This document shows, one piece after another, positions 1-64,000 of a stretch of DNA of 64,000 nucleotides. The translations under genes were made by a program, and so were the position numbers. A model generated the notes under the pieces. It had not been told where the DNA came from, searched no databases, and worked only from the letters and a program-made list of their open reading frames with translations. The DNA lies in assembly GCF_040111675.1 (NCBI RefSeq), contig NZ_CP157794.1:2997501-3061500 (forward strand), written 5' to 3'. How positions within the stretch are numbered: position 1 is the stretch's first letter; the number at the start of each line of letters is the position of its first letter. This stretch comes from Salinarimonas sp. GTDB taxonomy: Bacteria > Pseudomonadota > Alphaproteobacteria > Rhizobiales > Beijerinckiaceae.

Positions 1-548
1 TCGCCGTCGCGGGTCTCGATGGCGCCGCCGCACCAGAGCATCAGCCCGCCCGCGGCGGCGACGCGGCCCTCCTCCACGACGAGGGCGAGCGGGTCCTTCG
101 AGAAGCCCGGCCCCCGCGGCGAGAAGCGCGAGGTCACCGAGACGCGCCCTTCGGTGCATTCGAGCCGGCGGATCACCCAGCCCGGGGCGTTGAGGGAGAC
201 GTAGTCGTGCACGGACGCCTCGCGCGTGCGCCCCACCGGCATGAAGTCCGTGACCTCGAGCACGCCGCTCTCGCAGACGAAGGTGGTGCGCAGCACGTTG
301 GTGCGCTCGAGATAGGCCCGGCGCACCTCGATCACGCCGTCGGGGAGGATCTCCCAGGCGCCCCCGCCGTGATCGCCGCTCTGGCCGCCGTCGAGGAGGC
401 GGAAGAAGGTCGGGTCGTCGTCGAAGCGCAGCAGCGCCAGCCAGTCGATCGCGCCCGTGCGCGACACCAGCGCCGCGCCGTGGCAATCGCCGATGAGCGC
501 GTACTCGGCGATGGGCGGCTGGTCGTAGGGGACGGCTGTGGGGGACAC
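1..548 (-). CDS. GH15 / trehalase-like glycoside hydrolase, N-terminal part
   Basis: The reading frame continues off the left edge, so only about 182 N-terminal residues are visible. The translation begins VSPTAVPYDQPPIAEYALIG and continues with GDCHGAALVSRTGAIDWLAL, which is the N-terminal domain signature of bacterial GH15 (glucoamylase/trehalase-like) proteins. These enzymes hydrolyse alpha-linked glucosides such as trehalose. The catalytic (alpha/alpha)6 domain lies outside the window, so substrate cannot be judged. I chose a GTG start because a GAGGAG ribosome site lies just upstream and the conserved motif follows within 20 residues. It is transcribed away from the divergent ChaN-like gene. 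Confidence 0.85.
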   Translation of the reverse strand, partial: MSPTAVPYDQPPIAEYALIGDCHGAALVSRTGAIDWLALLRFDDDPTFFRLLDGGQSGDHGGGAWEILPDGVIEVRRAYLERTNVLRTTFVCESGVLEVTDFMPVGRTREASVHDYVSLNAPGWVIRRLECTEGRVSVTSRFSPRGPGFSKDPLALVVEEGRVAAAGGLMLWCGGAIETRDG

Positions 549-678
549 GGGCTCCTCCTCGGTGGCGCGATCGCGTGGACAACGCAGAGGAAGCGCGGCC
601 GTTTCAGGCGAGGCGAATCCCAGGACCCGTCGTCGCGGGCGCTGGTCGTCCCAGGGCCGCTCGCCCATGTCAGCGGGC

Positions 679-1614
679 ATGACCCGCATCGCATTCGCCG
701 CCTTCGCGGCGCTCCTCGCCGCTTCGGCTCTCGCCGCGCCGGCCCCCGCCATCGCCCCCGGCGGCCCGCTCGTCGGGACGATCCGCGACGCCCGCACGGG
801 CGCGACGCTCACCTCCGACGCGCTGGCCGACCGGATCGCCGCCGCCGACGTCGTGCTGCTGGGCGAGCGCCACGACAATCCGGACCACCACGCGCTCCAG
901 GCCTGGGCGATCGCGGAGGCGGCGGAGGACGCCGTCGACGGCCGTCTCGTCCTGGAGATGGTCCGCGGGAACGAGGACGCCCCGCTCGCCGACGCGCGGC
1001 CGCGGGACGTGCCGAATCTGGGCGAGGCCTTGAGGTGGGAGGCCCGCGGCTGGCCCGACTACGGCATGTACGCCCCGATCCTGTCCGTAGCCCTCGAGGC
1101 CGGCTGGGAAGCCGTCGGCGGCGACGCGGCCCGGGCGGAGCTCGCCGATCCGCTCGGCGCCGGCGACGCGGAACGGGCCCGCCTCGGCCTCGACCGCCCG
1201 CTGCCGGCGGCCGCCGCCGCGCGGATGGAGCGCGCCATCGTCGAGGGCCATTGCGATCTCCTGCCTGCGGAGGCCGTGCCGGCCTTCGTCGCCGCGCAGC
1301 GCCTGCGCGACGCCCGCATGGCCGACGCGCTGCTGGAGGCCGCGGGCCGGCCGGCTGTGCTGATCGCAGGCGCAGGGCATGTCGGCGCCGAGGGCGTTCC
1401 CTTCTATCTCGACGCCCGCGCGCCCGGGCGCGACGTGCTCTCGATCGCCTTCGTCGAGGCGCCCGCCGACGCGCGCGACCCCGCCGCCCTCATGGAGACG
1501 TTCGGCGACGCGGCGGCGGCCTACGACGTCGTCTGGTTCACCGCGCCGGTGGAGCGCGGGGACGTCTGCGCGGCTTTGCGCGAGCGCTTCGGCGCGGGCG
1601 GGCACGGCGGCTGA
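679..1614 (+). CDS. ChaN-family (haem/iron-binding, PF04187-like) secreted protein
   Basis: A 311-residue protein with a hydrophobic signal peptide (residues 1-20, rich in Ala and Leu) and no clear lipobox cysteine. The core motif LLGERHDNPDHH at about residues 60-71 and a C-terminal GAGHVG are hallmarks of the ChaN / cofactor-haem-binding family. Family members bind haem or take part in iron handling at the cell envelope; a protease-like fold has been noted but the precise reaction is unsettled. An upstream in-frame ATG at 667 would add four residues; the second ATG gives a better signal peptide. It is a single gene between the GH15 gene and an MFS gene. Confidence 0.8.
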   Translation: MTRIAFAAFAALLAASALAAPAPAIAPGGPLVGTIRDARTGATLTSDALADRIAAADVVLLGERHDNPDHHALQAWAIAEAAEDAVDGRLVLEMVRGNEDAPLADARPRDVPNLGEALRWEARGWPDYGMYAPILSVALEAGWEAVGGDAARAELADPLGAGDAERARLGLDRPLPAAAAARMERAIVEGHCDLLPAEAVPAFVAAQRLRDARMADALLEAAGRPAVLIAGAGHVGAEGVPFYLDARAPGRDVLSIAFVEAPADARDPAALMETFGDAAAAYDVVWFTAPVERGDVCAALRERFGAGGHGG

Positions 1615-1734
1615 GGCGCGCGGCCTGTCGTCGCCCCGGGCGAACGTCCCCGCCCCCCGCGCGTTGCCCGCTCCGATCATCGCTCCCCCCCGAAGGAAAG
1701 GCGCGAGGCTCCCGGTCTCGCGACGAGACCGCCC

Positions 1735-3024
1735 GTGCCCGCCGAGACCGCGTCCCCCCGAGATCCCCGATCCCGTCGACGGGCGAAGCGCATCCTGCTG
1801 TTCTCCGTCTTCCTCGACGAGCTCGATTTCGGCGTCCTATTGCCGATCCTGCCGATCCTCTTCGCCGACCCGTCCTCGGAGTTCTACCTGCTGGACACGG
1901 CCGAGCAGGTGGCGCTCGGCTACGTTCTCCTGGGGCTGCTCCGCGCGACCTACGCGCTGACCCAGTTCGCGGCGGCGCCGGTGCTCGGCCAGCTCGCGGA
2001 CAGATGGGGCCGGCGCAAGCTCATCCTGCCCTCGGTGGGCGGGTCGACGGCGGCCTACCTGCTGTTCGGGACGGGCGCGCTCCTCGCCTCGATCCCGCTC
2101 CTCTTCGTCGCCCGCTTCGTCGACGGCGTCACTGGCGGCAACGTCGCGATCACGCAGTCGACCATGGCCGACCTGACCGACGGCGACAAGCGCGCCAAGG
2201 GCTTCGGCTACTATTCGGCGGCGCTCTCGGCCGGCTTCGTGCTCGGGCCGCTGCTGGGCGGCGTCCTGTCCGATCCGGACATCGTGTCCTGGTTCTCGCC
2301 CGCGGTGCCCTTCTTCCTGGCGGCCGCGCTCAGCCTCGTGAACATCGCGATCGTGTTCTTCGCGCTGCCGGAGACCCTGGCGGAGCGAAAGGAGGACCGG
2401 CTCGACGCCACGCGCGCCTTCGCCAACGTGCGCGACGCCTTCCACGACCGGCCGCGACGCACGCTCTACGTCACCGGGCTCGCCTTCTATCTCGGCTTCG
2501 CCTTCTTCACGACCTTCTTCAACGTCTTCCTGATCGAGCGGCTCGATTTCGGCACGACCGACATCGGCCTGTTCTTCACCGCGATCGGGATCGGCTTCGT
2601 CCTCGTCGAGACCCTCCTCGTCGAGCGCGTGAAGGAGCGATACGGCGCGGAGCGGGTCGTGCTTGTCGTGCTGTTCGGCGTCGCGGCGACGATCCTCGCG
2701 ACCACGCTCGTGCAGACGACCTGGCAGCTCTACGCGCTCGTGCCCTTCTTCGCCGTGTTCAACGGCCTCGCCCGGCCGAACCTGACGGCGCTCGTCTCGA
2801 AGACGACCGAGGACCGCGACCAGGGCCGGGTACTCGGCATCTACGCCTCGCTGCGGTCTCTGGGCCGCGGCGTGCCGCCGATCCTCGCCGGGCCGCTGGC
2901 GGCGGCGACGGCGCCGGTCTGGGCCGTGGGGACCGGCGGCGTGCTCGCCGGGATCGCCGGGGGGATCTACGCGGTCCTGGGCCGGCGCGACGCGAAGCGG
3001 GCGGCGCGCGAGGAGGCCGCGTGA
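1735..3024 (+). CDS. MFS transporter (DHA1/TetA-like)
   Basis: A 429-residue polytopic membrane protein. The first helix carries the FLDELDFGVLLPILP pattern and the loop between helices 2 and 3 carries GQLADRWGRRKLIL, the MFS motif A that marks proton-driven major facilitator exporters. About twelve hydrophobic segments are visible, with a long hydrophilic loop in the middle (residues 215-235). It starts with GTG. Substrate is unknown; the sequence type suggests a drug or metabolite/H+ antiporter. It lies convergent to a second, unrelated MFS exporter gene, with only 12 bp between their stop codons. Confidence 0.85.
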   Translation: MPAETASPRDPRSRRRAKRILLFSVFLDELDFGVLLPILPILFADPSSEFYLLDTAEQVALGYVLLGLLRATYALTQFAAAPVLGQLADRWGRRKLILPSVGGSTAAYLLFGTGALLASIPLLFVARFVDGVTGGNVAITQSTMADLTDGDKRAKGFGYYSAALSAGFVLGPLLGGVLSDPDIVSWFSPAVPFFLAAALSLVNIAIVFFALPETLAERKEDRLDATRAFANVRDAFHDRPRRTLYVTGLAFYLGFAFFTTFFNVFLIERLDFGTTDIGLFFTAIGIGFVLVETLLVERVKERYGAERVVLVVLFGVAATILATTLVQTTWQLYALVPFFAVFNGLARPNLTALVSKTTEDRDQGRVLGIYASLRSLGRGVPPILAGPLAAATAPVWAVGTGGVLAGIAGGIYAVLGRRDAKRAAREEAA

Positions 3025-3036
3025 GGAGGTTGCGCC

Positions 3037-4311
3037 TCACGCCCCGCGCTCGAACAGCCGTCCCTTCTCGGTAACCAGCAGGATCGCGAGCGTGGTGAGC
3101 CCGAGGACGACGTAGCCCGCGACGAGCGGCAGCACCGTGCCGTCGTAGGCCTGGCCGATGGCGCCGCCCATCAGGGCCGCCATCAGCGTCGTCACCGAGC
3201 CGAAGACGGAGGAGGCCGTACCGGCGATGTGGCCCATCGGCTCGAGCGCCAGCGCGTTGAAGTTCGAGAAGATCATGCCGACGAGGAACATCACCCCGCC
3301 GAGCAGGATCATCAGGGGCGCCAGCGTGAGCGCCCCCGCCAGCTCCAGCGCGAGCAGGGCGAGCGAGATCGCCGTGAAGGTCGCCACCGCCCCGTGCGAG
3401 AGCCGGCGCATGCCGAGCCGGCCGACGAGGCGGGAATTGATCAGCGACGACAGCGACATCGACAGCGCCATCGCCGCGAAGGCGAGCGGGAACAGCGCGC
3501 CGAGGCCGTAGAGCTCGGCGAAGATCTGCTCGGCCGAGACGATGAAGCCGAACATCGCCCCGAACATGGTCCCGCCGGCGAGGGCGTAGCCCAGCGTCTG
3601 GCGCGTGGCGAACACCTCGCGGAAGGCGGCGGCGAGGGCGCGCGGGCCGACCGAACGCCGCCGCTCGGGCGCGAGCGTCTCCGGCAGGCGCGTCGCGGTC
3701 CACAGCAGCATGCCGAGCCCGTAGAGGGCGAGGAGGCCGAAGATGGCGCGCCAGGGCGCGACGAGCACGATCGCCTGGCCGATGGCCGGCGCGATCACCG
3801 GCACGACGAGGAAGAACATCATGGCGAGCGAGAGCACGCTCGCCATCCGCCGTCCGCCGTAGCAGTCGCGCACGATCGAGATCGTCACGACCCGCGGGGC
3901 GGCCGAGGCGAGGCCCTGGACGAAGCGCCCCAGAAGCAGCGCCTCGAAGGTCGGCGCGAGCGTGCACAGCAGGGCCGCCGCAACGTAGAACAGGAGGCCC
4001 GCGATCAGCACCGCGCGCCGGCCGAAGCGGTCCGAGACCGAGCCGATCAGGAACTGGCCGATGGCGAAGCCGAGGAGGTAGACGGGCAGGATCGCCTGCC
4101 GGTCGTTCGGGTCGGCGACGCCGAGCGCCGCGCCGATGTCCTGGAGCGCCGGCAGCATCACGTCGATGGCGAGCGCATTGAGCGCCATCAGCGCGGCGAC
4201 CATGGCGACGAACTCGCCGAACCGCATCGGCGCATGCCGCGCGGCGTCGTCCGGCGCCGCCACGGGGGCGTGCGCCGCCGCGCGGGAGGCGGGCGAGGCG
4301 GTGTCGTTCAT
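3037..4311 (-). CDS. Bcr/CflA-family multidrug efflux MFS transporter
   Basis: A 424-residue inner-membrane exporter. After a 30-residue polar N-terminus comes ALNALAIDVMLPALQDIG, the typical first helix of the Bcr/CflA subfamily, and then motif A as GSVSDRFGRRAVLIAG. The family expels bicyclomycin, chloramphenicol and similar compounds by proton antiport; the actual substrate here is unknown. The ATG at 4311 was chosen because upstream sequence in this frame is low-complexity and runs into a repetitive intergenic region. Twelve transmembrane helices are expected from the hydrophobic pattern. Confidence 0.88.
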   Translation of the reverse strand: MNDTASPASRAAAHAPVAAPDDAARHAPMRFGEFVAMVAALMALNALAIDVMLPALQDIGAALGVADPNDRQAILPVYLLGFAIGQFLIGSVSDRFGRRAVLIAGLLFYVAAALLCTLAPTFEALLLGRFVQGLASAAPRVVTISIVRDCYGGRRMASVLSLAMMFFLVVPVIAPAIGQAIVLVAPWRAIFGLLALYGLGMLLWTATRLPETLAPERRRSVGPRALAAAFREVFATRQTLGYALAGGTMFGAMFGFIVSAEQIFAELYGLGALFPLAFAAMALSMSLSSLINSRLVGRLGMRRLSHGAVATFTAISLALLALELAGALTLAPLMILLGGVMFLVGMIFSNFNALALEPMGHIAGTASSVFGSVTTLMAALMGGAIGQAYDGTVLPLVAGYVVLGLTTLAILLVTEKGRLFERGA

Positions 4312-4468
4312 GGCGGTCTCGACCTTCGGGTGCTTCTTGTGCGCCCCCGCGCCCGCGCGAGCAAGCCGGGCGCGCGCATGGCAGGGGCGCGGAACCTTCC
4401 CCAAGCGCGCGCCCCCGCCCCGGCCTTCGGCAGGACGGTCGCGACCCGAGGTGTCGTGCGCCGACGGT

Positions 4469-4632
4469 CTCCCCTCGCCCTTGTGGCGAGGGGCCGGGGG
4501 TGTGGGTCGTGCAGAACTGTCTCGAGGGTAGCGACGCACACATCCCGCACGATAGCATCGACGAGGGCTCGCGCTGCACGGCGACCCACCTCCGTCGGCT
4601 TCGCCGACACCTCCTCCACAAGGGAGGAGGAA
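4469..4632. repeat. large imperfect intergenic palindrome in the 4312-4706 gap
   Basis: The 395-bp gap between the Bcr/CflA gene and the rhomboid gene has no convincing gene. It holds a nested inverted repeat. The left arm contains CCCCTCGCC-cttgt-GGCGAGGGG (4471-4493). The right arm contains CCTCCTCC-acaag-GGAGGAGG (4610-4630) preceded by GTCGGC-ttc-GCCGAC (4594-4608). The arms are related in inverted orientation (CCCTTGTGG/CCACAAGGG; GGGTCG/CGACCC). The same plan recurs at 47970-48174. It is probably a dispersed intergenic repeat of the REP or small MITE kind; neither arm is followed by a T tract, so a simple terminator role is not supported. Confidence 0.6.
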
Positions 4633-4706
4633 AAGCGCGCGCCGACGTCTCGTCCTTCCTCTCCCCGCCACCGATGCCGAGTCCCGGAGGCCCGGGAGGT
4701 GCGCGT

Positions 4707-5540
4707 CTATGGCACGAACAGCTCCACCACGAGCATGATCGCGATGAAGAACCCGAGCGCCTTCGCCACGGCGGCGACGCGCTCGGACATGGAGCGCTCC
4801 ACGCCGGCGACCACCCTCGGGGTGAGGTCGATGACGAAGCGCCGGGCGAAGGCGAAGCGCTTCGTCTGGTCGGGATAGGCGTGGGCCGGCTGGAACAGCG
4901 CGACGTCGTGATAGCGCATCGGCCCGACCAGGATCATCCCCGCCGCGAAGCCGCCGACATGCGCCCACCAGGCGACCATCGCACCCGTGTCGCCGGAGAG
5001 CGCCATCATCAGGTTCAGCGCGATCATGAAGCCGACGAAGAGCCCCGCCGGCAGCGCCACCGGCACGCGGAAGCCGACGAGGACGAAGATCTTCGCGCGC
5101 GGGTGCAGCATCAGGTAGGCGCCCATCACCCCCGACACCGCCCCGCTCGCGCCGACGACCGGGATGCCGGGGTCGCCGGTGAGGAACGCCTCCGCGAGGC
5201 CGCCGGCGGCGCCGGCGAGGAGGAAGAAGACGAGGTAGCGCACGTGCCCCAAAGCGTCCTCGACATTGTCGCCGAAGACCCAGAGCGTGACCATGTTGCC
5301 GAGGAGGTGGAGAAAGCCCGCGTGCAGGAAGGTGTAGGTGAACAGCGTCGCCCAGCCGGGCACGCTCCCCGTCTGCGGCCCGAGCCCGCCCGCGCCGACG
5401 ATCTGCGCCGGCAGCAGCGCGTACTCGATGGCCGTCTCCGGGACGAGGAAGAAGGCGATCACGCAAGCGGCGATCAGCGCGTGATTGACGTAGGCGCTGC
5501 GGACGTGCCGCAGCGGATTGTCGTCGCCGATGGCGATCAT
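4707..5540 (-). CDS. rhomboid-family intramembrane serine protease
   Basis: A 277-residue membrane protein with six or seven hydrophobic segments. Key rhomboid features are all present: the HAGFLHLLGN motif (residues 73-82, His and Asn of the oxyanion region), the GASG motif with the nucleophile Ser132, and the catalytic His194 in HVGGFAAG. It would cleave transmembrane substrates within the inner membrane. The N-terminus is IGDDNPLRH, as commonly seen in alphaproteobacterial members. A C-terminal hydrophobic helix follows a polar linker (residues 215-255). Substrate is unknown. The gene stands alone, with the methionine-pathway gene upstream on the same strand. Confidence 0.9.
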   Translation of the reverse strand: MIAIGDDNPLRHVRSAYVNHALIAACVIAFFLVPETAIEYALLPAQIVGAGGLGPQTGSVPGWATLFTYTFLHAGFLHLLGNMVTLWVFGDNVEDALGHVRYLVFFLLAGAAGGLAEAFLTGDPGIPVVGASGAVSGVMGAYLMLHPRAKIFVLVGFRVPVALPAGLFVGFMIALNLMMALSGDTGAMVAWWAHVGGFAAGMILVGPMRYHDVALFQPAHAYPDQTKRFAFARRFVIDLTPRVVAGVERSMSERVAAVAKALGFFIAIMLVVELFVP

Positions 5541-5634
5541 GGGGGGCTCCCGAGGCGGGGTGACGCTGCGGGAGCTTGGCGGAGAGCGGGGCGGATGGGA
5601 AGGGGGCGCGTCACGCCCCCCGCCCCGTGCCTGC

Positions 5635-6915
<1,281 letters not shown>

Positions 6916-6945
6916 CGCGGCGTTCCCTCGGTGGCGTCTGTACGG

Positions 6946-6987
6946 AAGAACGATCGTTCTTTTAAGAGAACGGAGGGGGCGCGTCAA
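6946..6987 (-). promoter_or_regulatory. metY promoter with overlapping TetR-type palindromic operator
   Basis: On the minus strand TTGACG (6987-6982) and TAAAAG (6964-6959) are separated by exactly 17 bp, a good sigma70-type promoter. A perfect 16-bp palindrome AAGAACGATCGTTCTT (6946-6961) overlaps the end of the -10 box and the expected start site. This size and symmetry resemble operators of TetR-family repressors, and the position would allow a bound repressor to block transcription. No regulator gene is next to it. The promoter is inferred from matches only. Confidence 0.6.
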
Positions 6988-7114
6988 TGGCCTCGCACAG
7001 ACCTTGCGCTCCACGCAAACGCCCACGGTGCAAGCGGCTGCGAGGCGGCTCGTGCGGGCGCGGAGACACATTCGGTTTGCCGAACGCGACCGCGCGTGTT
7101 TCCCGCCCCCTTCC

Positions 7115-7143
7115 TTGAAAGCGCGCGCGAAAGGGTGCAATAC
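7115..7143 (+). promoter_or_regulatory. predicted hom promoter
   Basis: TTGAAA (7115-7120) and CAATAC (7138-7143) are separated by 17 bp, 34 bp upstream of the hom start codon. The match to sigma70 consensus is moderate. An AGAAGGA ribosome site precedes the ATG. Confidence 0.45.
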
Positions 7144-7176
7144 CGTCGCGCCGGTCGGGAAGAAGGACATCGTTCG

Positions 7177-8496
7177 ATGAAAGAGCCGCTGCGGGTGGGG
7201 ATCGCCGGGTTGGGCACCGTCGGGGCGAGCGTCGCGCGGCTGATCGCGCGCAACGCCGAGAGCCTCGCGACGCGCGCCGGCCGGCCGATCGCGCTCACCG
7301 CCGTCTGCGCCCGCGACCGCAGCCGCGACCGCGGGCTCGATCTCGCGCACGCCGCCTGGCACGACGACGCGTCCGCGCTCGCGCGGGACCCGGACGTCGA
7401 TTGCGTGGTCGAGCTGATCGGCGGCGACGAGGGGCCCGCCCGCGCGCTCGTCGAGGCGGCGCTCTCCGCCGGCAAGCACGTCGTCACCGCCAACAAGGCG
7501 CTGCTCGCCAAGCACGGGCTCGCCCTCGCCCGCCTGGCCGAGGAGAACGGCGTCGCGCTCGCCTTCGAGGCGTCCGCCGCCGGCGGCGTGCCGGTGGTCA
7601 AGACCCTGCGCGAGGCGCTCTCCGGCAACCGGGTCTCCCGCGTGTCGGGCATCCTCAACGGCACCTGCAACTACATCCTCTCGCGCATGGAGGCGGAGGG
7701 GCTCTCCTTCGCGGCATGCCTCGCCGACGCACAGCGCCTCGGCTACGCGGAGGCCGACCCGACCTTCGACGTCGAGGGCTACGACGCGGCCCACAAGCTC
7801 GCCATCCTCACGAGCCTCGCCTTCGGCGTCGCGCTCGACCCGGAGGCGATCTACGTCGAGGGCATCTCCAAGATCGCGCCCATCGACATCGCCATGGCGG
7901 ACGAGCTCGGCTACCGGATCAAGCTGCTCGGCGTCGCGGAGCGGACGAAGACCGGCATCGAGCAGCGCGTCCACCCGACCATGGTGCCCAAGACCGCCTC
8001 GCTCGCGCAGGTGATGGGCGTGCTCAACGCCGTCGCCATCGACGCGGACGCAGTGGGCGAGCTCAGCCTGATCGGTCCGGGCGCCGGCGGAGACGCCACC
8101 GCCTCCGCCGTGATCGGCGACATCTGCGACGTGGCGGTCGGCGCGACGCGCCCCGCCTTCGGCGTTCCGGCCGCGCGGCTGGAGAGGCCGCAGCGCGCGC
8201 CGATGCAGCGCCACGAGGGCGGCTACTACATCCGCCTCTCGGTGTTCGATCGTCCCGGTTCCGCCGCGGGCATCGCCACCCGCATGGCCCAGGCCGACAT
8301 CTCGCTCGAGAGCATCATCCAGCACCGCGCCCGCACCGCCGACGTCGACCCGACCGGCCGCTCCGGCGCGCCGGTGCCCGTGGTGCTCATCACCTACGCG
8401 ACGACCGAATCCGCGATCCGCGAGGCGCTGGCGCGCATCGACGCCGACGGGCACGTCGCAGAGCCGCCGCAGGTGATCCGGATCGAGCGCGAGTGA
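7177..8496 (+). CDS. hom: homoserine dehydrogenase
   Basis: A 439-residue enzyme that reduces aspartate semialdehyde to homoserine, the branch point to threonine and methionine. The N-terminal NAD(P)-binding motif is GIAGLGTVG (residues 8-16). The catalytic domain carries NGTCNYILSRM and the YAEADPTFDVEGYDAAHK signature. A C-terminal ACT domain (about residues 345-439, beginning YYIRLSVFDRPGSAAGIA) is the usual site of threonine feedback control. Start chosen at the ATG after an AGAAGGA ribosome site. It is followed 64 bp later by glpX, an order conserved in many alphaproteobacteria. Confidence 0.95.
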   Translation: MKEPLRVGIAGLGTVGASVARLIARNAESLATRAGRPIALTAVCARDRSRDRGLDLAHAAWHDDASALARDPDVDCVVELIGGDEGPARALVEAALSAGKHVVTANKALLAKHGLALARLAEENGVALAFEASAAGGVPVVKTLREALSGNRVSRVSGILNGTCNYILSRMEAEGLSFAACLADAQRLGYAEADPTFDVEGYDAAHKLAILTSLAFGVALDPEAIYVEGISKIAPIDIAMADELGYRIKLLGVAERTKTGIEQRVHPTMVPKTASLAQVMGVLNAVAIDADAVGELSLIGPGAGGDATASAVIGDICDVAVGATRPAFGVPAARLERPQRAPMQRHEGGYYIRLSVFDRPGSAAGIATRMAQADISLESIIQHRARTADVDPTGRSGAPVPVVLITYATTESAIREALARIDADGHVAEPPQVIRIERE

Positions 8497-8560
8497 GCGC
8501 CGTTGTCGTCATGGCCGGGCGTCCCGCGCCCGCGTCGAGGCTCAGAAGGAGGTCCGGTTC

Positions 8561-9559
8561 ATGAAGCCGCCGTCACACATCGTCCCGAACGTCTTCATCG
8601 AGCGCATCCTGACGCTCGAGCTCGTGCGCGTCACCGAGCGCGCCGCCGTGTCCGCGGCGCGCCTGCGCGGTCGCGGCGACGAGAAGGCGGCGGACCAGGC
8701 GGCGGTCGACGCCATGCGCCGCGAGCTCAACAGACTCGGCATCGACGGCACCGTCGTCATCGGCGAGGGCGAGCGCGACAAGGCGCCGATGCTCTTCATC
8801 GGCGAGCGCGTCGGCAACGGCACCGGCCCGAAGGTGGACATCGCCGTCGACCCGCTGGAGGGCACGACGCTCTGCGCCAAGGACATGCCGGGCTCCATCG
8901 CCGTGATGGCGATGGCCGAGGGCGGCACGCTGCTCGCCGCGCCCGATGTCTACATGAACAAGATCGCGGTGGGCCCGGGCTATTCCGCCGGCGTCGTCGA
9001 CCTCGACGCGACGCCCACCGAGAACATCCGCTCTCTCGCCAAGGCGAAGGGCGTCACCCCCGCCGAGATCACCGCGCTGATCCTCGACCGCCCGCGCCAC
9101 CACGATCTCATCGCCGAGGTGCGCGCCACCGGCGCCGCGGTGCGGCTGATCTCCGACGGCGACATCGCCGGCGTGATCTACACGACCCAGCCCGAGAAGA
9201 CCGGCATCGACATCTATCTCGGCATCGGCGCGGCGCCCGAGGGCGTGATCGCGGCTGGCGCGCTGCGCTGCATCGGCGGCCAGATGCAGGGCCGCCTCGT
9301 CCTCGATACCGAGGAGAAGCGCGAGCGCGCCTACGGCATGGGCGTGAAGGACCCCAACAAGAAGTACGACGTCACCGAGCTCGCCTCCGGCGACGTGATC
9401 GTGGCCGCCACCGGCGTCACCGACTCGGCGCTGACCATGGGCGTGAAGTTCGGCCCCGAGGTGATCGAGACCGAGACGGTGGTCTACCGCTCGGCGACGG
9501 GCACCGTGCGCAAGATCGCGGCCGAGCACCGCGAATGGGCGAAGTTCCACCTGGATTGA
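8561..9559 (+). CDS. glpX: class II fructose-1,6-bisphosphatase
   Basis: A 332-residue GlpX-type phosphatase that hydrolyses fructose-1,6-bisphosphate to fructose-6-phosphate in gluconeogenesis and, where present, the Calvin cycle. The metal-binding VDPLEGTTLC motif and the GEGERDKAPML region are clear. A strong AAGGAGG ribosome site lies 9 bp before the ATG. In many alphaproteobacteria hom-glpX is followed by recJ; here the next gene is instead a convergent aminotransferase gene, so the usual third member is missing from this locus. Confidence 0.93.
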   Translation: MKPPSHIVPNVFIERILTLELVRVTERAAVSAARLRGRGDEKAADQAAVDAMRRELNRLGIDGTVVIGEGERDKAPMLFIGERVGNGTGPKVDIAVDPLEGTTLCAKDMPGSIAVMAMAEGGTLLAAPDVYMNKIAVGPGYSAGVVDLDATPTENIRSLAKAKGVTPAEITALILDRPRHHDLIAEVRATGAAVRLISDGDIAGVIYTTQPEKTGIDIYLGIGAAPEGVIAAGALRCIGGQMQGRLVLDTEEKRERAYGMGVKDPNKKYDVTELASGDVIVAATGVTDSALTMGVKFGPEVIETETVVYRSATGTVRKIAAEHREWAKFHLD

Positions 9560-9610
9560 TCAGGTCGGCCGAGGCGGGCGCCCTGCCCGCCTCCCCCGAA
9601 CGGCGCCCCT

Positions 9611-10984
9611 TCACCCCAGCACCTCCTTCACCGCGCCCGCCGCCGCGGCGACGATCGTGTCGGCCTCCGCATTCGTCAGGCACAGCGGCGGGGCGAAGCC
9701 GAGGATGTCGCCCTGGGGCATGGCGCGGCCGATGACGCCGCGCGCCGCCAAGGTCGCGGCGACCTTCGGGCCGACCTTGGCCTCGGCGTCGAAGAAGACG
9801 CGCTTGCCCTTGTCCGCCACGAACTCGACAGCCGCGAGCAGGCCGTCGCCGCGCACCTCGCCGACATGCTCGTGGCCCGCGAGCGCGTCCGCCAACGCGC
9901 CGCGGAAATAGGCGCCGACCTCGCGGGCGTTGTCGACGAGGCCGAGCGTGTCGATCAGCTCCAGGTTGGCGACGCCCGCCGCGGCGCAGAGCGGATGGGC
10001 GGAATAGGTCCAGCCGTGGCCGATGGGTCCGAGCGCGTCCGAGCCCTGGACCAGGACCTCCCACATGTCCTTCGCCACGATCGAGCCGGAGAGCGGCGCG
10101 TAGGCCGAGGTCAGCCCCTTGGCGATCGTGATGAGGTCCGGGCGCATGCCGTAATGCTCCGAGCCGAACATGGTGCCGAGCCGGCCGAAGCCGGTCACCA
10201 CCTCGTCGGCGATGAGCAGGATGTCGTGGCGCGCGAGCACCGCCTGGATCTTCTCCCAGTAGCCCGTCGGCGGCGGCACGATGCCGCCGGTGCCGAGAAG
10301 CGGCTCGCCGATGAAGGCGGCGATCGTCTCGGGCCCCTCGCGCTCGATCAGCGCCTCGAGCTCGGCGGCGCAGAAGTCGGAGAAGTCCTCCTGCGACATG
10401 TCGAGGTCCGGGCGGCGGAAATAATAGGGCGCCTGCGTGTGCAGGATGGGGGCACGCGGCAGGTCGAAGGCGTCGTGGAAGAGCGAAAGCCCGGTGAGCG
10501 AGCCGGTCATCACGCCCGAGCCGTGATAGCCGCGCCAGCGCGAGACGATCTTCTTCTTCTCCGGGCGCCCGAGCACGTTGTTGTAATACCAGACGAGCTT
10601 GATGTTGGTCTCGTTCGCGTCCGAGCCGGAGAGGCCGAAATAGACCCGGCTCATGGGCTCCGGCGCGCGCTCGACGATCATCTTGGCGAGCCGGATCGCC
10701 ACCTCCGAGCCGTGGCCGACATAGGCGTGGTAATAGGCCAGCTCGTGCGCCTGCCGCGAGATCGCCTCGGCGATCTCGGTGCGGCCGTAGCCGACATTGA
10801 CGCAGTAGAGACCCGCGAAGGCGTCGAGCGAGCGCCGGCCGTCGCGATCGACGATGGTGCAGCCCTCGCCACCGGTGACGATCCGCGTCGGGCTCTCGCC
10901 GCGGGCGTGCTGGCCCATATGGGTCGAGGGATGGAAGAAGTGGTCGCGGTCCCAGGCGGTGAGCTGGTTGTCGTGTGCGTTCAT
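9611..10984 (-). CDS. class III aminotransferase (putrescine/GABA:pyruvate type)
   Basis: A 457-residue PLP-dependent fold-type I aminotransferase. The PLP lysine is Lys289 in [26 protein letters not shown] (118-128) binds the cofactor phosphate and [10 protein letters not shown] (259-268) holds the conserved Asp. The [14 protein letters not shown] start is typical of the omega-amine or putrescine/GABA:pyruvate transaminase branch. It is followed upstream in transcription by a semialdehyde dehydrogenase only 35 bp away, so the pair probably converts an omega-amine such as GABA to its semialdehyde and then to the acid. Exact substrate is inferred. Confidence 0.85.
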
Positions 10985-11019
10985 GGGGATGTCTCCTGGC
11001 AGGTCCGGGCCGCGGCGCC

Positions 11020-12513
11020 TCAGGCGAGGTCGAGGCAGGCGTACTTGAGCGTGGTGAATTCCTCGAGCCCGGCGCGGGCGCCCTCGCGCCCGAGGCCGGA
11101 CTGCTTGACGCCGCCGAAGGGGATGGGGGCGCCGGTGATCTTCACGCGGTTGATCGCCACCATGCCGAAGCGCAGCCGCTTCGTGAGGCGCAAAGCCCGG
11201 CCGAGGTCCCGGGTGACGACATAGGCGACGAGGCCGTACTCGGTGGCGTTGGCGCGGGCGACGACCTCGTCCTCGCTCTCGAACGGCGTCACGGCGGCGA
11301 CGGGGCCGAAGGTCTCCTCGCGCATGATCAGCGCGTCGTCGGGCACGTCGGCGAGAAGCGTCGGAGCGACGAAGCAGCCGCCGCGCGGATGCGGCGCGCC
11401 GCCGACGAGGACCCGCGCACCGCGCGCTCGCGCGTCCGCGACCTGCGCGGCGATCTTCGCCACCGCCCGCTCGTGCATCATCGGCCCGATCGCGACGTCG
11501 GGCTCGAGGCCGTCCCCGACGCGCAGGGCGGCGATCCGCTCCGCGAAGCGGGCGAGGAAGGCGTCGTAGAGGCGCGCGTGGACGTAGATGCGGTTCGCGG
11601 CGAGGCAGTCCTGGCCGGAGGTCGCGAACTTGGCGTCCAGGGCGATTTCGACGGCGCGGTCGAGATCGGCGTCCTCGAACACGACGAGCGGCGCATGGCC
11701 GCCGAGCTCCATGACGAGGTGCTTCATCGTCGGCGCGCAGCGCGCGGCGACGAGACGGCCGATCTCGGTGGACCCGGTGAAGCTGAGCGCGCCGACCCGA
11801 ACATCGTCGGCGAGCGCGCCGACGATCGTCTCGGCGTCGCCGGTGACGACGTTGAGGACGCCCGCCGGCAGGCCCGCGCGCTCGGCGAGCTCGGCGAGCG
11901 CAAGCGCCGAGAACGGCGTGTGGTGCGAGGGATGCGCGACGACCGTGCAGCCGGCCGCGAGGGCCGCTGCGGCCTTTCGGGTGAGCATGGCGGAGGGGAA
12001 GTTCCAGGGCGTGATCAGCGCGGCGACGCCGATCGGCTCGCGGGTGACGAGGCTCTGCGCGCCCGGCAGATGGCTCGCCGATGTCTCGGCGCCGACGCGC
12101 GTCGCCTCCTCGGCATACCAGGCGACGAAGGAGGCCCCGTAGGCGATCTCGCCCCGGGCCTCGGCCAGAGGCTTGCCCTGCTCGAGCGTCATCAGCAGCG
12201 CGAGGTCCTCCGCGGCGGCGAGGATCGCGGCGTGCCAGGCGCGAAGACGCTCGGCGCGCTCCTGCGGCAGGAGCGCCGCCCAGCCGGCCTGCGCGCGCGC
12301 GGCCGCGTCGACGGCGCGCGCGGTCTCGTGCGCATCGAGGGCCGTCACCCAGCCGAGCCCGGCGCCGCTCGCCGGATCGGTGACGGCGAAACCGGCGCCG
12401 GCCTCCCCCGCGACCCAGCGGCCGTCGACATAGGAGAGCTCGCGCAGGAGCCGCTTGTCGGCGAGACGCGCGAGCGCGGGATGGCGATCGGGGCGCGAGA
12501 CGTGCGCGGTCAT
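11020..12513 (-). CDS. NAD(P)-dependent succinate-semialdehyde dehydrogenase-like ALDH
   Basis: A 497-residue aldehyde dehydrogenase resembling GabD. Catalytic Glu269 (VMELGG) and Cys303 (SGQDC) are present, with the TPWNFPSAM substrate/cofactor loop and the FTGSTEIGR nucleotide-binding motif. It would oxidise succinate semialdehyde (or a similar semialdehyde) to the acid. One oddity is that the cofactor-ribose lysine found in the family's KPA/KPS motif is replaced by His194 ([10 protein letters not shown]), which may alter NAD versus NADP use. The gene is first in a likely operon with the aminotransferase. Start is the ATG before [11 protein letters not shown]; no sequence upstream resembles the family. 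Confidence 0.85.
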
Positions 12514-12751
12514 GGGCGGGCCTCCAGCGAAACGACGTTGCGGAAGGCTACGCCGCGCGCGCGGAGAGGGAGGCCTTTTTCCGCGGCGACGGCGGAGACT
12601 TGGTCCGTCCGAGGCGCGGGCGGGAGAGATTCTCTCCGGGCGCCCGGCGCGGCGGGCGGGCCGCGCCCGGGCTCTGCCGACAGGAACCAGCGGCGTCACC
12701 CGCTCGTCCTCCTCCCTCGCGGAGCGTGCTCGGTCAACGCGATGGCGGGCC

Positions 12752-14815
12752 TCAGATGTCGAGATCGATCGTCTCGGCGAAGGCGGCGCGCTCGGAGATG
12801 AAGGCGAAGCGCGCTTCCGGCTTGTTGCCCATCAGCCGCTCGATGGCGTCCGACGTCGCCTCGCGGTCGTCGGCGACGATGGCGACGCGCAGGAGCCGGC
12901 GCTTGTCCGGATGCATCGTCGTCTCCTTGAGCTGCGCCGGCATCATCTCGCCCAGGCCCTTGAAGCGGCTCACCTCCACCTTGGCGTTGGCCTTGAACGC
13001 GCTCTTCGTCAGCCGCTCGCGCTCGGCCTCGTCGGCGGCGTAGACCGACTTCGCGCCGTGGGTGAGCTTGTAGAGCGGCGGGACCGCCAGATAGAGATGG
13101 CCGTTGTCGATCAGCCGCGGCATCTGCCGGTAGAAGAAGGTGATCAGCAGCGAGGCGATGTGGGCGCCGTCGACGTCGGCGTCCGTCATGATGACGACCT
13201 TCTCGTAGCGCAGGTCGTCGTCGCGATAATTCGCCCCGGTGCCGCAGCCTAGCGCCTGGATCAGGTCGGCGAGCTGCTGGTTCGCCGCGAGCTTGTCGCG
13301 CCCGGCGGAAGCCACGTTGAGGATCTTGCCGCGCAGCGGCAGCACCGCCTGGGTCTGCCGGTCGCGGGCCTGCTTGGCCGAGCCGCCGGCCGAATCGCCC
13401 TCGACGATGAAGAGCTCCGAGCCCGCCGCCCCCGCCCGGGTGCAGTCGGCGAGCTTGCCCGGAAGCCGCAGCTTGCGCGTCGCGGACTTGCGGGCGACCT
13501 CCTTCTCCTGGCGCCGCCGCAGCCTCTCCTCGGCGCGGTCGACGACCCAGTCGAGGAGCTTGCCGGCCTGCGCGGGAGAGGCGGCGAGCCAATGGTCGAA
13601 GGCGTCGCGCACCGCGCTCTCGACGATGCGCGAGGCCTCGAGCGTCGCGAGCTTGTCCTTGGTCTGCCCCTGGAACTCGGGCTCGCGGATGAAGACCGAG
13701 AGCATGGCGGCGCAGGTGACCATGACGTCGTCCGCCGTCACCGCGCTCATGCGCTTCGTCTGGTTGACGCGCTCGGCGTGCTCGCGCAGGCCCCGCAGCA
13801 GCGCGATGCGCAACCCGGACTCGTGCGTGCCGCCCTCCGGCGTCGGGATCGTGTTGCAATAGGAGGAGGAGAAGCCGTCCTCGCCGGTGGCGAGCCAGGC
13901 CACCGCCCATTCGAGCGAGCCGTGGCCGCCGGGTCTCGAGACCTTTCCGGCGAAAATCTGGTCGACGACCAGGTCCTTGCCCTCGATCTCGGCCTGAAGA
14001 TAGTCCCTCAAGCCGTTGGGAAACTTGAACGTCGCCTCCTCGGTGAAGCCTTCCCCCGGCACCACCAGCGAGGCGTCGCAACGCCAGCGGATCTCGACGC
14101 CGCCGAAGAGGTAGGACTTGGAGCGCGCCATCTTGAACAGGCGCAGCGGCGAGAACTTCACCTGCGGGCCGAAGATCTCCGGGTCCGGCTTGAAGCGCAC
14201 TCGCGTTCCGCGGCGGTTGTGCACCCGGCCGACCGTCTCCAGCGGGCCGAGCGGCAGGCCGCGGGAATAGACCTGGCGGTAGAGCGTCTGCCCGCGGGCG
14301 ACCTCGACCTCGAGCCGCTCGGAGAGCGCGTTGACCACCGAGACGCCGACCCCGTGCAGGCCGCCGGAGGTCTCGTAGACCTTCGAATCGAACTTGCCGC
14401 CCGCATGCAGCGTGGTGAGGATCACCTCGAGCGCGGACTTGCCGGGGAACTTGGGGTGCGGGTCCACCGGGATGCCGCGGCCGTTGTCGGTGACGGTGAG
14501 GAAGCCGTCGGCGCCGAGCTCCACCTCGATGAAGCTCGCATGGCCCGCCACGGCCTCGTCCATGGAGTTGTCGATCACCTCGGCGAAGAGATGGTGGAGC
14601 GCCTTCTCGTCGGTGCCGCCGATATACATGCCGGGGCGCCGGCGCACGGGCTCGAGCCCCTCCAGCACCTCGATGGCGGAGGCGTCGTAGCCGGCCTCCC
14701 CGATCGCGCCGGTCGCCTTCTCCGCCGCGCGCGCGCCGCGCTTGGCCGGCGCCTGCTGCTGCGCCTCCAGCTTGCGCGCCGCACCGCCTTCGAAGAGATC
14801 GTCCCCGTTCGCCAT
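12752..14815 (-). CDS. parE: DNA topoisomerase IV subunit B
   Basis: A 687-residue type IIA topoisomerase ATPase subunit. The GHKL ATPase motifs [17 protein letters not shown] and GGLHGVG are followed by the transducer domain, then the TOPRIM motifs [15 protein letters not shown] and DADVDGAHI, and a short C-terminal RFAFISERA ending. It pairs with ParC to decatenate chromosomes. The start [11 protein letters not shown] is preferred: the longer frame to 14998 is arginine-rich and unlike the family. The phrase [26 protein letters not shown] distinguishes it from GyrB. It is divergent from the PRC-barrel gene. Confidence 0.93.
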
Positions 14816-15029
14816 GCCCACTCCGTCCCGACCGACCCGAATCGCACCCCGCCCGCAAACGGGACGCCACCCGCCTCTATACGAGAACAAATCACAAACC
14901 GCAAAAGCCGAATGCGCGCCGGGCGCTCTCGCCACGGGTTCTCCACAGATAGGGCGGGAACGCCGGGATCGCATCCGGCGTTCGGGCTGCGCTTCCACAT
15001 GGAGGAAGCGTGATTGGGAGTATCCCCCG

Positions 15030-15839
15030 ATGAAGCGTCATTCGTTCACCACCGCCTGCGCGCTCTCCGCGCTCCTCCTCGCGGGGCCCGCGCTGGCGCA
15101 GTCCGGCACGTCCGGCGCGTCCGACCAGCCGTCCTCCGCGACGGAGACGATGCAGGTGATGCCGCCGGCTCCCGAGGGGAGCACGACCGGCCAGGCGCAG
15201 ACCGGCGAGCCGGCCGGCGAGCCGCAGCCGATCCAGGCCGAGACCGACACCACGTCCGAGCCGGTCGAGGTCCAGGTCGAGACCGTCGAGGCCGACACGC
15301 AACCCATGGGCGGCGACGTCGAGCTCCAGGGAGGCTTCATCGCCCGCCAGGGCCAGAACCACCTCATGGCCTCCGAGCTGATGGACGCCGAGGTGCGCAC
15401 CGCCGGCGACGAGGATCTCGGCTCGGTGGAGGACATGCTCGTCACCGCCGACGGGCGGATCCTCGGCGTCGTCGTGGGGGTCGGCGGCTTTCTCGGCATC
15501 GGCGAGAAGCGCGTCGCGATCCCCAGCGAGGCGATCGAGGTGATCTTCGAGGGCGAGGCCGAGGCGACCGAGGAAGCCGGCGCGACGCAGCCGCCCGCCG
15601 CGCAGACCGGCCGGGGCCTCGCCATGACCGGCGGGACCGACATCCGGCACATCCTCGTCGACTATACACGCGAGGAGCTCCAGCAGGCCCCGGACTTCGC
15701 CCGCCTCGACCAGCAGGGCCGGGCCGAGGGTCAGGCGGAGACCGAAGCCGAGGTCGAGACCCCGACGCAGCCCGTCGAGGCCACCGGCGCCACGCCGCCG
15801 CCTGCCGAGGACGACACGGCCCCCGCCCAGCCGCAGTGA
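15030..15839 (+). CDS. secreted PRC-barrel domain protein
   Basis: A 269-residue protein with a signal peptide ending near residue 23 (GPALAQ). A Thr/Glu/Gln-rich low-complexity stretch follows (residues 24-95), then a PRC-barrel fold at about 110-165, with SELMDAEVRTAGDEDLGSVE and ILGVVVGVGGFLGIGEKRVA, and an acidic, proline-rich tail. PRC-barrels in exported proteins are common in Hyphomicrobiales and bind partners of mostly unknown identity; related domains occur in the photosynthetic reaction-centre H subunit and RimM. No specific function can be assigned. Confidence 0.8.
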   Translation: MKRHSFTTACALSALLLAGPALAQSGTSGASDQPSSATETMQVMPPAPEGSTTGQAQTGEPAGEPQPIQAETDTTSEPVEVQVETVEADTQPMGGDVELQGGFIARQGQNHLMASELMDAEVRTAGDEDLGSVEDMLVTADGRILGVVVGVGGFLGIGEKRVAIPSEAIEVIFEGEAEATEEAGATQPPAAQTGRGLAMTGGTDIRHILVDYTREELQQAPDFARLDQQGRAEGQAETEAEVETPTQPVEATGATPPPAEDDTAPAQPQ

Positions 15840-15850
15840 CGCTCGGGAGA

Positions 15851-15899
15851 GGAAGGGGCGCGGTCGCGAGGAGGCATCCCCTCGTGCACCGCGCCTTCC
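15851..15899. terminator. bidirectional hairpin between convergent genes
   Basis: GGAA-gg-GGCGCGGT (15851-15864) pairs with ACCGCGCC-TTCC (15888-15899), and an inner CGAGG/CCTCG stem caps it. It lies between the stop codons of the convergent PRC-barrel and exchanger genes. There is no long T tract, so efficiency is uncertain. Confidence 0.5.
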
Positions 15900-15933
15900 C
15901 CTCGCCGGCGGCGGATCGGGCCGTCGCCCCTCC

Positions 15934-16950
15934 TCATCTGAGCGTCCACAGGAGCGCCAGACCACCGGCATAGGCTGCGAGCACCGCCCAGCTGTCCACA
16001 CCGAGCCGGGCGAGCTTGCGGTCCGCGCGCTCGATGAGGCCGGCGGCGTAGATCAGCGTCAGGACCGCGCCGAGCAGCGCCGCGACGACGGAGAAGGCGC
16101 CGACCTCGGCCAGGGCCGGACCCTCGCGATAGGCGAGATCGACCACGAAGACGAGGCCGACATCGAAGATGTTGGTGCCGAAGATGTCGCCCATGGCCAT
16201 GCGGTAGCGACCGCGCCGCACGGCCCCGTACAGGGTCGAGACCTCCGGCAGGGACGTTGCGAGGGAGACGAGGACGAGGCCGACATAGGCCTCGCCGATC
16301 CCGGTCTGCTCGGCGAGGACGTCGCCCGCGCGTGCGAGCAGATAGCCCGCGACGACGAGGATCGGCGCGAGCAGTCCCACCATTGCGACGGGCGCGGGAA
16401 GGCCGTGCGTGCCCTTGCGCCGGGCGCGCCGACCGCCGTCGGCGGGCAGCTCGCGCCCGTGGCTGCGCGAGACGATCACCAAGAAGACGATCCCCGCCGC
16501 GAAGGTCGCCGCGCTCCAGGCGCCGACGCCCATCACGGCCACCTCCCCCGCGGCGATCCCGCCGGCGAGGAGCGCGAGGAGCGCCGCGCAGAGCACCGGC
16601 TGCAGCAGCAGGCTCGGCCGCGCCGCCTCGCCGGTGATGGCGCGCCCGCCGACCAGCGCGTCCGCGAAGGCGATGAGCACCACCTGCATCGCCACGCCGC
16701 CGAGCAGGTTGTTGATCGCGAGCGACGCTTCACCCGAGAGCCCGGCCGACACCGAGACGGCGATCTCCGGCAGCGAGGTGACGGCGCCGAGCAGCAGCAT
16801 GCCCACCAGGGCCTGGCCGAGCCCGTATTCCTCGGCGATGGCGTCCGCGGCGCCGGCGAGCCGCGTGCCGGCGAGCCAGACGACGGCCGCCGCGGCGGCG
16901 AACACGAGTGCGACGAGCCAGAGAGGCAGGGCGGCGAGGTCGACGGGCAT
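15934..16950 (-). CDS. CaCA-family sodium/calcium exchanger-like membrane protein
   Basis: A 338-residue inner-membrane protein of the Ca2+:cation antiporter family (YrbG type). It has two inverted halves, each with the alpha-repeat signature: GAVTSLPEIAVS in the first and SLATSLPEVSTL in the second. The central loop (about residues 165-185) is basic. It would exchange Ca2+ (or K+/Na+) for Na+ or protons. ATG at 16950 gives the usual short N-terminus; the frame is open upstream but that part is not hydrophobic or family-like. Confidence 0.87.
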   Translation of the reverse strand: MPVDLAALPLWLVALVFAAAAAVVWLAGTRLAGAADAIAEEYGLGQALVGMLLLGAVTSLPEIAVSVSAGLSGEASLAINNLLGGVAMQVVLIAFADALVGGRAITGEAARPSLLLQPVLCAALLALLAGGIAAGEVAVMGVGAWSAATFAAGIVFLVIVSRSHGRELPADGGRRARRKGTHGLPAPVAMVGLLAPILVVAGYLLARAGDVLAEQTGIGEAYVGLVLVSLATSLPEVSTLYGAVRRGRYRMAMGDIFGTNIFDVGLVFVVDLAYREGPALAEVGAFSVVAALLGAVLTLIYAAGLIERADRKLARLGVDSWAVLAAYAGGLALLWTLR

Positions 16951-17101
16951 GCAGCGGAAGCGCTCCGGAAATGCGGCGGGAGGGGCTCCCGCGACAACGA
17001 CCGAAGGGTTAAGCTGATCCCGCCGGACGCGAACCGATCGCCCGGCGGCGGGTTGCCACCCCGCCGCGGCCCCTCCCGCGCCGCACCACGAAAGCGACCC
17101 G

Positions 17102-17428
17102 ATGACCGTGAGCGCGTTCTCCTCCCTCGCCCGCCTCCAGCGGCTCTCCCTCGATCCCTGGCTCGACCTCTGGATGGCGAGCGCGCGGCTCGGCTTCGAG
17201 GCGCAGGCGGTGATCGGGCTGCGGCTCGTGGGGCTCGCCACCGGCGCCGTTCCCGCGCAGGAGACGCACCTCCTCGTGCCCGAGAAGCTCGCGGCGCTCG
17301 CCGATGCACAATACCTCGTCGCCCGCGCCGCCTTGACCGGCCGGGGCTCGACTGCCGCGGAGGACGTCGTGCGCCTCTATCGCCGGCGCGTGCGCGCGAA
17401 CCGCAGGCGGCTGACACGGGCGGCGTGA
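17102..17428 (+). CDS. small conserved alphaproteobacterial protein of unknown function
   Basis: A 108-residue protein, likely helical, with DPWLDLWMASARLGFEAQAV and VIGLRLVGLATGA. It resembles short proteins often mislabelled as antifreeze protein in alphaproteobacteria; the pattern of amphipathic helices ending in RRRVRANRRRLTR suggests a soluble, nucleic-acid- or membrane-associated helix bundle. No function should be assigned. It starts with ATG after a purine-rich region and stands alone, divergent from the exchanger and convergent with the photosynthesis operon. Confidence 0.6.
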   Translation: MTVSAFSSLARLQRLSLDPWLDLWMASARLGFEAQAVIGLRLVGLATGAVPAQETHLLVPEKLAALADAQYLVARAALTGRGSTAAEDVVRLYRRRVRANRRRLTRAA

Positions 17429-17484
17429 GGTCCCGGTCGACGCGGCGGGCGGCGGCGTCGGGCGGCGGCGTCGGAAACGGCGAA

Positions 17485-17511
17485 AGCCGCCGGCGCAAGG
17501 CGCCGACGGCT
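17485..17511 (-). terminator. likely terminator of the crtEF-bchCXYZ-puf transcript
   Basis: Read on the minus strand, AGCCGTCGGCGC-ctt-GCGCCGGCGGCT forms a 12-bp stem (one G-T pair) followed by TTTCG and then TTT. It lies about 80 bp past the last gene of the photosynthesis operon and also past the end of the convergent 17102-17428 gene. Confidence 0.6.
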
Positions 17512-17590
17512 CGCTATCGTCTCGCTCGATGTCATGGCGGATGCTTTCGGACGGTTCGGGCGCAGGCCCGGTCCGTCGCGCCGCGCCGGC

Positions 17591-18358
17591 TCAGGCGGTG
17601 GCGGCGTCGGACCCCGCCATCGCCTTGGCCTGCCCGACCCAGTCCTCGCGCTCGATCCGCCCCGGAAAGGCGAGATAGGCGCCGACCCATCGCACCTGGG
17701 CGTCGTCCCAGGCGGCGATCTGGTCGAGATGATAGACGCCCAGCGCGTTGAGCTTCTTCTCGTTGGTGGGCCCGATGCCGTTGATGCGCTTGAGGTCGTC
17801 CGGCTCGCCACGGGGCGCGGCGAGCGCGGGCGGCCGCGAGCCGACGGCGTCGGCCTTCTCCTCCGGCGCGGCGTCGGCCGCGACGGCTTTCGCTTCGGAC
17901 GCGACCGCCACGCCGGCCGTCGGGGTAGTCGCGTCGTTGGCCGGTTCGTCGTTGGCCGGCTCGCCCGGGCCGGCGAAAGCCGGCTCGGCCGGCGCCGCGG
18001 GAGCGGGCGCCGGAGCTGAGACCGGAGGCGCCACCGGCGCCCCGCCCTCCCGCCGCACCGGGTCGAAGGCGTGGACGGCGGCCGGGCTCTCCGGCCCGCC
18101 CTCCGTCTCCGGCCCGGCGAGAACGTAGGTCCCGAGCGCGCGGGCCGGCCCGCCGCCCTCCCGGGAGACGTCGCGCCACATCATGTAGTCGACGACGCCC
18201 ACCGTGACGCCGCCCATGACGAGGACGAGCAGCCCCGCGCCGAGATCGCCGAGCCCCGCGACGATGCTCGCCGCCGCGACGTAGCCCAGCATGGCGAAGA
18301 CCGCGGCCGCCGCTCCCTTCGGGAGCTTTCCTCCGCTCTCGACGATGGTCATGATCAT
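17591..18358 (-). CDS. membrane-anchored helix-hairpin-helix protein at the end of the puf operon
   Basis: A 255-residue protein of unknown role. Two hydrophobic helices (about residues 15-60: AAAVFAMLGYVAAASIVAGL and LLVLVMGGVTVGVVDYM) precede a long Ala/Pro/Glu-rich linker (80-185). The C-terminus is a helix-hairpin-helix module (190-245) with DLKRINGIGPTNEKKLNALG, similar to the domain appended to some NuoE and ribosomal proteins. It begins only 16 bp after pufC on the same strand, with no terminator between, so it is probably cotranscribed with the reaction-centre genes. A role in photosystem assembly is a guess from position only. Confidence 0.75.
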   Translation of the reverse strand: MIMTIVESGGKLPKGAAAAVFAMLGYVAAASIVAGLGDLGAGLLVLVMGGVTVGVVDYMMWRDVSREGGGPARALGTYVLAGPETEGGPESPAAVHAFDPVRREGGAPVAPPVSAPAPAPAAPAEPAFAGPGEPANDEPANDATTPTAGVAVASEAKAVAADAAPEEKADAVGSRPPALAAPRGEPDDLKRINGIGPTNEKKLNALGVYHLDQIAAWDDAQVRWVGAYLAFPGRIEREDWVGQAKAMAGSDAATA

Positions 18359-18374
18359 GCCGCGGTCCCCTTCG

Positions 18375-19481
18375 TCACTGGCTGGTGGCGGGCGCGTCGG
18401 CGCTGGCCGGCGTCATCTCCATGGGCGGGTCCTGGAGCTCGGGCGGCCCGAAGGTCGTGAGCTCGGGGTGGGCCTCGATCATGGAGTAGCCGTACATCGG
18501 CTTGTAGGCGCCCTGGTGGCAGGTGGTGCAGTTGATCTTGGGCGCGTCTCCGCCGGGCCCCATCCGGTCGGCCGGATATTCCGGACCGAGCGGGACGAGG
18601 TATTCCTGGTTCATCGCCTGGGTCATCCGGATCATGTGCCAGGCCGTGGTGCGCTGCGGCGGGCTCTGCTCCCAGTCGCCGAACGAGCGGCTGTTGTGGC
18701 AGTAGGTGCAGTTCACGCCGAGCGACTGCGACATGTGCATCATGAGGCTGTAGGTCCACTCCGTCTGCTTGATGGAGGTGCGGTTGCCCGTCGGCAGCGC
18801 CGTCTCGCCCGCGACCCGGATCTCCTCCGGGCCTTCGGCGAGGTAGGTCACCAGCGGATCGAACGGCAGGGAGGACAGGCCGGCCGTCTCGGAGGGCAGG
18901 TTCTGCTCCGCCGGATTGCCGACGAGGCCGGTCCCGCGCCACTGGCCCGGATCCTCGAACCAGACGTATTCCGGAACGTTCTGGCCGCGATGGCAGGTGT
19001 AGCAGGTCACGCCCGTGGGCATGACGTGCTCGTTCCAGGTCTCGTTGATGTCCATCGTCATCTGGATCATGCGACGGGCCACGCGCTTGGTGTAGAGGCT
19101 GTCGGACGACAGCTCCTCGCCTTCGGCGTGGCAGTAGGCGCATTGCTGCTCCGGCGCGACCCAGTTCGAGATGGACAGCATCAGCCGGTTGAAGTCGCTG
19201 ACGTCGAGATGGCCGAGGACCTGGACGTTCTCGTAGATCTCGGAGGCCAGGATGCCGGCGGGCTCGATCGGCGGCTCGGGCTCGGGGAACTCGGTCTCGG
19301 CGACCTGGTTCGCGAGCGCGACCTGGTTGTAGACCTGCACCATCCCGTTGCCGCGATAGCCGGTCTGGACCGACTCGGTGTCCGGCCATTCGAAGGTGGA
19401 GACGATCCCGACCCCGATCACGGCGGCGACGGCGCCGCCCATGCCGAGCCAGAAGTTGCTCCAGGCGGTTCTCTGGTTCAT
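18375..19481 (-). CDS. pufC: photosynthetic reaction centre tetrahaem cytochrome c subunit
   Basis: A 368-residue cytochrome that re-reduces the photo-oxidised special pair on the periplasmic face of the reaction centre. Four c-type haem sites are visible: CAYCH (114-118), CYTCH (160-164), CTYCH (258-262) and CTTCH (318-322), each preceded by a helix with an axial Met (for example [29 protein letters not shown]). The N-terminus keeps a single hydrophobic helix (10-28) with no lipobox cysteine, so it is probably anchored by an uncleaved helix rather than a lipid. Its ATG overlaps the pufM stop codon (ATGA), indicating translational coupling. Confidence 0.96.
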
Positions 19482-20455
19482 TGCGCACCTCCGGTCAGGG
19501 TCGCCGGGTCGGGCAGGACGGGATAGGCGACCGGGGTCGGCGGAGCGACGCCGTGCTTGACGGCCCACTCGTACCAATTGTCGACGACGGTGCCGGTCAG
19601 GAGGATGCCGATGCCGCCGGTGAGCGGCGTGAGGACGGCGAACCACCAGGCCCAGCGATGGATCGACTCGGCGGTGGCGCAGAACCCCATGGTCCAGCGC
19701 CAGAACAAGCCGCCGCGCTCGAAAGCCGTGCCGCGGTCGACGATCTGCTCGACCTCGTGCTCCGACCCGTAGCGGGTCGTGGCGAGCACGGTCGCGCCGT
19801 GCATGGCGAAGAGCAGGGTCGAGCCGTACAGGAACACGATCGAGAGCGCGTGGAACGGGTTGTAGAAGAGGTTACCGTACCGGATCGAGAACGCGGCCGT
19901 CCAGTCCAGGTGCGGGAAGATTCCGAAGGGCACCGCCTCGCCCCAGGAGCCCATCAGGATGGGGCGGATGAAGCCGAGGACGAGGTAGAGCCAGATCGCC
20001 GCGGCGAAGGCCCAGGCGATGTGCGTGCCCATGCCGAGCATGCGCGCGCGCCGGTAGACCCGCAGCCACCACAGCAGGATGGAGGCCGTGAGGAAGAAGC
20101 CCGCGAGCAGCCACCATCCGCCCTCGTTGAGCGGCGGCAGCGACAGGCCGTAGGCCGGCGGCGGCGGCTCGAGCGCGAGCCAGGGCAGCTGGCGGACGAA
20201 CTCGATCGGGTCCCAGTTCACCGAGGCCCACATGTTGAGCCCGATGATCTCGATGGCGATGAAGCCGCACAGGATGGAGGCGAGACCGAGCCAGCCGAGA
20301 TAGACCGGTCCGACCTGCGCGTCGCCGATGCGCCCGAGCACGTGGACGAAGCCGGGCTTGCCCGAGCGCACCCAGGGCCCGCGGGCGATCGGGACGCCCG
20401 CATAGGCCGGCCCGCGCACCTGGACCTGCGTGAAGATGTTCTGATAGTCGGCCAT
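19478..20455 (-). CDS. pufM: photosynthetic reaction centre M subunit
   Basis: A 325-residue, five-helix membrane protein that with PufL binds the bacteriochlorophyll special pair, pheophytin, quinones and non-haem iron. Typical M-subunit sequences are present: [17 protein letters not shown] at the start, [19 protein letters not shown] around the special-pair histidine, [12 protein letters not shown], and [20 protein letters not shown] with an iron-ligand histidine. The C-terminus [17 protein letters not shown] is longer than in Rhodobacter, as common in species that keep PufC. It follows pufL by 15 bp and overlaps pufC. Confidence 0.98.
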
Positions 20456-20470
20456 GATGCTGACCTCCCC

Positions 20471-21298
20471 TTACGACCAGATCGGAAGGTCGAGCCACCA
20501 GCCCCACCATTCCGGCCAGCCACGGCTCCAGAAGGGGCCGCTGATGATGATGCACACCGCGCTCCAGAACCCGGCGGACAGCGCCAGGAAGAGGCCGAGC
20601 CGGTGGATGCCGAGCGTCCCGATCGACCAGCCGATGATGTCGCGGAAATACGTGTTCTCGTGCTCGGCGGTCTTCACCACCTTGTCGTTCTTCGGGGGGT
20701 TGGCGGCGGAGAGCACGAGGCCGCCGTGCAGCGACAGCGCGAAGGTCGTGGTGAAGAAGAACGTCACCGCGATCATGTGCGCCGGGTTGTAGTGGAAGTG
20801 CAGGTATTGATAGCCGACGTTCGACACCCAATCGAGATGGCTGAAAATTCCGTAAGGGAATCCGTGACCCCAGGCGCCGAGCAGCACCGGGCGGATGACG
20901 ACGAGGGAGAAATAGGCGAAGACGGCGACGGAGAACGCCACGGGCACGTGATAGCCCATGCCGAGCTTGCGCGAGATCTCGGCCTGGCGCCCGACCCAGG
21001 AGCCGAAGGCCCCGAGCGCGCAGATGGTGATGAGCTGCCACAGCCCCCCCTCCTTGAGGGGCGCGAAGCCGAGGCCGTAGCTGAGGTCCGGCGGATCGAT
21101 CGAGATCTGCCAGATGTTCCAGGTGGGACCGATCGCGGCGCCGTAGACGATCAGGCCGGTGCCGAGAACGGAGAAGAATATCGTGGTGACGCCGAAGAAG
21201 CCCACGTAGAACGGGCCGACCCAAAAGTCGAAGAGATCTCCCCCGATCAGGGTCCCGCCGCGAACGCGGTACTTCTTCTCGAAGCTGAGCATGGACAT
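20471..21298 (-). CDS. pufL: photosynthetic reaction centre L subunit
   Basis: A 275-residue, five-helix core subunit. The invariant start [20 protein letters not shown] and [10 protein letters not shown] are followed by the special-pair region [21 protein letters not shown] and the iron/quinone region [21 protein letters not shown] chose ATG 21298 because GGGGGA lies 7 bp upstream; an in-frame TTG at 21304 and an ATG at 21292 are alternatives. A 140-bp spacer with a strong hairpin separates it from pufA, consistent with lower expression of RC than LH1 genes. Confidence 0.97.
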
Positions 21299-21369
21299 GT
21301 GCAATCCCCCATCGTGGGAGCGTTCGAGCGTGACGCGCCGCTCCGCGGCCGCGAAGCGGTAAAGCGAAC

Positions 21370-21400
21370 GGGGCGGGGGCGCGCGGCGCGCCCGTCCCGT
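21370..21400 (-). promoter_or_regulatory. pufA-pufL intercistronic mRNA hairpin
   Basis: Read on the minus strand, CGGGACGGGCGCGC pairs with GCGCGCCCCCGCCCCG through a very GC-rich stem with one bulge. In Rhodobacter a hairpin at this place blocks 3' decay so that pufBA mRNA outlasts pufLM mRNA, giving excess LH1 over reaction centres. The position here is the same; the function is inferred from that model. Confidence 0.7.
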
Positions 21401-21437
21401 CCGCGGAGGCTCTATCGAGCGTGGCTCACGCCCGGCG

Positions 21438-21617
21438 TCAGCCGGGCATCGCCGAGTTCTGCGGAACCGTGATCACCGCAGCCGACGGACCCTCGAGCCA
21501 GTTGAACCGGTCGGTCGACAGCAGGATGAAGTGGATCAGCAGAGCCAGGGTGAAGAGGAACGTGAACAGCGCGATCAGCGTCCGACGCGGATCGAACAGC
21601 AGCCAAACTCGCCACAT
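21438..21617 (-). CDS. pufA: light-harvesting complex 1 alpha subunit
   Basis: A 59-residue single-helix antenna polypeptide. The sequence begins [20 protein letters not shown], continues through a transmembrane helix and contains the bacteriochlorophyll ligand His29 in [10 protein letters not shown]; it ends [21 protein letters not shown] across the periplasmic side. The MW.W..FDPRR start is diagnostic of LH1 alpha chains. It starts 12 bp downstream of pufB behind a GGAGG ribosome site. With PufB it forms the LH1 ring around the reaction centre. Confidence 0.97.
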
Positions 21618-21628
21618 GATGGACCTCC

Positions 21629-21859
21629 TTACCCGATCATCGGGGTGATGGTGGTGAGGAACTCGGTCGCGCCCTGAAGCGCGGCATAGCCCTCGTCACC
21701 GGGAAGCCAGGGGCGCCACATCCAGGCGAGGATGTGGGCGATCAGGGCGATCACGGTGAAGGCGATGAAGCTCGACATGAAAATCGAGTGGAATTCCTTC
21801 GCTTCGCCTTCCGTGAGGCCCGTGAGCGTGCCCCTGACGGGTGTCGTCGACTCTGCCAT
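21629..21859 (-). CDS. pufB: light-harvesting complex 1 beta subunit
   Basis: A 76-residue antenna polypeptide. [20 protein letters not shown] leads into one transmembrane helix with the bacteriochlorophyll ligand His42 in [14 protein letters not shown], a highly conserved LH beta signature. A C-terminal extension of about 22 residues ([15 protein letters not shown]...) makes it longer than Rhodobacter PufB. An ideal AGGAGG ribosome site lies 4-5 bp before the ATG, consistent with very high expression. It is preceded by two tandem hairpins after pufQ. Confidence 0.97.
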
Positions 21860-21890
21860 TCTTACCTCCTGGTCATGAGTCTTCGGCTTA

Positions 21891-21939
21891 GACCGCGATC
21901 AGTCCCGCGGTCTCGGACGCCGCGGGTCTCCCCCGCGGC
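21891..21939 (-). promoter_or_regulatory. tandem hairpins 5' of pufB
   Basis: Two perfect stems lie in the pufQ-pufB spacer: GACCGCG/CGCGGTC (21891-21912) and GCCGCGGG/CCCGCGGC (21919-21939). Hairpins just upstream of pufB stabilise the 5' end of processed pufBA mRNA in Rhodobacter; the same role is inferred here. Confidence 0.6.
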
Positions 21940-21987
21940 AGGCCTCCGTCGGCGTCGGAAGACGTCGGCGGAATGGGAAATCGTCGG

Positions 21988-22293
21988 CTAGCCCATGAAG
22001 GCCAACGGGACGGCCCGGCAGGCGGCGGCCTTCGCCTCCTCCCACACGGAGCCGCGCCTCGCCGTCGGCGCGTCGGGCCCACGCCGGCGGGGCGCCAGGC
22101 GCGAGGCGACCTCGATGACGAGGAAGACGGGAAGGAGCCCGGCCAGGATCAGCCGGTACTCCAGCGCGTCGCCCTTGCGGGCGGCGAGGATCTCGCGACG
22201 CGCCGCCTCGGGCGCGCTCGAGAGGCCCGCGATGCGCGCGCCGCCGAGCTCGTGCTCGAGCGCGCCATTGGGGTCGATCGCCGGGAAATTCAT
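21988..22293 (-). CDS. pufQ: PufQ-like bacteriochlorophyll/photosystem accessory protein
   Basis: A 101-residue protein with one transmembrane helix (about residues 46-62, [20 protein letters not shown]) followed by a basic stretch and a [17 protein letters not shown] tail, the pattern of PufQ. Its place between bchZ and pufB is the usual pufQ position. PufQ affects bacteriochlorophyll supply to the complexes; its mechanism is not settled. The N-terminal 40 residues are longer than in Rhodobacter PufQ. The ATG overlaps the bchZ stop codon (ATGA), so translation is probably coupled. Identification rests on position and the membrane/tail pattern; similarity is modest. Confidence 0.72.
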
Positions 22294-23741
22294 GCGAATT
22301 CTCCTTCGCCGAGGGCCGCGCGGGCCCGCATCAGCCGTTCCGTGGTGACCTCGTCCTCGCCGGCGCGACGGGCGTCGCGCTCGGCCGCGTCGCGCAGGCG
22401 CTTGGCGGCGGAAATCCGCACCAGGACGGGATAGTCCTCGACCACCCGGTCGAGCGTCTGCTTCGCCTCGCGCGACCACGGCAGCGGTCGCTCGAGCCGC
22501 GAGGGCGTCGCCTCCACCCGGTCGAGATCCGAGCCGAGGGGCAGGATGTGGAAGAGCGCGTCGAACAACGCGTTGCAGACCTCCTGCACGAGGTAGGTCG
22601 CGCCCGCGTAGCCCATGAACGGCGTGCCTGTGTGCCGCCGCACGATGGCGCCCGGGAAGCTCGCCGGGATGAAGGCGGCGCGGCCGCCCTTCTCGGCGAG
22701 GTACATGCGCTCATTGTAGGAGCCGAGCATCACGAGGGGCGGCTTCTCGTGGCAGAGCCGGCGCACCTCCTCGTTGTCGGTCTTGCCCCCCGGCTTGCGC
22801 TCCACCGCGAAGGCGCAGGGCAGGCCCATGTCGTCCTCGAGGAAGCGGCGGATGCCGCGGGCGTAGGTCTCGTTCGCCACGATCGCGAAGGACGCGGTGG
22901 CGAAGAAGTCCTGCGTCACCGAGCGCCAGAGATCCCAGATCGGCTTGATCGTGGTGTGCTTCTCGCGGGCGATGAAGGGCTCCGGGTCGAGGCCGAGCTC
23001 GGCGCCGAGCGCCCGCAGGAAGGCCGTCGTGGCGGTGAGCCCGATGGGCGCCATCAGCCACGGCCGGTCGAGCGCCTCGCAGAGCAGCCGGCCGTATTCG
23101 CGGTGCAGGCACACGTTCACCTGCGCCTCGCCGAGCTTGGGAATGTCGGCGACGTGGGAGCCGAGCGGGAAGGTCATGTGGACCTCCGCCCCGATCCCCT
23201 CGATCAGCCGGCGGATCTCGGCGAGGTCCGACCAGGTGTTGAAGGTGCCGTAGATCGGCCCGACGATGTTGACCTTGGGCTTCTCGCCCTCCCCCACGGG
23301 CTTGGCGGGCTTGACCTTCTTCGGGCCGAACTCGCGCCACAGCCAGAGCATGGCGCGGTTGGCGCTCTGCCACTGATCCTCGTCGATCGTGCGCGGCAGG
23401 AAGCGCTTGATGTTGGTGCCCTCGGGCGTGACGCCGCCGCCGATCATCTCGGCGATGGAGCCGGTGACGACCACGGCGGGCAGGTCCGGGTCGAGCGTCT
23501 GGTGGGCGCGGCGCATCGCGCCCTCGGTGCCGGTCTGGCCGAGCTCCTCCTCCGCGAGGCCGGTGACGACGACCGGCAATTCGTGCGGCGGCAGCGCGTC
23601 GGTATAGTGCAGCACCGCGGTGACCGGCAGGTTCTCGCAGCCCACCGGGCCGTCGATGACGCATTGCAGGCCCTTCACCGCGGTGAAGACGTAGACGGAG
23701 CCCCAGTATCCGCCGGCGCGATCGTGATCGAGGACGAGCAT
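22290..23741 (-). CDS. bchZ: chlorophyllide a reductase subunit Z
   Basis: A 483-residue catalytic-component subunit of chlorophyllide a reductase (COR), the nitrogenase-like enzyme that reduces ring B to give 3-vinyl bacteriochlorophyllide a. [20 protein letters not shown] is the family start. Cys35 in [10 protein letters not shown] is placed to be the BchZ ligand of the [4Fe-4S] cluster held between BchY and BchZ. Its start codon overlaps the bchY stop codon by one base and its stop overlaps pufQ. Confidence 0.96.
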
Positions 23742-25339
23742 CAGATCATGTCTCCCGTCGGGGTCTGGGCCTTGGCGCGCTGGCGCTCGAGCGCCTCGCG
23801 CTGCTTGCGGTAGCGGTCGCGGTAATTCGGGCGCGAGATCGGCTCGCCCTCCCAAATTCCGGCGGCGTCGCCCTCCCCCACGCCCTCGAAGAAGGCCTTC
23901 ATCCCGTCCATGCGGCTCTTGCCGGCGATGGCGGCGTTGACGACCTGGGCGAGGGAGCCCGCGCCGGCGGCGCCCATCAGCGGGCGCGCCGAGATCAGGT
24001 TGGTGAAGTAGAGGGAGGGGATGCCCTGCGCCTTCGCCTTCTGCACGACGGGCGTGGTGCCCACCGCGAGGTCGGGGCGGTGGTAGTCCATCGCCGCCAG
24101 ATCGTCCTCGAGCGAGGCGCGGTAGCGCACGGTGACGCCGCGCGCCTCGAGCCAGGCGCGGTCGGCCTCGGACCAGCGGGTGCGCGGGCAGGCGGTGCCG
24201 ACGTAAGGCACCTCCGCCCCGCTCTCGATCAGGAGGCGCGCCACCAGGAGCTCGGAGCCCTCATAGCCCGACAGCGTGATCTTGCCGGCGATCGGCTTCG
24301 CGGCGAGCGCCGCCTCGATGGCGCCGAGCGCCTGGGCCTTCGCCGCCTCGATCAGCTCGGGCGCGACGCCGGCGGCCTTGCCCACCGCCTCGAGCCAGGC
24401 GGCGGTCCCGTCGCGGCCGACGGGCGCCGAGCCGACGACGGGCCGGCCCGCCGCCTCGAGCTCGCGGATGGAGGCCGTGTAGAACGGGTGGATCGCGGCG
24501 ACAGCCACGCAGTCGAGCGCGGCGTAGAGCTCGCGCCATTCCCGCGTCGGCACGACCGGCCCGGCCGCGAGGCCCATCGGCGCGAGCAGCGCGTCGATCG
24601 ACATCGGGTCGGCGGGAAACATCTCGCCGAGCAGCGTCACGGTGGGGCGCTCGGAGCGGCCGCCGCGCGGCGCCTGGACCGGCCCGGTCTCGGCCTCGGA
24701 GCGGGCGAACTTCAGCATCGCGCCGGCGAGGACGTCCTTGGCCTCGGCGTGGGTCGGCACGCCGAAGCCCGGCACGTCGATGCCGATGATGCGCACGCCG
24801 TTGATCGTGTCCGGCAGGAGCCGCAGCGGCACGCCCGACGCGGTCGGGACGCACAGGTTGGTGACGACGATCGTGTCGTAGAGCGCGGGGTCCGCCATGT
24901 CGTGCACGGCGTCGCGGATGTCCTCGAAGAGCTTGCCGGTGACGAGCGTCTCCGAGTTGAACGGCACGTAACCGACCGTGCGCTTCGCCCCGTAGAAGTG
25001 CGAGGTGAAGGTGAGCCCGTAGACGCAGCAGGCCGAGCCCGAGAGGATCGTCGCCGTGCGGCGCATGCGCAGGCCCACCCGCAGCGAGCCGAAGGCCGGG
25101 CACATGGATTGCGGCTGGTCGTGCGGCCCCTTCGGATAGTCGGCAGCGTACTGCTCGAGCGTCTCGTTCAGGCCGGCGGCGCGGGCGGCGGCGCGCATCG
25201 TCTCGGCGCCGCCGTGGCAGCCCGATCCGGCCGCCTCGATCCCGTCCGGACGCGCCGCCGGCTGCGGCTTCGGAGCCGGCCGGTCGACGGTCGCGATCAG
25301 CGTCGTCGTTCGCCGCGGGGTCTCGGTGATCGTGGTCAT
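23741..25339 (-). CDS. bchY: chlorophyllide a reductase subunit Y
   Basis: A 532-residue partner of BchZ in the COR catalytic component. Candidate cluster cysteines are visible: Cys41 (GSGCHGG), Cys80 (QSMCPAFG) and Cys104 or 105 (GSACCVYG), matching the family's three-Cys pattern. [19 protein letters not shown] and [16 protein letters not shown] are typical BchY stretches. The N-terminal 30 residues are Thr/Pro-rich and poorly conserved. It lies 13 bp after bchX and is translationally coupled to bchZ. Confidence 0.96.
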
Positions 25340-25352
25340 GCCGCTCCCCCGC

Positions 25353-26297
25353 TCAGCTGTCGTAGACGATTTCGAGCGAGGGCCGGGTCACGGCGTCGAC
25401 GCCGCACATGTCCTCGTAGGAGGCGGGCTCGAGCACGACGCCGCGGCCGACGTCCTCGGACTTGAACAGGTCGAGCAGGCCCTCCGGCGAGAGCGGCGCC
25501 GGCTGCAGCGGCGGCGCCTCGGCGACCGCGAGGCCCAGCTGCTCGAACAGGGGCGCCCATTCGCCGCCGGGCCGGCCGATGATCTCGTAGTTGGCGCTCT
25601 TGCGGCGGATGTCCTCGTGGGCCGGGATGGCCGCCAGCACGGGAATGCCCACCGCCTCGGCGAAGGCCTGCGCCTCGCCGGTGCCGTCGTCCTTGTTGAT
25701 CACGAGGCCGGCGACGCCGACGTTTCCGCCGAGCTTGCGGAAATATTCCACCGCCGAGCAGACGTTGTTGGCGACGTAGAGCGACTGCAGGTCGTTCGAG
25801 CCGACGACGATGACCTTCTGGCACATGTCGCGGGCGATCGGCAGGCCGAAGCCGCCGCAGACCACGTCGCCCAGGAAGTCGAGCAGGACGTAGTCGAAGC
25901 CCCAATCGTGGAAGCCGAGCTTCTCGAGCAGCTCGAAGCCGTGGATGATGCCGCGCCCGCCGCAGCCGCGGCCGACCTCCGGCCCGCCGAGCTCCATGGC
26001 GAAGACGCCGTCGCGCTTGAAGCAGACGTCGGAGACGGTGATGTCCTCGCCGGCGAGCTTCTTCTTCGAGGAGGTCTCGATGATGGTCGGGCAGGCCTTG
26101 CCCCCGAAGAGCAGCGAGGTCGTGTCGCTCTTGGGGTCGCAGCCGATGAGGAGCACGCGCTTGCCCTGCTGGGCCATCATGTAGCTGAGATTGGCGAGCG
26201 TGAAGCTCTTGCCGATGCCGCCCTTGCCGTAGATCGCGATGATCTGCGTCTCTTTCTTCTCGGGCAGGCTCTTCTCGACGGGGGTGACGGCGTTCAT
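25353..26297 (-). CDS. bchX: chlorophyllide a reductase iron protein
   Basis: A 314-residue NifH-like ATPase that passes electrons to BchYZ. The P-loop is GKGGIGKS (24-31). The two cysteines that bridge a [4Fe-4S] cluster in the homodimer are Cys112 (GRGCGGRG) and Cys147 (DVVCGGFG). LIGCDPKSDTT is the conserved switch region. Its ATG overlaps the bchC stop codon (ATGA). Slightly shorter at the C-terminus than some homologues, but all key residues are present. Confidence 0.97.
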   Translation of the reverse strand: MNAVTPVEKSLPEKKETQIIAIYGKGGIGKSFTLANLSYMMAQQGKRVLLIGCDPKSDTTSLLFGGKACPTIIETSSKKKLAGEDITVSDVCFKRDGVFAMELGGPEVGRGCGGRGIIHGFELLEKLGFHDWGFDYVLLDFLGDVVCGGFGLPIARDMCQKVIVVGSNDLQSLYVANNVCSAVEYFRKLGGNVGVAGLVINKDDGTGEAQAFAEAVGIPVLAAIPAHEDIRRKSANYEIIGRPGGEWAPLFEQLGLAVAEAPPLQPAPLSPEGLLDLFKSEDVGRGVVLEPASYEDMCGVDAVTRPSLEIVYDS

Positions 26298-27250
26298 GCG
26301 GTGCGCCTCCAGTCCAGGATCATCTTCAGGCACGAGGCGTCCTCGAACGCGGTGCGGTAGGCCCGCGCCGCGTCCTCGGCCCCCTCGCGGTGGGTGATCA
26401 GGCCGTCGAGCGAGAGCGCTCCCGAGGCCACGGCGTCGACCGTGGCGTCGAGATCCGCACGCTGCCATTCGGCGGCGACGCGGATGCGCGCCTCCCTCAT
26501 GAAGGCCGGGGGAAACGAGAAGGAGAGCGGCTTCGAGTAGAAGCCGGCGAGCACGACCTCGCCGCGGGGGGCGAGGCGCGAGATCAGCGTGTCGAGCAGA
26601 TCGCCGTCGCCGCTGACGTCGACGATGACGCCGTAGCCGCGCGTCTCGTCGTCGGCGGGATGGCCGACCGTGTAGCCGACGGCGCCCTCCGCCCGCACGG
26701 GATTGGTCTCCCATACGGTCGGGGCATGACCCTTCATCACCGCGATGCGGGCGATGAGGCGCCCGAGGGCGCCGTGGCCGACGATCAGGTCCGGAGCCGC
26801 GTCGGCGATCTCGACCGCGTGCCAGGCCGTGGCCGCGAGCGCCAGCAGCGTGCCCTGGGCGAGACCTTCGGGCCGCTCGAGGAAGGCGTCCGGGAGAGGC
26901 GTGAGCCGCGCGCCGGGGCTGACGAGCCGCGCCGCGGCGCCGCCGAACAGGCCCCGGATCTCGCCGTAGCAGCGCGCGCCGGGGACGTAGACGCCCTGCC
27001 CCACCGAGAGCCCGCTGTGCGGCCCGGCCTCGATCACCCGCCCGACCGATTCGTAGCCGGGGACGAGCGGGTAGCCCATGCCGGGGAAGGCGGGCATGCG
27101 GCCGGTATAGAGCAGCCGCTCGGTGCCGGTGGAGATGCCGGAATAGGCGATCTCGACGACGACGTCCTCGGGGCCCGGCGCGTCCAGCGCGACGGTCTCG
27201 ACGCTCAGGCGCTCCGGCTCGTGAAGGACGACGGCTCTTGTGACGGTCAC
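26294..27250 (-). CDS. bchC: 3-hydroxyethyl bacteriochlorophyllide a dehydrogenase
   Basis: A 318-residue medium-chain dehydrogenase/reductase-like enzyme that oxidises the 3-hydroxyethyl group to acetyl in bacteriochlorophyll a synthesis. SGISTGTERLLYTGRMPAFPGMGYPLVPGYE is characteristic; the Rossmann region is reduced to VGHGALGRLIARIAVMKG. First gene after the crtF-bchC spacer, preceded by a promoter covered by two PpsR-type palindromes. It overlaps bchX, and heads the bchCXYZ-puf part of the superoperon. Confidence 0.95.
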   Translation of the reverse strand: MTVTRAVVLHEPERLSVETVALDAPGPEDVVVEIAYSGISTGTERLLYTGRMPAFPGMGYPLVPGYESVGRVIEAGPHSGLSVGQGVYVPGARCYGEIRGLFGGAAARLVSPGARLTPLPDAFLERPEGLAQGTLLALAATAWHAVEIADAAPDLIVGHGALGRLIARIAVMKGHAPTVWETNPVRAEGAVGYTVGHPADDETRGYGVIVDVSGDGDLLDTLISRLAPRGEVVLAGFYSKPLSFSFPPAFMREARIRVAAEWQRADLDATVDAVASGALSLDGLITHREGAEDAARAYRTAFEDASCLKMILDWRRTA

Positions 27251-27286
27251 GGCGGCCCTCCCTGTTCCGAGCCTATTCGTTGTGCA

Positions 27287-27330
27287 TGTAAATCTAGGCT
27301 GACAGTCACTGATGTCAATCTAAACTAACA
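27287..27330 (-). promoter_or_regulatory. bchC promoter with tandem PpsR/CrtJ operators
   Basis: Two perfect TGT-N12-ACA palindromes lie at 27287-27304 and 27313-27330, separated by exactly 8 bp. This is the arrangement to which CrtJ/PpsR repressors bind cooperatively at Rhodobacter bchC. On the minus strand TTGACA (27318-27313) and TAGATT (27296-27291) are 16 bp apart, so each operator covers one promoter element. Aerobic (and possibly light-dependent) repression is predicted; the regulator gene is outside the window. Confidence 0.85.
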
Positions 27331-27364
27331 CCCGATGCGGCTAATGCGGACCCCCGCGTGGTGC

Positions 27365-28474
27365 TCACGCTGTCGCCACGACGAGGCTGGCGACGAGCGG
27401 CATGCGGGTGCGCACGAAGCGCGAGCCGGAGAAGCCGGCGCGTGCGACGAGATCGGCGATTTCAGCGGGCGTGCGGGGCCGGCCGGAGCCCATGGCGTAG
27501 AGATAGAGGCCGAAATAGGCCTGCGTGACCGCCCGTGCGCCGGGCGTGTGCGACATGGGCTCGCCGACGAGGAGCGTGCCCCCGTCCGGCAGGGCGGCGC
27601 GCGCGGCCTTCAGGATGGCGAGCGCTTCCGCATCGTCGTGATCGTGCAGGATTCGCACGAGAGAGATCGCATCGGCGCCCAGCGGCAGCGAATCGGCGAA
27701 GACGCTGCCGCCGACGGCCTTCACCCGTCCGGCGAGGCCCCAGGCGGCGAAGCGCGCCTCGGCCGCCCGCGCGACGGCGGGCAGATCGAACAGGACGAGC
27801 GCGGTCTTGGGCGCGCGGGCGGCGGCCTCGCGCAGGAAGGCGCCGGCGCCGCCGCCGACGTCCATCAGCCGCTCGTGCCGCGAGACGTCGTAGGCGTCGA
27901 GGATCTGGCGGGCGACCATGGGCTGGGAGGCCGCCATCAGGTCGGTGTAGGGGGCGATGGCGTCGTCGGCGAGGGCGCCCGGCTCGGCGGCGCGGGCATA
28001 GGCCCAGTAACGCGCCAGAGCTCCGCCGCCGGGACCGCGCCGCAGGCAGGCGACCGGGTCGGCGAGGTCCTCGTAGAGGAGCGGGTGGTGCAGCGCCATC
28101 GGCGCGATGGCGGGATTGCCGAGGAGCGCCGCGCCGTGACGGCCGAGGCCCCAGCGGCCCTTGGCGCGGGGCTGCAGCAGGCCGATGGCGGCGGCCGCCT
28201 CGAGCAGGCGCCTGGCGCCCTCCTCCGGCAGGTCGGTGCGCGCGGCGATCTCGGCGACCGTGAGCGGCTTTCCCCGGAGCGTCTCCAACAGGTCGAGCCG
28301 CAGGCAGGCGAGGAGCGTCTGCGAGTAGACGAAGCCCGCGACGATGTCGAACAGGTCCTCTGCGCGCCGCCGGGCCACCGGGCGGAACAGCGGGAAACGC
28401 TCGGCGAAGGCCTGGAACCGCGGCGCGGCGAGGAGCCGGTCGCGAATCGCGAGCACGAAATCGGGCAGGCGCAT
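27365..28474 (-). CDS. crtF: hydroxyneurosporene / demethylspheroidene O-methyltransferase
   Basis: A 369-residue SAM-dependent methyltransferase that methylates the 1-hydroxy group of acyclic carotenoids (spheroidene or spirilloxanthin route). The N-terminal winged-helix dimerisation region (about 40-110, LFDIVAGFVYSQTLLACLRL) and the SAM motif LMDVGGGAGAFLREAA are seen, with VRILHDHDD near the catalytic position. Length and position directly after crtE support CrtF over other O-methyltransferases. Stop lies just before the bchC operators, so bchC can be read both from its own promoter and from crtEF. Confidence 0.93.
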   Translation of the reverse strand: MRLPDFVLAIRDRLLAAPRFQAFAERFPLFRPVARRRAEDLFDIVAGFVYSQTLLACLRLDLLETLRGKPLTVAEIAARTDLPEEGARRLLEAAAAIGLLQPRAKGRWGLGRHGAALLGNPAIAPMALHHPLLYEDLADPVACLRRGPGGGALARYWAYARAAEPGALADDAIAPYTDLMAASQPMVARQILDAYDVSRHERLMDVGGGAGAFLREAAARAPKTALVLFDLPAVARAAEARFAAWGLAGRVKAVGGSVFADSLPLGADAISLVRILHDHDDAEALAILKAARAALPDGGTLLVGEPMSHTPGARAVTQAYFGLYLYAMGSGRPRTPAEIADLVARAGFSGSRFVRTRMPLVASLVVATA

Positions 28475-28517
28475 CGGCCCTCGTCCGGTGGTGAGGCGTC
28501 TCGTCGGCTCCGACGCC

Positions 28518-29399
28518 TCAGGCGGCGACGCGGGCGAGGCTCTTCGGCACGAAGCGTGCGGAGGCGGCGCGGATCACGGCCTTGAGCTCGGACGCGCCGG
28601 CGCAGGGCGGGATCGAGGCGATGGCGTCGGCGACGAGCTCCTCCAGCCGGTCGATGGCGCCCTCGACGCCGAGCAGCGCCGCGGCGCTGGCGCGGCCGTG
28701 AGCGGCGTCCTGGCCGGTGGGCTTGCCGATCTCGTCGGCGCTCGAGGCGATGTCGTGCAGGTCGTCGGCGACCTGGTAGGCCTCGCCCAGATATTCGCCG
28801 AGCGGGCGCCACGCATCCGGATCGCCGCCGGCCGCGAGGGCGCCGGCGCGGGTCGCGGCGGAGAAGAGCGCGCCGGTCTTGGCGCGGTGATAGCGCGAGA
28901 GGTCGATCTGGGGCTCGCTCTCCCAGGCCTGTCCCGCCACGATGCCGGTGGGCATGCCGGTCGAGGCGGCGATCGTGGAGACGAGCGGCGCGAGCCGCCG
29001 CGGCTTCGCGAGGCCGGCGCGGGCCAGAGTCTCGAAGGCGAGCACGATCAGCCCGTCGCCGGCGAGCACGGCGAGCGGCTCGCCGTATGCGCAATGGACG
29101 GCGAGCTTGCCGCGCCGGGTCGCGGCGTCGTCGAAGCAGGGGAGATCGTCGTGGACGAGGGAGGCGCAGTGCAGGAGCTCGATCGCCGCCGCGGCGGCCT
29201 CCGCGAGCGCGGGCGAGTCGTTCCCGCAGGCGGCGGCGACGCCGAGCGCGAGCCGCGGGCGGATGCGCGCCCCGCCCGGGAACACCGCGTAGCGCATCGC
29301 CGCGGCGAGGAGCGGCGGCGCGCCCTCCCCGCCCGCATGCGCGAGAGCCGCGTCGAGTGTCGCCTCGATCCGGGTTCCGGCGTCGGTTCGGGGATTCAT
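28518..29399 (-). CDS. crtE: geranylgeranyl diphosphate synthase
   Basis: A 293-residue trans-isoprenyl diphosphate synthase that makes C20-PP for carotenoids and the bacteriochlorophyll tail. The first Asp-rich motif is DDLPCFDD (84-91), with the FPGGARIRP substrate motif before it; the second is DDLHD. ATG 29399 was chosen because GGGAGG lies 8 bp upstream; an in-frame TTG at 29438 is less likely. First gene of the crtEF-bchCXYZ-puf string, divergent from crtD. Confidence 0.93.
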   Translation of the reverse strand: MNPRTDAGTRIEATLDAALAHAGGEGAPPLLAAAMRYAVFPGGARIRPRLALGVAAACGNDSPALAEAAAAAIELLHCASLVHDDLPCFDDAATRRGKLAVHCAYGEPLAVLAGDGLIVLAFETLARAGLAKPRRLAPLVSTIAASTGMPTGIVAGQAWESEPQIDLSRYHRAKTGALFSAATRAGALAAGGDPDAWRPLGEYLGEAYQVADDLHDIASSADEIGKPTGQDAAHGRASAAALLGVEGAIDRLEELVADAIASIPPCAGASELKAVIRAASARFVPKSLARVAA

Positions 29400-29458
29400 C
29401 GGAGAGCCTCCCAGTTGCTGATCCGTCGGCGTTGTCAACCGGTTTTGTCGGTATAGAC

Positions 29459-29476
29459 TGTCAACCTAGACTGACA
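29459..29476. promoter_or_regulatory. PpsR/CrtJ operator between crtE and crtD
   Basis: TGTCAACCTAGACTGACA is a perfect TGT-N12-ACA palindrome whose core (CTAGACTGACA) closely matches the two bchC sites. It is centred in the 112-bp divergent spacer, 36 bp before crtD and 60 bp before crtE, and abuts a TATACC hexamer on the crtE side. One bound repressor could control both directions. Overlapping partial matches (TGT-N12-TCA at 29446-29463) may be a weaker second site. Confidence 0.75.
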
Positions 29477-29511
29477 TAGCTTGCGAGCGTGTCAACGGTC
29501 AGGATGCTTCG

Positions 29512-31086
29512 GTGAATAGCGGACCCCCTCGAACGGACGAGATCGTGGTGATCGGCGCCGGCATCGCCGGGCTGGTCTCGGCGCTGCTGATCGCCGCGTC
29601 GGGGCGCAAGGTGACCGTGCTCGAGCGGCAGCCGACGCCCGGCGGCAAGATGCGCCAGGTCCTGGTGAACGGCGCGGCCGTGGATTCGGGTCCCACCGTC
29701 TTCACCCTGCGCGGCGTGTTCGACGCGATCTTCGAGGCCGCGGGCGCGCGGCTCGACGAGCGCGTGCGGCTGACCCGGGCCGATATCCTCGCACGCCACG
29801 CCTGGGACGGCGGGGCGCGCCTCGACCTGTTCGCCGACGTCGCGCGCTCCGCCGACGCGATCGGCGCCTTCGCCGGCGCCCGCGAGGCGCGGGGCTTCCG
29901 GGAGTTCTGCAGGGCCTCCGAGGAGGTCTTCCGGATGCTCGACGAGAGCTTCATCCGCGCGGCCGAGCCCTCGCTGCCGAAGCTGATGGCGAGCCAGGGC
30001 ATGTTCGGCGCGCACCGCCTCCTCGCGATCCGCCCCTTCACCACGCTGATGCCGGCGCTGGACGGCTTCTTCCGCGATCCGCGCCTCGCCCAGCTCTTCG
30101 GCCGCTACGCCACCTATTGCGGCTCCTCGCCCTATCTCGCGCCCGCGACGCTGATGCTGATCGCCCATGTCGAGCAGGCGGGCGTGTGGATGGTCGAGGG
30201 CGGCATGCAGAACCTCGCCCGCGCGCTGCACGCGCTCGCGGAGGAGAAGGGCGCGACCTTCCTGTTCGGCCGTGAGGCGCGGGAGGTGCTCGTCGAAAAC
30301 GGCCGCGTCGTCGGCGTCGCCACCCTGGACGGCGAGCGCCTGCCCGCGACGGCGGTGGTGGCGAACGCCGATTCGGGCGCGATCGCGGGCGGCATTCTCG
30401 GCCGCGAGGCCGCCCGCGCCGTGCCGGCGGCCTCCCGCGAGGACCGGTCGCTCTCGGCGCTGACCTTCTCGCTCAACGCGCCGACGCAGGGCTTCCCGCT
30501 CTCGCGGCACAACGTCTTCTTCTCGCGCGACTATCCGGCGGAGTTCGACGCGATCTTCAAGCGCGGCCGGCTGCCCGAGGAGCCCACGATCTACGTCTGC
30601 GCCCAGGATCGCGACGACGAGGGCCGGCGCGCGGACGGCGCGGACGGGGATGCGGACGCGCCGGAGCGGCTGTTCATGATCGTCAACGCGCCGCCGGTGG
30701 GCGACGCGCGTCCCTTCAGCACAGAGGAGATCGCCACATGCGAGACGGCGACCTTTCGGCATCTGTCCCGGCTGGGCCTGTCGGTGGAACGCAGCCCCGA
30801 GACGATGCGCACGACGACGCCGGCGGCCTTCGAGCGGCTCTTCCCGGGGACCGGGGGCGCGCTCTACGGCCGGGCGAGCCACGGCTGGAACGCGAGCTTC
30901 GAGCGGCCGGGCGCGCGCACGAAGCTGCCGGGGCTCTACCTGGCGGGGGGGAGCGTGCATCCGGGGGCGGGCGTGCCGATGGCGGCGCTGTCGGGATGGA
31001 CGGCCGCGCATCTGATCTCCCGCGATTCCGCTTCGACCGCACGGTCCCGGACGACGGGTATTGCTGGTGGTACGTCGACGTCCTGA
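29512..31086 (+). CDS. crtD: 1-hydroxycarotenoid 3,4-desaturase (methoxyneurosporene dehydrogenase)
   Basis: A 524-residue FAD-dependent carotenoid desaturase. The dinucleotide motif VVIGAGIAGL (12-21) is followed by TVLERQPTPGGKM, and the C-terminal FAD motif is LYLAGGSVHPGAGVPMAALSG. Divergence from crtE and direct linkage to crtC identify it as CrtD rather than phytoene desaturase CrtI; SGPTVFTLRGVFD is also CrtD-like. The last 20 or so residues (DSASTARSRTTGIAGG...) are not family-like and are read from sequence that overlaps the start of crtC. Confidence 0.92.
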   Translation: MNSGPPRTDEIVVIGAGIAGLVSALLIAASGRKVTVLERQPTPGGKMRQVLVNGAAVDSGPTVFTLRGVFDAIFEAAGARLDERVRLTRADILARHAWDGGARLDLFADVARSADAIGAFAGAREARGFREFCRASEEVFRMLDESFIRAAEPSLPKLMASQGMFGAHRLLAIRPFTTLMPALDGFFRDPRLAQLFGRYATYCGSSPYLAPATLMLIAHVEQAGVWMVEGGMQNLARALHALAEEKGATFLFGREAREVLVENGRVVGVATLDGERLPATAVVANADSGAIAGGILGREAARAVPAASREDRSLSALTFSLNAPTQGFPLSRHNVFFSRDYPAEFDAIFKRGRLPEEPTIYVCAQDRDDEGRRADGADGDADAPERLFMIVNAPPVGDARPFSTEEIATCETATFRHLSRLGLSVERSPETMRTTTPAAFERLFPGTGGALYGRASHGWNASFERPGARTKLPGLYLAGGSVHPGAGVPMAALSGWTAAHLISRDSASTARSRTTGIAGGTSTS

Positions 31087-31955
31087 GCGACGACGGCAAG
31101 CTCGGGCTCACCATCATCGCCTTCATCGGCAACGTCTTTTCCCCGTACTACGCCTGGGCGCGGCGGAAAGGCCCGGCGGACCCGCACGCCTTCCCGGCGA
31201 TGAACGTCGTGCTCTACGGCCACGGCCACAAGCGCTGGGCGCTCACCGAGCGCCGCCGCGACGCGCTCTCCCGCGACGCGACCTCGCTCGCCATCGGCCC
31301 CTCGCAGATGCGCTGGGAGGGCGACGCCCTCGTCGTCGAGTTCGACGAGCGGACGATGCCCGTGCCGGGGCGCATCAAGGGCTCCGTGCGGCTGACGCCG
31401 TCGGGCGAGACGCCGCAGATCTTCGCGCTCGACGCCGGCGGACGGCACATGTGGTGGCCGATCGCGCCGGCCTCGCGAGCGCAGGTGACGCTCGAGCATC
31501 CGAATGTGAGCTTTTCGGGCGACGCCTATTTCGACATGAATTTCGGCGCGCGCCCGCTGGAGGCGGACTTCGACTGGTGGAACTGGTCGCGGGCGCCGAC
31601 CTCGCGGGGAGCCTGCGTCCTCTACGACGTGATCCGCCTCGACGGCTCGCGACAGGTGCTGGCGCTGGACATCGGCCGCGACGGCTCCGTGCGCGACGTC
31701 GACACGCCGCCGCTCGCGCCGCTGCCGCCGGGGACGATCTGGCGGATGCCGCGCGAGACCCGCGCCGACGCGGGCGGCGCGCCGAAAGTGCTCAAGACCT
31801 TCGAGGACACGCCCTTCTACACCCGCTCCGAGATCGCGACCCGCCTCCTCGGCGAGGACGTGCGGGCCATGCACGAGAGCCTGTCGATGCCGCAATTTAC
31901 GAAGAGGTGGGTGCAGATGCTGCTACCGTTCCGGATGCCGCGCCGCTTCGTGTGA
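30996..31955 (+). CDS. crtC: acyclic carotenoid 1,2-hydratase (hydroxyneurosporene synthase)
   Basis: A protein of about 319 residues that adds water across the C1-C2 double bond of acyclic carotenoids. The conserved block RTVPDDGYCWWYVDVLSDDG then LTIIAFIGNVFSPYYAWAR is diagnostic, as are NVVLYGHGHKRWALTER and FDWWNWSRA. The first in-frame ATG (30996) gives a short leader before the conserved start and makes a 91-bp overlap with crtD in another frame; no closer start codon is convincing. Its 3' end overlaps a convergent small membrane-protein gene by 33 bp. Confidence 0.92.
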   Translation: MDGRASDLPRFRFDRTVPDDGYCWWYVDVLSDDGKLGLTIIAFIGNVFSPYYAWARRKGPADPHAFPAMNVVLYGHGHKRWALTERRRDALSRDATSLAIGPSQMRWEGDALVVEFDERTMPVPGRIKGSVRLTPSGETPQIFALDAGGRHMWWPIAPASRAQVTLEHPNVSFSGDAYFDMNFGARPLEADFDWWNWSRAPTSRGACVLYDVIRLDGSRQVLALDIGRDGSVRDVDTPPLAPLPPGTIWRMPRETRADAGGAPKVLKTFEDTPFYTRSEIATRLLGEDVRAMHESLSMPQFTKRWVQMLLPFRMPRRFV

Positions 31956-32159
31956 GCGCTCGTCGACGCCGGTCGGGCGCTTGGTGCGCTCGGCCTTGCT
32001 GGCGAGCGCCGAGCGGTTCGGGTCGCCGGAGAAGGCGTTCGACGCCGCCTCGCGGTTCGACTTGCGGCGCAGGAAGAACGCGAACAGGCCGATCGCGATC
32101 AGAAGGAACGCGCCGATCGTCATGACGTTCTGCGCTTCCAGGAAGTTCGCCCAATCCAT
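31923..32159 (-). CDS. small single-pass membrane protein at the edge of the photosynthesis cluster
   Basis: A 78-residue unrecognised protein. MDWANFLEAQNV is followed by one transmembrane helix (residues 13-31, MTIGAFLLIAIGLFAFFL) and a basic, polar tail rich in Arg, Lys and Ser. A GAGGAG ribosome site 8 bp before the ATG supports it as real. It is convergent with crtC and its last 33 bp overlap the crtC 3' end. A 7-bp perfect hairpin (32190-32207) lies in its 5' region. Size and topology recall small accessory proteins of photosynthesis clusters, but no homology to PufX is visible. Confidence 0.65.
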   Translation of the reverse strand: MDWANFLEAQNVMTIGAFLLIAIGLFAFFLRRKSNREAASNAFSGDPNRSALASKAERTKRPTGVDERSHEAARHPER

Positions 32160-32596
32160 CGGATGATCTCCTCAGGTTCGTCGGGGGAGCGTCCGCACAC
32201 GCGGACGTGTTCCCGGGCCAACGGGCGGCGGCGCTTTCGCGATCCGCGGGCGCGGCGGAATGGCGCGGGCGCGACGTGCATTATCCCCAGCGGTGCTGTG
32301 CGAGCCGTCGCGCGACAAGCGTGCCGGACTCGCCAGCCGCCGGCCGCGTGAACTAAACTGTCATACGAATCGGTCACCTTGCTTTTCGAAGCGGGTCCCT
32401 CGAACCGACGAGGATCGTGTGAAGCGTCGCGCCGACCTTCCTGAACGCGATCGCGGCTCTCTCCGAGAGAAGCCGGCTCGTCCCTGGTCGCCGGCCCGTT
32501 CCCCCGCCTTCCATCCCCCTCCACGCCCTACGCTCCGGACGCTTCGACGCGGCGCCCGGGGTGGTGGTCCCGCGTCGCCGCAAGGGAGACAGGCTC
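32160..32596. other. 437-bp intergenic region upstream of phoH
   Basis: No convincing gene is seen. It contains a short hairpin (CGTCCGC-acac-GCGGACG, 32190-32207) near the minus-strand small membrane gene, and a less GC-rich patch (32350-32395) with CTAAACTGTCA, which resembles half of the PpsR operators found elsewhere in the cluster (TGT-N12-TCA at 32359-32376). Promoters for both flanking genes probably lie here but cannot be placed. Confidence 0.5.
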
Positions 32597-33346
32597 GTGA
32601 GCAAGCGTTACGACAAGCAGAAGCGCCGCACCCGTCGCTCCTTCGAAGCCGGTGAGATCGTCGAGCTGCATGGCGGTGTTCTCGGCGGAAAGTTCGACCA
32701 CGAGCGCACCCTCGCTCCCATCAAGCCCCTCAACGCGACGCAGGCGGCCTACATCGCCGCCCTCAAGACCCATCCCCAGACCATCGTTCTCGGCCCCGCC
32801 GGCACCGGCAAGACCTGGATCGCCGCGGCGCACGCCGCCGATCTCTACCGCCAGAGGCGGATCGGCCGCATCATCCTCACCCGTCCCAACGTCCCCGCCG
32901 GCCGCTCGCTCGGCTTCTTTCCCGGCACGCTGGAGGAGAAGTTCGCGCCCTGGGCCGCGCCCGTGGTCGAGACCATCCGCGAGCGGATCGGCCGGGGCGC
33001 CTTCGACATCGCGGTCAAGAACGGGGACATCGAGATGGTGCCCTTCGAGGTGATGCGCGGGCGCTCCTGGTCGGACGCCTTCATCCTGCTCGACGAGGCG
33101 CAGAACGCGACGCTGCTCGAGATGAAGACCTTCCTCACCCGTCTCGGGGAGGACTGCACCGCGGTCGTCAACGGCGACGTCAGCCAGTGCGACCTCAAGG
33201 AGACGTCGGGCCTCGCCCAGGTGATCGCCATGATCCGCGAGAAGGAGCTGCCGGTGCCGATCGTCGAGTTCGGGGCCGACGACATCGTCCGCTCCGGCGT
33301 GTGCGCGATGTGGGTGCGCGCCTTCGCGGAGCTGGAGGAGGCCTGA
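32597..33346 (+). CDS. PhoH-like ATPase
   Basis: A 249-residue P-loop NTPase of the PhoH family. A basic N-terminus (SKRYDKQKRRTRRS) precedes the Walker A motif GPAGTGKT (66-73); FILLDEAQNAT is Walker B. PhoH-type proteins are RNA-associated ATPases linked to phosphate or stress responses; some act with YbeY in RNA processing, but that longer PhoL type is different. The GTG start follows AAGGGAG at suitable distance and gives the family N-terminus. Confidence 0.85.
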   Translation: MSKRYDKQKRRTRRSFEAGEIVELHGGVLGGKFDHERTLAPIKPLNATQAAYIAALKTHPQTIVLGPAGTGKTWIAAAHAADLYRQRRIGRIILTRPNVPAGRSLGFFPGTLEEKFAPWAAPVVETIRERIGRGAFDIAVKNGDIEMVPFEVMRGRSWSDAFILLDEAQNATLLEMKTFLTRLGEDCTAVVNGDVSQCDLKETSGLAQVIAMIREKELPVPIVEFGADDIVRSGVCAMWVRAFAELEEA

Positions 33347-33373
33347 GAGGCGCCGGCCCCCGTCGCTCGCCGC

Positions 33374-33838
33374 CTACGCCCGGAGCGGCTTCTTGAAGCC
33401 GAGATGGCTCTGGGCGTAGCCGAGCCGGGCGTAGAACCGGTGGGACCCGGTGCGCGCGACGTTCGAGGTCAGCTCGACGAAGGCCGCGCCGCGGGAGCGG
33501 GCCCAGTCCTCCGCCGCGGCGATCAGGGCCGCGCCGATCCCGCGCGAGCGCTGGTCGGCCCGCACCTGCACGGCCTCGAGCTTCACCCGGGTCGCGCCGC
33601 GCCCGGTCAGGCAGGGGATGGCGGAGACCTGGAAGGTCCCCACCACCTCAGCCCCGCGCTCGGCCACGAAGAGCGCGTGGTCCTCGCTGGTGACGATCCG
33701 CTGAAAGGCGGCGGCGTAGGCGCCGCGCGTCTCCTCCGACCAGACGTCGCCGTGCCCGCCGAGCGTGTCCTCGGCGTGGAGGCGCACGATCGGCTCGAGA
33801 TCGCCCTCGCGCGCCTCGCGGATGATGAGATCGCTCAC
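33374..33838 (-). CDS. GNAT-family N-acetyltransferase
   Basis: A 154-residue acetyltransferase. The acetyl-CoA motif A is VQVRADQRSRGIGAALIAAAEDWA, and the terminal TGSHRFYARLGYAQSHLGFKK is common in GNATs acting on amino acids or small amines. Substrate unknown. A GTG start (SDLIIREAREGD) matches the expected beta1 strand; the upstream in-frame sequence is not family-like. The gene is convergent with phoH. Confidence 0.8.
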   Translation of the reverse strand: MSDLIIREAREGDLEPIVRLHAEDTLGGHGDVWSEETRGAYAAAFQRIVTSEDHALFVAERGAEVVGTFQVSAIPCLTGRGATRVKLEAVQVRADQRSRGIGAALIAAAEDWARSRGAAFVELTSNVARTGSHRFYARLGYAQSHLGFKKPLRA

Positions 33839-34062
33839 GGGTAGGTGGGCTCGCCGGCGAGCGAGAGTAGCCACCGGGGTGCGGAGGTCATGGGAGATGC
33901 GACTCCTCGCGGGTACGGAGCGCGAGGGTAGCGCAAGGGCCGGGCGGGAGGAAGCGGGCGGCTTCGCGAGGGCTCGGAGCCTTCTCCTTCCGGCTGGCAA
34001 AGGACAGGCTCCCGATGCCCGGCATGTGCCGAATGCCGGCGCACGGAGCGCCGATGTCCGAA

Positions 34063-35025
34063 CTACAGCTCTTTCGCGTAGGGATATTCCCACGAGCCCG
34101 ACACGTCGCCCAGCGCCCTCTCCTCCCCGTCTCGCGCGAAGCCGAGGCGCTCGTAGAGGCGGTGGGCGGTGGTGAAGCGGGTGTCCGACCACAGGATCAG
34201 CCGGCGGTCGCCGCGGGCGCGGGCCGTCTCCTCGACCAGGCCCACGAGACAGGCGCCGAGCCCCTTCCGGCGCTGGTCGGGGCGCACGTAGAGCGTCTTC
34301 AGCTCGCCCACGCCCTCGTGCGAGGCCTTGAGGCCGATGCAGCCGCGCACGCGCCCGCGCGCGTCCTCGACGACCCAGAGGAGCGCGCCCTTCTCGGCGG
34401 CGCTCGTCGCGGGGCGGACGAGCTCGGGATAGTCGTCGTGCGGATCGACGTAGCAGCCGGGATACTCGGCGAAGGCGAGGGTGATCAGGCCGAACAGGTC
34501 CTGCGCGTCGGCGTCCAATGCGGCGCGGGCGATCGCGCGCGACGGGCGGCGCATGACGACCGCCTGGAGATCGTCACGCCCGCCGCAGCTCCCCGCCGGG
34601 CGATCGAGGACGAAGCCCTCGCGCAGATAGAACCGGATGGCGCCCTCGTTGCGCGGCTCGACCTCGAGCCAGACGTCACGCTCGGCGAGGCGCGCGAGCG
34701 TCTCGTCGAGAAGCCGCCGACCGAGCCCGGTTCCCTCGGCGCCGGGCGCCACGTAGAGCCGGCGCAGGCAGGCCTCGCCCGCATCGTCGACGTGGGCGAA
34801 GGTGGAGCCGAGCACGGCGCCGCCCTCCCCTTCCGCCATCAGGAAGACGCCACCCGGCTGGTCGACCTGACGCGAGAGCGCGGCCAGCGAATGCCACTGG
34901 TCGGTGATCTCGGTGACTTTCGCCGCCCCGTGGAACCGATCGTAGGTCGCGTGCCAGCTGGCGACGAGCGCCGCGCGCACTGCCTCGACATCCTCGGCGC
35001 GAACGGGGCGGACGCGCGGCGTCAT
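34063..35025 (-). CDS. tandem double-domain GNAT acetyltransferase
   Basis: A 320-residue protein with two GNAT domains in series. Domain 1 (about 1-160) has [21 protein letters not shown] and [11 protein letters not shown]. Domain 2 (about 165-320) has [22 protein letters not shown] and [11 protein letters not shown]. Fused double GNATs are less common than single ones; one half may be catalytic and the other regulatory or substrate-binding. Its ATG overlaps the gatB stop codon (ATGA), so it is translationally coupled to gatB, although no functional link to transamidation is known. Confidence 0.85.
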
Positions 35026-36494
35026 TCGATGCCGAGCTTCTCTTTGACGATGGCGTTGACGGCCTGGGGGTTGGCCTTGCCGCCGGTCGCCTTCATCACC
35101 TGCCCGACGAACCAGCCGGCGAGCGTCGGCTTGGCCTTCGCCTGCTCGACCTTGTCGGGGTTCGCCGCGATCACCTGGTCCACCGCCGCCTCGATGGCGC
35201 CGGTGTCGGTGACCTGCTTCATGCCGCGCTCCTCGACGAGGCGCTTGGGCGAGCCGCCCTCGGCCCAGACGATCTCGAACAGGTCCTTGGCGATCTTGCC
35301 GGAAATGGTCTTGTCCGCGATGAGATCGACGATCTCGCCGAGCTGGTCGGCGGAGACCGGCGAGCGCTCGATGTCGAGGCCCTCCTTGTTGAGGCGCCCG
35401 AACAGCTCGTTGATCACCCAGTTCGCCGCCGCCTTGCCGTCGCGGCCCCTGGCCACCGCCTCGAAATAGTCCGCCTGCTCGCGGTCGGCGACGAGGACGC
35501 CCGCATCGTAGGCGGAGAGGCCGTAATCGGCGACGAAGCGCGCCTTCTTCTCGTCGGGCAGCTCCGGCAGGTGCGTCGCCAGGGCGTCGACGAAGTCCTG
35601 GTCGAATTCGAGCGGCAGCAGGTCCGGATCGGGGAAGTAGCGATAGTCGTGCGCCTCCTCCTTGGAGCGCATCGAGCGCGTCTCGCCCTTGTTGGGGTCG
35701 AACAGCCGCGTCTCCTGGTCGATCGTGCCGCCGTCCTCGAGGATGCCGATCTGCCGGCGCGCCTCGTACTCGATGGCCTGGCCGATGAAGCGGATCGAGT
35801 TGACGTTCTTGATCTCGCAGCGCGTGCCGAGCCCCTCGCCGGGGCGGCGCACGGAGACGTTCACGTCGGCGCGCAGGTTGCCCTTCTCCATGTCGCCGTC
35901 GCATGTGCCGAGATAGCGCAGGATGGTGCGCAGCTTGGAGACGTAGGCCTTGGCCTCCTCGGAGGAGCGCATGTCGGGCTTCGACACGATCTCCATGAGC
36001 GCGACGCCCGAGCGGTTGAGGTCGACGAAGGACATGGTCGGGTGCAGGTCGTGGATCGACTTGCCGGCGTCCTGCTCCAGGTGCAGGCGCTCGACGCCCA
36101 CCGTGAAGGAGGTGCCGTCGAGCATGTCGACGATCACCTCGCCCTCGCCCACGATCGGGTGCTTGTACTGCGAGATCTGGTAGCCCTGCGGCAGGTCCGG
36201 GTAGAAGTAGTTCTTCCGGTCGAAGATCGAACGCAGGTTGATCTGCGCCTTCAGACCGAGCCCCGTGCGCACGGCCTGGCGGACGCATTCGAGATTGATC
36301 ACCGGCAGCATGCCGGGCATCGCCGCGTCGACGAGGGACACGTGCGAGTTCGGCTCCGCGCCGAAACCGGTGGAGGCGCCGGAGAACAGCTTCGCCTGGG
36401 AATTCACCTGGGCGTGGATCTCCATGCCGATGACGACCTCCCAGTCGCCGGTGGCGCCTTTGATGAGCTTCTTCGGGTCGACGGGGGCGTTCAT
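35022..36494 (-). CDS. gatB: Asp-tRNA(Asn)/Glu-tRNA(Gln) amidotransferase subunit B
   Basis: A 490-residue subunit of GatCAB, which converts mischarged Glu-tRNA(Gln) and Asp-tRNA(Asn) to the amides. [20 protein letters not shown] is the classic N-terminus; [14 protein letters not shown] and [11 protein letters not shown] are core kinase-domain motifs; the C-terminal YqeY-like helical domain ends in [10 protein letters not shown]. The gatCA genes lie about 1.5 kb upstream on the same strand with other genes between, one of them on the opposite strand. Confidence 0.96.
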
Positions 36495-36655
36495 CGGCTC
36501 TCGATCCTCGTGTGCGTCGCACCACGGGTTAGCGCTCTCTCGCGCGCGCTTCAAGTCGCCGCCGCGCCGCGGCCGCGCGAATCCGGCTCCGCGAACCGCC
36601 GCGCCCGCCCGGCGTTATGCGAAATGCGCGCCGCTCGAGCCGAAAGGAGGCCACG

Positions 36656-37123
36656 ATGGCGACGAACCAAGGCCGCGACCCGAACGATCCCCGCACGCCG
36701 CATGCCGGCGAAGACCGTTCGGTCGACCCCACGCCCTCCACCACCGACCCGTTCGGGACCCGCCCCGGCGAGGTGCGCGGCGACGACACCCTGCGCGGCG
36801 CCGGCCCGAGCGACCCGCGGGTCGAGCCGCGCCCGGTCGATCCGGCGCTGAACCGGACTGACCGCACCTATGGCGGCGAGCCCCCGCGCGACGACCGGAT
36901 GGCCCGCCCCGCCCGCCGCTCCGGCGCGGCCTGGGCCTGGGCGATCGGGCTGATCGTCGTGATCGCCGTGGTGCTCGGCTTCTTCCTGATGGACGGCTAC
37001 CGGGCGACCGACGTGCCGGTCACCGGCACGGTCGAGGAGCCCGCGACGGCGGGCGAGCCCGTGCCGATCGACCCGCAGGCCGACACGCCCGTCGCCCCGG
37101 CGGAGCCGATCACGCCGCAGTGA
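36656..37123 (+). CDS. hypothetical single-pass membrane protein with charged N-terminus
   Basis: A 155-residue protein of unknown function. A long disordered Asp/Arg/Pro/Thr-rich N-terminal region (1-85) with repeated DPR, RPGE and EPRPVD patterns is followed by one transmembrane helix (about 90-112, WAWAIGLIVVIAVVLGFFLM) and a short Pro/Glu tail. An AAAGGAGG ribosome site precedes the ATG at 36656. Many Hyphomicrobiales carry proteins of this build; none has a known role. It lies on the opposite strand between the gatB and gatCA clusters. Confidence 0.7.
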   Translation: MATNQGRDPNDPRTPHAGEDRSVDPTPSTTDPFGTRPGEVRGDDTLRGAGPSDPRVEPRPVDPALNRTDRTYGGEPPRDDRMARPARRSGAAWAWAIGLIVVIAVVLGFFLMDGYRATDVPVTGTVEEPATAGEPVPIDPQADTPVAPAEPITPQ

Positions 37124-37166
37124 CGGCTGCTGAATACCGTCCCGCGGCGATCGTCGCGGGACGCCG

Positions 37167-37463
37167 TCACGCCCGCTGCGACATCCGCCTCACGCCGTAG
37201 GCGGCGCTCGCCCAGACGAGGGCGCCGAGCGTGCGTACCGGCAGGAGCGAGGGATGGTCGTCGCCGATGGGCGCGATCCAGGGCAGCCCCATCGCCGTGA
37301 TCGCCCACGCGGCCAGCACGGCGACGACGAGCGCGGCCATGGCGGCGATGAACAGCTTGCCGAGCTGGTCCGCTTTCCAGCCGAGATAGCCCGCGACGAG
37401 GATCAGGATCGGGTCGAAGGCGGCCATCAGCCAGATCGCGAGCGGGACGGAGGGGGTTTCCAA
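37167..37463 (-). CDS. small hypothetical membrane protein
   Basis: A 98-residue protein with two or three hydrophobic helices (PLAIWLMAAFDPILILVAGYLG; LFIAAMAALVVAVLAAWAITAM; LGALVWASAAYGV). No recognised domain. It is downstream of pgpA on the same strand, 71 bp away, and could be part of the same transcript. Confidence 0.65.
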   Translation of the reverse strand: METPSVPLAIWLMAAFDPILILVAGYLGWKADQLGKLFIAAMAALVVAVLAAWAITAMGLPWIAPIGDDHPSLLPVRTLGALVWASAAYGVRRMSQRA

Positions 37464-37534
37464 GGCGACATCTCCTGCGCGGAACTTTCGCGAGAACGCG
37501 TGCGCTCCCTAGCAGACCGAACGGCGCGAGGCCA

Positions 37535-37993
37535 TCAGCCGAGCCGCCGCAGCAGCGGCCGCGCCGCCAGGGCCGCGACCGCCACCGGCAGCGCCGCCGC
37601 CAGATCGTCGACCATCACCCCGAGCGCGCCGGGGATCTCTTCCGTCAGCCCGATGGGCCACGGCTTCAGCCGGTCGAGCGCGACGTAGACGGCGAGGAGC
37701 GCCGCGGCGACGGGCGCACGGCGCGTCACGAGCAGGAAGAGCAGGAAGGCCGCGCCCGCGACCTCGTCGATGACGATGGTCCCGTCGTCGACGAGCCCCG
37801 TCGCGCCGGCCCAGACCGCGCTCGCCCAGAGACCGGCGAGGAGGATGGCGAGAAACGACGCCGCGCGGGCCCAGGCCGGCAGCGTCCGAGCAGCCCACAG
37901 CGCGGGCGCCGTCACGCCAACCGCCAGCGCCACGCGAAACGTTTCCACATGGCCGAGCCAGAAGACGGTGGCGACCGCCTCGGCGATGGTCAC
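37535..37993 (-). CDS. pgpA: phosphatidylglycerophosphatase A
   Basis: A 152-residue membrane phosphatase of the PgpA family, which dephosphorylates phosphatidylglycerophosphate to phosphatidylglycerol. The core DDGTIVIDEVAGAAF matches the family's D.G.IVIDE..G signature, and the C-terminal KPWPIGLTEE and GALGVMVDDLAAA motifs are also typical. The N-terminal part is shortened relative to the E. coli enzyme. It follows gatA by 22 bp on the same strand. Confidence 0.8.
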   Translation of the reverse strand: MTIAEAVATVFWLGHVETFRVALAVGVTAPALWAARTLPAWARAASFLAILLAGLWASAVWAGATGLVDDGTIVIDEVAGAAFLLFLLVTRRAPVAAALLAVYVALDRLKPWPIGLTEEIPGALGVMVDDLAAALPVAVAALAARPLLRRLG

Positions 37994-38015
37994 GACGAGC
38001 GGGGCGCCCAGCGCC

Positions 38016-39497
38016 TCACCCCCACCAGGGCTGCGGGTAGGTCACGCGGCCGGCGGCGTCCTCGATCACCTGGCCGGCGGCGAAGAGCGTCTCCTCGTCG
38101 AAGGCGCGGCCGATGAGCTGGAGTCCGAGGGGCAGGCCCTGCGCGTCGAAGCCGGCGGGAACGGAGATGCCGGGCAGGCCGGCCATGTTCACCGTCACCG
38201 TGAAGACGTCGTTGAGATACATCTCGACCGGGTCGCCCGAGCCCTTCTCGCCGATGCCGAAGGCGGCGGACGGCGTCGCGGGGGTGAGGATGGCGTCGAC
38301 GCCGTTCGCGTAGGCCTCCTCGAAGTCGCGCTTGATCAGGGTGCGGATCTTCTGGGCGCGCAGATAATAGGCGTCGTAATAGCCGGCCGAGAGCACGTAG
38401 GTGCCGATCATGACGCGGCGCTTGACCTCGCGGCCGAAGCCCTCTGCGCGGGTGTTCTCGTACATGTCGACGATGTCGCGGCCGGGGACGCGCAGGCCGT
38501 AGCGCACGCCGTCGTAGCGCGCGAGGTTGGAGGAGGCCTCCGCCGGCGCCACGATGTAGTAGGCCGGCAGGGCGTACTTGGTGTGCGGCAGCGAGATCTC
38601 GACGGTCTCGGCGCCGGCCTCGCGCAGCCAGGCCTGGCCCTGCTCCCAGAGCGCCTCGATCTCGGCCGGCATGCCGGGGACGCGGTATTCCTTCGGAATG
38701 CCGATCTTGAGCCCCCGCACGCCGCGGCCGACGGCGGCCTCGTAGTCGGGCACGGGCATGTCGGCGCAGGTCGTGTCCTTGGCGTCGGGGCCGGCCATGG
38801 CTTTGAGCATCATCGCCGAATCGCGCACGGTCTTGGCGATCGGGCCGGCCTGGTCCAGCGACGAGGCGAAGGCGACGATGCCCCAGCGCGAGCAGCGCCC
38901 GTAGGTCGGCTTGATGCCGACCGTCCCCGTGAAGGCCGCCGGCTGTCGGATCGAGCCGCCGGTGTCGGTCGCCGTCGCCGCGAGCGCGATCCGCGCCGAC
39001 ACCGCTGCGGCCGAGCCGCCGGAGGAGCCGCCGGGGACGAGCTGCGCGTCCGAGCCGGAACGCCGCCAGGGCGAGACCACCGGGCCGAAGGCGCTCGTCT
39101 CGTTCGACGAGCCCATGGCGAACTCGTCGCAATTGATCTTGCCGAGCATCACCGCGCCGGCCCGCCACAGATTGGCGGTCACCGTAGAGTCGTAGGCCGG
39201 CGTGAAGTCGTCGAGGATCTTGGAGCAGGCCGTCGAGCGCACGCCCTCGGTGCAGAACAGGTCCTTGACGCCGATGGGCAGGCCCTCGAGCGGGCCGGCC
39301 TCGCCCTCGGCGAGGCGGGCGTCGGAGGCGTCCGCCATCGCGAGCGCCTTCTCGGGCGTCTCGAGGACGTAGGCGTTGAGGGCGCGGGCCTTCTCCATCG
39401 CGTCGAGATGGGCCTGCGTCAGCTCGCGCGCCGAGAACGTCTTCTTGGCGAGCCCGTCGCGGGCCTCGGCGAGGGTGAGGTCGGTGAGATCGGTCAC
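38016..39497 (-). CDS. gatA: Asp-tRNA(Asn)/Glu-tRNA(Gln) amidotransferase subunit A
   Basis: A 493-residue amidase-signature protein that hydrolyses glutamine and supplies ammonia to GatB. The Ser-cisSer-Lys triad is Lys78 (GVKDLFC), Ser158 ([12 protein letters not shown]) and Ser182 (TGGSIRQPA). [16 protein letters not shown] region is present as [15 protein letters not shown]. It lies 51 bp after gatC on the same strand, the usual order. Confidence 0.96.
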
Positions 39498-39548
39498 GGA
39501 AATGCTCTCGGTGTGCGGCGGCGCGGGCGGGCGGGCGTGCTCCGGGGT

Positions 39549-39836
39549 CTACTCGACCACCTTGGGGACCATGAAGAAATGGTCCTCGGTCGCAGGCGCG
39601 TTGGCGACGATGGCGTCGGCCTTGTCGCCGTCGGTGACGCCGTCCTCGCGGGTCTTGATGCGCATCGGCGTCACCGAGGTCATCGGCTCGACGTCGCGGA
39701 CGTCCACCTCGGAGAGCTGCTCGACGAAGGCGAGGATCGCGTTGAGCTCGCCCTGGAGGTGCGGCACGTCCGCGTCGGTCACGGCGATGCGGGCCAGGCG
39801 CGCGATGCGCCTCACGGTGTCGGTGTCGACGGACAT
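39549..39836 (-). CDS. gatC: Asp-tRNA(Asn)/Glu-tRNA(Gln) amidotransferase subunit C
   Basis: A 95-residue GatC that links GatA and GatB. The start [19 protein letters not shown] and the middle [16 protein letters not shown] are family signatures; the C-terminus [14 protein letters not shown] packs against GatA. First gene of the gatCA pair. Confidence 0.95.
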
Positions 39837-39918
39837 GTCTCTTCCAAGCCGGCTGGAGGTCGGGTCGCGCCGGCTATATCATCGCCGCCCGACAGGGAGC
39901 AACCGCCCGGGAGGAGGC

Positions 39919-40548
39919 ATGATCATCGCCCGCTGGAGCCACCCCGCGCAGCGCGCCGAGGTCGCGACGATCCTCCCGGACGGATGCGTCGACCTGATCC
40001 TCGTGCGCGACCGGGACGGCCGGGTGCGCCCGCGCGTCTCCGCGCTGATGGACGGGCCCACGCCCGTGCGCATCGCGGCGGGCGCCGCCTATCACGGCTT
40101 CCGGCTCCTGCCCGGCGCGCGCATCGACGCCACCGCGCTCTCGGCGGCCGCAGCGGCCGCAGGGAACGACGAGGCGCTGCTCCTGGACCGGCTACCCGAA
40201 TTCGCCTTTCGCTCGCAGGTCCTGGCCGACGCGCTCGCGCATCTCGCGCAGGCGCGCAGCGTCACCGACGCCGCCGGACGCGCTGGCGTCCGCGCCCGCA
40301 CGCTGCAGCGCGTGACGTTGCGCGAGACGAGCCGAGGCCCCGATTTCTGGCGCCGCCTCGCGCGCGCCCGCCGTGCCGCCCGGCGGGCGATCGCCGGCGA
40401 GCCGCTGGCGGACATCGCGGCGGACGAGGGCTATTGCGATCAGGCGCATATGACGCGCGAGCTCGTCCGCTGGTTCGGCGCGTCTCCGTGGCGCCTCGCG
40501 CGCGATGCGCGGCTCGCCGCGCAGCTCGCGGAGGTCGGTTACGCCTGA
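39919..40548 (+). CDS. AraC-family HTH transcriptional regulator (short form)
   Basis: A 209-residue putative regulator. The N-terminal segment (1-90) begins IIARWSHPAQRAEVATILPDGCVDLI, typical of a small ligand- or partner-binding domain found in short AraC proteins. The C-terminal two-HTH AraC domain is visible in ADALAHLAQARSVTDAAGRAGVRARTLQR and IAADEGYCDQAHMTRELVRWFGASPWRL. A GAGGAGG ribosome site precedes the ATG. It is convergent with a VOC-family gene, overlapping its stop by 10 bp, which could be its target, though this is not shown. Confidence 0.8.
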   Translation: MIIARWSHPAQRAEVATILPDGCVDLILVRDRDGRVRPRVSALMDGPTPVRIAAGAAYHGFRLLPGARIDATALSAAAAAAGNDEALLLDRLPEFAFRSQVLADALAHLAQARSVTDAAGRAGVRARTLQRVTLRETSRGPDFWRRLARARRAARRAIAGEPLADIAADEGYCDQAHMTRELVRWFGASPWRLARDARLAAQLAEVGYA

Positions 40549-40928
40549 GGCGTCACCGGCGAGCAGATCTCGACGAGGTAGCCGTCCGCGTCCGCGACAT
40601 AGGACGTGGTTTGTCCCCAGGGCTCCTCGCGCGGCTCCTGAACCGGACGGGCCCCGGCCGCGACCGCGCGGGCGTAGGCGGCCGGGACGTCGCCCGTTTC
40701 GAAGGCGATCTCGAAGGTGGGCGCTTTCGCGTCCGGCGCGGCGGGCGCCTTGCCCAGCTCGCGCATCAACCGACGCGAGGAGAACGACAGCGTCGTCGCG
40801 CCGGTGGCGAGCTCGCCGTAATCCCCCGAGGGGTGCAGCATGCCCCGCTCGAGCCCAAAGGCCCGCTCGTAGAAGACGAGGGTCGCCTCGACATCGTCGA
40901 CGTAGAGAATCGTGTATTTCAGCTTCAT
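40539..40928 (-). CDS. VOC-family (glyoxalase/bleomycin-resistance fold) protein
   Basis: A 129-residue single-domain protein with the vicinal oxygen chelate pattern: LKYTILYVDDVEATLVFYERAFGL at the start and SYVADADGYLVEICSPV at the end. The family includes glyoxalases, dioxygenases and antibiotic-binding proteins; metal ligands are not obvious (no His in the first strand) so function is open. It overlaps the convergent AraC-like gene by 10 bp. Confidence 0.8.
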   Translation of the reverse strand: MKLKYTILYVDDVEATLVFYERAFGLERGMLHPSGDYGELATGATTLSFSSRRLMRELGKAPAAPDAKAPTFEIAFETGDVPAAYARAVAAGARPVQEPREEPWGQTTSYVADADGYLVEICSPVTPQA

Positions 40929-41120
40929 CGTCGCCTCTCCCAGGGGTCGGGCAGCGACGCTCCCACGCGCGCGGGCCGGCGTCTTGGAGAAACGCGACAC
41001 AGGCGCTCACCGCGCGATGACCGTCCCCTCGCGGTGACGCGCACTCGTGACCCGGTCCGTCATCGGGACGAACCGACCGACACCATCCCATCGGGTAGAG
41101 CCGCAGCTGTTCGCTGTCAT

Positions 41121-41197
41121 TGGCGACCCCGCCTGGGCTCGAACCAGGGACCTAGTGCTTAGAAGGCACTTGCTCTATCCAGCTGAGCTACGGGGCC
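41121..41197 (-). tRNA. tRNA-Arg (anticodon TCT)
   Basis: The minus strand folds into a full cloverleaf: acceptor GGCCCCG/CGGGGTC (one G-T pair), D arm AGCTCAGCTGGATAGAGC, anticodon stem AGTGC/GCACT with loop CTTCTAA (anticodon TCT) and T arm with GGTTCGAGCCC. CCA is encoded. Length is 77 nt. Confidence 0.96.
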
Positions 41198-41254
41198 GTC
41201 GGGGGCAAGGGATAGCAGCGGGGGCGGCGGGGCGCAAACCGGCCGCGCCCGCGC

Positions 41255-41560
41255 TCAATGCGTCCAGGGCGTGACGCGGTTGTGCTTGAAATTGTCGGAA
41301 TAGGAGATGACCTTGCGGGTCGGCTCCTCCGGTTCGTCCACGATGTAGGCGATGCCCTCGCGCTCGGCGTAGGCGATGGCCTGCTCCTTGGTGTCGAAGG
41401 TCAGCTGCACCTGCTGGCGCGTGTCGGTGGACGTCGTCCAGCCCATCAGGGGCTCGATCTGGCGCGGGCTCTCCGGGTCGAAGCGCAGCACCCAGCGCTT
41501 GGTGCGCGCCTTGCCCGAGGAGGTGGCGCCGCGCGAAGGCTTGAAGATGCGTGCGGTCAT
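41255..41560 (-). CDS. NDUFS4-like complex I accessory subunit (ETC complex I subunit)
   Basis: A 101-residue protein of the ETC_C1_NDUFS4 family. AR IFKPSRGATSSGKARTKRW-type start, LRFDPESPRQIEPLMGWTTS and AIAYAEREGIAY are typical of alphaproteobacterial homologues of the mitochondrial 18-kDa subunit of NADH:ubiquinone oxidoreductase. It sits at the matrix/cytosolic arm of complex I and helps assembly or stability. It is a stand-alone gene between two tRNA genes, not with the nuo operon. ATG 41560 is used; an upstream in-frame extension is not conserved-looking. Confidence 0.88.
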   Translation of the reverse strand: MTARIFKPSRGATSSGKARTKRWVLRFDPESPRQIEPLMGWTTSTDTRQQVQLTFDTKEQAIAYAEREGIAYIVDEPEEPTRKVISYSDNFKHNRVTPWTH

Positions 41561-41613
41561 GGCGGCCTCTCGAACCTCTCCCGTGTGTACGCTCGGCACG
41601 AACAGGGCCGGAC

Positions 41614-41690
41614 TGGTCGGGGCGGCCGGATTCGAACCAGCGACCCTCTGCTCCCAAAGCAGATGCGCTACCAGGCTGCGCTACGCCCCG
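41614..41690 (-). tRNA. tRNA-Pro (anticodon TGG)
   Basis: The minus strand folds as tRNA: acceptor CGGGGCG/CGCCCCG, D arm TAGCGCAGCCTGGTAGCGCA, anticodon stem TCTGC/GCAGA with loop TTTGGGA (anticodon TGG), T arm GGTTCGAATCC. CCA is encoded. 77 nt. Confidence 0.96.
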
Positions 41691-41805
41691 ACATGCCGGC
41701 GCTCCCGTCGAGATAGAATTTCGGGTCGCGCGGCGCAAGCGATTTGTCGCCGGCCGCGGCAGGGAACGGGTTGCGCTACGGATGCGAACGGCTAGGCTGC
41801 CGGCC

Positions 41806-42645
41806 ATGTCCGCTTCACTCGATCCCGCCGCGCCGGACGGCGCCGTCGCGACCCGCCGCAGGCCCTGCCCGATCTGTCGGGAGGAGAACGCCGGCGCGTC
41901 GCCGCTGCCCTACGGCCGGGACGGCTGGGACGTGGTCGCGTGCCGGGGCTGCGGCTTCCCGCACCTCGCCGTGGTCCCCGAAACCGAGGCGCTCGTCGAG
42001 ACGCTCGCGTGGGAAGCGCAGTTCGCGCGCGAGGGAGCGCGGCGCAAGACCAAGCAGCCCGTGCTTCATTGGCTCGACCGCAAGACCCGCTGGCGGCTGC
42101 ATCTGTTTCCGCGAACCGAAGGCGTGGATCTGCTCGATCGCGCGGCGCCGAGCGGGCCGGCGCTCGATCTGGGCTGCGGCACGGGCTCCAACCTCGCGCG
42201 CTTCGCGCCGCGCTTCACACCGTACGGCGTCGAGATCTCCAAGGCGCTGGCCGCCCAGGCCGACGCCTACGCGAGGGAACGGGGCGGTCACGTGGTCCAC
42301 GCCTCGGCGCTGGAGGGCATCGCCGCCTTCCCGGACGGCTTTTTCGCCGCGGCGCTGCTGCGCTCGTATCTCGAGCACGATTGGCAGGCTCGCGAGGTGC
42401 TCGCCGCGCTCCACGCCAAGATGCGACCCGGCGGGCTCGCGGCCGTGAAGGTGCCGAACTACGGCAGCGTCAACCGGCGCGTCATGGGCAGGCGCTGGTG
42501 CGGCTTCCGGCTGCCGGACCACGTCAACTACTTCGATCCCGCCTCGCTGCGCCGCCTGGCCGAGGACGTCGGGTTCACCGTGCGAATCCGCTGGCGCCAC
42601 GCCCTGCCGTTCGACGACAACCTCATCGCCATCCTCGAGCGGTGA
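41806..42645 (+). CDS. class I SAM-dependent methyltransferase with N-terminal zinc-ribbon-like motif
   Basis: A 279-residue protein. CPICREENAG and VACRGCGFPHL (about 25-60) form a CxxC...CxxC zinc-ribbon-like segment, common in methyltransferases acting on sugars or polyketide chains. The SAM motif I is ALDLGCGTGSNLARFAPRF (about 118-136). GGLAAVKVPNYGSVNRRVMGRRW and DHVNYFDPASLRRLAEDVGF are typical of methyltransf_23-type enzymes. Substrate unknown. An alternative start at 41782 adds eight residues. Confidence 0.83.
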   Translation: MSASLDPAAPDGAVATRRRPCPICREENAGASPLPYGRDGWDVVACRGCGFPHLAVVPETEALVETLAWEAQFAREGARRKTKQPVLHWLDRKTRWRLHLFPRTEGVDLLDRAAPSGPALDLGCGTGSNLARFAPRFTPYGVEISKALAAQADAYARERGGHVVHASALEGIAAFPDGFFAAALLRSYLEHDWQAREVLAALHAKMRPGGLAAVKVPNYGSVNRRVMGRRWCGFRLPDHVNYFDPASLRRLAEDVGFTVRIRWRHALPFDDNLIAILER

Positions 42646-42655
42646 GCGCCGCGCC

Positions 42656-43135
42656 TCATTCGGCGAAGAGCGGATGCTCCACCCGGTCGCCCGCCGCGAT
42701 GCCGAGGCGGCGCGCGGTGCCGGCGTTGAGCTCGAGCACCGAGAGCACCGGCTGGCCGGAGGAGATGGTGCGCTCCGACAAGGGCTCGGTGTCCGCGGCG
42801 ATGCGCACGATCTCGCCGGTCTCCGAGATGAACAGCATGTCGAGGGGGATGTAGGTGTTGCGCATCCACATCGAGACGGGCTGCACCCGGCCGAAATCGA
42901 ACAGCATGCCCTGCTCCGCGGGCATGGAGCGGCGGAACATCAGCCCGCGCGAGCGCTCCTCCGGCGTCGCCGCGAGCTCCACCTGGAATTCATGCCGGCC
43001 CTCGTCGGTGACGACGGCGAGCGGCTGCAGCTCCTGCGCCGAGGCGGTCGCGAGGCCGACGAGGACGAGCGCGCAGAGCGCGACGAGTGCGGCCGCGAGA
43101 CCGCGCGCGGGGGTGAGAGCGGGGGAACGCGTCAC
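42656..43135 (-). CDS. DUF192 family exported protein
   Basis: A 159-residue protein with a signal peptide or anchor (residues 12-33, LAAALVALCALVLVGLATAS). The DUF192 domain includes EFQVELAATPEERSRGLMFRRSMP, MLFDF, and SMWMRNTYIPLDMLFI, ending VLELNAGTARRLGIAAGD. The function of this widely spread family is unknown. It lies 13 bp after the cold-shock gene on the same strand, an arrangement seen in many Hyphomicrobiales, so the two are probably cotranscribed. Confidence 0.9.
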   Translation of the reverse strand: MTRSPALTPARGLAAALVALCALVLVGLATASAQELQPLAVVTDEGRHEFQVELAATPEERSRGLMFRRSMPAEQGMLFDFGRVQPVSMWMRNTYIPLDMLFISETGEIVRIAADTEPLSERTISSGQPVLSVLELNAGTARRLGIAAGDRVEHPLFAE

Positions 43136-43148
43136 GCGGAGAGGTCCG

Positions 43149-43823
43149 TCAGTGCGAGGACGGCAGCGCGCTGTCCACCATGCGCACCTCGGCCGCCATC
43201 AGGCCTTTCGGCCCGTCGCCGTAGCGCACGTAGACCTCCTCGCCGGGCTTGAGCTCGGCGATGCCGTAGCGCCGGAGCGTCTCCATGTGGACGAAGATGT
43301 CCGGCGTGCCGTCGCCGCGGGTGAGGAAACCGAAGCCGCGCAGGCGGTTGAACCACTTGCACACGGCGCGCTCGAGCCCGCTCGTCGGCGTCACCGTGAC
43401 GTGGGTGCGCGCCATCGGCAGCTCGGAGGGGTGGACGGCGGAACTCTCGTCGAGGGAGAGGATGCGGAAGGCCTGGAAGCCCCGCGGCCGCTGCACGGCC
43501 TCGACGACGATCCGCGCGCCCTCCGCCGCGGTCTGGTAGCCGTCGCGCCTGAGGCAGGTGACGTGGAGCAGAACGTCCGGCAAGCCGTTGTCCGGGACGA
43601 TGAACCCGAAGCCCTTGGCCACGTCGAACCACTTGATCACGCCCGCGATCTCGATGAGCTCGACCGGACGTTCGCCAGCGCCGTCCGCCGGGCGCGCAGC
43701 AGGAGAGACCTGGGACGCGCTGGACCCCTGGGAGGAAACGGCCGCGACCTCGTCGCCGGCCGGCTTGCGATCGACATTCACGCCTCGCGCGTCCGCCGAT
43801 CCCTGGTCGAATTCGTCAGACAT
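43149..43823 (-). CDS. dual cold-shock-domain protein
   Basis: A 224-residue protein with a disordered N-terminus (1-55) and two cold-shock domains: domain 1 (about 58-125; [31 protein letters not shown]) and domain 2 (about 145-215; [30 protein letters not shown]). The RNP1-like GFGFI/GFGFL motifs bind single-stranded nucleic acid. Two-domain cold-shock proteins of this kind are typical of Hyphomicrobiales. The upstream 140 bp (43824-43960) is unusually AT-rich for this window, which fits a long structured leader of the cold-shock type. Confidence 0.9.
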
Positions 43824-44087
43824 GCACTACACCGATCGAACCACGCCGCCTGATTCTTAAAAACAGGATAACACTCTATTTCGGGAACGAAAGCCCGAAA
43901 GATCGGCAAAACCGCAGCTCGTTGCAAGTCTAATAAAATCAGAAGCGATCCCATAGACTTGTGCGGCGATGTGCAGAGCCCGATTCGACTGTCCCGGGGC
44001 GCTTTCGCGCCCGTGCGCGGGGTGGCCGGTCAAGAATCGGGCGACAATGCGGCGTCCTCATGCGACGCCAGGACGCAAGGAGAGGGC

Positions 44088-45074
44088 ATGAAGGTCGTCG
44101 GAGCGGGCGAGACCCGCAGCGCGGGCAAGAGGCGTTTCGCGGCGGTGGACGCGGCGCGCGGCGTCGCCCTCCTCGCCATGATCGTCTACCACTTCGCCTG
44201 GGACCTCTGGTTCTACGGCTTCACCGCGGTCGAGATCCCCTTCGACCCGTTCTGGCGCAATTTCGCCCGCGCCATCGCCGCCTCCTTCCTGATCCTCGTG
44301 GGCGTGAGCCTCGTCCTCGCCCACGACGCGGGTCTCGAGCCCCGCGCCTTCCTGCGCCGGCTCGCCAAGGTCGCGGGCGCCGCCGCGCTGATCACGCTCG
44401 CCACCTGGCTCGTCTTTCCGGCGAGCTTCATCTTCTTCGGCATCCTGCACATGATCGCGGTGGGGAGCGTGCTCGCCCTCCCCTTCCTGCGGCTCCACCC
44501 GGCGCTCTCCGCGCTCGCCGCCGCGGCCGTGCTCGGGGCGCCGATCCTGTACGCGGACCCCGCCTTCGACACCCGCTGGCTCGCCTGGATCGGCTTCTTC
44601 GAGACGCCGCCCGACACCAACGATTTCGAGCCGGTCTTCCCCTGGCTCGCCGCCGTGCTCGCGGGCGTGGCGCTCGGGCGCGTCATGATGGGCACGCGCC
44701 TGCGCGAGCGGGTGGCGGCGATGCGGGCGGAGGGGCGGATCGGGCGCGGGCTCGTCTGGATGGGGCGCTGGAGCCTGGTGATCTACCTCCTGCACCAGCC
44801 GATCCTGATGGGGGCGCTCTACCCGGTCGCGCTCGCCCTCGATCCGCGCGCGGGGCAGCTCGCCGGCCAATGCCGCGCGGCCTGCGAGGCGTCCGGCAAC
44901 GGCGCGGATTTCTGCGCCCGCTATTGCGATTGCGCGCTGGGCGAGCTCGAGGCGCGGGGCCTGACGGACCTGGCCGCACGCGGGCCCGCCACCCCGGAGG
45001 ATCAGGCGCGCTTCGACGCCGTCGTCGACGGCTGCGTCGCGCAGACCCTCCGTGAGAGCCCGCCGCCGGACTGA
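44088..45074 (+). CDS. DUF1624 / heparan-alpha-glucosaminide acetyltransferase-like membrane protein
   Basis: A 328-residue polytopic membrane protein. FAAVDAARGVALLAMIVYHFAWDLWFYGF is the classic start of the DUF1624 (HGSNAT catalytic-like) family; about seven helices follow, with FGILHMIAVGSVLALPFLRL and SLVIYLLHQPILMGALY. The family is thought to move acyl groups across membranes, but bacterial substrates are unknown. A cysteine-rich tail (about 268-300: CRAACEAS...FCARYCDCALGELEARGL) with six cysteines lies after the last helix. AAGGAGAG precedes the ATG. Confidence 0.82.
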   Translation: MKVVGAGETRSAGKRRFAAVDAARGVALLAMIVYHFAWDLWFYGFTAVEIPFDPFWRNFARAIAASFLILVGVSLVLAHDAGLEPRAFLRRLAKVAGAAALITLATWLVFPASFIFFGILHMIAVGSVLALPFLRLHPALSALAAAAVLGAPILYADPAFDTRWLAWIGFFETPPDTNDFEPVFPWLAAVLAGVALGRVMMGTRLRERVAAMRAEGRIGRGLVWMGRWSLVIYLLHQPILMGALYPVALALDPRAGQLAGQCRAACEASGNGADFCARYCDCALGELEARGLTDLAARGPATPEDQARFDAVVDGCVAQTLRESPPPD

Positions 45075-45085
45075 GCGGCGCGCGC

Positions 45086-45655
45086 TCAGTCCTTGGCGCG
45101 CTCGACGTAGGAGCCGTCCTCGGTCATCACCACGATGCGCGTGCCGGCGGAGATATGCGGCGGCACCATGGTGCGCACGCCGTTGTTGAGCATGGCCGGC
45201 TTGTAGGACGACGAGGCCGTCTGCCCCTTCACCACCGGCTCGGTCTCGACGACCTCGAAGACGACGCGCTGGGGCAGCTCGATGGCGATGGCGACGCCCT
45301 CGTGCAGCTTCAGCGAGACCGTCATGCCCTCCTGGAGATAGGCGGCCTGATCGCCGATGTCGTCGCGCGACATGGTGACCTGGTCGAACGTCTCCGGGTT
45401 CATGAAGTGGAAGCCCTCGCCGTCCTCGTAGAGGAACTGGTGGTCGCGATCCTCGACGGTCGCCTTCTCCACCTGCTCGGTGGTGCGGTAGCGCTCGGAC
45501 ACCTTGGTGCCGTCCGAGATGCGGCGCATGTCGAGCTGGGTGACCGGCGTGCCCTTGCCGGGATGGATGTTCTGGGCGGTGAGGACCACGTAGAGCTTGC
45601 CGTCCACGTCGACGACGTTGCCCTTGCGCAGGGAGCTCGCGATGACCTTGGCCAT
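45086..45655 (-). CDS. efp: translation elongation factor P
   Basis: A 189-residue EF-P that rescues ribosomes stalled at polyproline. Three KOW/OB-like domains fit the usual length. Lys34 at the loop tip in [11 protein letters not shown] is the residue beta-lysylated by EpmA with EpmB, both encoded next door, so the modified form is expected. [23 protein letters not shown] and the C-terminal [20 protein letters not shown] are typical. It diverges from epmA across a 171-bp spacer. Confidence 0.97.
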
Positions 45656-45826
45656 GTCTCTTCCACTTCGTGTGCGCCGCGTCCCGCGGCCGAATGATGT
45701 CGCCGGGCTTGAACCCGCTCGGGGAGCGCATTAACCCACGAGGCGCGCCGGGTCTAGTGAGCCGGCGGCACGGTCCCCCGCGGCTTTCGTCCGGCACGGG
45801 GCCGAACCTCACGGAGATGGTCGACG

Positions 45827-46885
45827 GTGAACGCCCCCTCCCCGTTCTGGGATCCGGCCCGTCACGCCGACCGCAGGCCCTTCCTCCTGGGCCGCGGCGC
45901 GGTGACCGCGGCCGTGCGCGCGCATTTCTCCCGCGACGGCTTCATCGAGGTCGAGACCGCGTCCCTGCAGGTCTCGCCCGGCAACGAGGCGCATCTCCAC
46001 GCCTTCGAGACGCGGCTCGCCGGCCCCGCCGGGGAGAGCGCGCCGGTCTACCTGCACACCTCGCCCGAATTCGCCTGCAAGAAGCTGCTCGCGGCGGGGG
46101 AGCGCAAGCTCTTCACCCTCGCCCGCGTCTGGCGCAACCGCGAGCGCGGGCCGCTGCACCATCCCGAGTTCACGATGCTGGAATGGTATCGCGCCGACGC
46201 GCCCTACGAGACGCTCTTTTCCGATTGCGCCGCCCTCCTCGCCGCCGCCGCGGACGCGACCGGAGCGCGGCTGTTCTCCTGGCGCGGGATCGACTGCGAT
46301 CCGCGCGCGGAGCCGGAAGTGGTCACGGTGGCGGAGGCGTTCGAGCGCTTCGCCGGGATCGGCCTGCTGGCGACGGTGGACGCGGCCGGCGGCTCCGATC
46401 GCGACGCCCTCGCCGCGCAGGCGCGCGCCGCCGGGCTGCGCATCGCCGAGGACGACACGTGGGCCGACGTGTTCTCCAAGGTCCTGGTCGAGCGTATCGA
46501 GCCGCGGCTCGGGACCGGGCGGCCGACCGTGCTCGCCGAGTACCCGGTCTGCGAGGCCGCCCTCGCCCGCGCGAGCGCCCGCGACCCGCGCGCGGCCGAG
46601 CGCTTCGAGCTCTACGCCTGCGGCGTCGAGCTCGCCAACGGCTTCGGGGAGCTGACCGATCCGGCCGAGCAGCGCCGGCGTTTCGCCATCGAGATGGATG
46701 AGAAGGCGCGGGTCTACGGCGAGCGCTATCCGCTCGACGAGGATTTCCTCGCGGCGCTCGCCCGGATGCCGGAGGCGTCGGGCTGCGCCCTCGGCTTCGA
46801 CCGGCTCTGCGTGCTCGCCACCGGCGCGCGGCGGATCGAGGACGTGCTGTGGGCGCCGGTCGCCGATCCGTGGGAGACGACATGA
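45827..46885 (+). CDS. epmA: EF-P lysine aminoacylase (EF-P-(R)-beta-lysine ligase)
   Basis: A 352-residue class II lysyl-tRNA-synthetase paralogue lacking the anticodon-binding domain (also known as GenX, YjeA or PoxA). VRAHFSRDGFIEVETASLQVSPGNEAHL is motif 2 region-like; FTLARVWRNRERGPLHHPEFTMLEWYR is class II motif 2 and GCALGFDRLCVLATG is motif 3. It attaches (R)-beta-lysine to EF-P Lys34. The stop codon overlaps epmB (ATGA), so both are coupled. Confidence 0.93.
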   Translation: MNAPSPFWDPARHADRRPFLLGRGAVTAAVRAHFSRDGFIEVETASLQVSPGNEAHLHAFETRLAGPAGESAPVYLHTSPEFACKKLLAAGERKLFTLARVWRNRERGPLHHPEFTMLEWYRADAPYETLFSDCAALLAAAADATGARLFSWRGIDCDPRAEPEVVTVAEAFERFAGIGLLATVDAAGGSDRDALAAQARAAGLRIAEDDTWADVFSKVLVERIEPRLGTGRPTVLAEYPVCEAALARASARDPRAAERFELYACGVELANGFGELTDPAEQRRRFAIEMDEKARVYGERYPLDEDFLAALARMPEASGCALGFDRLCVLATGARRIEDVLWAPVADPWETT

Positions 46886-47916
46886 GCGCGCGCACGCTCC
46901 GCCGGGTCGAGGATCTCGTCGCCGCCGACCTCGCGCCCGAGGCGGCGCGCGCCGGGCTCGACGCCGTCTCCGAGCGCTACGCCATCGCGATCACGCCGGA
47001 GATGGCGGCCCTGATCGACCCCGCCGACCCGCACGACCCGATCGCCCGCCAGTTCGTGCCCCACGAGGCCGAGCTGGAGACGCGCCCGGAGGAGATGGCC
47101 GATCCCATCGGCGACGAGGCGCATTCCCCCGTCCCCGGGGTCGTCCATCGCTATCCGGACCGCGCGCTCTTGAAGGCGGTCACCGTCTGCCCGGTCTATT
47201 GCCGCTTCTGCTTTCGCCGCGAGAGCGTCGGGCCGGCGCATGGCGGCCTCCTGCCGGAGGCGGATCTCGACCGCGCGATCGCCTATCTCGCGAGCCGGCC
47301 GGAGATCTGGGAGGTGATCCTCACCGGCGGCGACCCGCTGGTGCTGGCGCCGCGCCGGCTGGAGGCCTTGATGCGCCGGCTCGCGGCGATCGACCACGTG
47401 AAAGTGGTGCGGCTGCACACCCGGGTGCCGGCGGTCGATCCCGGGCACGTCGACGCCGCGCTGATCGCGGCGCTGAAGGCCTGCGGCAAGACGGTCTACG
47501 TCGCGCTCCACGCCAACCATCCGCGCGAACTGACGGAGGCTGCCCGCGCCGCCTGCGCGCGGCTCGTCGATGCCGGGATCGCCATGGTCTCGCAGAGCGT
47601 TCTCCTGCGCGGCGTCAACGACGACGTCGAGACGCTCGCCGCCCTGATGCGCGGCTTCGTCGAGGCGCGGGTGAAGCCCTACTACCTGCATCACCCGGAC
47701 CTCGCGCCGGGCACGAGCCGCTTCCGGCTCACCATCGCCGAGGGCCAGGCCTTGATGCGGGCGCTGCGCGGGCGTGTCTCGGGCCTGTGCCAGCCGACCT
47801 ACGTCCTCGACATTCCGGGAGGCGCGGGCAAGAGCCCGATCGGGCCGGGATATCTGGAGGGGGAGACGGTGGAGGACTGGCGCGGGAAGCGGCACCGCTA
47901 CGAGGGGGAGATGTGA
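46882..47916 (+). CDS. epmB: EF-P (R)-beta-lysine-forming lysine 2,3-aminomutase
   Basis: A 344-residue radical SAM enzyme of the EpmB/KamA family. The [4Fe-4S]/SAM motif is C-X3-C-X2-C with Cys103, Cys107 and Cys110 (CPVYCRFCFRR). The GGDPLVL, RLHTRVP and KPYYLHHPDL blocks bind SAM, PLP and lysine. The short length fits EpmB, which isomerises (S)-lysine to (R)-beta-lysine for EpmA, rather than the longer fermentative aminomutases. It overlaps epmA by four bases. Confidence 0.92.
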   Translation: MSARTLRRVEDLVAADLAPEAARAGLDAVSERYAIAITPEMAALIDPADPHDPIARQFVPHEAELETRPEEMADPIGDEAHSPVPGVVHRYPDRALLKAVTVCPVYCRFCFRRESVGPAHGGLLPEADLDRAIAYLASRPEIWEVILTGGDPLVLAPRRLEALMRRLAAIDHVKVVRLHTRVPAVDPGHVDAALIAALKACGKTVYVALHANHPRELTEAARAACARLVDAGIAMVSQSVLLRGVNDDVETLAALMRGFVEARVKPYYLHHPDLAPGTSRFRLTIAEGQALMRALRGRVSGLCQPTYVLDIPGGAGKSPIGPGYLEGETVEDWRGKRHRYEGEM

Positions 47917-47969
47917 CGCGACGCCTCTCCGGCGAAGCCGCGTCAGATCTCCTCGTTCGCAAGCGCTGA

Positions 47970-48174
47970 TTTTCCTTCCCTGTAGGGGAAGGTGGCTCGG
48001 CGAAGCCGAGACGGATGGGGCGCGGCGCGCGAGCGACGCGTTCCGCGCAGCGGAAGCTTACCGGCGGCCGTCACGCTCCACCGTGCTGTTTCGGCTTCGC
48101 CGAACGCGCGTGCCGCGCGCCCCATCCGTCACCGCGCTGTCGCGCGGCGACACCTTCCCCTACAGGAAAGGAAA
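47970..48174. repeat. 205-bp imperfect palindrome in the 47917-48306 gap
   Basis: The 390-bp gap between epmB and leuA has no credible gene. The outer arms, TTTCCTTCCCTGTAGGGG (47971-47988) and its mate ending at 48174, match in 23 of 24 positions. Inner arms GACGGATGGGGCGCG (48010-48024) and CGCCCCATCCGTC (48118-48130) also pair, and a small CTCGGC-gaa-GCCGAG hairpin (47996-48010) follows the left arm. The modules recur, with changes, in the 4469-4632 palindrome. A dispersed intergenic repeat or MITE-like remnant is likely. The right arm could also terminate leuA or epmB transcripts. Confidence 0.65.
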
Positions 48175-48306
48175 GGGCTCAGCGCCCCTGCCGAACCCCC
48201 AAACAGAAAAAAGGGCGAGCGGCGCAAGCCGCTCGCCTTCAGCCTCGAACGCCGCGGGGGCGGGAAACTCCCCAGCCGATCCGGGAGAGGGGTTCCCCGA
48301 GGATCC

Positions 48307-49857
48307 TCACTCCGCCGCGGCGTGCTGGGCGTGGAGCCCCGCGCCCCGCGCCATCAGCTTGTTGAGGGCGGCGAGATAGGCCTTGGCGGAGGCCACCAGC
48401 GTGTCCGGGTCGGCGCCGCGGCCGGTGACCGTGCGGCCGCCGGAATTGAGCCGTACCGAGACCTCGGCCTGGGCGTCGGTGCCCTCGGTCACCGCGTGGA
48501 CCTGGTAGAGCTCGAGGGTCGCCTCGTGGGGCGCGAGCGCGTGGATCGCGTTGAAGACGGCGTCGACCGGCCCGTTGCCGTCGGCCTCCTCGGTGACGAC
48601 GCGGCCCTCCATCTCGAGCTTGAGGGTGGCGCGCTGCGGGCCGCGGGTGCCGGCGATCACCGAGAGCGAGACGAGCTTGATGCGATCGTGCGCCGTCGCG
48701 AGACGCTCGTCGACCAGCGCCTCGATGTCCTCGTCGTAGACGTGCTTCTTGCGGTCGGCCAGCGCCTTGAAGCGCTCGAAGGCGTCCTGCAGCTCGTTGT
48801 CGGAGACCTTGTAGCCGAGCTCCGCCAGCTTGGTGCGGAAGGCGTTGCGGCCCGAATGCTTGCCCATGACCAGCGAGGTCTTGGTGACGCCGACGGACTC
48901 GGGCGTCATGATCTCGTAGGTCTGGGTGTGCTTGAGCATGCCGTCCTGGTGGATGCCGCTCTCGTGCGCGAAGGCGTTGCGGCCGACGATGGCCTTGTTG
49001 TACTGCACCGGGAAGGAGGTCGCGTTGGCCACCACCTTCGAGGCGCGGGTCAGCATGGTCGTGTCGATGCCGGTCTCGTAGGGATAGGCGTCGCCGCGGG
49101 TCTTGATCGCCATGACGATCTCCTCCAGCGCCGCGTTGCCGGCCCGCTCGCCGATGCCGTTGATCGTGCACTCGACCTGCCGCGCGCCGCCGACGACGCC
49201 CGCGAGCGAGTTCGCCACCGCCATGCCGAGATCGTTGTGGCAATGGACCGAGAAGATCGCCTTGTCGGAATTCGGCACGCGGTTGCGCACGGTCTCGAAC
49301 AGGGCGCGGTACTCGTCCGGCGTGGTGTAGCCGACGGTGTCGGGGATGTTGATCGTCGTCGCGCCGGCCTTGATCGCGGCCTCGACGCAGCGGCACAGGA
49401 AGTCCATCTCCGTGCGCGTGCCGTCCTCGGCGGACCACTCGACGTCCTCGACGAGGTTCCTCGCGCGCGTCACCTGGTCGATGACCAGCGCCAGCACCGC
49501 GTCCGGCTCCTTCTGGAGCTTGTACTTCATGTGGACGGGCGAGGTGGAGATGAAGGTGTGGATGCGCGGGCGCACGGCGTGGCGCACGGCCTCGCCGGCG
49601 CGCTCGATGTCCTTGGGGTTGGCGCGCGAGAGCCCGGCGACGACGGCGCGCTTCACGCGCCGGGAGATCTCGGACACGGCCTCGAAATCGCCGATCGAGG
49701 CGATGGGGAAGCCCGCCTCGATGATGTCGACGCCCATCGTGTCGAGCAGTTCTGCGACCTCGAGCTTCTCCTCGAGGGTCATGGTCGCGCCGGGGCACTG
49801 CTCGCCGTCGCGCAGGGTGGTGTCGAAGATCAGGACGCGGTTGGAATCGGTGGACAT
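48307..49857 (-). CDS. leuA: 2-isopropylmalate synthase
   Basis: A 516-residue enzyme that condenses acetyl-CoA with 2-oxoisovalerate, the first step of leucine biosynthesis. The HMGL-like TIM barrel starts [17 protein letters not shown]; metal-binding HCHND is in [12 protein letters not shown]; the C-terminal allosteric domain (about 395-505) begins after [12 protein letters not shown] and would bind leucine. Start [11 protein letters not shown] is used because the longer frame is not family-like. A leucine-rich leader peptide and hairpins precede it. Confidence 0.96.
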
Positions 49858-49923
49858 GGTCTGCTTCCTATCGGGATCGTGCATCGGGCGCTCTCTCGCG
49901 AGCGCCGGCTCGGGTCTCGATCT

Positions 49924-49964
49924 CCCCTGAAGGCCCAGGCGCGCGCCCGGACGGCCCTCAGGGG
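49924..49964 (-). promoter_or_regulatory. leuA leader hairpin
   Basis: On the minus strand CCCCTGAGGGCC pairs with GGCCTTCAGGGG over 12 bp (one G-T pair). The 5' arm begins at the last proline codon and stop codon of the leader peptide, so a ribosome ending translation there would mask the arm, and one stalled at the upstream leucine codons would not. It has no T tract. A second stem (GGCGCTC/GAGCGCC, 49887-49906) follows, nearer to leuA. Confidence 0.6.
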
Positions 49965-50056
49965 CTGATAAGGAGCAGGAGGCCGAGAAGAAGCGCGCCG
50001 CCGCCGAGAGCCGGCGCGGCAAGGAAGGCGCTGCGATGGGAGCCGGCCACGGCCAA
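49958..50056 (-). CDS. leucine-rich leader peptide of leuA
   Basis: A 32-residue open frame starting TTG (or GTG at 50050) behind GAGGAG at good spacing. The C-terminal part reads ALLLGLLLLISP, with seven Leu codons in the last twelve sense codons, immediately before a strong hairpin. This is the layout of a ribosome-mediated attenuator for a leucine biosynthetic gene. It lies 100 bp upstream of leuA and 50 bp after a promoter-like pair of hexamers. The peptide is too short and hydrophobic to be a protein of known family. Confidence 0.65.
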   Translation of the reverse strand: MAVAGSHRSAFLAAPALGGGALLLGLLLLISP

Positions 50057-50107
50057 GGCTCTCTCCTCGTATCGAACTGCGCCGCACGGAGCGGCGGGAA
50101 CGCTCGT

Positions 50108-50136
50108 CTTGTACCCGCAGGCGCGGCTCAGGGCAA
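50108..50136 (-). promoter_or_regulatory. predicted leuA promoter
   Basis: On the minus strand TTGCCC (50136-50131) and TACAAG (50113-50108) are separated by 17 bp, upstream of the leader peptide. The same -10 hexamer TACAAG occurs in the predicted ilvC promoter. Confidence 0.5.
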
Positions 50137-50248
50137 GGCCGAAGGCGCGACGCCGCCTCGCGCCCCGGCGCGGCGAGGCTCCGGCATCCGCGAGCGGCTG
50201 TGCTAGGCTCGCGCGTACGAACCCGATTCGCAGACGGGAGACGTCGCC

Positions 50249-50605
50249 GTGACCGCTCGCAGGCCCTTCGCAACCGCCTCCTTCAAGCCCCTCCTCGCGG
50301 CAGCCGCGGCGGCCCTGCTGCTGGCCGCCTGCACCCAGACCGGTGGCCCGACGGCCTCCGCGTCCGGCCCGGCGGTAGCCGCGGCGAGCCTCGACCTGCC
50401 GGGGTCCGGCGCCTGCGCCCGGGAGATCCGCGCCTTCCGCGACCTGCTCGACCGGGACAAGGAGACCGGCTTCGTCGGCCCCACCGTCTACCGCGACGCC
50501 ACGCGCGACCTCGCCGGCCCGGCCGCGACCTGCCGCGCCGGGAACGACGCGGCCGCGCGCGCCGAGCTGCGGGCGGTGAAGACGCGCTACGGCTATCCCG
50601 CCTGA
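50249..50605 (+). CDS. small hypothetical lipoprotein
   Basis: A 118-residue protein with a type II signal peptide: basic start ([13 protein letters not shown]), hydrophobic core and lipobox LLAAC (cysteine at about residue 28), so it is a likely outer- or inner-membrane lipoprotein. The mature part ([22 protein letters not shown]) is short with two further cysteines. No family is recognised. GTG start. Its 3' end overlaps the convergent NUDIX gene by 13 bp. Confidence 0.7.
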
Positions 50606-51312
50606 TCCGCGAAGGCGCGCTCCAGGAACAGCGGCATGAAGGGCGGCGTGCGCGCCGGGTCGAGCGCGTCGGCGCGGCGCACGACGTGGATGTCGGCGAG
50701 CTCGGGCTCCTGCTGCGCGGCCAGCGTCGCGCGGATGCGCGCGGCCAGCGGCTCGGCGTCGCCGAAGGCCTGGACGTGCCGCAACAGCGCGCAGAAGCCG
50801 CCGATGCGCACGATCGTCCAGCCGGTCGCCTCGACCTCGTGCGGCGCGATCCCGGTCTCTTCTTCCAGCTCCCGCAGCGCCGAGCCGGCGAGATCGACCG
50901 ATCCGTCGGGGCGCACGTCCTCCATGTCCGGCGTGCCGCCGGGAAAGTAGAGCCGCCCGGCATTCGCCGTGTGCGCGCCCATCTCGCCGACGAGATAGGC
51001 GCCGTCGCGCGACCGCAAAGCCGCGAGGGCGAAGCCGTTGACGACGCTCGGGTCCGGGAATCCCTCGGCCTTGAAGTGGAGCAGCGTCGCGTAATCGACC
51101 GGGAAGTAGGTCGCCGCATAGACGCCATCCGAGACCTGCGGGGCGCGCGCCATCAGCACGCGGCCGTTGAACAGGCGCGGCTTCTCGGCGCGGCGCCGCT
51201 CCCAATGCGCCGCGATCGCCTCCCGGTTCGCCTCGCGCCACTCCCAGACGACGTGCGGATCGTAGCGCGCGTCGATCCGCGCCACGTCGGCCAGAATCGG
51301 CCCGTCGCTCAT
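50593..51312 (-). CDS. NUDIX hydrolase
   Basis: A 239-residue protein. The Nudix box is interrupted but readable at 125-154: GGTPDMEDV, then an insertion, then [12 protein letters not shown], keeping the REXXEE metal-binding residues. It likely hydrolyses a nucleoside-diphosphate-linked compound; substrate unknown. Its ATG (51312-51310) lies exactly at the left end of the IS110 element: the element's first three bases CAT recreate the start codon lost by insertion. Before the insertion this gene would have followed phzF with an ATGA overlap. Confidence 0.85.
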
Positions 51313-51322
51313 TGGTGCACCT

Positions 51323-51535
51323 TCGGGCTGGCGGATGCGGAGCCGCGGAGCGGCGTAGTATTCGCCAGCCCGAGCGCCTGCCGCGACGGCCGGCGTCGCT
51401 TGCCCTTCGAGGGCCCGTATGAGACCCGCCGCGCGGCAGGTGCCGGGAGGACCGGACGGACCACGGGGTGTAGCGCCTGAGCCTGCCAGCCGGAGCGCCT
51501 TCCAATGAGCGATCCGCACGACCTCCCGGCTCGGG
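51323..51535 (+). ncRNA. putative IS110 bridge RNA
   Basis: A 5' stem TCGGGCTGGCG/CGCCAGCCCGA (51323-51333 with 51363-51373) is followed by two stem-loops. Loop 1: outer stem CCTGCCGCG/CGCGGCAGG (51377-51385, 51432-51440), left guide CGTCGCT (51394-51400) identical to the left flank 51303-51309, inner hairpin GCCCT-tcg-AGGGC, right guide CGTATGAG (51416-51423) complementary to CTCATACG at 52798-52805. Loop 2: outer stem GCCGGGAGG/CCTCCCGGC (51442-51450, 51522-51530), left guide CACGGGGTGT (51462-51471) identical to 52788-52797, right guide CCAATGAG (51502-51509) complementary to CTCATTGG at 51308-51315. This is the target-loop/donor-loop plan known for IS621. RNA ends are not known. Confidence 0.75.
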
Positions 51536-51566
51536 TGAGGGTACACCGAACCGGGAGACGTCGCCT

Positions 51567-52772
51567 ATGCCTTTCACTGTTGGTTTCGACTGGGGCGGCG
51601 CGGGCCATGCGGCCTGCGTCCTCGACGAGACGGGTGCGGTCCGCGCACGCCTCGACGTCCCGCACACCGCCGCCGGCCTCGCCAAGCTCGTGGCCGCGCT
51701 CGCGCGCATCGCGCCCGTCGGCGAGATGCCGGTGGCGATCGAGCGCCCGTCCGGCCTCGTCGTCGACACGCTCGTCGCCGCCGGCCATCCGGTCGTGCCG
51801 ATCCACCCGAACGTCGTGAAGGCCTGCCGTCCGCGCTATCGCGCCGCCGGCGGCAAGTCCGATACGGGTGACGCCTACATGCTCGCCGATATCCTGCGCA
51901 CCGACGGGCATCGCTTCGCCCCGCTGCGCCAGGCCTCCGACGCGGTCAAGGCGCTGCGCGCCCTCGTGCGCGGGCGCGACGACCTCGTCGCCACGCGCGT
52001 CGGCCTCGCAAACCAGCTGCGCAGCCTGCTCGAAAGCTTCTGGCCGGGCGCCGCCGCGATCTTCGCCGACGTCGACAGCCCCGTCGCCCTCGCCTTCCTC
52101 GCCCGCTACCCCACGCCCGAGAGCGCCGCACGACTCGGCGAGAAGCGCATGGCCGCCTTCATGGCCCAGGCCCGCTACAGCGGCCGCCGCAGCGCCGCCG
52201 AGCTCCTCGCCCGCCTGCGCGCCGCGCCGATCGGCCTCGCCGGCCGGGACGAGAGCGAGGCCAAGGGCGAGATCGTGCGCGCCCTCGTCGTCGCCCTCGA
52301 GCGCATCGTCGCCGCGATCCGCGACCTCACCGCCCGCATCGAGCACGACGTCGCCGAGCTGCCCGACGGCCGCATCGTCATGTCCTTCCCGCGCGCCGGC
52401 CGCATCAACGCCGCCCAGATCCTCGCCGAGATCGGCGACGACCGCGCGCGCTTCCAGACCGCAGACCAGCTCGCCGCGGAGGCCGGCGTCTGCCCCGTCA
52501 CCCACGCCTCCGGAAAAAGCAGGGGCGTCGTCTTCCGATGGGCCTGCAATCACCGTCTGCGCGCCGCCCTCACCTGCTTCGCCGACAACTCCCGCCATGC
52601 CTCCCCCTGGGCCGCCGACGTCTACATGCGGGCCAGGCAGCGCGGATGCAGTCACCCCCACGCCGTCCGTATCCTGGCACGCGCCTGGATCCGCATCCTC
52701 TGGCATGCCTGGCGAGATCGAGCCGAATACGAACCCGCACGCCATCTCGCCGCGCAAAAATGCGCCGCGTAG
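51567..52772 (+). CDS. IS110-family DEDD transposase/recombinase
   Basis: A 401-residue recombinase. The RuvC-like DEDD residues are Asp8 (GFDWGGAG), Glu59 (AIERPSG), Asp99 and Asp102 (KSDTGDAY). The C-terminal Transposase_20 domain, with the second catalytic serine region, is visible in MSFPRAGRINAAQILAEIGD and GVCPVTHASGKSRGVVFRWACNHRLR. The reading frame is intact, so the element may still be active. Upstream sequence carries the putative bridge RNA; its promoter was not identified. Confidence 0.93.
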   Translation: MPFTVGFDWGGAGHAACVLDETGAVRARLDVPHTAAGLAKLVAALARIAPVGEMPVAIERPSGLVVDTLVAAGHPVVPIHPNVVKACRPRYRAAGGKSDTGDAYMLADILRTDGHRFAPLRQASDAVKALRALVRGRDDLVATRVGLANQLRSLLESFWPGAAAIFADVDSPVALAFLARYPTPESAARLGEKRMAAFMAQARYSGRRSAAELLARLRAAPIGLAGRDESEAKGEIVRALVVALERIVAAIRDLTARIEHDVAELPDGRIVMSFPRAGRINAAQILAEIGDDRARFQTADQLAAEAGVCPVTHASGKSRGVVFRWACNHRLRAALTCFADNSRHASPWAADVYMRARQRGCSHPHAVRILARAWIRILWHAWRDRAEYEPARHLAAQKCAA

Positions 52773-52798
52773 AAAAACAGAGGTGGACACGGGGTGTC

Positions 52799-53707
52799 TC
52801 ATACGTGGAACTCGCCGCGCGCCACCACGACCGCGCCGCCGCCGATCTCGGCGGAGGCGAGGGCGCCGTTCTCGATGACGAGCTGGAGCGAGATGACGCT
52901 GCGCCGGCCCATCTCGACGCCCTGCTCGATGAGCACGTCGTGCGTGCCCTCCCCCATCGGCTCGTGCTCCATGAGCGCGCCGGCGAAGGCGGCCGCGGCG
53001 GAGCCGGTGGCGGGGTCCTCCATCACGCCGGCGCCGAGCCCCATGCCCACCATCCGGGCGCGGAAGGCGAGGCCCGCGCCGAACGGCGCGCGGGTGTAGA
53101 CGTAGGCGGCCGGATGCGTGCTGTCGCCGAACACCGCCTCGAACTGGGCGCCGGGCTTGATCCGCGCCAGCGCCTCGACGGAGCGCACCGGCACGAGGTC
53201 GTAGGGTACGCCCGCCGTGTGGCGGCTCGGGAGGTGGCGGTCGAAGCCGATGTCCTCCGGATCGAGCCCGAGCGCCATGGCGCAATCGGCCGAGCTCTTG
53301 CCCTCCCCGAACGGCACCGGCAGCTTCGGCAGGTGAAAGCGGGCGCGACCCTCGCGAGGGCCACGGGTCTCGGCGACGCAGGGAACGACCCCGACCTTTT
53401 CCTCGAGCCCGAAAGCCTGCGCGTCGGCGCCGCCGGAGCCGTGCTCCAGCGCGAGCAACACGGCCGAGCCGACGGTGGGATGCCCGGCGAAGGGCAGCTC
53501 CAGGACCGGCGTGAAGATGCGCAGCTGCGCGCGATGACGATCGCTCTCCGGCGGCAGCACGAAGACCGTCTCGGAGAGGTTGAACTCGCGGGCGATGCGC
53601 TGCATCGCGGCCGTGTCGAGGCCGTCCGCGTCGAGCACGACGGCGAGCGGGTTGCCTTCGAGGGCGGTCTCGGTGAAGACGTCGAGGACGGCGTAGCGGC
53701 GGGGCAT
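52799..53707 (-). CDS. PhzF-family isomerase/epimerase-like protein
   Basis: A 302-residue protein of the PhzF (phenazine biosynthesis-like) family, which has a diaminopimelate-epimerase fold. RRYAVLDVFTETALEGNPLAVVLDADGL and FNLSETVFVLPPES (with the conserved Glu) are the typical start; FAGHPTVGSAVLLA and MEDPATGSAAAAFAGALM are further signatures. Members isomerise small metabolites; there is no phenazine cluster here, so the substrate is unknown. The stop codon TGA uses the T of the right core CT of the IS110 element; the gene is otherwise intact. Confidence 0.9.
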   Translation of the reverse strand: MPRRYAVLDVFTETALEGNPLAVVLDADGLDTAAMQRIAREFNLSETVFVLPPESDRHRAQLRIFTPVLELPFAGHPTVGSAVLLALEHGSGGADAQAFGLEEKVGVVPCVAETRGPREGRARFHLPKLPVPFGEGKSSADCAMALGLDPEDIGFDRHLPSRHTAGVPYDLVPVRSVEALARIKPGAQFEAVFGDSTHPAAYVYTRAPFGAGLAFRARMVGMGLGAGVMEDPATGSAAAAFAGALMEHEPMGEGTHDVLIEQGVEMGRRSVISLQLVIENGALASAEIGGGAVVVARGEFHV

Positions 53708-53749
53708 CGGGGCTTCCTTCGTGGCCTTGCGGACGGGCGTCTTTGTGGC

Positions 53750-54862
53750 TCAGCCGGCGCGTTCAGGCAAATCGATCTCGACGACGAGCGGGCAATGATC
53801 GCTCGCCCGCGGCCGGTCCCAGCCGATGCGCGGATAGCGGTCGGCGCGGCTCGCGAGCCAGCCGATCGAGCGGTCGGGATGGGCGGGGTCGAGGGGCACG
53901 CGGTAGGGCAGCCCGCGGCGCAGGATCTCGACGCGGGGGGCGGAATTCGCCTCGGCGAGGGCCGGCGAGAGCAGGACGTGGTCGATCTGGACGTGCTGGT
54001 CGGCGACGACGCGGCCCTCGGACGTTTCGCGGTGGTAGTAGGTCCAGCGCTCGGTCTCCGGCAGTCCGGCGCAAGGATCGACGGCGAAGTCCTCGAGGAG
54101 CGGCTCGACGCCGCTGCGCTCCGCGCGGCGGACCTCCCCGCCGGGCAGGATCGCCAGCGGCGAGGCGTTGAGATCGCCGGCGACGATCCAGGGCGCCTCG
54201 CGCCAGGCCTCGCCGAAGCGCCGCTCGACGATGGCGCGCACGGCGCGCGATTCGGCGGCGCGCAGGGCCGGAGAGGCGCCGCGCGGGCCGTAGCCGGTGG
54301 ACTTCAGATGGCAGATGAAGAGCGTCAGCGAAGCCTCGCCGAACTCTAGGGAAACCTCCAGGCAATCCCGGTTGAACACCTTCGCGTCCTCGGGGATGCC
54401 CATGTCCTTCAGCTCGGGATCGTAGACCCCCAGCTCCGCGAAGGTGGCGTCCTTCCAGGAGCGCGCGCGCACCTGCTTCTCGTCGGCGAAGAGGTCCTTG
54501 CGCGCGGCGAAGGCGACGTCGATGCCGCGCGGGTCGTTGCCCGGCATCAGCCGCATGTGGCCGTAGCGGATGTCCGACACGGCGTGGACGTAGTTCGACA
54601 GGAAGGGCGCGAGCACGCCGAGCCCGTCCACCTCCTGCAGGCAGAGAATGTCGGCGCGGGTCTCGGCGATGGCGAGCGCGGTGGCCTGGCGCTCGTCGTC
54701 CTCGAGCGCCACGGCGGTGGCCGCCTGGATGTGATCGCGCATCTCCGGGTCGGCGAAGTCGAACAGCGACAGCGCCGGCCCCGTCTGCGGCCGCGCCTTC
54801 GGGCCGTAGGCGTTGCGCGAGACGAGGTTCTCGACGTTGAAGGTGGCGATCCGCAGCCGCAT
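53750..54862 (-). CDS. endonuclease/exonuclease/phosphatase-family protein
   Basis: A 370-residue EEP-fold hydrolase. Metal and catalytic motifs are in order: RIATFNVENLVSRN (Asn), LCLQEVDGLGVL (Glu), VAGDLNASPLA (Asp/Asn), QIDHVLLSP and SDHCPLVVEIDLP (final Asp-His pair). The family ranges from DNases to sphingomyelinases and phosphodiesterases; without a signal peptide it is probably cytoplasmic. It lies 10 bp from the downstream VOC gene and 42 bp from phzF on the same strand. Confidence 0.85.
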   Translation of the reverse strand: MRLRIATFNVENLVSRNAYGPKARPQTGPALSLFDFADPEMRDHIQAATAVALEDDERQATALAIAETRADILCLQEVDGLGVLAPFLSNYVHAVSDIRYGHMRLMPGNDPRGIDVAFAARKDLFADEKQVRARSWKDATFAELGVYDPELKDMGIPEDAKVFNRDCLEVSLEFGEASLTLFICHLKSTGYGPRGASPALRAAESRAVRAIVERRFGEAWREAPWIVAGDLNASPLAILPGGEVRRAERSGVEPLLEDFAVDPCAGLPETERWTYYHRETSEGRVVADQHVQIDHVLLSPALAEANSAPRVEILRRGLPYRVPLDPAHPDRSIGWLASRADRYPRIGWDRPRASDHCPLVVEIDLPERAG

Positions 54863-54872
54863 GGCTGCGATC

Positions 54873-55376
54873 CTACCCCAGGCCGACGGTCTGCGCAGCC
54901 TTGGCGAGGAGGCCCTTCTTGTTCGGGTCCTCGATGATCTCGACGATGTTGCCGTCGGGATCGCGGAAGTAGGCGAACTTCATGCCCTTCAGCTCCGGCG
55001 TCTCGTCGCCGAAATGGCAGGGCTCGCCGTGGAAGACGTAGCCCTCCGCCTTCATCGCCTCGTAGGTGGCGTCGACGTCCTCGACGAGGAAGCAGACGTG
55101 CTTGGAGCCCGGAACGTAGGCCTGGGGCTGCACCTTGGCCTCGGGCGGCTCGCGCACCTCGATCAGCTCGACGGCGACCCCGCCGGAGACCTCGTAGAAG
55201 GCGACGCGCGCCACCGTCCGCTCCACCTGGAACTGGCGGGCGAGACCGGCGGACTTGTCGATGTCGGCGCGCTGCGTCGGCTTCATGCCGAGCAGCTTGT
55301 CGTAGAAGGCCATGGCGACGTCGAGGTCGCTGACGATCATGCCGACATGGTGCAGGCGCGAGAGGGTGAGGGTCAT
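54873..55376 (-). CDS. VOC-family (glyoxalase-like) protein
   Basis: A 167-residue protein. LTLSRLHHVGMIVSDLDVAMAFYDKLLGMK and KHVCFLVEDVDATYEAMKAEGYVF are paired beta-alpha-beta-beta-beta modules; the end AYFRDPDGNIVEIIEDPNKKGLLAKAAQTVGLG is typical. Candidate metal ligands are His9/His10, His94 region and Glu in NIVEIIE. Similar proteins are annotated as methylmalonyl-CoA epimerase-like or lactoylglutathione lyase-like; neither can be claimed. First of a run of same-strand genes with the EEP gene. Confidence 0.85.
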   Translation of the reverse strand: MTLTLSRLHHVGMIVSDLDVAMAFYDKLLGMKPTQRADIDKSAGLARQFQVERTVARVAFYEVSGGVAVELIEVREPPEAKVQPQAYVPGSKHVCFLVEDVDATYEAMKAEGYVFHGEPCHFGDETPELKGMKFAYFRDPDGNIVEIIEDPNKKGLLAKAAQTVGLG

Positions 55377-55452
55377 GGAAATCGCTCCCGGTTGCGCGGG
55401 GTGAACCGTGTCCCCGCGCCAACGGGAGCGCGCCGCTCCGGTTCCGGCGCCC

Positions 55453-56301
55453 TCAAACCGCCTCGACGGGGAAGCGCCGCGTCGGGTTCACGAACTCGTC
55501 CTGCGCCGCCACCGTGAGGATCTCGCGCGAGCCGGCGTCCTGCGTGCGCTTGAGCAGGCCGTAGATCGCAGCCCCCGCTTCCGCGAGCGCCGTCTCGGCC
55601 GAGCCGGAGCGGGCGTAATGGACGAAGAAGAGCGCCGCGATCGCATCCCCCGCGCCGTTGACCGAGACCGAGAGCATCGGCGTGCGCAGCCGCCAGAAGC
55701 GCCCGCCCTCCCCCGCCAGCAGGTCGATGCAGCCGTCGGGCGTGTCCTCGACGTGAAGCGAGGTGACGAGCACGACCCGCGGCCCGCGCTCCTGCACGGC
55801 GCCGACCGCGGCCTTGGCGTCGGCGAGCGTCTTCGTGTCGCGGCCGGCGAGAAAGTCGAGCTCGAACTGGTTCGGCGTGACGATGTCCGCCGCCGGCACG
55901 GCGTGGTCGCGCATGAATTCCGGGATGCCCGGGCGCACGAAGACGCCGCGGCCGACATCGCCGATGACGGGATCGCAGCAATAGAGCGCGTCCGGGTTCG
56001 CCGTTCGCACCCGCGCGACGGCCGACAGGACGGCCGTGCCGATGTCGGAGGAGCCCATGTAGCCGGAGAGCACGCCGTCGCAGGACGGCAGCACGCCGCG
56101 CTCGGCGATGCCCTCCACCAGCTCCTCGATGGCCGGCCCGTCGAAGACGCGGCCCTTCCAGGCGCCGTAGCCGGTATGATTCGAGAACTGGACCGTGTGG
56201 ATCGGCCAGACCTCGCAGCCGAGGCGCTGCATGGGGAAGACGGCCGAGGCGTTGCCGACATGGCCGTAGGCGACGTGGGACTGGATCGAGAGGATGTTCA
56301 T
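55453..56301 (-). CDS. pdxY: pyridoxal kinase
   Basis: A 282-residue ribokinase-fold enzyme that phosphorylates pyridoxal to PLP in vitamin B6 salvage. [27 protein letters not shown] and [17 protein letters not shown] are diagnostic of PdxY/Pdx[17 protein letters not shown] is the substrate/metal motif, [12 protein letters not shown] the ATP motif, and [13 protein letters not shown] contains the catalytic anion-hole GAGD. It supports several PLP enzymes in this window. Stand-alone gene. Confidence 0.93.
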
Positions 56302-56395
56302 GGGCGCGCCGTGCTCGCAATGGATGCGCTCACCATAGCATCCCCGAACGCGCGCGTCATGACGGGCGCGGCGGCGACCGCCGCGCCCGGAAGGC

Positions 56396-58212
<1,817 letters not shown>

Positions 58213-58338
58213 GCGGCGGGGATCAGGATCGCATTCCCGAACGCGCGCTCGCACGGCTTTCCTTTCCCGCGCGGACGCTGCTAGCATCCGTGCGGGCGCG
58301 ACACGCGCGGATCGGCGACGACGAGGGAAGGACGGCTC

Positions 58339-59691
58339 ATGGATACGGGGACGACGATGCGGGCGGCGAACGACGTGCACGCGCCCAACGACCTCTCATC
58401 CTGGTGGATGCCCTTCACGGCGAACCGCGCCTTCAAGGCGGCCCCGCGCATGATCTCGGGCGCCAAGGGCATGCATTACCACACGCCCGACGGCCGCCAG
58501 GTGATCGACGGCATCGCCGGCCTGTGGTGTTGCAACGCCGGCCACAATCGCGACGAGATCGTCTCCGCCATCCAGCGTCAGGCCGCGGAGCTCGACTATT
58601 CGCCGGCCTTCCAGTTCGGCCACGCCCAGGGCTTCGCCGCCGCCTCGCGCATCGCGCAGCTGGCGCCGGGCGACCTCGACCACGTGTTCTTCACCAATTC
58701 CGGCTCGGAGGCGATCGACACCGCGCTGAAGATCGCGCTGGCCTACTGGAACGTCTCCGGCCAGGGCCAGAAGACCCGGCTCATCGGCCGCGAGCGCGGC
58801 TATCACGGGGTCGGCTTCGGCGGCATCTCGGTGGGCGGCATCGTGGCGAACCGCAAGTTCTTCGGCACGCTGCTGGCCGGCGTCGACCACCTGCCCCACA
58901 CCTATTCCCGCGAGCACCAGGCCTTCACCAGGGGCGAGCCCGAATGGGGCGCGCATCTCGCGGACGACCTCGAGCGCATCGTCGCCCTGCACGACGCCTC
59001 CACTGTCGCGGCGGTGGTGGTCGAGCCGATGGCGGGCTCGACCGGCGTGCTGCCGCCGCCGAAGGGCTACCTCAAGCGCCTGCGCGAGATCTGCGACAAG
59101 CACGGCATCCTCCTGATCTTCGACGAGGTGATCTCCGGCTTCGGGCGCTTGGGCTTCGCCTTCGCCGCCGAGCGCTACGGGGTCGTGCCCGACATGATCA
59201 CCTTCGCCAAGGCGGTGAACTCCGGCACGGTGCCCATGGGCGGCGTCATCGTGCGCAAGGGCCTGCACGACGCCTTCATGAAGGGGCCGGAGCACGTCAT
59301 CGAGCTGTTCCACGGCTACACCTATTCCGGGCACCCGCTGGCCTGCGCCGCGGCGATCGCGACCCTCGACATCTACCGCGAGGAGGACCTGTTCGCCCGC
59401 GCCCGCGCGCTGGAGCCGGTCTGGATCGACGCGATGATGTCGCTCGAGGACCTGCCGAACGTGCTCGACATCCGCGCGGTGGGCCTCGTCGGCGCCATCG
59501 ACCTCGCCCCGCACGCGGACGGCGTCGGCAAGCGCGCCTTCGCGGCGATGGACCAGGCCTTCCGCGAGCACGACGCGGTGATCCGCATCACCGCCGACAC
59601 GATCGCGCTGACCCCGCCGCTCATCATCACCGAGGACGAGATCGGCGAGCTGATCGACAAGGTGGGCCGCGTCATCCGCGCCGTGGCCTGA
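58339..59691 (+). CDS. beta-alanine/omega-amino acid:pyruvate aminotransferase
   Basis: A 450-residue class III aminotransferase. WWMPFTANRAFKAAPRMISGAKGMHY is typical of the omega-amino acid:pyruvate branch; PLP Lys291 is in TFAKAVNSGTVPMGG, with FTNSGSEAIDTALK for the phosphate and FDEVISGFGRLG for the conserved Asp. It transfers amino groups from beta-alanine or similar to pyruvate. It is paralogous to, but clearly different from, the aminotransferase at 9.6-11 kb. The next gene, an isochorismatase-like hydrolase, starts 16 bp downstream. Confidence 0.88.
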   Translation: MDTGTTMRAANDVHAPNDLSSWWMPFTANRAFKAAPRMISGAKGMHYHTPDGRQVIDGIAGLWCCNAGHNRDEIVSAIQRQAAELDYSPAFQFGHAQGFAAASRIAQLAPGDLDHVFFTNSGSEAIDTALKIALAYWNVSGQGQKTRLIGRERGYHGVGFGGISVGGIVANRKFFGTLLAGVDHLPHTYSREHQAFTRGEPEWGAHLADDLERIVALHDASTVAAVVVEPMAGSTGVLPPPKGYLKRLREICDKHGILLIFDEVISGFGRLGFAFAAERYGVVPDMITFAKAVNSGTVPMGGVIVRKGLHDAFMKGPEHVIELFHGYTYSGHPLACAAAIATLDIYREEDLFARARALEPVWIDAMMSLEDLPNVLDIRAVGLVGAIDLAPHADGVGKRAFAAMDQAFREHDAVIRITADTIALTPPLIITEDEIGELIDKVGRVIRAVA

Positions 59692-59707
59692 TGCGCGAGC
59701 ACGGCCC

Positions 59708-60262
59708 ATGCTGATGCGGCGCGACCGCGCGCAGCTCCTGGTGATCGACCTGCAGGAGCGCCTCCTCGCCGCGATCCCGCGGGGCCAGGCGGCGCTCGCG
59801 CGCGCGGCGATCGTCACGCGCGCGGCGGCGCGGCTCGGCGTTCCGGTGGCGGCGAGCGAGCATTATCCCAAGGGCATCGGGCCGCTCTCGGGGGCGATCC
59901 GCGCGGCGATGCCGAACGACGCCCCGGTCTTCGAGAAGATCGCCTTCAGCGCCGCCGCCGATGCGGAGATCGCCGGCTGGCTGGACGCCAACCGGGCGCG
60001 CGGGCGCGACCAGGTCGTGCTCGTCGGGACCGAGGCGCATGTCTGCGTCCTCCAGACGGCGCTCGACCTGATCGACCGCGGCTATGCGGTCTTCGTCGTG
60101 GCCGACGCGGTGGCGAGCCGCGCCGAGGAGAGCGTCCACGCCGCCACCGCGCGCCTGCTCCACGCCGGCGGGCACTCGGTCACCAGCGAGATGGCGCTGT
60201 TCGAGTGGGCCGAGCGGGGCGACGACCCGGCGTTCAAGGACGTGCTGGCGCTGGTGAAGTGA
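59708..60262 (+). CDS. isochorismatase-like cysteine hydrolase
   Basis: A 184-residue member of the isochorismatase/nicotinamidase fold. Asp in LLVIDLQERLL, Lys in EHYPKGIGPL and Cys in LVGTEAHVCVLQTAL form the expected Asp-Lys-Cys triad. Family activities include amide or N-carbamoyl hydrolysis; substrate unknown. Its place directly after an aminotransferase suggests a shared small-molecule catabolic route, but this is a guess. Confidence 0.85.
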   Translation: MLMRRDRAQLLVIDLQERLLAAIPRGQAALARAAIVTRAAARLGVPVAASEHYPKGIGPLSGAIRAAMPNDAPVFEKIAFSAAADAEIAGWLDANRARGRDQVVLVGTEAHVCVLQTALDLIDRGYAVFVVADAVASRAEESVHAATARLLHAGGHSVTSEMALFEWAERGDDPAFKDVLALVK

Positions 60263-60348
60263 GGGGCGCTCGGCGATCGCGCGATTTGCGGCGAGTGCCA
60301 CCGGGTGCTACCTTGTCCCTGGAGCCACTCCGGGAGCGCAGCAGATCC

Positions 60349-60618
60349 ATGACCGTGAAGCCCTCGATCTCGCTCACCGACGACCAGTACGCCTTCGTCC
60401 GGAACCTGGTCGAATCCGGCAGGTTCGGCAGCGTGAGCGCCGTCGTCCAGGAGAGCTTGAAAGTCTTCCGCGAGCGGATCGAGGACGAGGAAATGGAGCG
60501 CGAAGCGCTGCGGCGCGTGCTCCTCCCCCGCCTGGAGGGCGAGTTCGTCACCGGCGAGGAGATGGATGCCATGATCCTCGCCATGATTGCCAAAGAACAT
60601 CGCGACGATGACCTTTGA
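60349..60618 (+). CDS. ParD-like type II antitoxin
   Basis: An 89-residue protein with an N-terminal ribbon-helix-helix (SISLTDDQYAFVRNLVESGRF and SVSAVVQESLKVFRERIED), the CC2985/ParD antitoxin family pattern, and an acidic C-terminus that would bind the toxin. Its stop codon overlaps the start of the toxin gene by 11 bp, the usual toxin-antitoxin arrangement, and dimers probably repress the shared promoter. Confidence 0.88.
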   Translation: MTVKPSISLTDDQYAFVRNLVESGRFGSVSAVVQESLKVFRERIEDEEMEREALRRVLLPRLEGEFVTGEEMDAMILAMIAKEHRDDDL

Positions 60619-60955
60619 GCTCCGCGTCGCGCGTGGCGCGTCGAGGGACTTTCGCCTGATTTATCGCCACCTGCACGCGAGCTATCGGAGCTTCGGGGAA
60701 ACAAGCGCCGACGCACGGCTGCGCGCCACGCAGCGCGTCCTGGATATTCGAATGCGCGCGCATGCGCTGGCAGCGCACCCGTTTCGTGGGCAGCGCGACG
60801 ATGACGTCTCGCCCGGTCTGCGGCACGTGACGATGGACCGGGCGATCTACTATTTCACGATCGACGAGCCACGCGCACTCGTGATCCTGGTCGGCGTCTT
60901 CCTCGAGGGACAGGAGCACCGTCGGCGCATGCTCCTGCGCCTCCTCTCGGAGTGA
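60608..60955 (+). CDS. ParE/RelE-superfamily toxin
   Basis: A 115-residue protein following the ParD-like gene. TFELRVARGASRDFRLIYRHL, AHPFRGQRDDDVSPGLRHVTM and IYYFTIDEPRALVILVGVFLEGQEHRRRM match the ParE fold (two helices then a beta sheet). ParE toxins act on DNA gyrase; other members of the fold cleave mRNA, so the target is not certain. ATG 60608 overlaps the antitoxin stop; this start agrees with the family N-terminus. Confidence 0.85.
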   Translation: MTFELRVARGASRDFRLIYRHLHASYRSFGETSADARLRATQRVLDIRMRAHALAAHPFRGQRDDDVSPGLRHVTMDRAIYYFTIDEPRALVILVGVFLEGQEHRRRMLLRLLSE

Positions 60956-60959
60956 CCAC

Positions 60960-62246
60960 CTACCGCGGCTCCGTCTGGCTCGCGCCGGTGGGGTCCTGGC
61001 CGGCGGACGCGATGTAGCCCTTCAGCTCGTCGATCGAGCCGAACAGGAGGCGGCCTTCGGGTGTTTCCGCCTCGATCGAGCCGTCGGAATACATCACGTA
61101 GCGGTTCGCGCCGGAGACGTGGGTGCCCACGACGACCGGCGCCCCGGGCGCCTCGGCCGCGGGCTCGGCGGGGCTCTCGCCCAGGGCGGCGTCCTCCGCC
61201 TCGGGCGCATTCGCGGGGGCGGCCTCGGCTTCGGTCTCTTCGGCCACCTCCGCGAGCGCGCGGCCCGGCTCGCGCGGAGGCGCCGGCTCGGAGAGCGCCG
61301 CGGCGAGGCGGTCGACCTCCTCGCCCGCCGCCTCCTCCTCCCGAGCGTCCGGCGCGGGCGCCGCCTGCGGCTGGGCCGGGACACCGAACGCGGCGGCGCT
61401 CTCCTCGAGGCGACGGCTGAGCGCCTGCGCCTCGGCCTCGATGCGGCCGCGCTCGCGCCGGCCGACGACCGGCTCCTCGATGCCGGGGCCCGCGGCGGCC
61501 GCCGCCCCGGGAACCGGCTCCGGCGCGGGAGACGTCGCGACGTCCTCGGGCTCGGGCTCGGGCGCCGGCTGCGCCGCCTCGCCGGCGCGCACGGCGTCCG
61601 ACACCGGGGTCGCGCGCTCCGTCTCGGCGCGCTCCTCCTCGGCTCGCTCCTCCTCGGCGCGCTCCTCCTCGCCGCGATCCCGCTCGCCGAGATCCGCCTC
61701 GACCGGCTCCTCGCCGACCCGGCCTCTCTCTTCCGGCTCCGGCTCCGACGTGCCCAGATCGAGCGGGGGCAGGCCGCCTTCGGGCTCCGGCGCCGGCCGC
61801 GTCGCGCCGGGCGCCACCGCCTCCGCCGCCACCCCGCCGATGCCGAGAGCCGCGACCGGCGCCGGCCCGGCGGGGGCGACGGGTTCCTGCGGCGGTATCT
61901 TCTGGGGCACCTTGGGCTCGATCTCCCGCGCCGGCGGCGGCGGCACGGGCTCGGCCCGCGCCACTGGCGCGCCGGTCGCCTCGGCCGGCGTCGGACGCTT
62001 GGGGAAGGCGGGCGCCTGCGTCCGCGCCGCGGCGCGCACGGCTTCGCCCAGTGCGTCGAGCCGCTTCGCCAACGCCTGCGCCACGGCCGCGACGCCGCCG
62101 AGCACGAGGCCGCCCGTCGCGAGGGTCGCGCCGGCGATCAGCATCGACCAGCCGCGCTCGAGCAGCAGGAGCTCCCATCCCGCGAAAACCGCCCAGGCGC
62201 CGGCCAGGACCATGACGGCGGCGAGGCCGTAGAGAGCTGCGAACAT
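60960..62246 (-). CDS. membrane protein with long acidic/proline-rich linker
   Basis: A 428-residue protein of unknown function. Two transmembrane helices (about 1-24 and 33-57) are followed by a very long Ala/Pro/Glu-rich, probably disordered, region with tandem EEERA repeats (about 193-210). The C-terminal 50 residues (NRYVMYSDGSIEAETPEGRLLFGSIDELKGYIAS) form a compact conserved-looking module. Similar proteins occur widely in Hyphomicrobiales without a known role. Start at 62246 gives MFAALYGLAAVMVL; a longer frame upstream is less likely. Confidence 0.75.
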   Translation of the reverse strand: MFAALYGLAAVMVLAGAWAVFAGWELLLLERGWSMLIAGATLATGGLVLGGVAAVAQALAKRLDALGEAVRAAARTQAPAFPKRPTPAEATGAPVARAEPVPPPPAREIEPKVPQKIPPQEPVAPAGPAPVAALGIGGVAAEAVAPGATRPAPEPEGGLPPLDLGTSEPEPEERGRVGEEPVEADLGERDRGEEERAEEERAEEERAETERATPVSDAVRAGEAAQPAPEPEPEDVATSPAPEPVPGAAAAAGPGIEEPVVGRRERGRIEAEAQALSRRLEESAAAFGVPAQPQAAPAPDAREEEAAGEEVDRLAAALSEPAPPREPGRALAEVAEETEAEAAPANAPEAEDAALGESPAEPAAEAPGAPVVVGTHVSGANRYVMYSDGSIEAETPEGRLLFGSIDELKGYIASAGQDPTGASQTEPR

Positions 62247-62507
62247 GAACCCACCTTCGATACGCGTGACCGTCGAACGCCGCGCCACGGTAAGGGCTGC
62301 CTGCGCCCTTGCCAATCAACCAAGGTTATCTCGACGCCATCCTGCCGCGCATTCGCCGGAGGAAAATTCGCCGAAAAACCCCGCTGACGCGTTTCCTCAC
62401 GTGCCGCGGGCCCCCGCGCCCGGTTGCCGCGGCGACGTACGAGGCTTAGTTCTGAGGCGCCGCGCGCACGAGCGCGCTCCGAGATCCCAGGTCAAGGAGG
62501 TAACCCC

Positions 62508-63104
62508 ATGTCTTTCGAGCTCCCCCCGCTGCCCTACGCCTACGACGCGCTCTCTCCCTACATGTCGGCCGAGACGCTGGAATTCCATCACGACAAGCAT
62601 CACAACGCCTACGTCACCAAAGGCAACGAGCTGCTCGAGGGCTCCGAGCTCGCCGGCAAGTCCGTCGAGGAGGTCGTCAAGGGCTCCTACGGCACGAACC
62701 AGGCGCTGTTCAACAATGCCGGCCAGCACTACAACCACCTGCATTTCTGGCACTGGATGAAGCCCAACGGCGGCGGCCCGATCCCCGGCGCGCTCGAGAA
62801 GAAGATCGTCGAGGACCTCGGCGGCGTGGACAAGATGAAGGCCGACTTCACCGCGGCGGGCGTCGGCCAGTTCGGCTCCGGCTGGGCCTGGCTCGCCGTC
62901 AAGGACGGCAAGCTCGCCATCATGAAGACGCCCAACGGCGAGAACCCCCTCGTCCACGGCGCCACGCCGATCCTCGGCTGCGACGTGTGGGAGCACTCCT
63001 ACTACATCGACTACCGCAACCGCCGCCCCGACTACCTCAAGGCCTTCCTCGACCACCTGGTGAACTGGGAATACGTCGAGAAGCTCTACAACGAGGCGAT
63101 CTGA
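62508..63104 (+). CDS. sodB: superoxide dismutase (Fe type)
   Basis: A 198-residue Fe/Mn superoxide dismutase. Metal ligands are His27 (LEFHHDKHH), His77 (QHYNHLHFW), Asp159 and His163 (CDVWEHSYYIDY). Gln73 in NNAGQHYNH is at the position usually Gln in iron forms and Gly in manganese forms, so Fe is favoured. No signal peptide: cytoplasmic. AAGGAGG precedes the ATG and a strong terminator follows. It protects against oxygen radicals, which matters in cells that make bacteriochlorophyll. Confidence 0.95.
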   Translation: MSFELPPLPYAYDALSPYMSAETLEFHHDKHHNAYVTKGNELLEGSELAGKSVEEVVKGSYGTNQALFNNAGQHYNHLHFWHWMKPNGGGPIPGALEKKIVEDLGGVDKMKADFTAAGVGQFGSGWAWLAVKDGKLAIMKTPNGENPLVHGATPILGCDVWEHSYYIDYRNRRPDYLKAFLDHLVNWEYVEKLYNEAI

Positions 63105-63121
63105 GCGGATCGGATCACGGA

Positions 63122-63145
63122 CGGGGCCCCGCGGGGCCCCGTTTT
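63122..63145 (+). terminator. rho-independent terminator of sodB
   Basis: CGGGGCCCC-gc-GGGGCCCCG (63122-63141) is a perfect 9-bp stem followed by TTTT, 17 bp after the sodB stop codon. Confidence 0.85.
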
Positions 63146-63160
63146 CGTTTCGGGGACGCG

Positions 63161-64000
63161 TCAGGCCGCGTAGACCGCCAGCAGGATCGGAAGCGTGACG
63201 AGCGCGACGAGCAGGGAGGCGATGATCGCCACGGACGTCTCGTCCTCGAAATGCTGATACTTCGAGGCGAACACGAACACGCCCGCCCCGATCGGCTGCG
63301 CGGCCATGATCAGCGCCGCCACGAACCAGGGATCGCTCGTGCTCATGCCGAGCACCCAGACCGCGACGACGAAGGTAACCAGAGGCTGGATGACGATCTT
63401 GATGCCGATGAGGGGCAGGATCGTCGCGATCCGGCGTCTGTCGAGCAGCGCGGAGGCGTCCAGCTGAGCGAGCCCCAGCCCGAGCGCGAACAACGCGGTG
63501 GGACCGGCGGCGGCTCCGAGGAAGTCGGCGAAGAGCGCCAGCGAGCGGGGAAGCTCGACACCGGATACGCTGACGACGACGCCGGCCGCGACGGCGACCG
63601 TGAGGGGATTCGTCAGCGTCGCCTTGAGCGCGCCGCCGATCGCGCCGCCCGCCCCGCCGGGCCCGTCACGGCGTGCGAGCAGATCGTTGATCAGGATGAC
63701 GGTCATGATGACCGGCACGTTGTGCAGGATCGTCGCGATGGCCGCCGGCACCGCCGCCCCCGTCCCCAGCGCCGTGATCAGGATCGGGACGCCCATGTAG
63801 CCGGTGGTTCCGTACGACGCGGCCATGGCGGGAATCGTCGCCCTCGGCATGGCGGCGCCTGCCGCGCGAGCGGCGAGGAGCCCGAGCACGAAGGCGGCGC
63901 CGATCCCGGCGAGCGTCGCCCCCATGAAGCTCCATTGCTGCAGTTCCGCCGGATCGGCCCGCGCCACGGCGACGAACAGCAGCGCCGGCAGCGCCCCGTA
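63161..64000 (-). CDS. AEC-family transporter, C-terminal part
   Basis: The frame is open to the right edge, so the N-terminus is missing; about 279 residues are visible with eight hydrophobic helices. ATIPAMAASYGTTGYMGVPILITALG and IIQPLVTF-like (KIVIQPLVTFVVAVWVLGM) and AAQPIGAGVFVFASKYQ fit the auxin efflux carrier (AEC) family of bacterial malonate or other anion transporters. Substrate unknown. It is transcribed towards the sodB terminator. Confidence 0.85.
   Translation of the reverse strand, partial: YGALPALLFVAVARADPAELQQWSFMGATLAGIGAAFVLGLLAARAAGAAMPRATIPAMAASYGTTGYMGVPILITALGTGAAVPAAIATILHNVPVIMTVILINDLLARRDGPGGAGGAIGGALKATLTNPLTVAVAAGVVVSVSGVELPRSLALFADFLGAAAGPTALFALGLGLAQLDASALLDRRRIATILPLIGIKIVIQPLVTFVVAVWVLGMSTSDPWFVAALIMAAQPIGAGVFVFASKYQHFEDETSVAIIASLLVALVTLPILLAVYAA

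What the first reader, a model, noticed from the sequence alone, without database searches (positions are those of the whole stretch)
51310..51566. Readable bridge RNA with all four guides in an IS110 element
Seen: the 257-bp left end folds into a 5' hairpin and two 9-bp-stemmed loops. In loop 1, CGTCGCT (51394-51400) equals the left flank including a CT core (51303-51309), and CGTATGAG (51416-51423) is the exact complement of core plus right flank (52798-52805); a GCCCT/AGGGC hairpin sits between. In loop 2, CACGGGGTGT (51462-51471) equals the element's right tip (52788-52797), and CCAATGAG (51502-51509) is the exact complement of core plus left tip (51308-51315). Known: IS621 and other IS110 elements use a bridge RNA with target and donor loops in this order. 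Inference: this element's RNA programmes target CGTCG-CT-CATACG and donor ACGGGGTGT-CT-CATTGG. The left donor guide lacks the core match.
Basis: partly seen in the sequence, partly recalled or inferred. Interest (0 to 1): 0.9.

Follow-up and report, generated by a model that had tools for sequence, protein, structure and literature searches.

The report
IS110 element aimed at gene overlaps
This jumping gene carries a guide RNA aimed at the four-letter overlap where one gene of an operon stops and the next starts, and it keeps a stop-free reading frame on its back strand, apparently so that the host can still read through both genes; the guide RNA is of a known kind, but the way it is used looks new and is easy to test.

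Summary
Seven near-identical copies in the same genome all sit at the programmed target. Across 29 distinct guide pairs from relatives in Alpha- and Betaproteobacteria and Actinomycetota, guides and flanks covary (z 10.8).

The guides spell the stop/start overlap NTGA. All seven copies lie exactly between two co-directional genes overlapping as ATGA (background about 16-20% of matching sites), and neither coding sequence is broken. In NTGA-targeting relatives the antisense frame entered from the host start codon is nearly always open across the whole element and ends on a stop overlapping a start codon supplied by the element. Its phase survives compensating indels in the non-coding RNA region, but substitutions there show no codon-position bias. 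Selection therefore seems to act on openness and phase, not on a product. I propose a translational bypass that makes insertion into operons nearly harmless. IS900's hed ORF is the nearest precedent. Passage of ribosomes is inferred, not shown.

The parts
51310..52797 (+). IS110-group insertion sequence, 1488 bp (one CT core at each junction, not counted)
   Evidence: Seven copies at 99.9-100% identity in the genome with sharp boundaries
51308..51309 (+). left CT core; left flank CGTCG-CT (left target half)
   Evidence: CT at both junctions of all seven copies
52798..52805 (+). right CT core plus right target half CATACG
   Evidence: Flank comparison of seven copies
51310..51566 (+). left end carrying the predicted bridge RNA (non-coding on this strand)
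   Evidence: Fold z -5.4; covariation in 11 relatives
51323..51373 (+). 5' hairpin of the bridge RNA
   Evidence: Fold
51374..51443 (+). target-binding stem-loop
   Evidence: Fold; helices 3 and 4
51394..51400 (+). left target guide CGTCGCT
   Evidence: Equals left flank; covaries with flanks across 29 guide pairs
51416..51423 (+). right target guide CGTATGAG
   Evidence: Complement of right flank; covaries
51424..51425 (+). target-loop handshake guide AC, pairs with donor T7 and G6
   Evidence: Donor position 7 fits in 29/29 distinct guide pairs
51444..51529 (+). donor-binding stem-loop
   Evidence: Fold; helices 5-8
51462..51471 (+). left donor guide CACGGGGTGT, equals right tip 52788-52797
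   Evidence: Sequence; relatives with CACAGGGTGT or CACCGGATGT tips carry the same change in the loop
51502..51509 (+). right donor guide CCAATGAG, complement of CT + CATTGG
   Evidence: Sequence
51510..51511 (+). donor-loop handshake guide CG, pairs with target G7 and C6
   Evidence: Target position 7 fits in 29/29 distinct guide pairs
51567..52772 (+). IS110 recombinase, 401 aa, DEDD (RuvC-like) and Tnp domains
   Evidence: PF01548 E 1.2e-32, PF02371 E 4.2e-16
51309..52802 (-). stop-free antisense frame, 497 codons, from the host ATG (52802-52800) through the whole element to TGA (51311-51309)
   Evidence: phase and openness conserved in relatives
51310..51323 (-). element-supplied start codon ATG (51312-51310) with an upstream AAGGTG Shine-Dalgarno-like sequence
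   Evidence: Left tip reads GAAGGTGCACCAATG outward; anti-SD pairing in relatives mean -8.0 against -4.6 shuffled, though not significant for this element alone
50593..51312 (-). downstream host gene, NUDIX domain, intact; starts on the element-supplied ATG
   Evidence: PF00293
52799..53707 (-). upstream host gene, PhzF-like, intact; its TGA overlaps the ATG that opens the antisense frame
   Evidence: PF02567 E 3.4e-57

Best explanation
An IS110-group insertion sequence moves by bridge-RNA-guided recombination. The target loop pairs with CGTCG-CT-CAT(A/G)CG and the donor loop with the element's own joined ends ACGGGGTGT-CT-CATTGG. The target is, on the opposite strand, the stop/start overlap (A/G)TGAGCG(AC) of two co-directional genes. 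Because donor and target share CT-CA, insertion leaves the upstream gene's TGA intact and gives the downstream gene a replacement start codon from the element's left tip, usually behind a Shine-Dalgarno-like sequence. I infer that a ribosome ending the upstream gene can restart at the overlapping host ATG, run through about 497 stop-free antisense codons of the element and end on a TGA overlapping the downstream gene's start. The operon's translational coupling, and protection of the mRNA from Rho-dependent polarity, would then be kept. The long antisense frame would be a passage, not a gene. Shown here: RNA anatomy, guide-target covariation, sites, intact flanking genes, conserved openness and phase, absence of codon-position bias. 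Inferred: transposition by this mechanism in this element, passage of ribosomes, and effect on expression.
For: Seven copies, all at the programmed site. Guide-flank covariation z 10.8. Handshake position 7 pairs in 29/29 for both loops. Stem covariation. All 7 copies lie at ATGA overlaps and all 14 flanking genes have Pfam domains, against 11/70 CGCTCAT sites and 10/49 sites scoring at least 10 in 462 kb of the same genome. The site in two sister species is a contiguous gene pair with an ATGA overlap. Antisense frame: element lengths of 1476-1542 bp are nearly all 0 mod 3 and nearly all open end to end. The left end is 2 mod 3 in all 23 NTGA-type elements, although its sub-segments fall into five different phase combinations. 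Codons that would put a stop in that frame (TCA, CTA, TTA) number 0 in 8355 against 14-47 expected. Elements nested in the clade that left the NTGA target have lost phase and openness (L079, L084). Most other IS110 groups in the same genomes have 2-7 stops. Substitutions by antisense codon position are flat, 0.153/0.152/0.165, and the antisense ORF has no Pfam match.
Against: No expression or ribosome data. Only 25 of 47 junctions in the whole set meet the two-gene criterion; some relatives sit where no gene starts. Elements are related, so counts are not independent. In GC-rich DNA the codon-register antisense frame is stop-poor anyway; other IS110 groups average 0.8 stop-making codons per 400 and groups A and B have none in that frame. 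The 21 elements with 0 of 8355 were chosen as those with an unbroken frame; the two left out (L072, L078) hold 6. Overlap enrichment could be purifying selection after less specific insertion. L072 and L078 keep the phase but have 1 and 6 internal stops.
Confidence: 0.72

Rival explanations
1. The antisense frame is a real gene (hed, as claimed for IS900): the element targets start codons in order to have a useful protein translated from the host start signal.
For: IS900, an IS110-family element, carries a full-length antisense ORF without its own start (hed), and a 1997 paper is titled 'IS900 targets translation initiation signals ... [quoted passage not shown] The frame is open in nearly all NTGA-type relatives.
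Against: No codon-position bias in the left end (202/200/218 changes). Antisense identity over the recombinase is well below recombinase identity (for example 0.54 against 0.75). No Pfam match. A gene product would not need to end exactly on the downstream start codon.
Confidence: 0.15
2. The guide merely happens to spell a word common at start codons (ATGAGC, ATGACC); copies at overlaps are the ones that survived, and the open antisense frame is a by-product of high GC and recombinase codon usage.
For: Sites matching the guide are start codons in about 60-75% of cases already. The codon-register antisense frame is stop-poor in GC-rich genes; own-genome genes have only 0.68 stop-making codons per 400. 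Two other IS110 groups also show zero stops.
Against: Left-end phase is held in 23/23 elements through compensating indels, which codon usage cannot cause. 0 of 8355 against 14-47 expected. Loss of phase and openness goes with loss of the NTGA target in L079/L084.
Confidence: 0.11
3. The guide matches are chance or come from another cause, and the left end is not a bridge RNA.
For: No Rfam model matches the left end; no RNA data.
Against: Guide-flank permutation z 10.8, stem covariation, handshake 29/29, homology of the recombinase to IS621.
Confidence: 0.02

Closest known systems
IS621 and the IS110 group with bridge RNA (Durrant 2024 PMC11208160; Hiraizumi 2024 PMC11208158)
   Same: DEDD/Tnp recombinase, left-end RNA with 5' hairpin, target loop then donor loop, CT core, overlapping left and right guides, handshake bases
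   Different: IS110 elements are described there as often targeting repetitive elements; here the target is the NTGA gene overlap, and the element is open in phase on the antisense strand. The left donor guide matches 10 bases but no core base.
IS900 of Mycobacterium avium subsp. paratuberculosis, with the antisense ORF hed (PMC8141618, citing Doran 1997)
   Same: IS110 family; antisense ORF spanning the element without its own start codon; insertion at translation start signals
   Different: IS900's reported motif is CATGNNNNNNTCTCCTT (Shine-Dalgarno region and start), not an NTGA overlap; hed was read as a gene. Here the frame must also end on the downstream start, and it shows no sign of protein-level selection.
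IS1111 group / seekRNA elements (PMC11187229)
   Same: RNA-guided DEDD recombinase
   Different: IS1111 elements carry subterminal inverted repeats and their RNA in the right end; here the RNA is in the left end.

Membership tests
IS110 family, IS110 group | DEDD (RuvC-like) and Tnp domains in the recombinase | tested here: met
   PF01548 and PF02371 above cut-off; profile match to IS621 8wt6 E 8.6e-19
IS110 family, IS110 group | Long left end with structured RNA of two guide loops, short right end | tested here: met
   Left end 257 nt, right end 25 nt; fold and covariation
IS110 family, IS110 group | Target and donor guides complementary to flanks and tips, including the core | tested here: met
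   exception: the left donor guide does not include the core
IS110 family, IS110 group | Handshake bases pair with the opposite DNA | tested here: met
   Position 7 29/29 in both loops; position 6 23/29 and 15/29
IS110 family, IS110 group | Bridge RNA is made and bound; circular intermediate; recombination in vitro | not testable with these tools
   Needs RNA sequencing and biochemistry
IS900-type hed element | Antisense ORF across the whole element without its own start codon | tested here: met
   497 codons from the host ATG
IS900-type hed element | Target CATGNNNNNNTCTCCTT | tested here: not met
   Target is CGTCGCTCAT(A/G)CG; no such motif at the junctions
IS900-type hed element | Antisense ORF encodes a functional product | tested here: inconclusive
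   No codon-position bias in the left end and no Pfam match; not tested by experiment

The most novel reading that the evidence does not exclude
A lineage of bridge-RNA insertion sequences in Proteobacteria and Actinomycetota has evolved translationally transparent insertion: an RNA programme for the universal NTGA gene overlap, an outward start codon (usually with a Shine-Dalgarno-like sequence) at the left tip, and a stop-free, phase-conserved antisense frame through the entire element, including its structured RNA, that carries ribosomes from the upstream to the downstream host gene without serving as a protein gene.
Probability: 0.6. Interest if true: 0.88.

Novelty: new variant of a known kind. 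Interest (0 to 1): 0.77.

Why it matters
It gives a concrete evolutionary answer to how an insertion sequence can hit genes in compact genomes without harming its host: aim an RNA guide at the one generic spot in operons where both genes survive, and let ribosomes pass. It adds a natural selective logic for guide choice in bridge-RNA systems and a ready target class (ATGA overlaps). It also offers a new, testable reading of the unexplained hed ORF of IS900. The guides, targets and handshake rules recovered from 29 guide pairs extend the known rules to elements whose recombinases are about 40-76% identical to this one.

Tried and rejected
The Rfam scan of the region found no bridge RNA model match; the only hit (ASdes, below cut-off) is inside the recombinase gene and taken as chance. 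A single-sequence search of solved structures found nothing; a profile was needed. The class-wide genome search at E 1e-90 found no close relative in 384 other genomes, and a DNA search of 100 nearer relatives found none outside the own genome; relatives came from contig, plasmid and actinobacterial order searches. An alignment of actinobacterial RNAs mixed orientations and was discarded. In the tree the rows L152 and L162 used wrong ORFs and are ignored. Considered and rejected: that the open antisense frame is only GC bias. No consensus promoter or intrinsic terminator was found in or next to the element. Codon usage against other fourfold boxes first gave P 2e-26, but CTA and TCA are rarer than other A-ending codons in host genes too, so I use the milder host-based expectation.

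Full report
OBSERVATION. Every coordinate in the finding is correct. The element 51310-52797 (1488 bp) encodes a 401-aa recombinase with DEDD and Tnp domains; a family profile matches IS621 (8wt6, E 8.6e-19) and ISCro4. Its left end folds into a 5' hairpin and two guide-bearing stem-loops, more stable than any of 200 shuffles. In 11 alpha- and betaproteobacterial relatives the structure keeps 91.7% of pairs, with two-sided changes in 18 of 50 pairs, and no shuffle or slid register comes near.

THE REFUTATION TEST. The genome holds seven copies differing by at most two bases. Their left flanks end ...CGTCGCT (4)...GCTCGCT...TCTCGCT or ...CGCCCGCT, and right flanks read CTCAT(A/G)(C/T)(G/C). All agree with the guides near the core; the A/G position gives U-A or U-G pairs. 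Relatives were gathered from genome contigs, plasmids and one actinobacterial order. Over 46 junctions with 29 distinct guide pairs, observed guide matches were 279.7 of 377 against 190.6, sd 8.2, when guides were permuted among elements of the same core type. Examples: GTCTTTGGT/CCCGTGAC beside GTCCTTGGT|GTCACGGG; GCGAGCGCT beside GCGAGCGCT; CGATCGAG beside CTCGATCA. Handshake bases, known from the IS621 structures, pair at position 7 in 29 of 29 cases in both loops, through A:T, T:A, C:G and G:C types. The bridge RNA is therefore as well supported as sequence can make it.

WHERE IT INSERTS. On the opposite strand the target reads CGYATGAGCGACG. In all seven copies the ATG is the start of a gene reading away from the left junction, and the TGA one base further is the stop of a gene reading toward the right junction. 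All fourteen genes have Pfam domains and form ordinary operon pairs: PhzF then NUDIX, VapB-like antitoxin then PIN, NUDIX then MFS, histidine kinase then NtrC-type regulator, MarR then OmpR-type regulator, sugar epimerase then RmlC, OppB-like then OppC permease. Two sister species have the same gene pair uninterrupted, with an ATGA overlap. In 462 kb of the same genome only 11 of 70 CGCTCAT sites, and 10 of 49 sites scoring at least 10 of 15 against the guide, are such overlaps. Seven of seven has probability near 2e-6 to 2e-5 at those rates. The excess may be insertion preference or survival. In the wider set 25 of 47 junctions meet the same strict two-gene criterion. Independent annotation agrees in Streptomyces plasmids, where the downstream gene starts exactly at the left junction. 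Neither coding sequence is lost: the upstream TGA lies in the right flank, and the element's left tip supplies the downstream start codon (CAT or CAC, read ATG or GTG), usually behind a purine-rich Shine-Dalgarno-like sequence (anti-SD pairing -8.0 against -4.6 kcal/mol shuffled). For this element alone the pairing (-6.2) is not exceptional, and two non-NTGA elements score similarly, so this feature is the weakest of the set.

THE ANTISENSE FRAME. Starting at the host ATG of the overlap and reading into the element, the frame has no stop for 497 codons and ends on TGA at 51311-51309, itself overlapping the downstream ATG. The same holds in nearly all NTGA-targeting relatives, whose lengths (1476 to 1542) are nearly all multiples of three, while the other two antisense frames hold about 6-22 stops. 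In L038, L095 and L097-L100 the stop is TAA or TAG one codon earlier, still overlapping the start. Because GC-rich genes leave this register stop-poor, three stricter tests were made. First, the left end, which is not protein-coding, is 2 mod 3 in 23 of 23 NTGA elements and free of stops there in 19, three of the other four being the terminal TAA/TAG. Its sub-segments (junction to right target guide, to right donor guide, to recombinase register) occur in five phase combinations; in every NTGA element they sum to the same total, so indels are compensated, and only L084 breaks it. Second, recombinase codons that would make an antisense stop number 0 in 8355 codons of 21 elements, against 14 to 47 expected from other IS110 recombinases or host genes; the two remaining NTGA elements (L072, L078), whose frame is broken, hold six. 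Third, L079 and L084 are nested within the clade (97/97 support) but target CTCGATC. They have lost NTGA, whole-element phase and openness together. Of other IS110 groups in the same genomes seven carry 2-7 stops and two none.

PASSAGE OR GENE. In the left end substitutions at antisense codon positions 1, 2 and 3 are 202, 200 and 218 of about 1317 each. A protein under selection should show an excess at position 3; the RNA structure may blur this test. The product has no Pfam match, and over the recombinase its identity lies far below that of the recombinase itself. I conclude that openness and phase are selected rather than a product, most simply because ribosomes pass through. This is inference; no expression data exist here.

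RELATION TO THE KNOWN. Bridge RNA, loops, core and handshake are as in IS621. IS900 has a full-length antisense ORF without a start and inserts at translation start signals, which was read as expression of a gene, hed. Paper searches here found no description of a bridge RNA aimed at gene overlaps or of a translational bypass through an insertion sequence, but the library lacks most subscription papers. I file the element as an IS110-group member and the bypass as a new variant.

LIMITS. Elements share ancestry, so counts overstate independence. Gene calls outside the seven own copies rest on open frames and GC3. IS900 itself was not analysed. Part of the left-end length variation lies in the recombinase N-terminus.

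Noticed in passing
L025 1224-1263; L093 (two tandem GCGCTCATAAGGCAACCTCC left tips): Tandemly repeated left tips next to the element, as if an earlier insertion or excision left a copy of the tip behind
   Followed up: no
L071, L082, L085 against L086, L087, L088: Near-identical copies in one actinobacterial genome carry two different target guide pairs (TGTGCCGGT/TGCATGAC and TTCGTCGGT/ACGATGAC), a recent natural reprogramming
   Followed up: partly
L176-L178 (group K), also L174-L175 and L168-L170: Other IS110 groups end in CATAGGAGCAAC or similar just before CATG or CGTG in the flank: they may insert upstream of start codons on the sense strand and supply a ribosome-binding site
   Followed up: no
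L152/L153 (group A, own genome), L154-L156 (group B): Two other IS110 groups have an antisense frame without stops across the whole element; their targets were not worked out
   Followed up: no
L002: One copy of the element sits between a VapB-like antitoxin gene and a PIN-domain toxin gene
   Followed up: partly
L096, Mesorhizobium amorphae plasmid pM0123d: A right-truncated relative lies between sctT and a HrcU-type gene of a type III secretion operon, the HrcU-type gene starting at the left tip
   Followed up: no
L079 and L084: Lineage nested in the NTGA clade that retargeted to CTCGATC; neither copy meets the two-gene criterion at its junction
   Followed up: partly
right ends of many relatives, for example L037 near 2720: TTGACA stands conserved near the right tip, a possible -35 box completed when the ends join in a circle, as reported for IS110 RNA expression from the circle
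   Followed up: no
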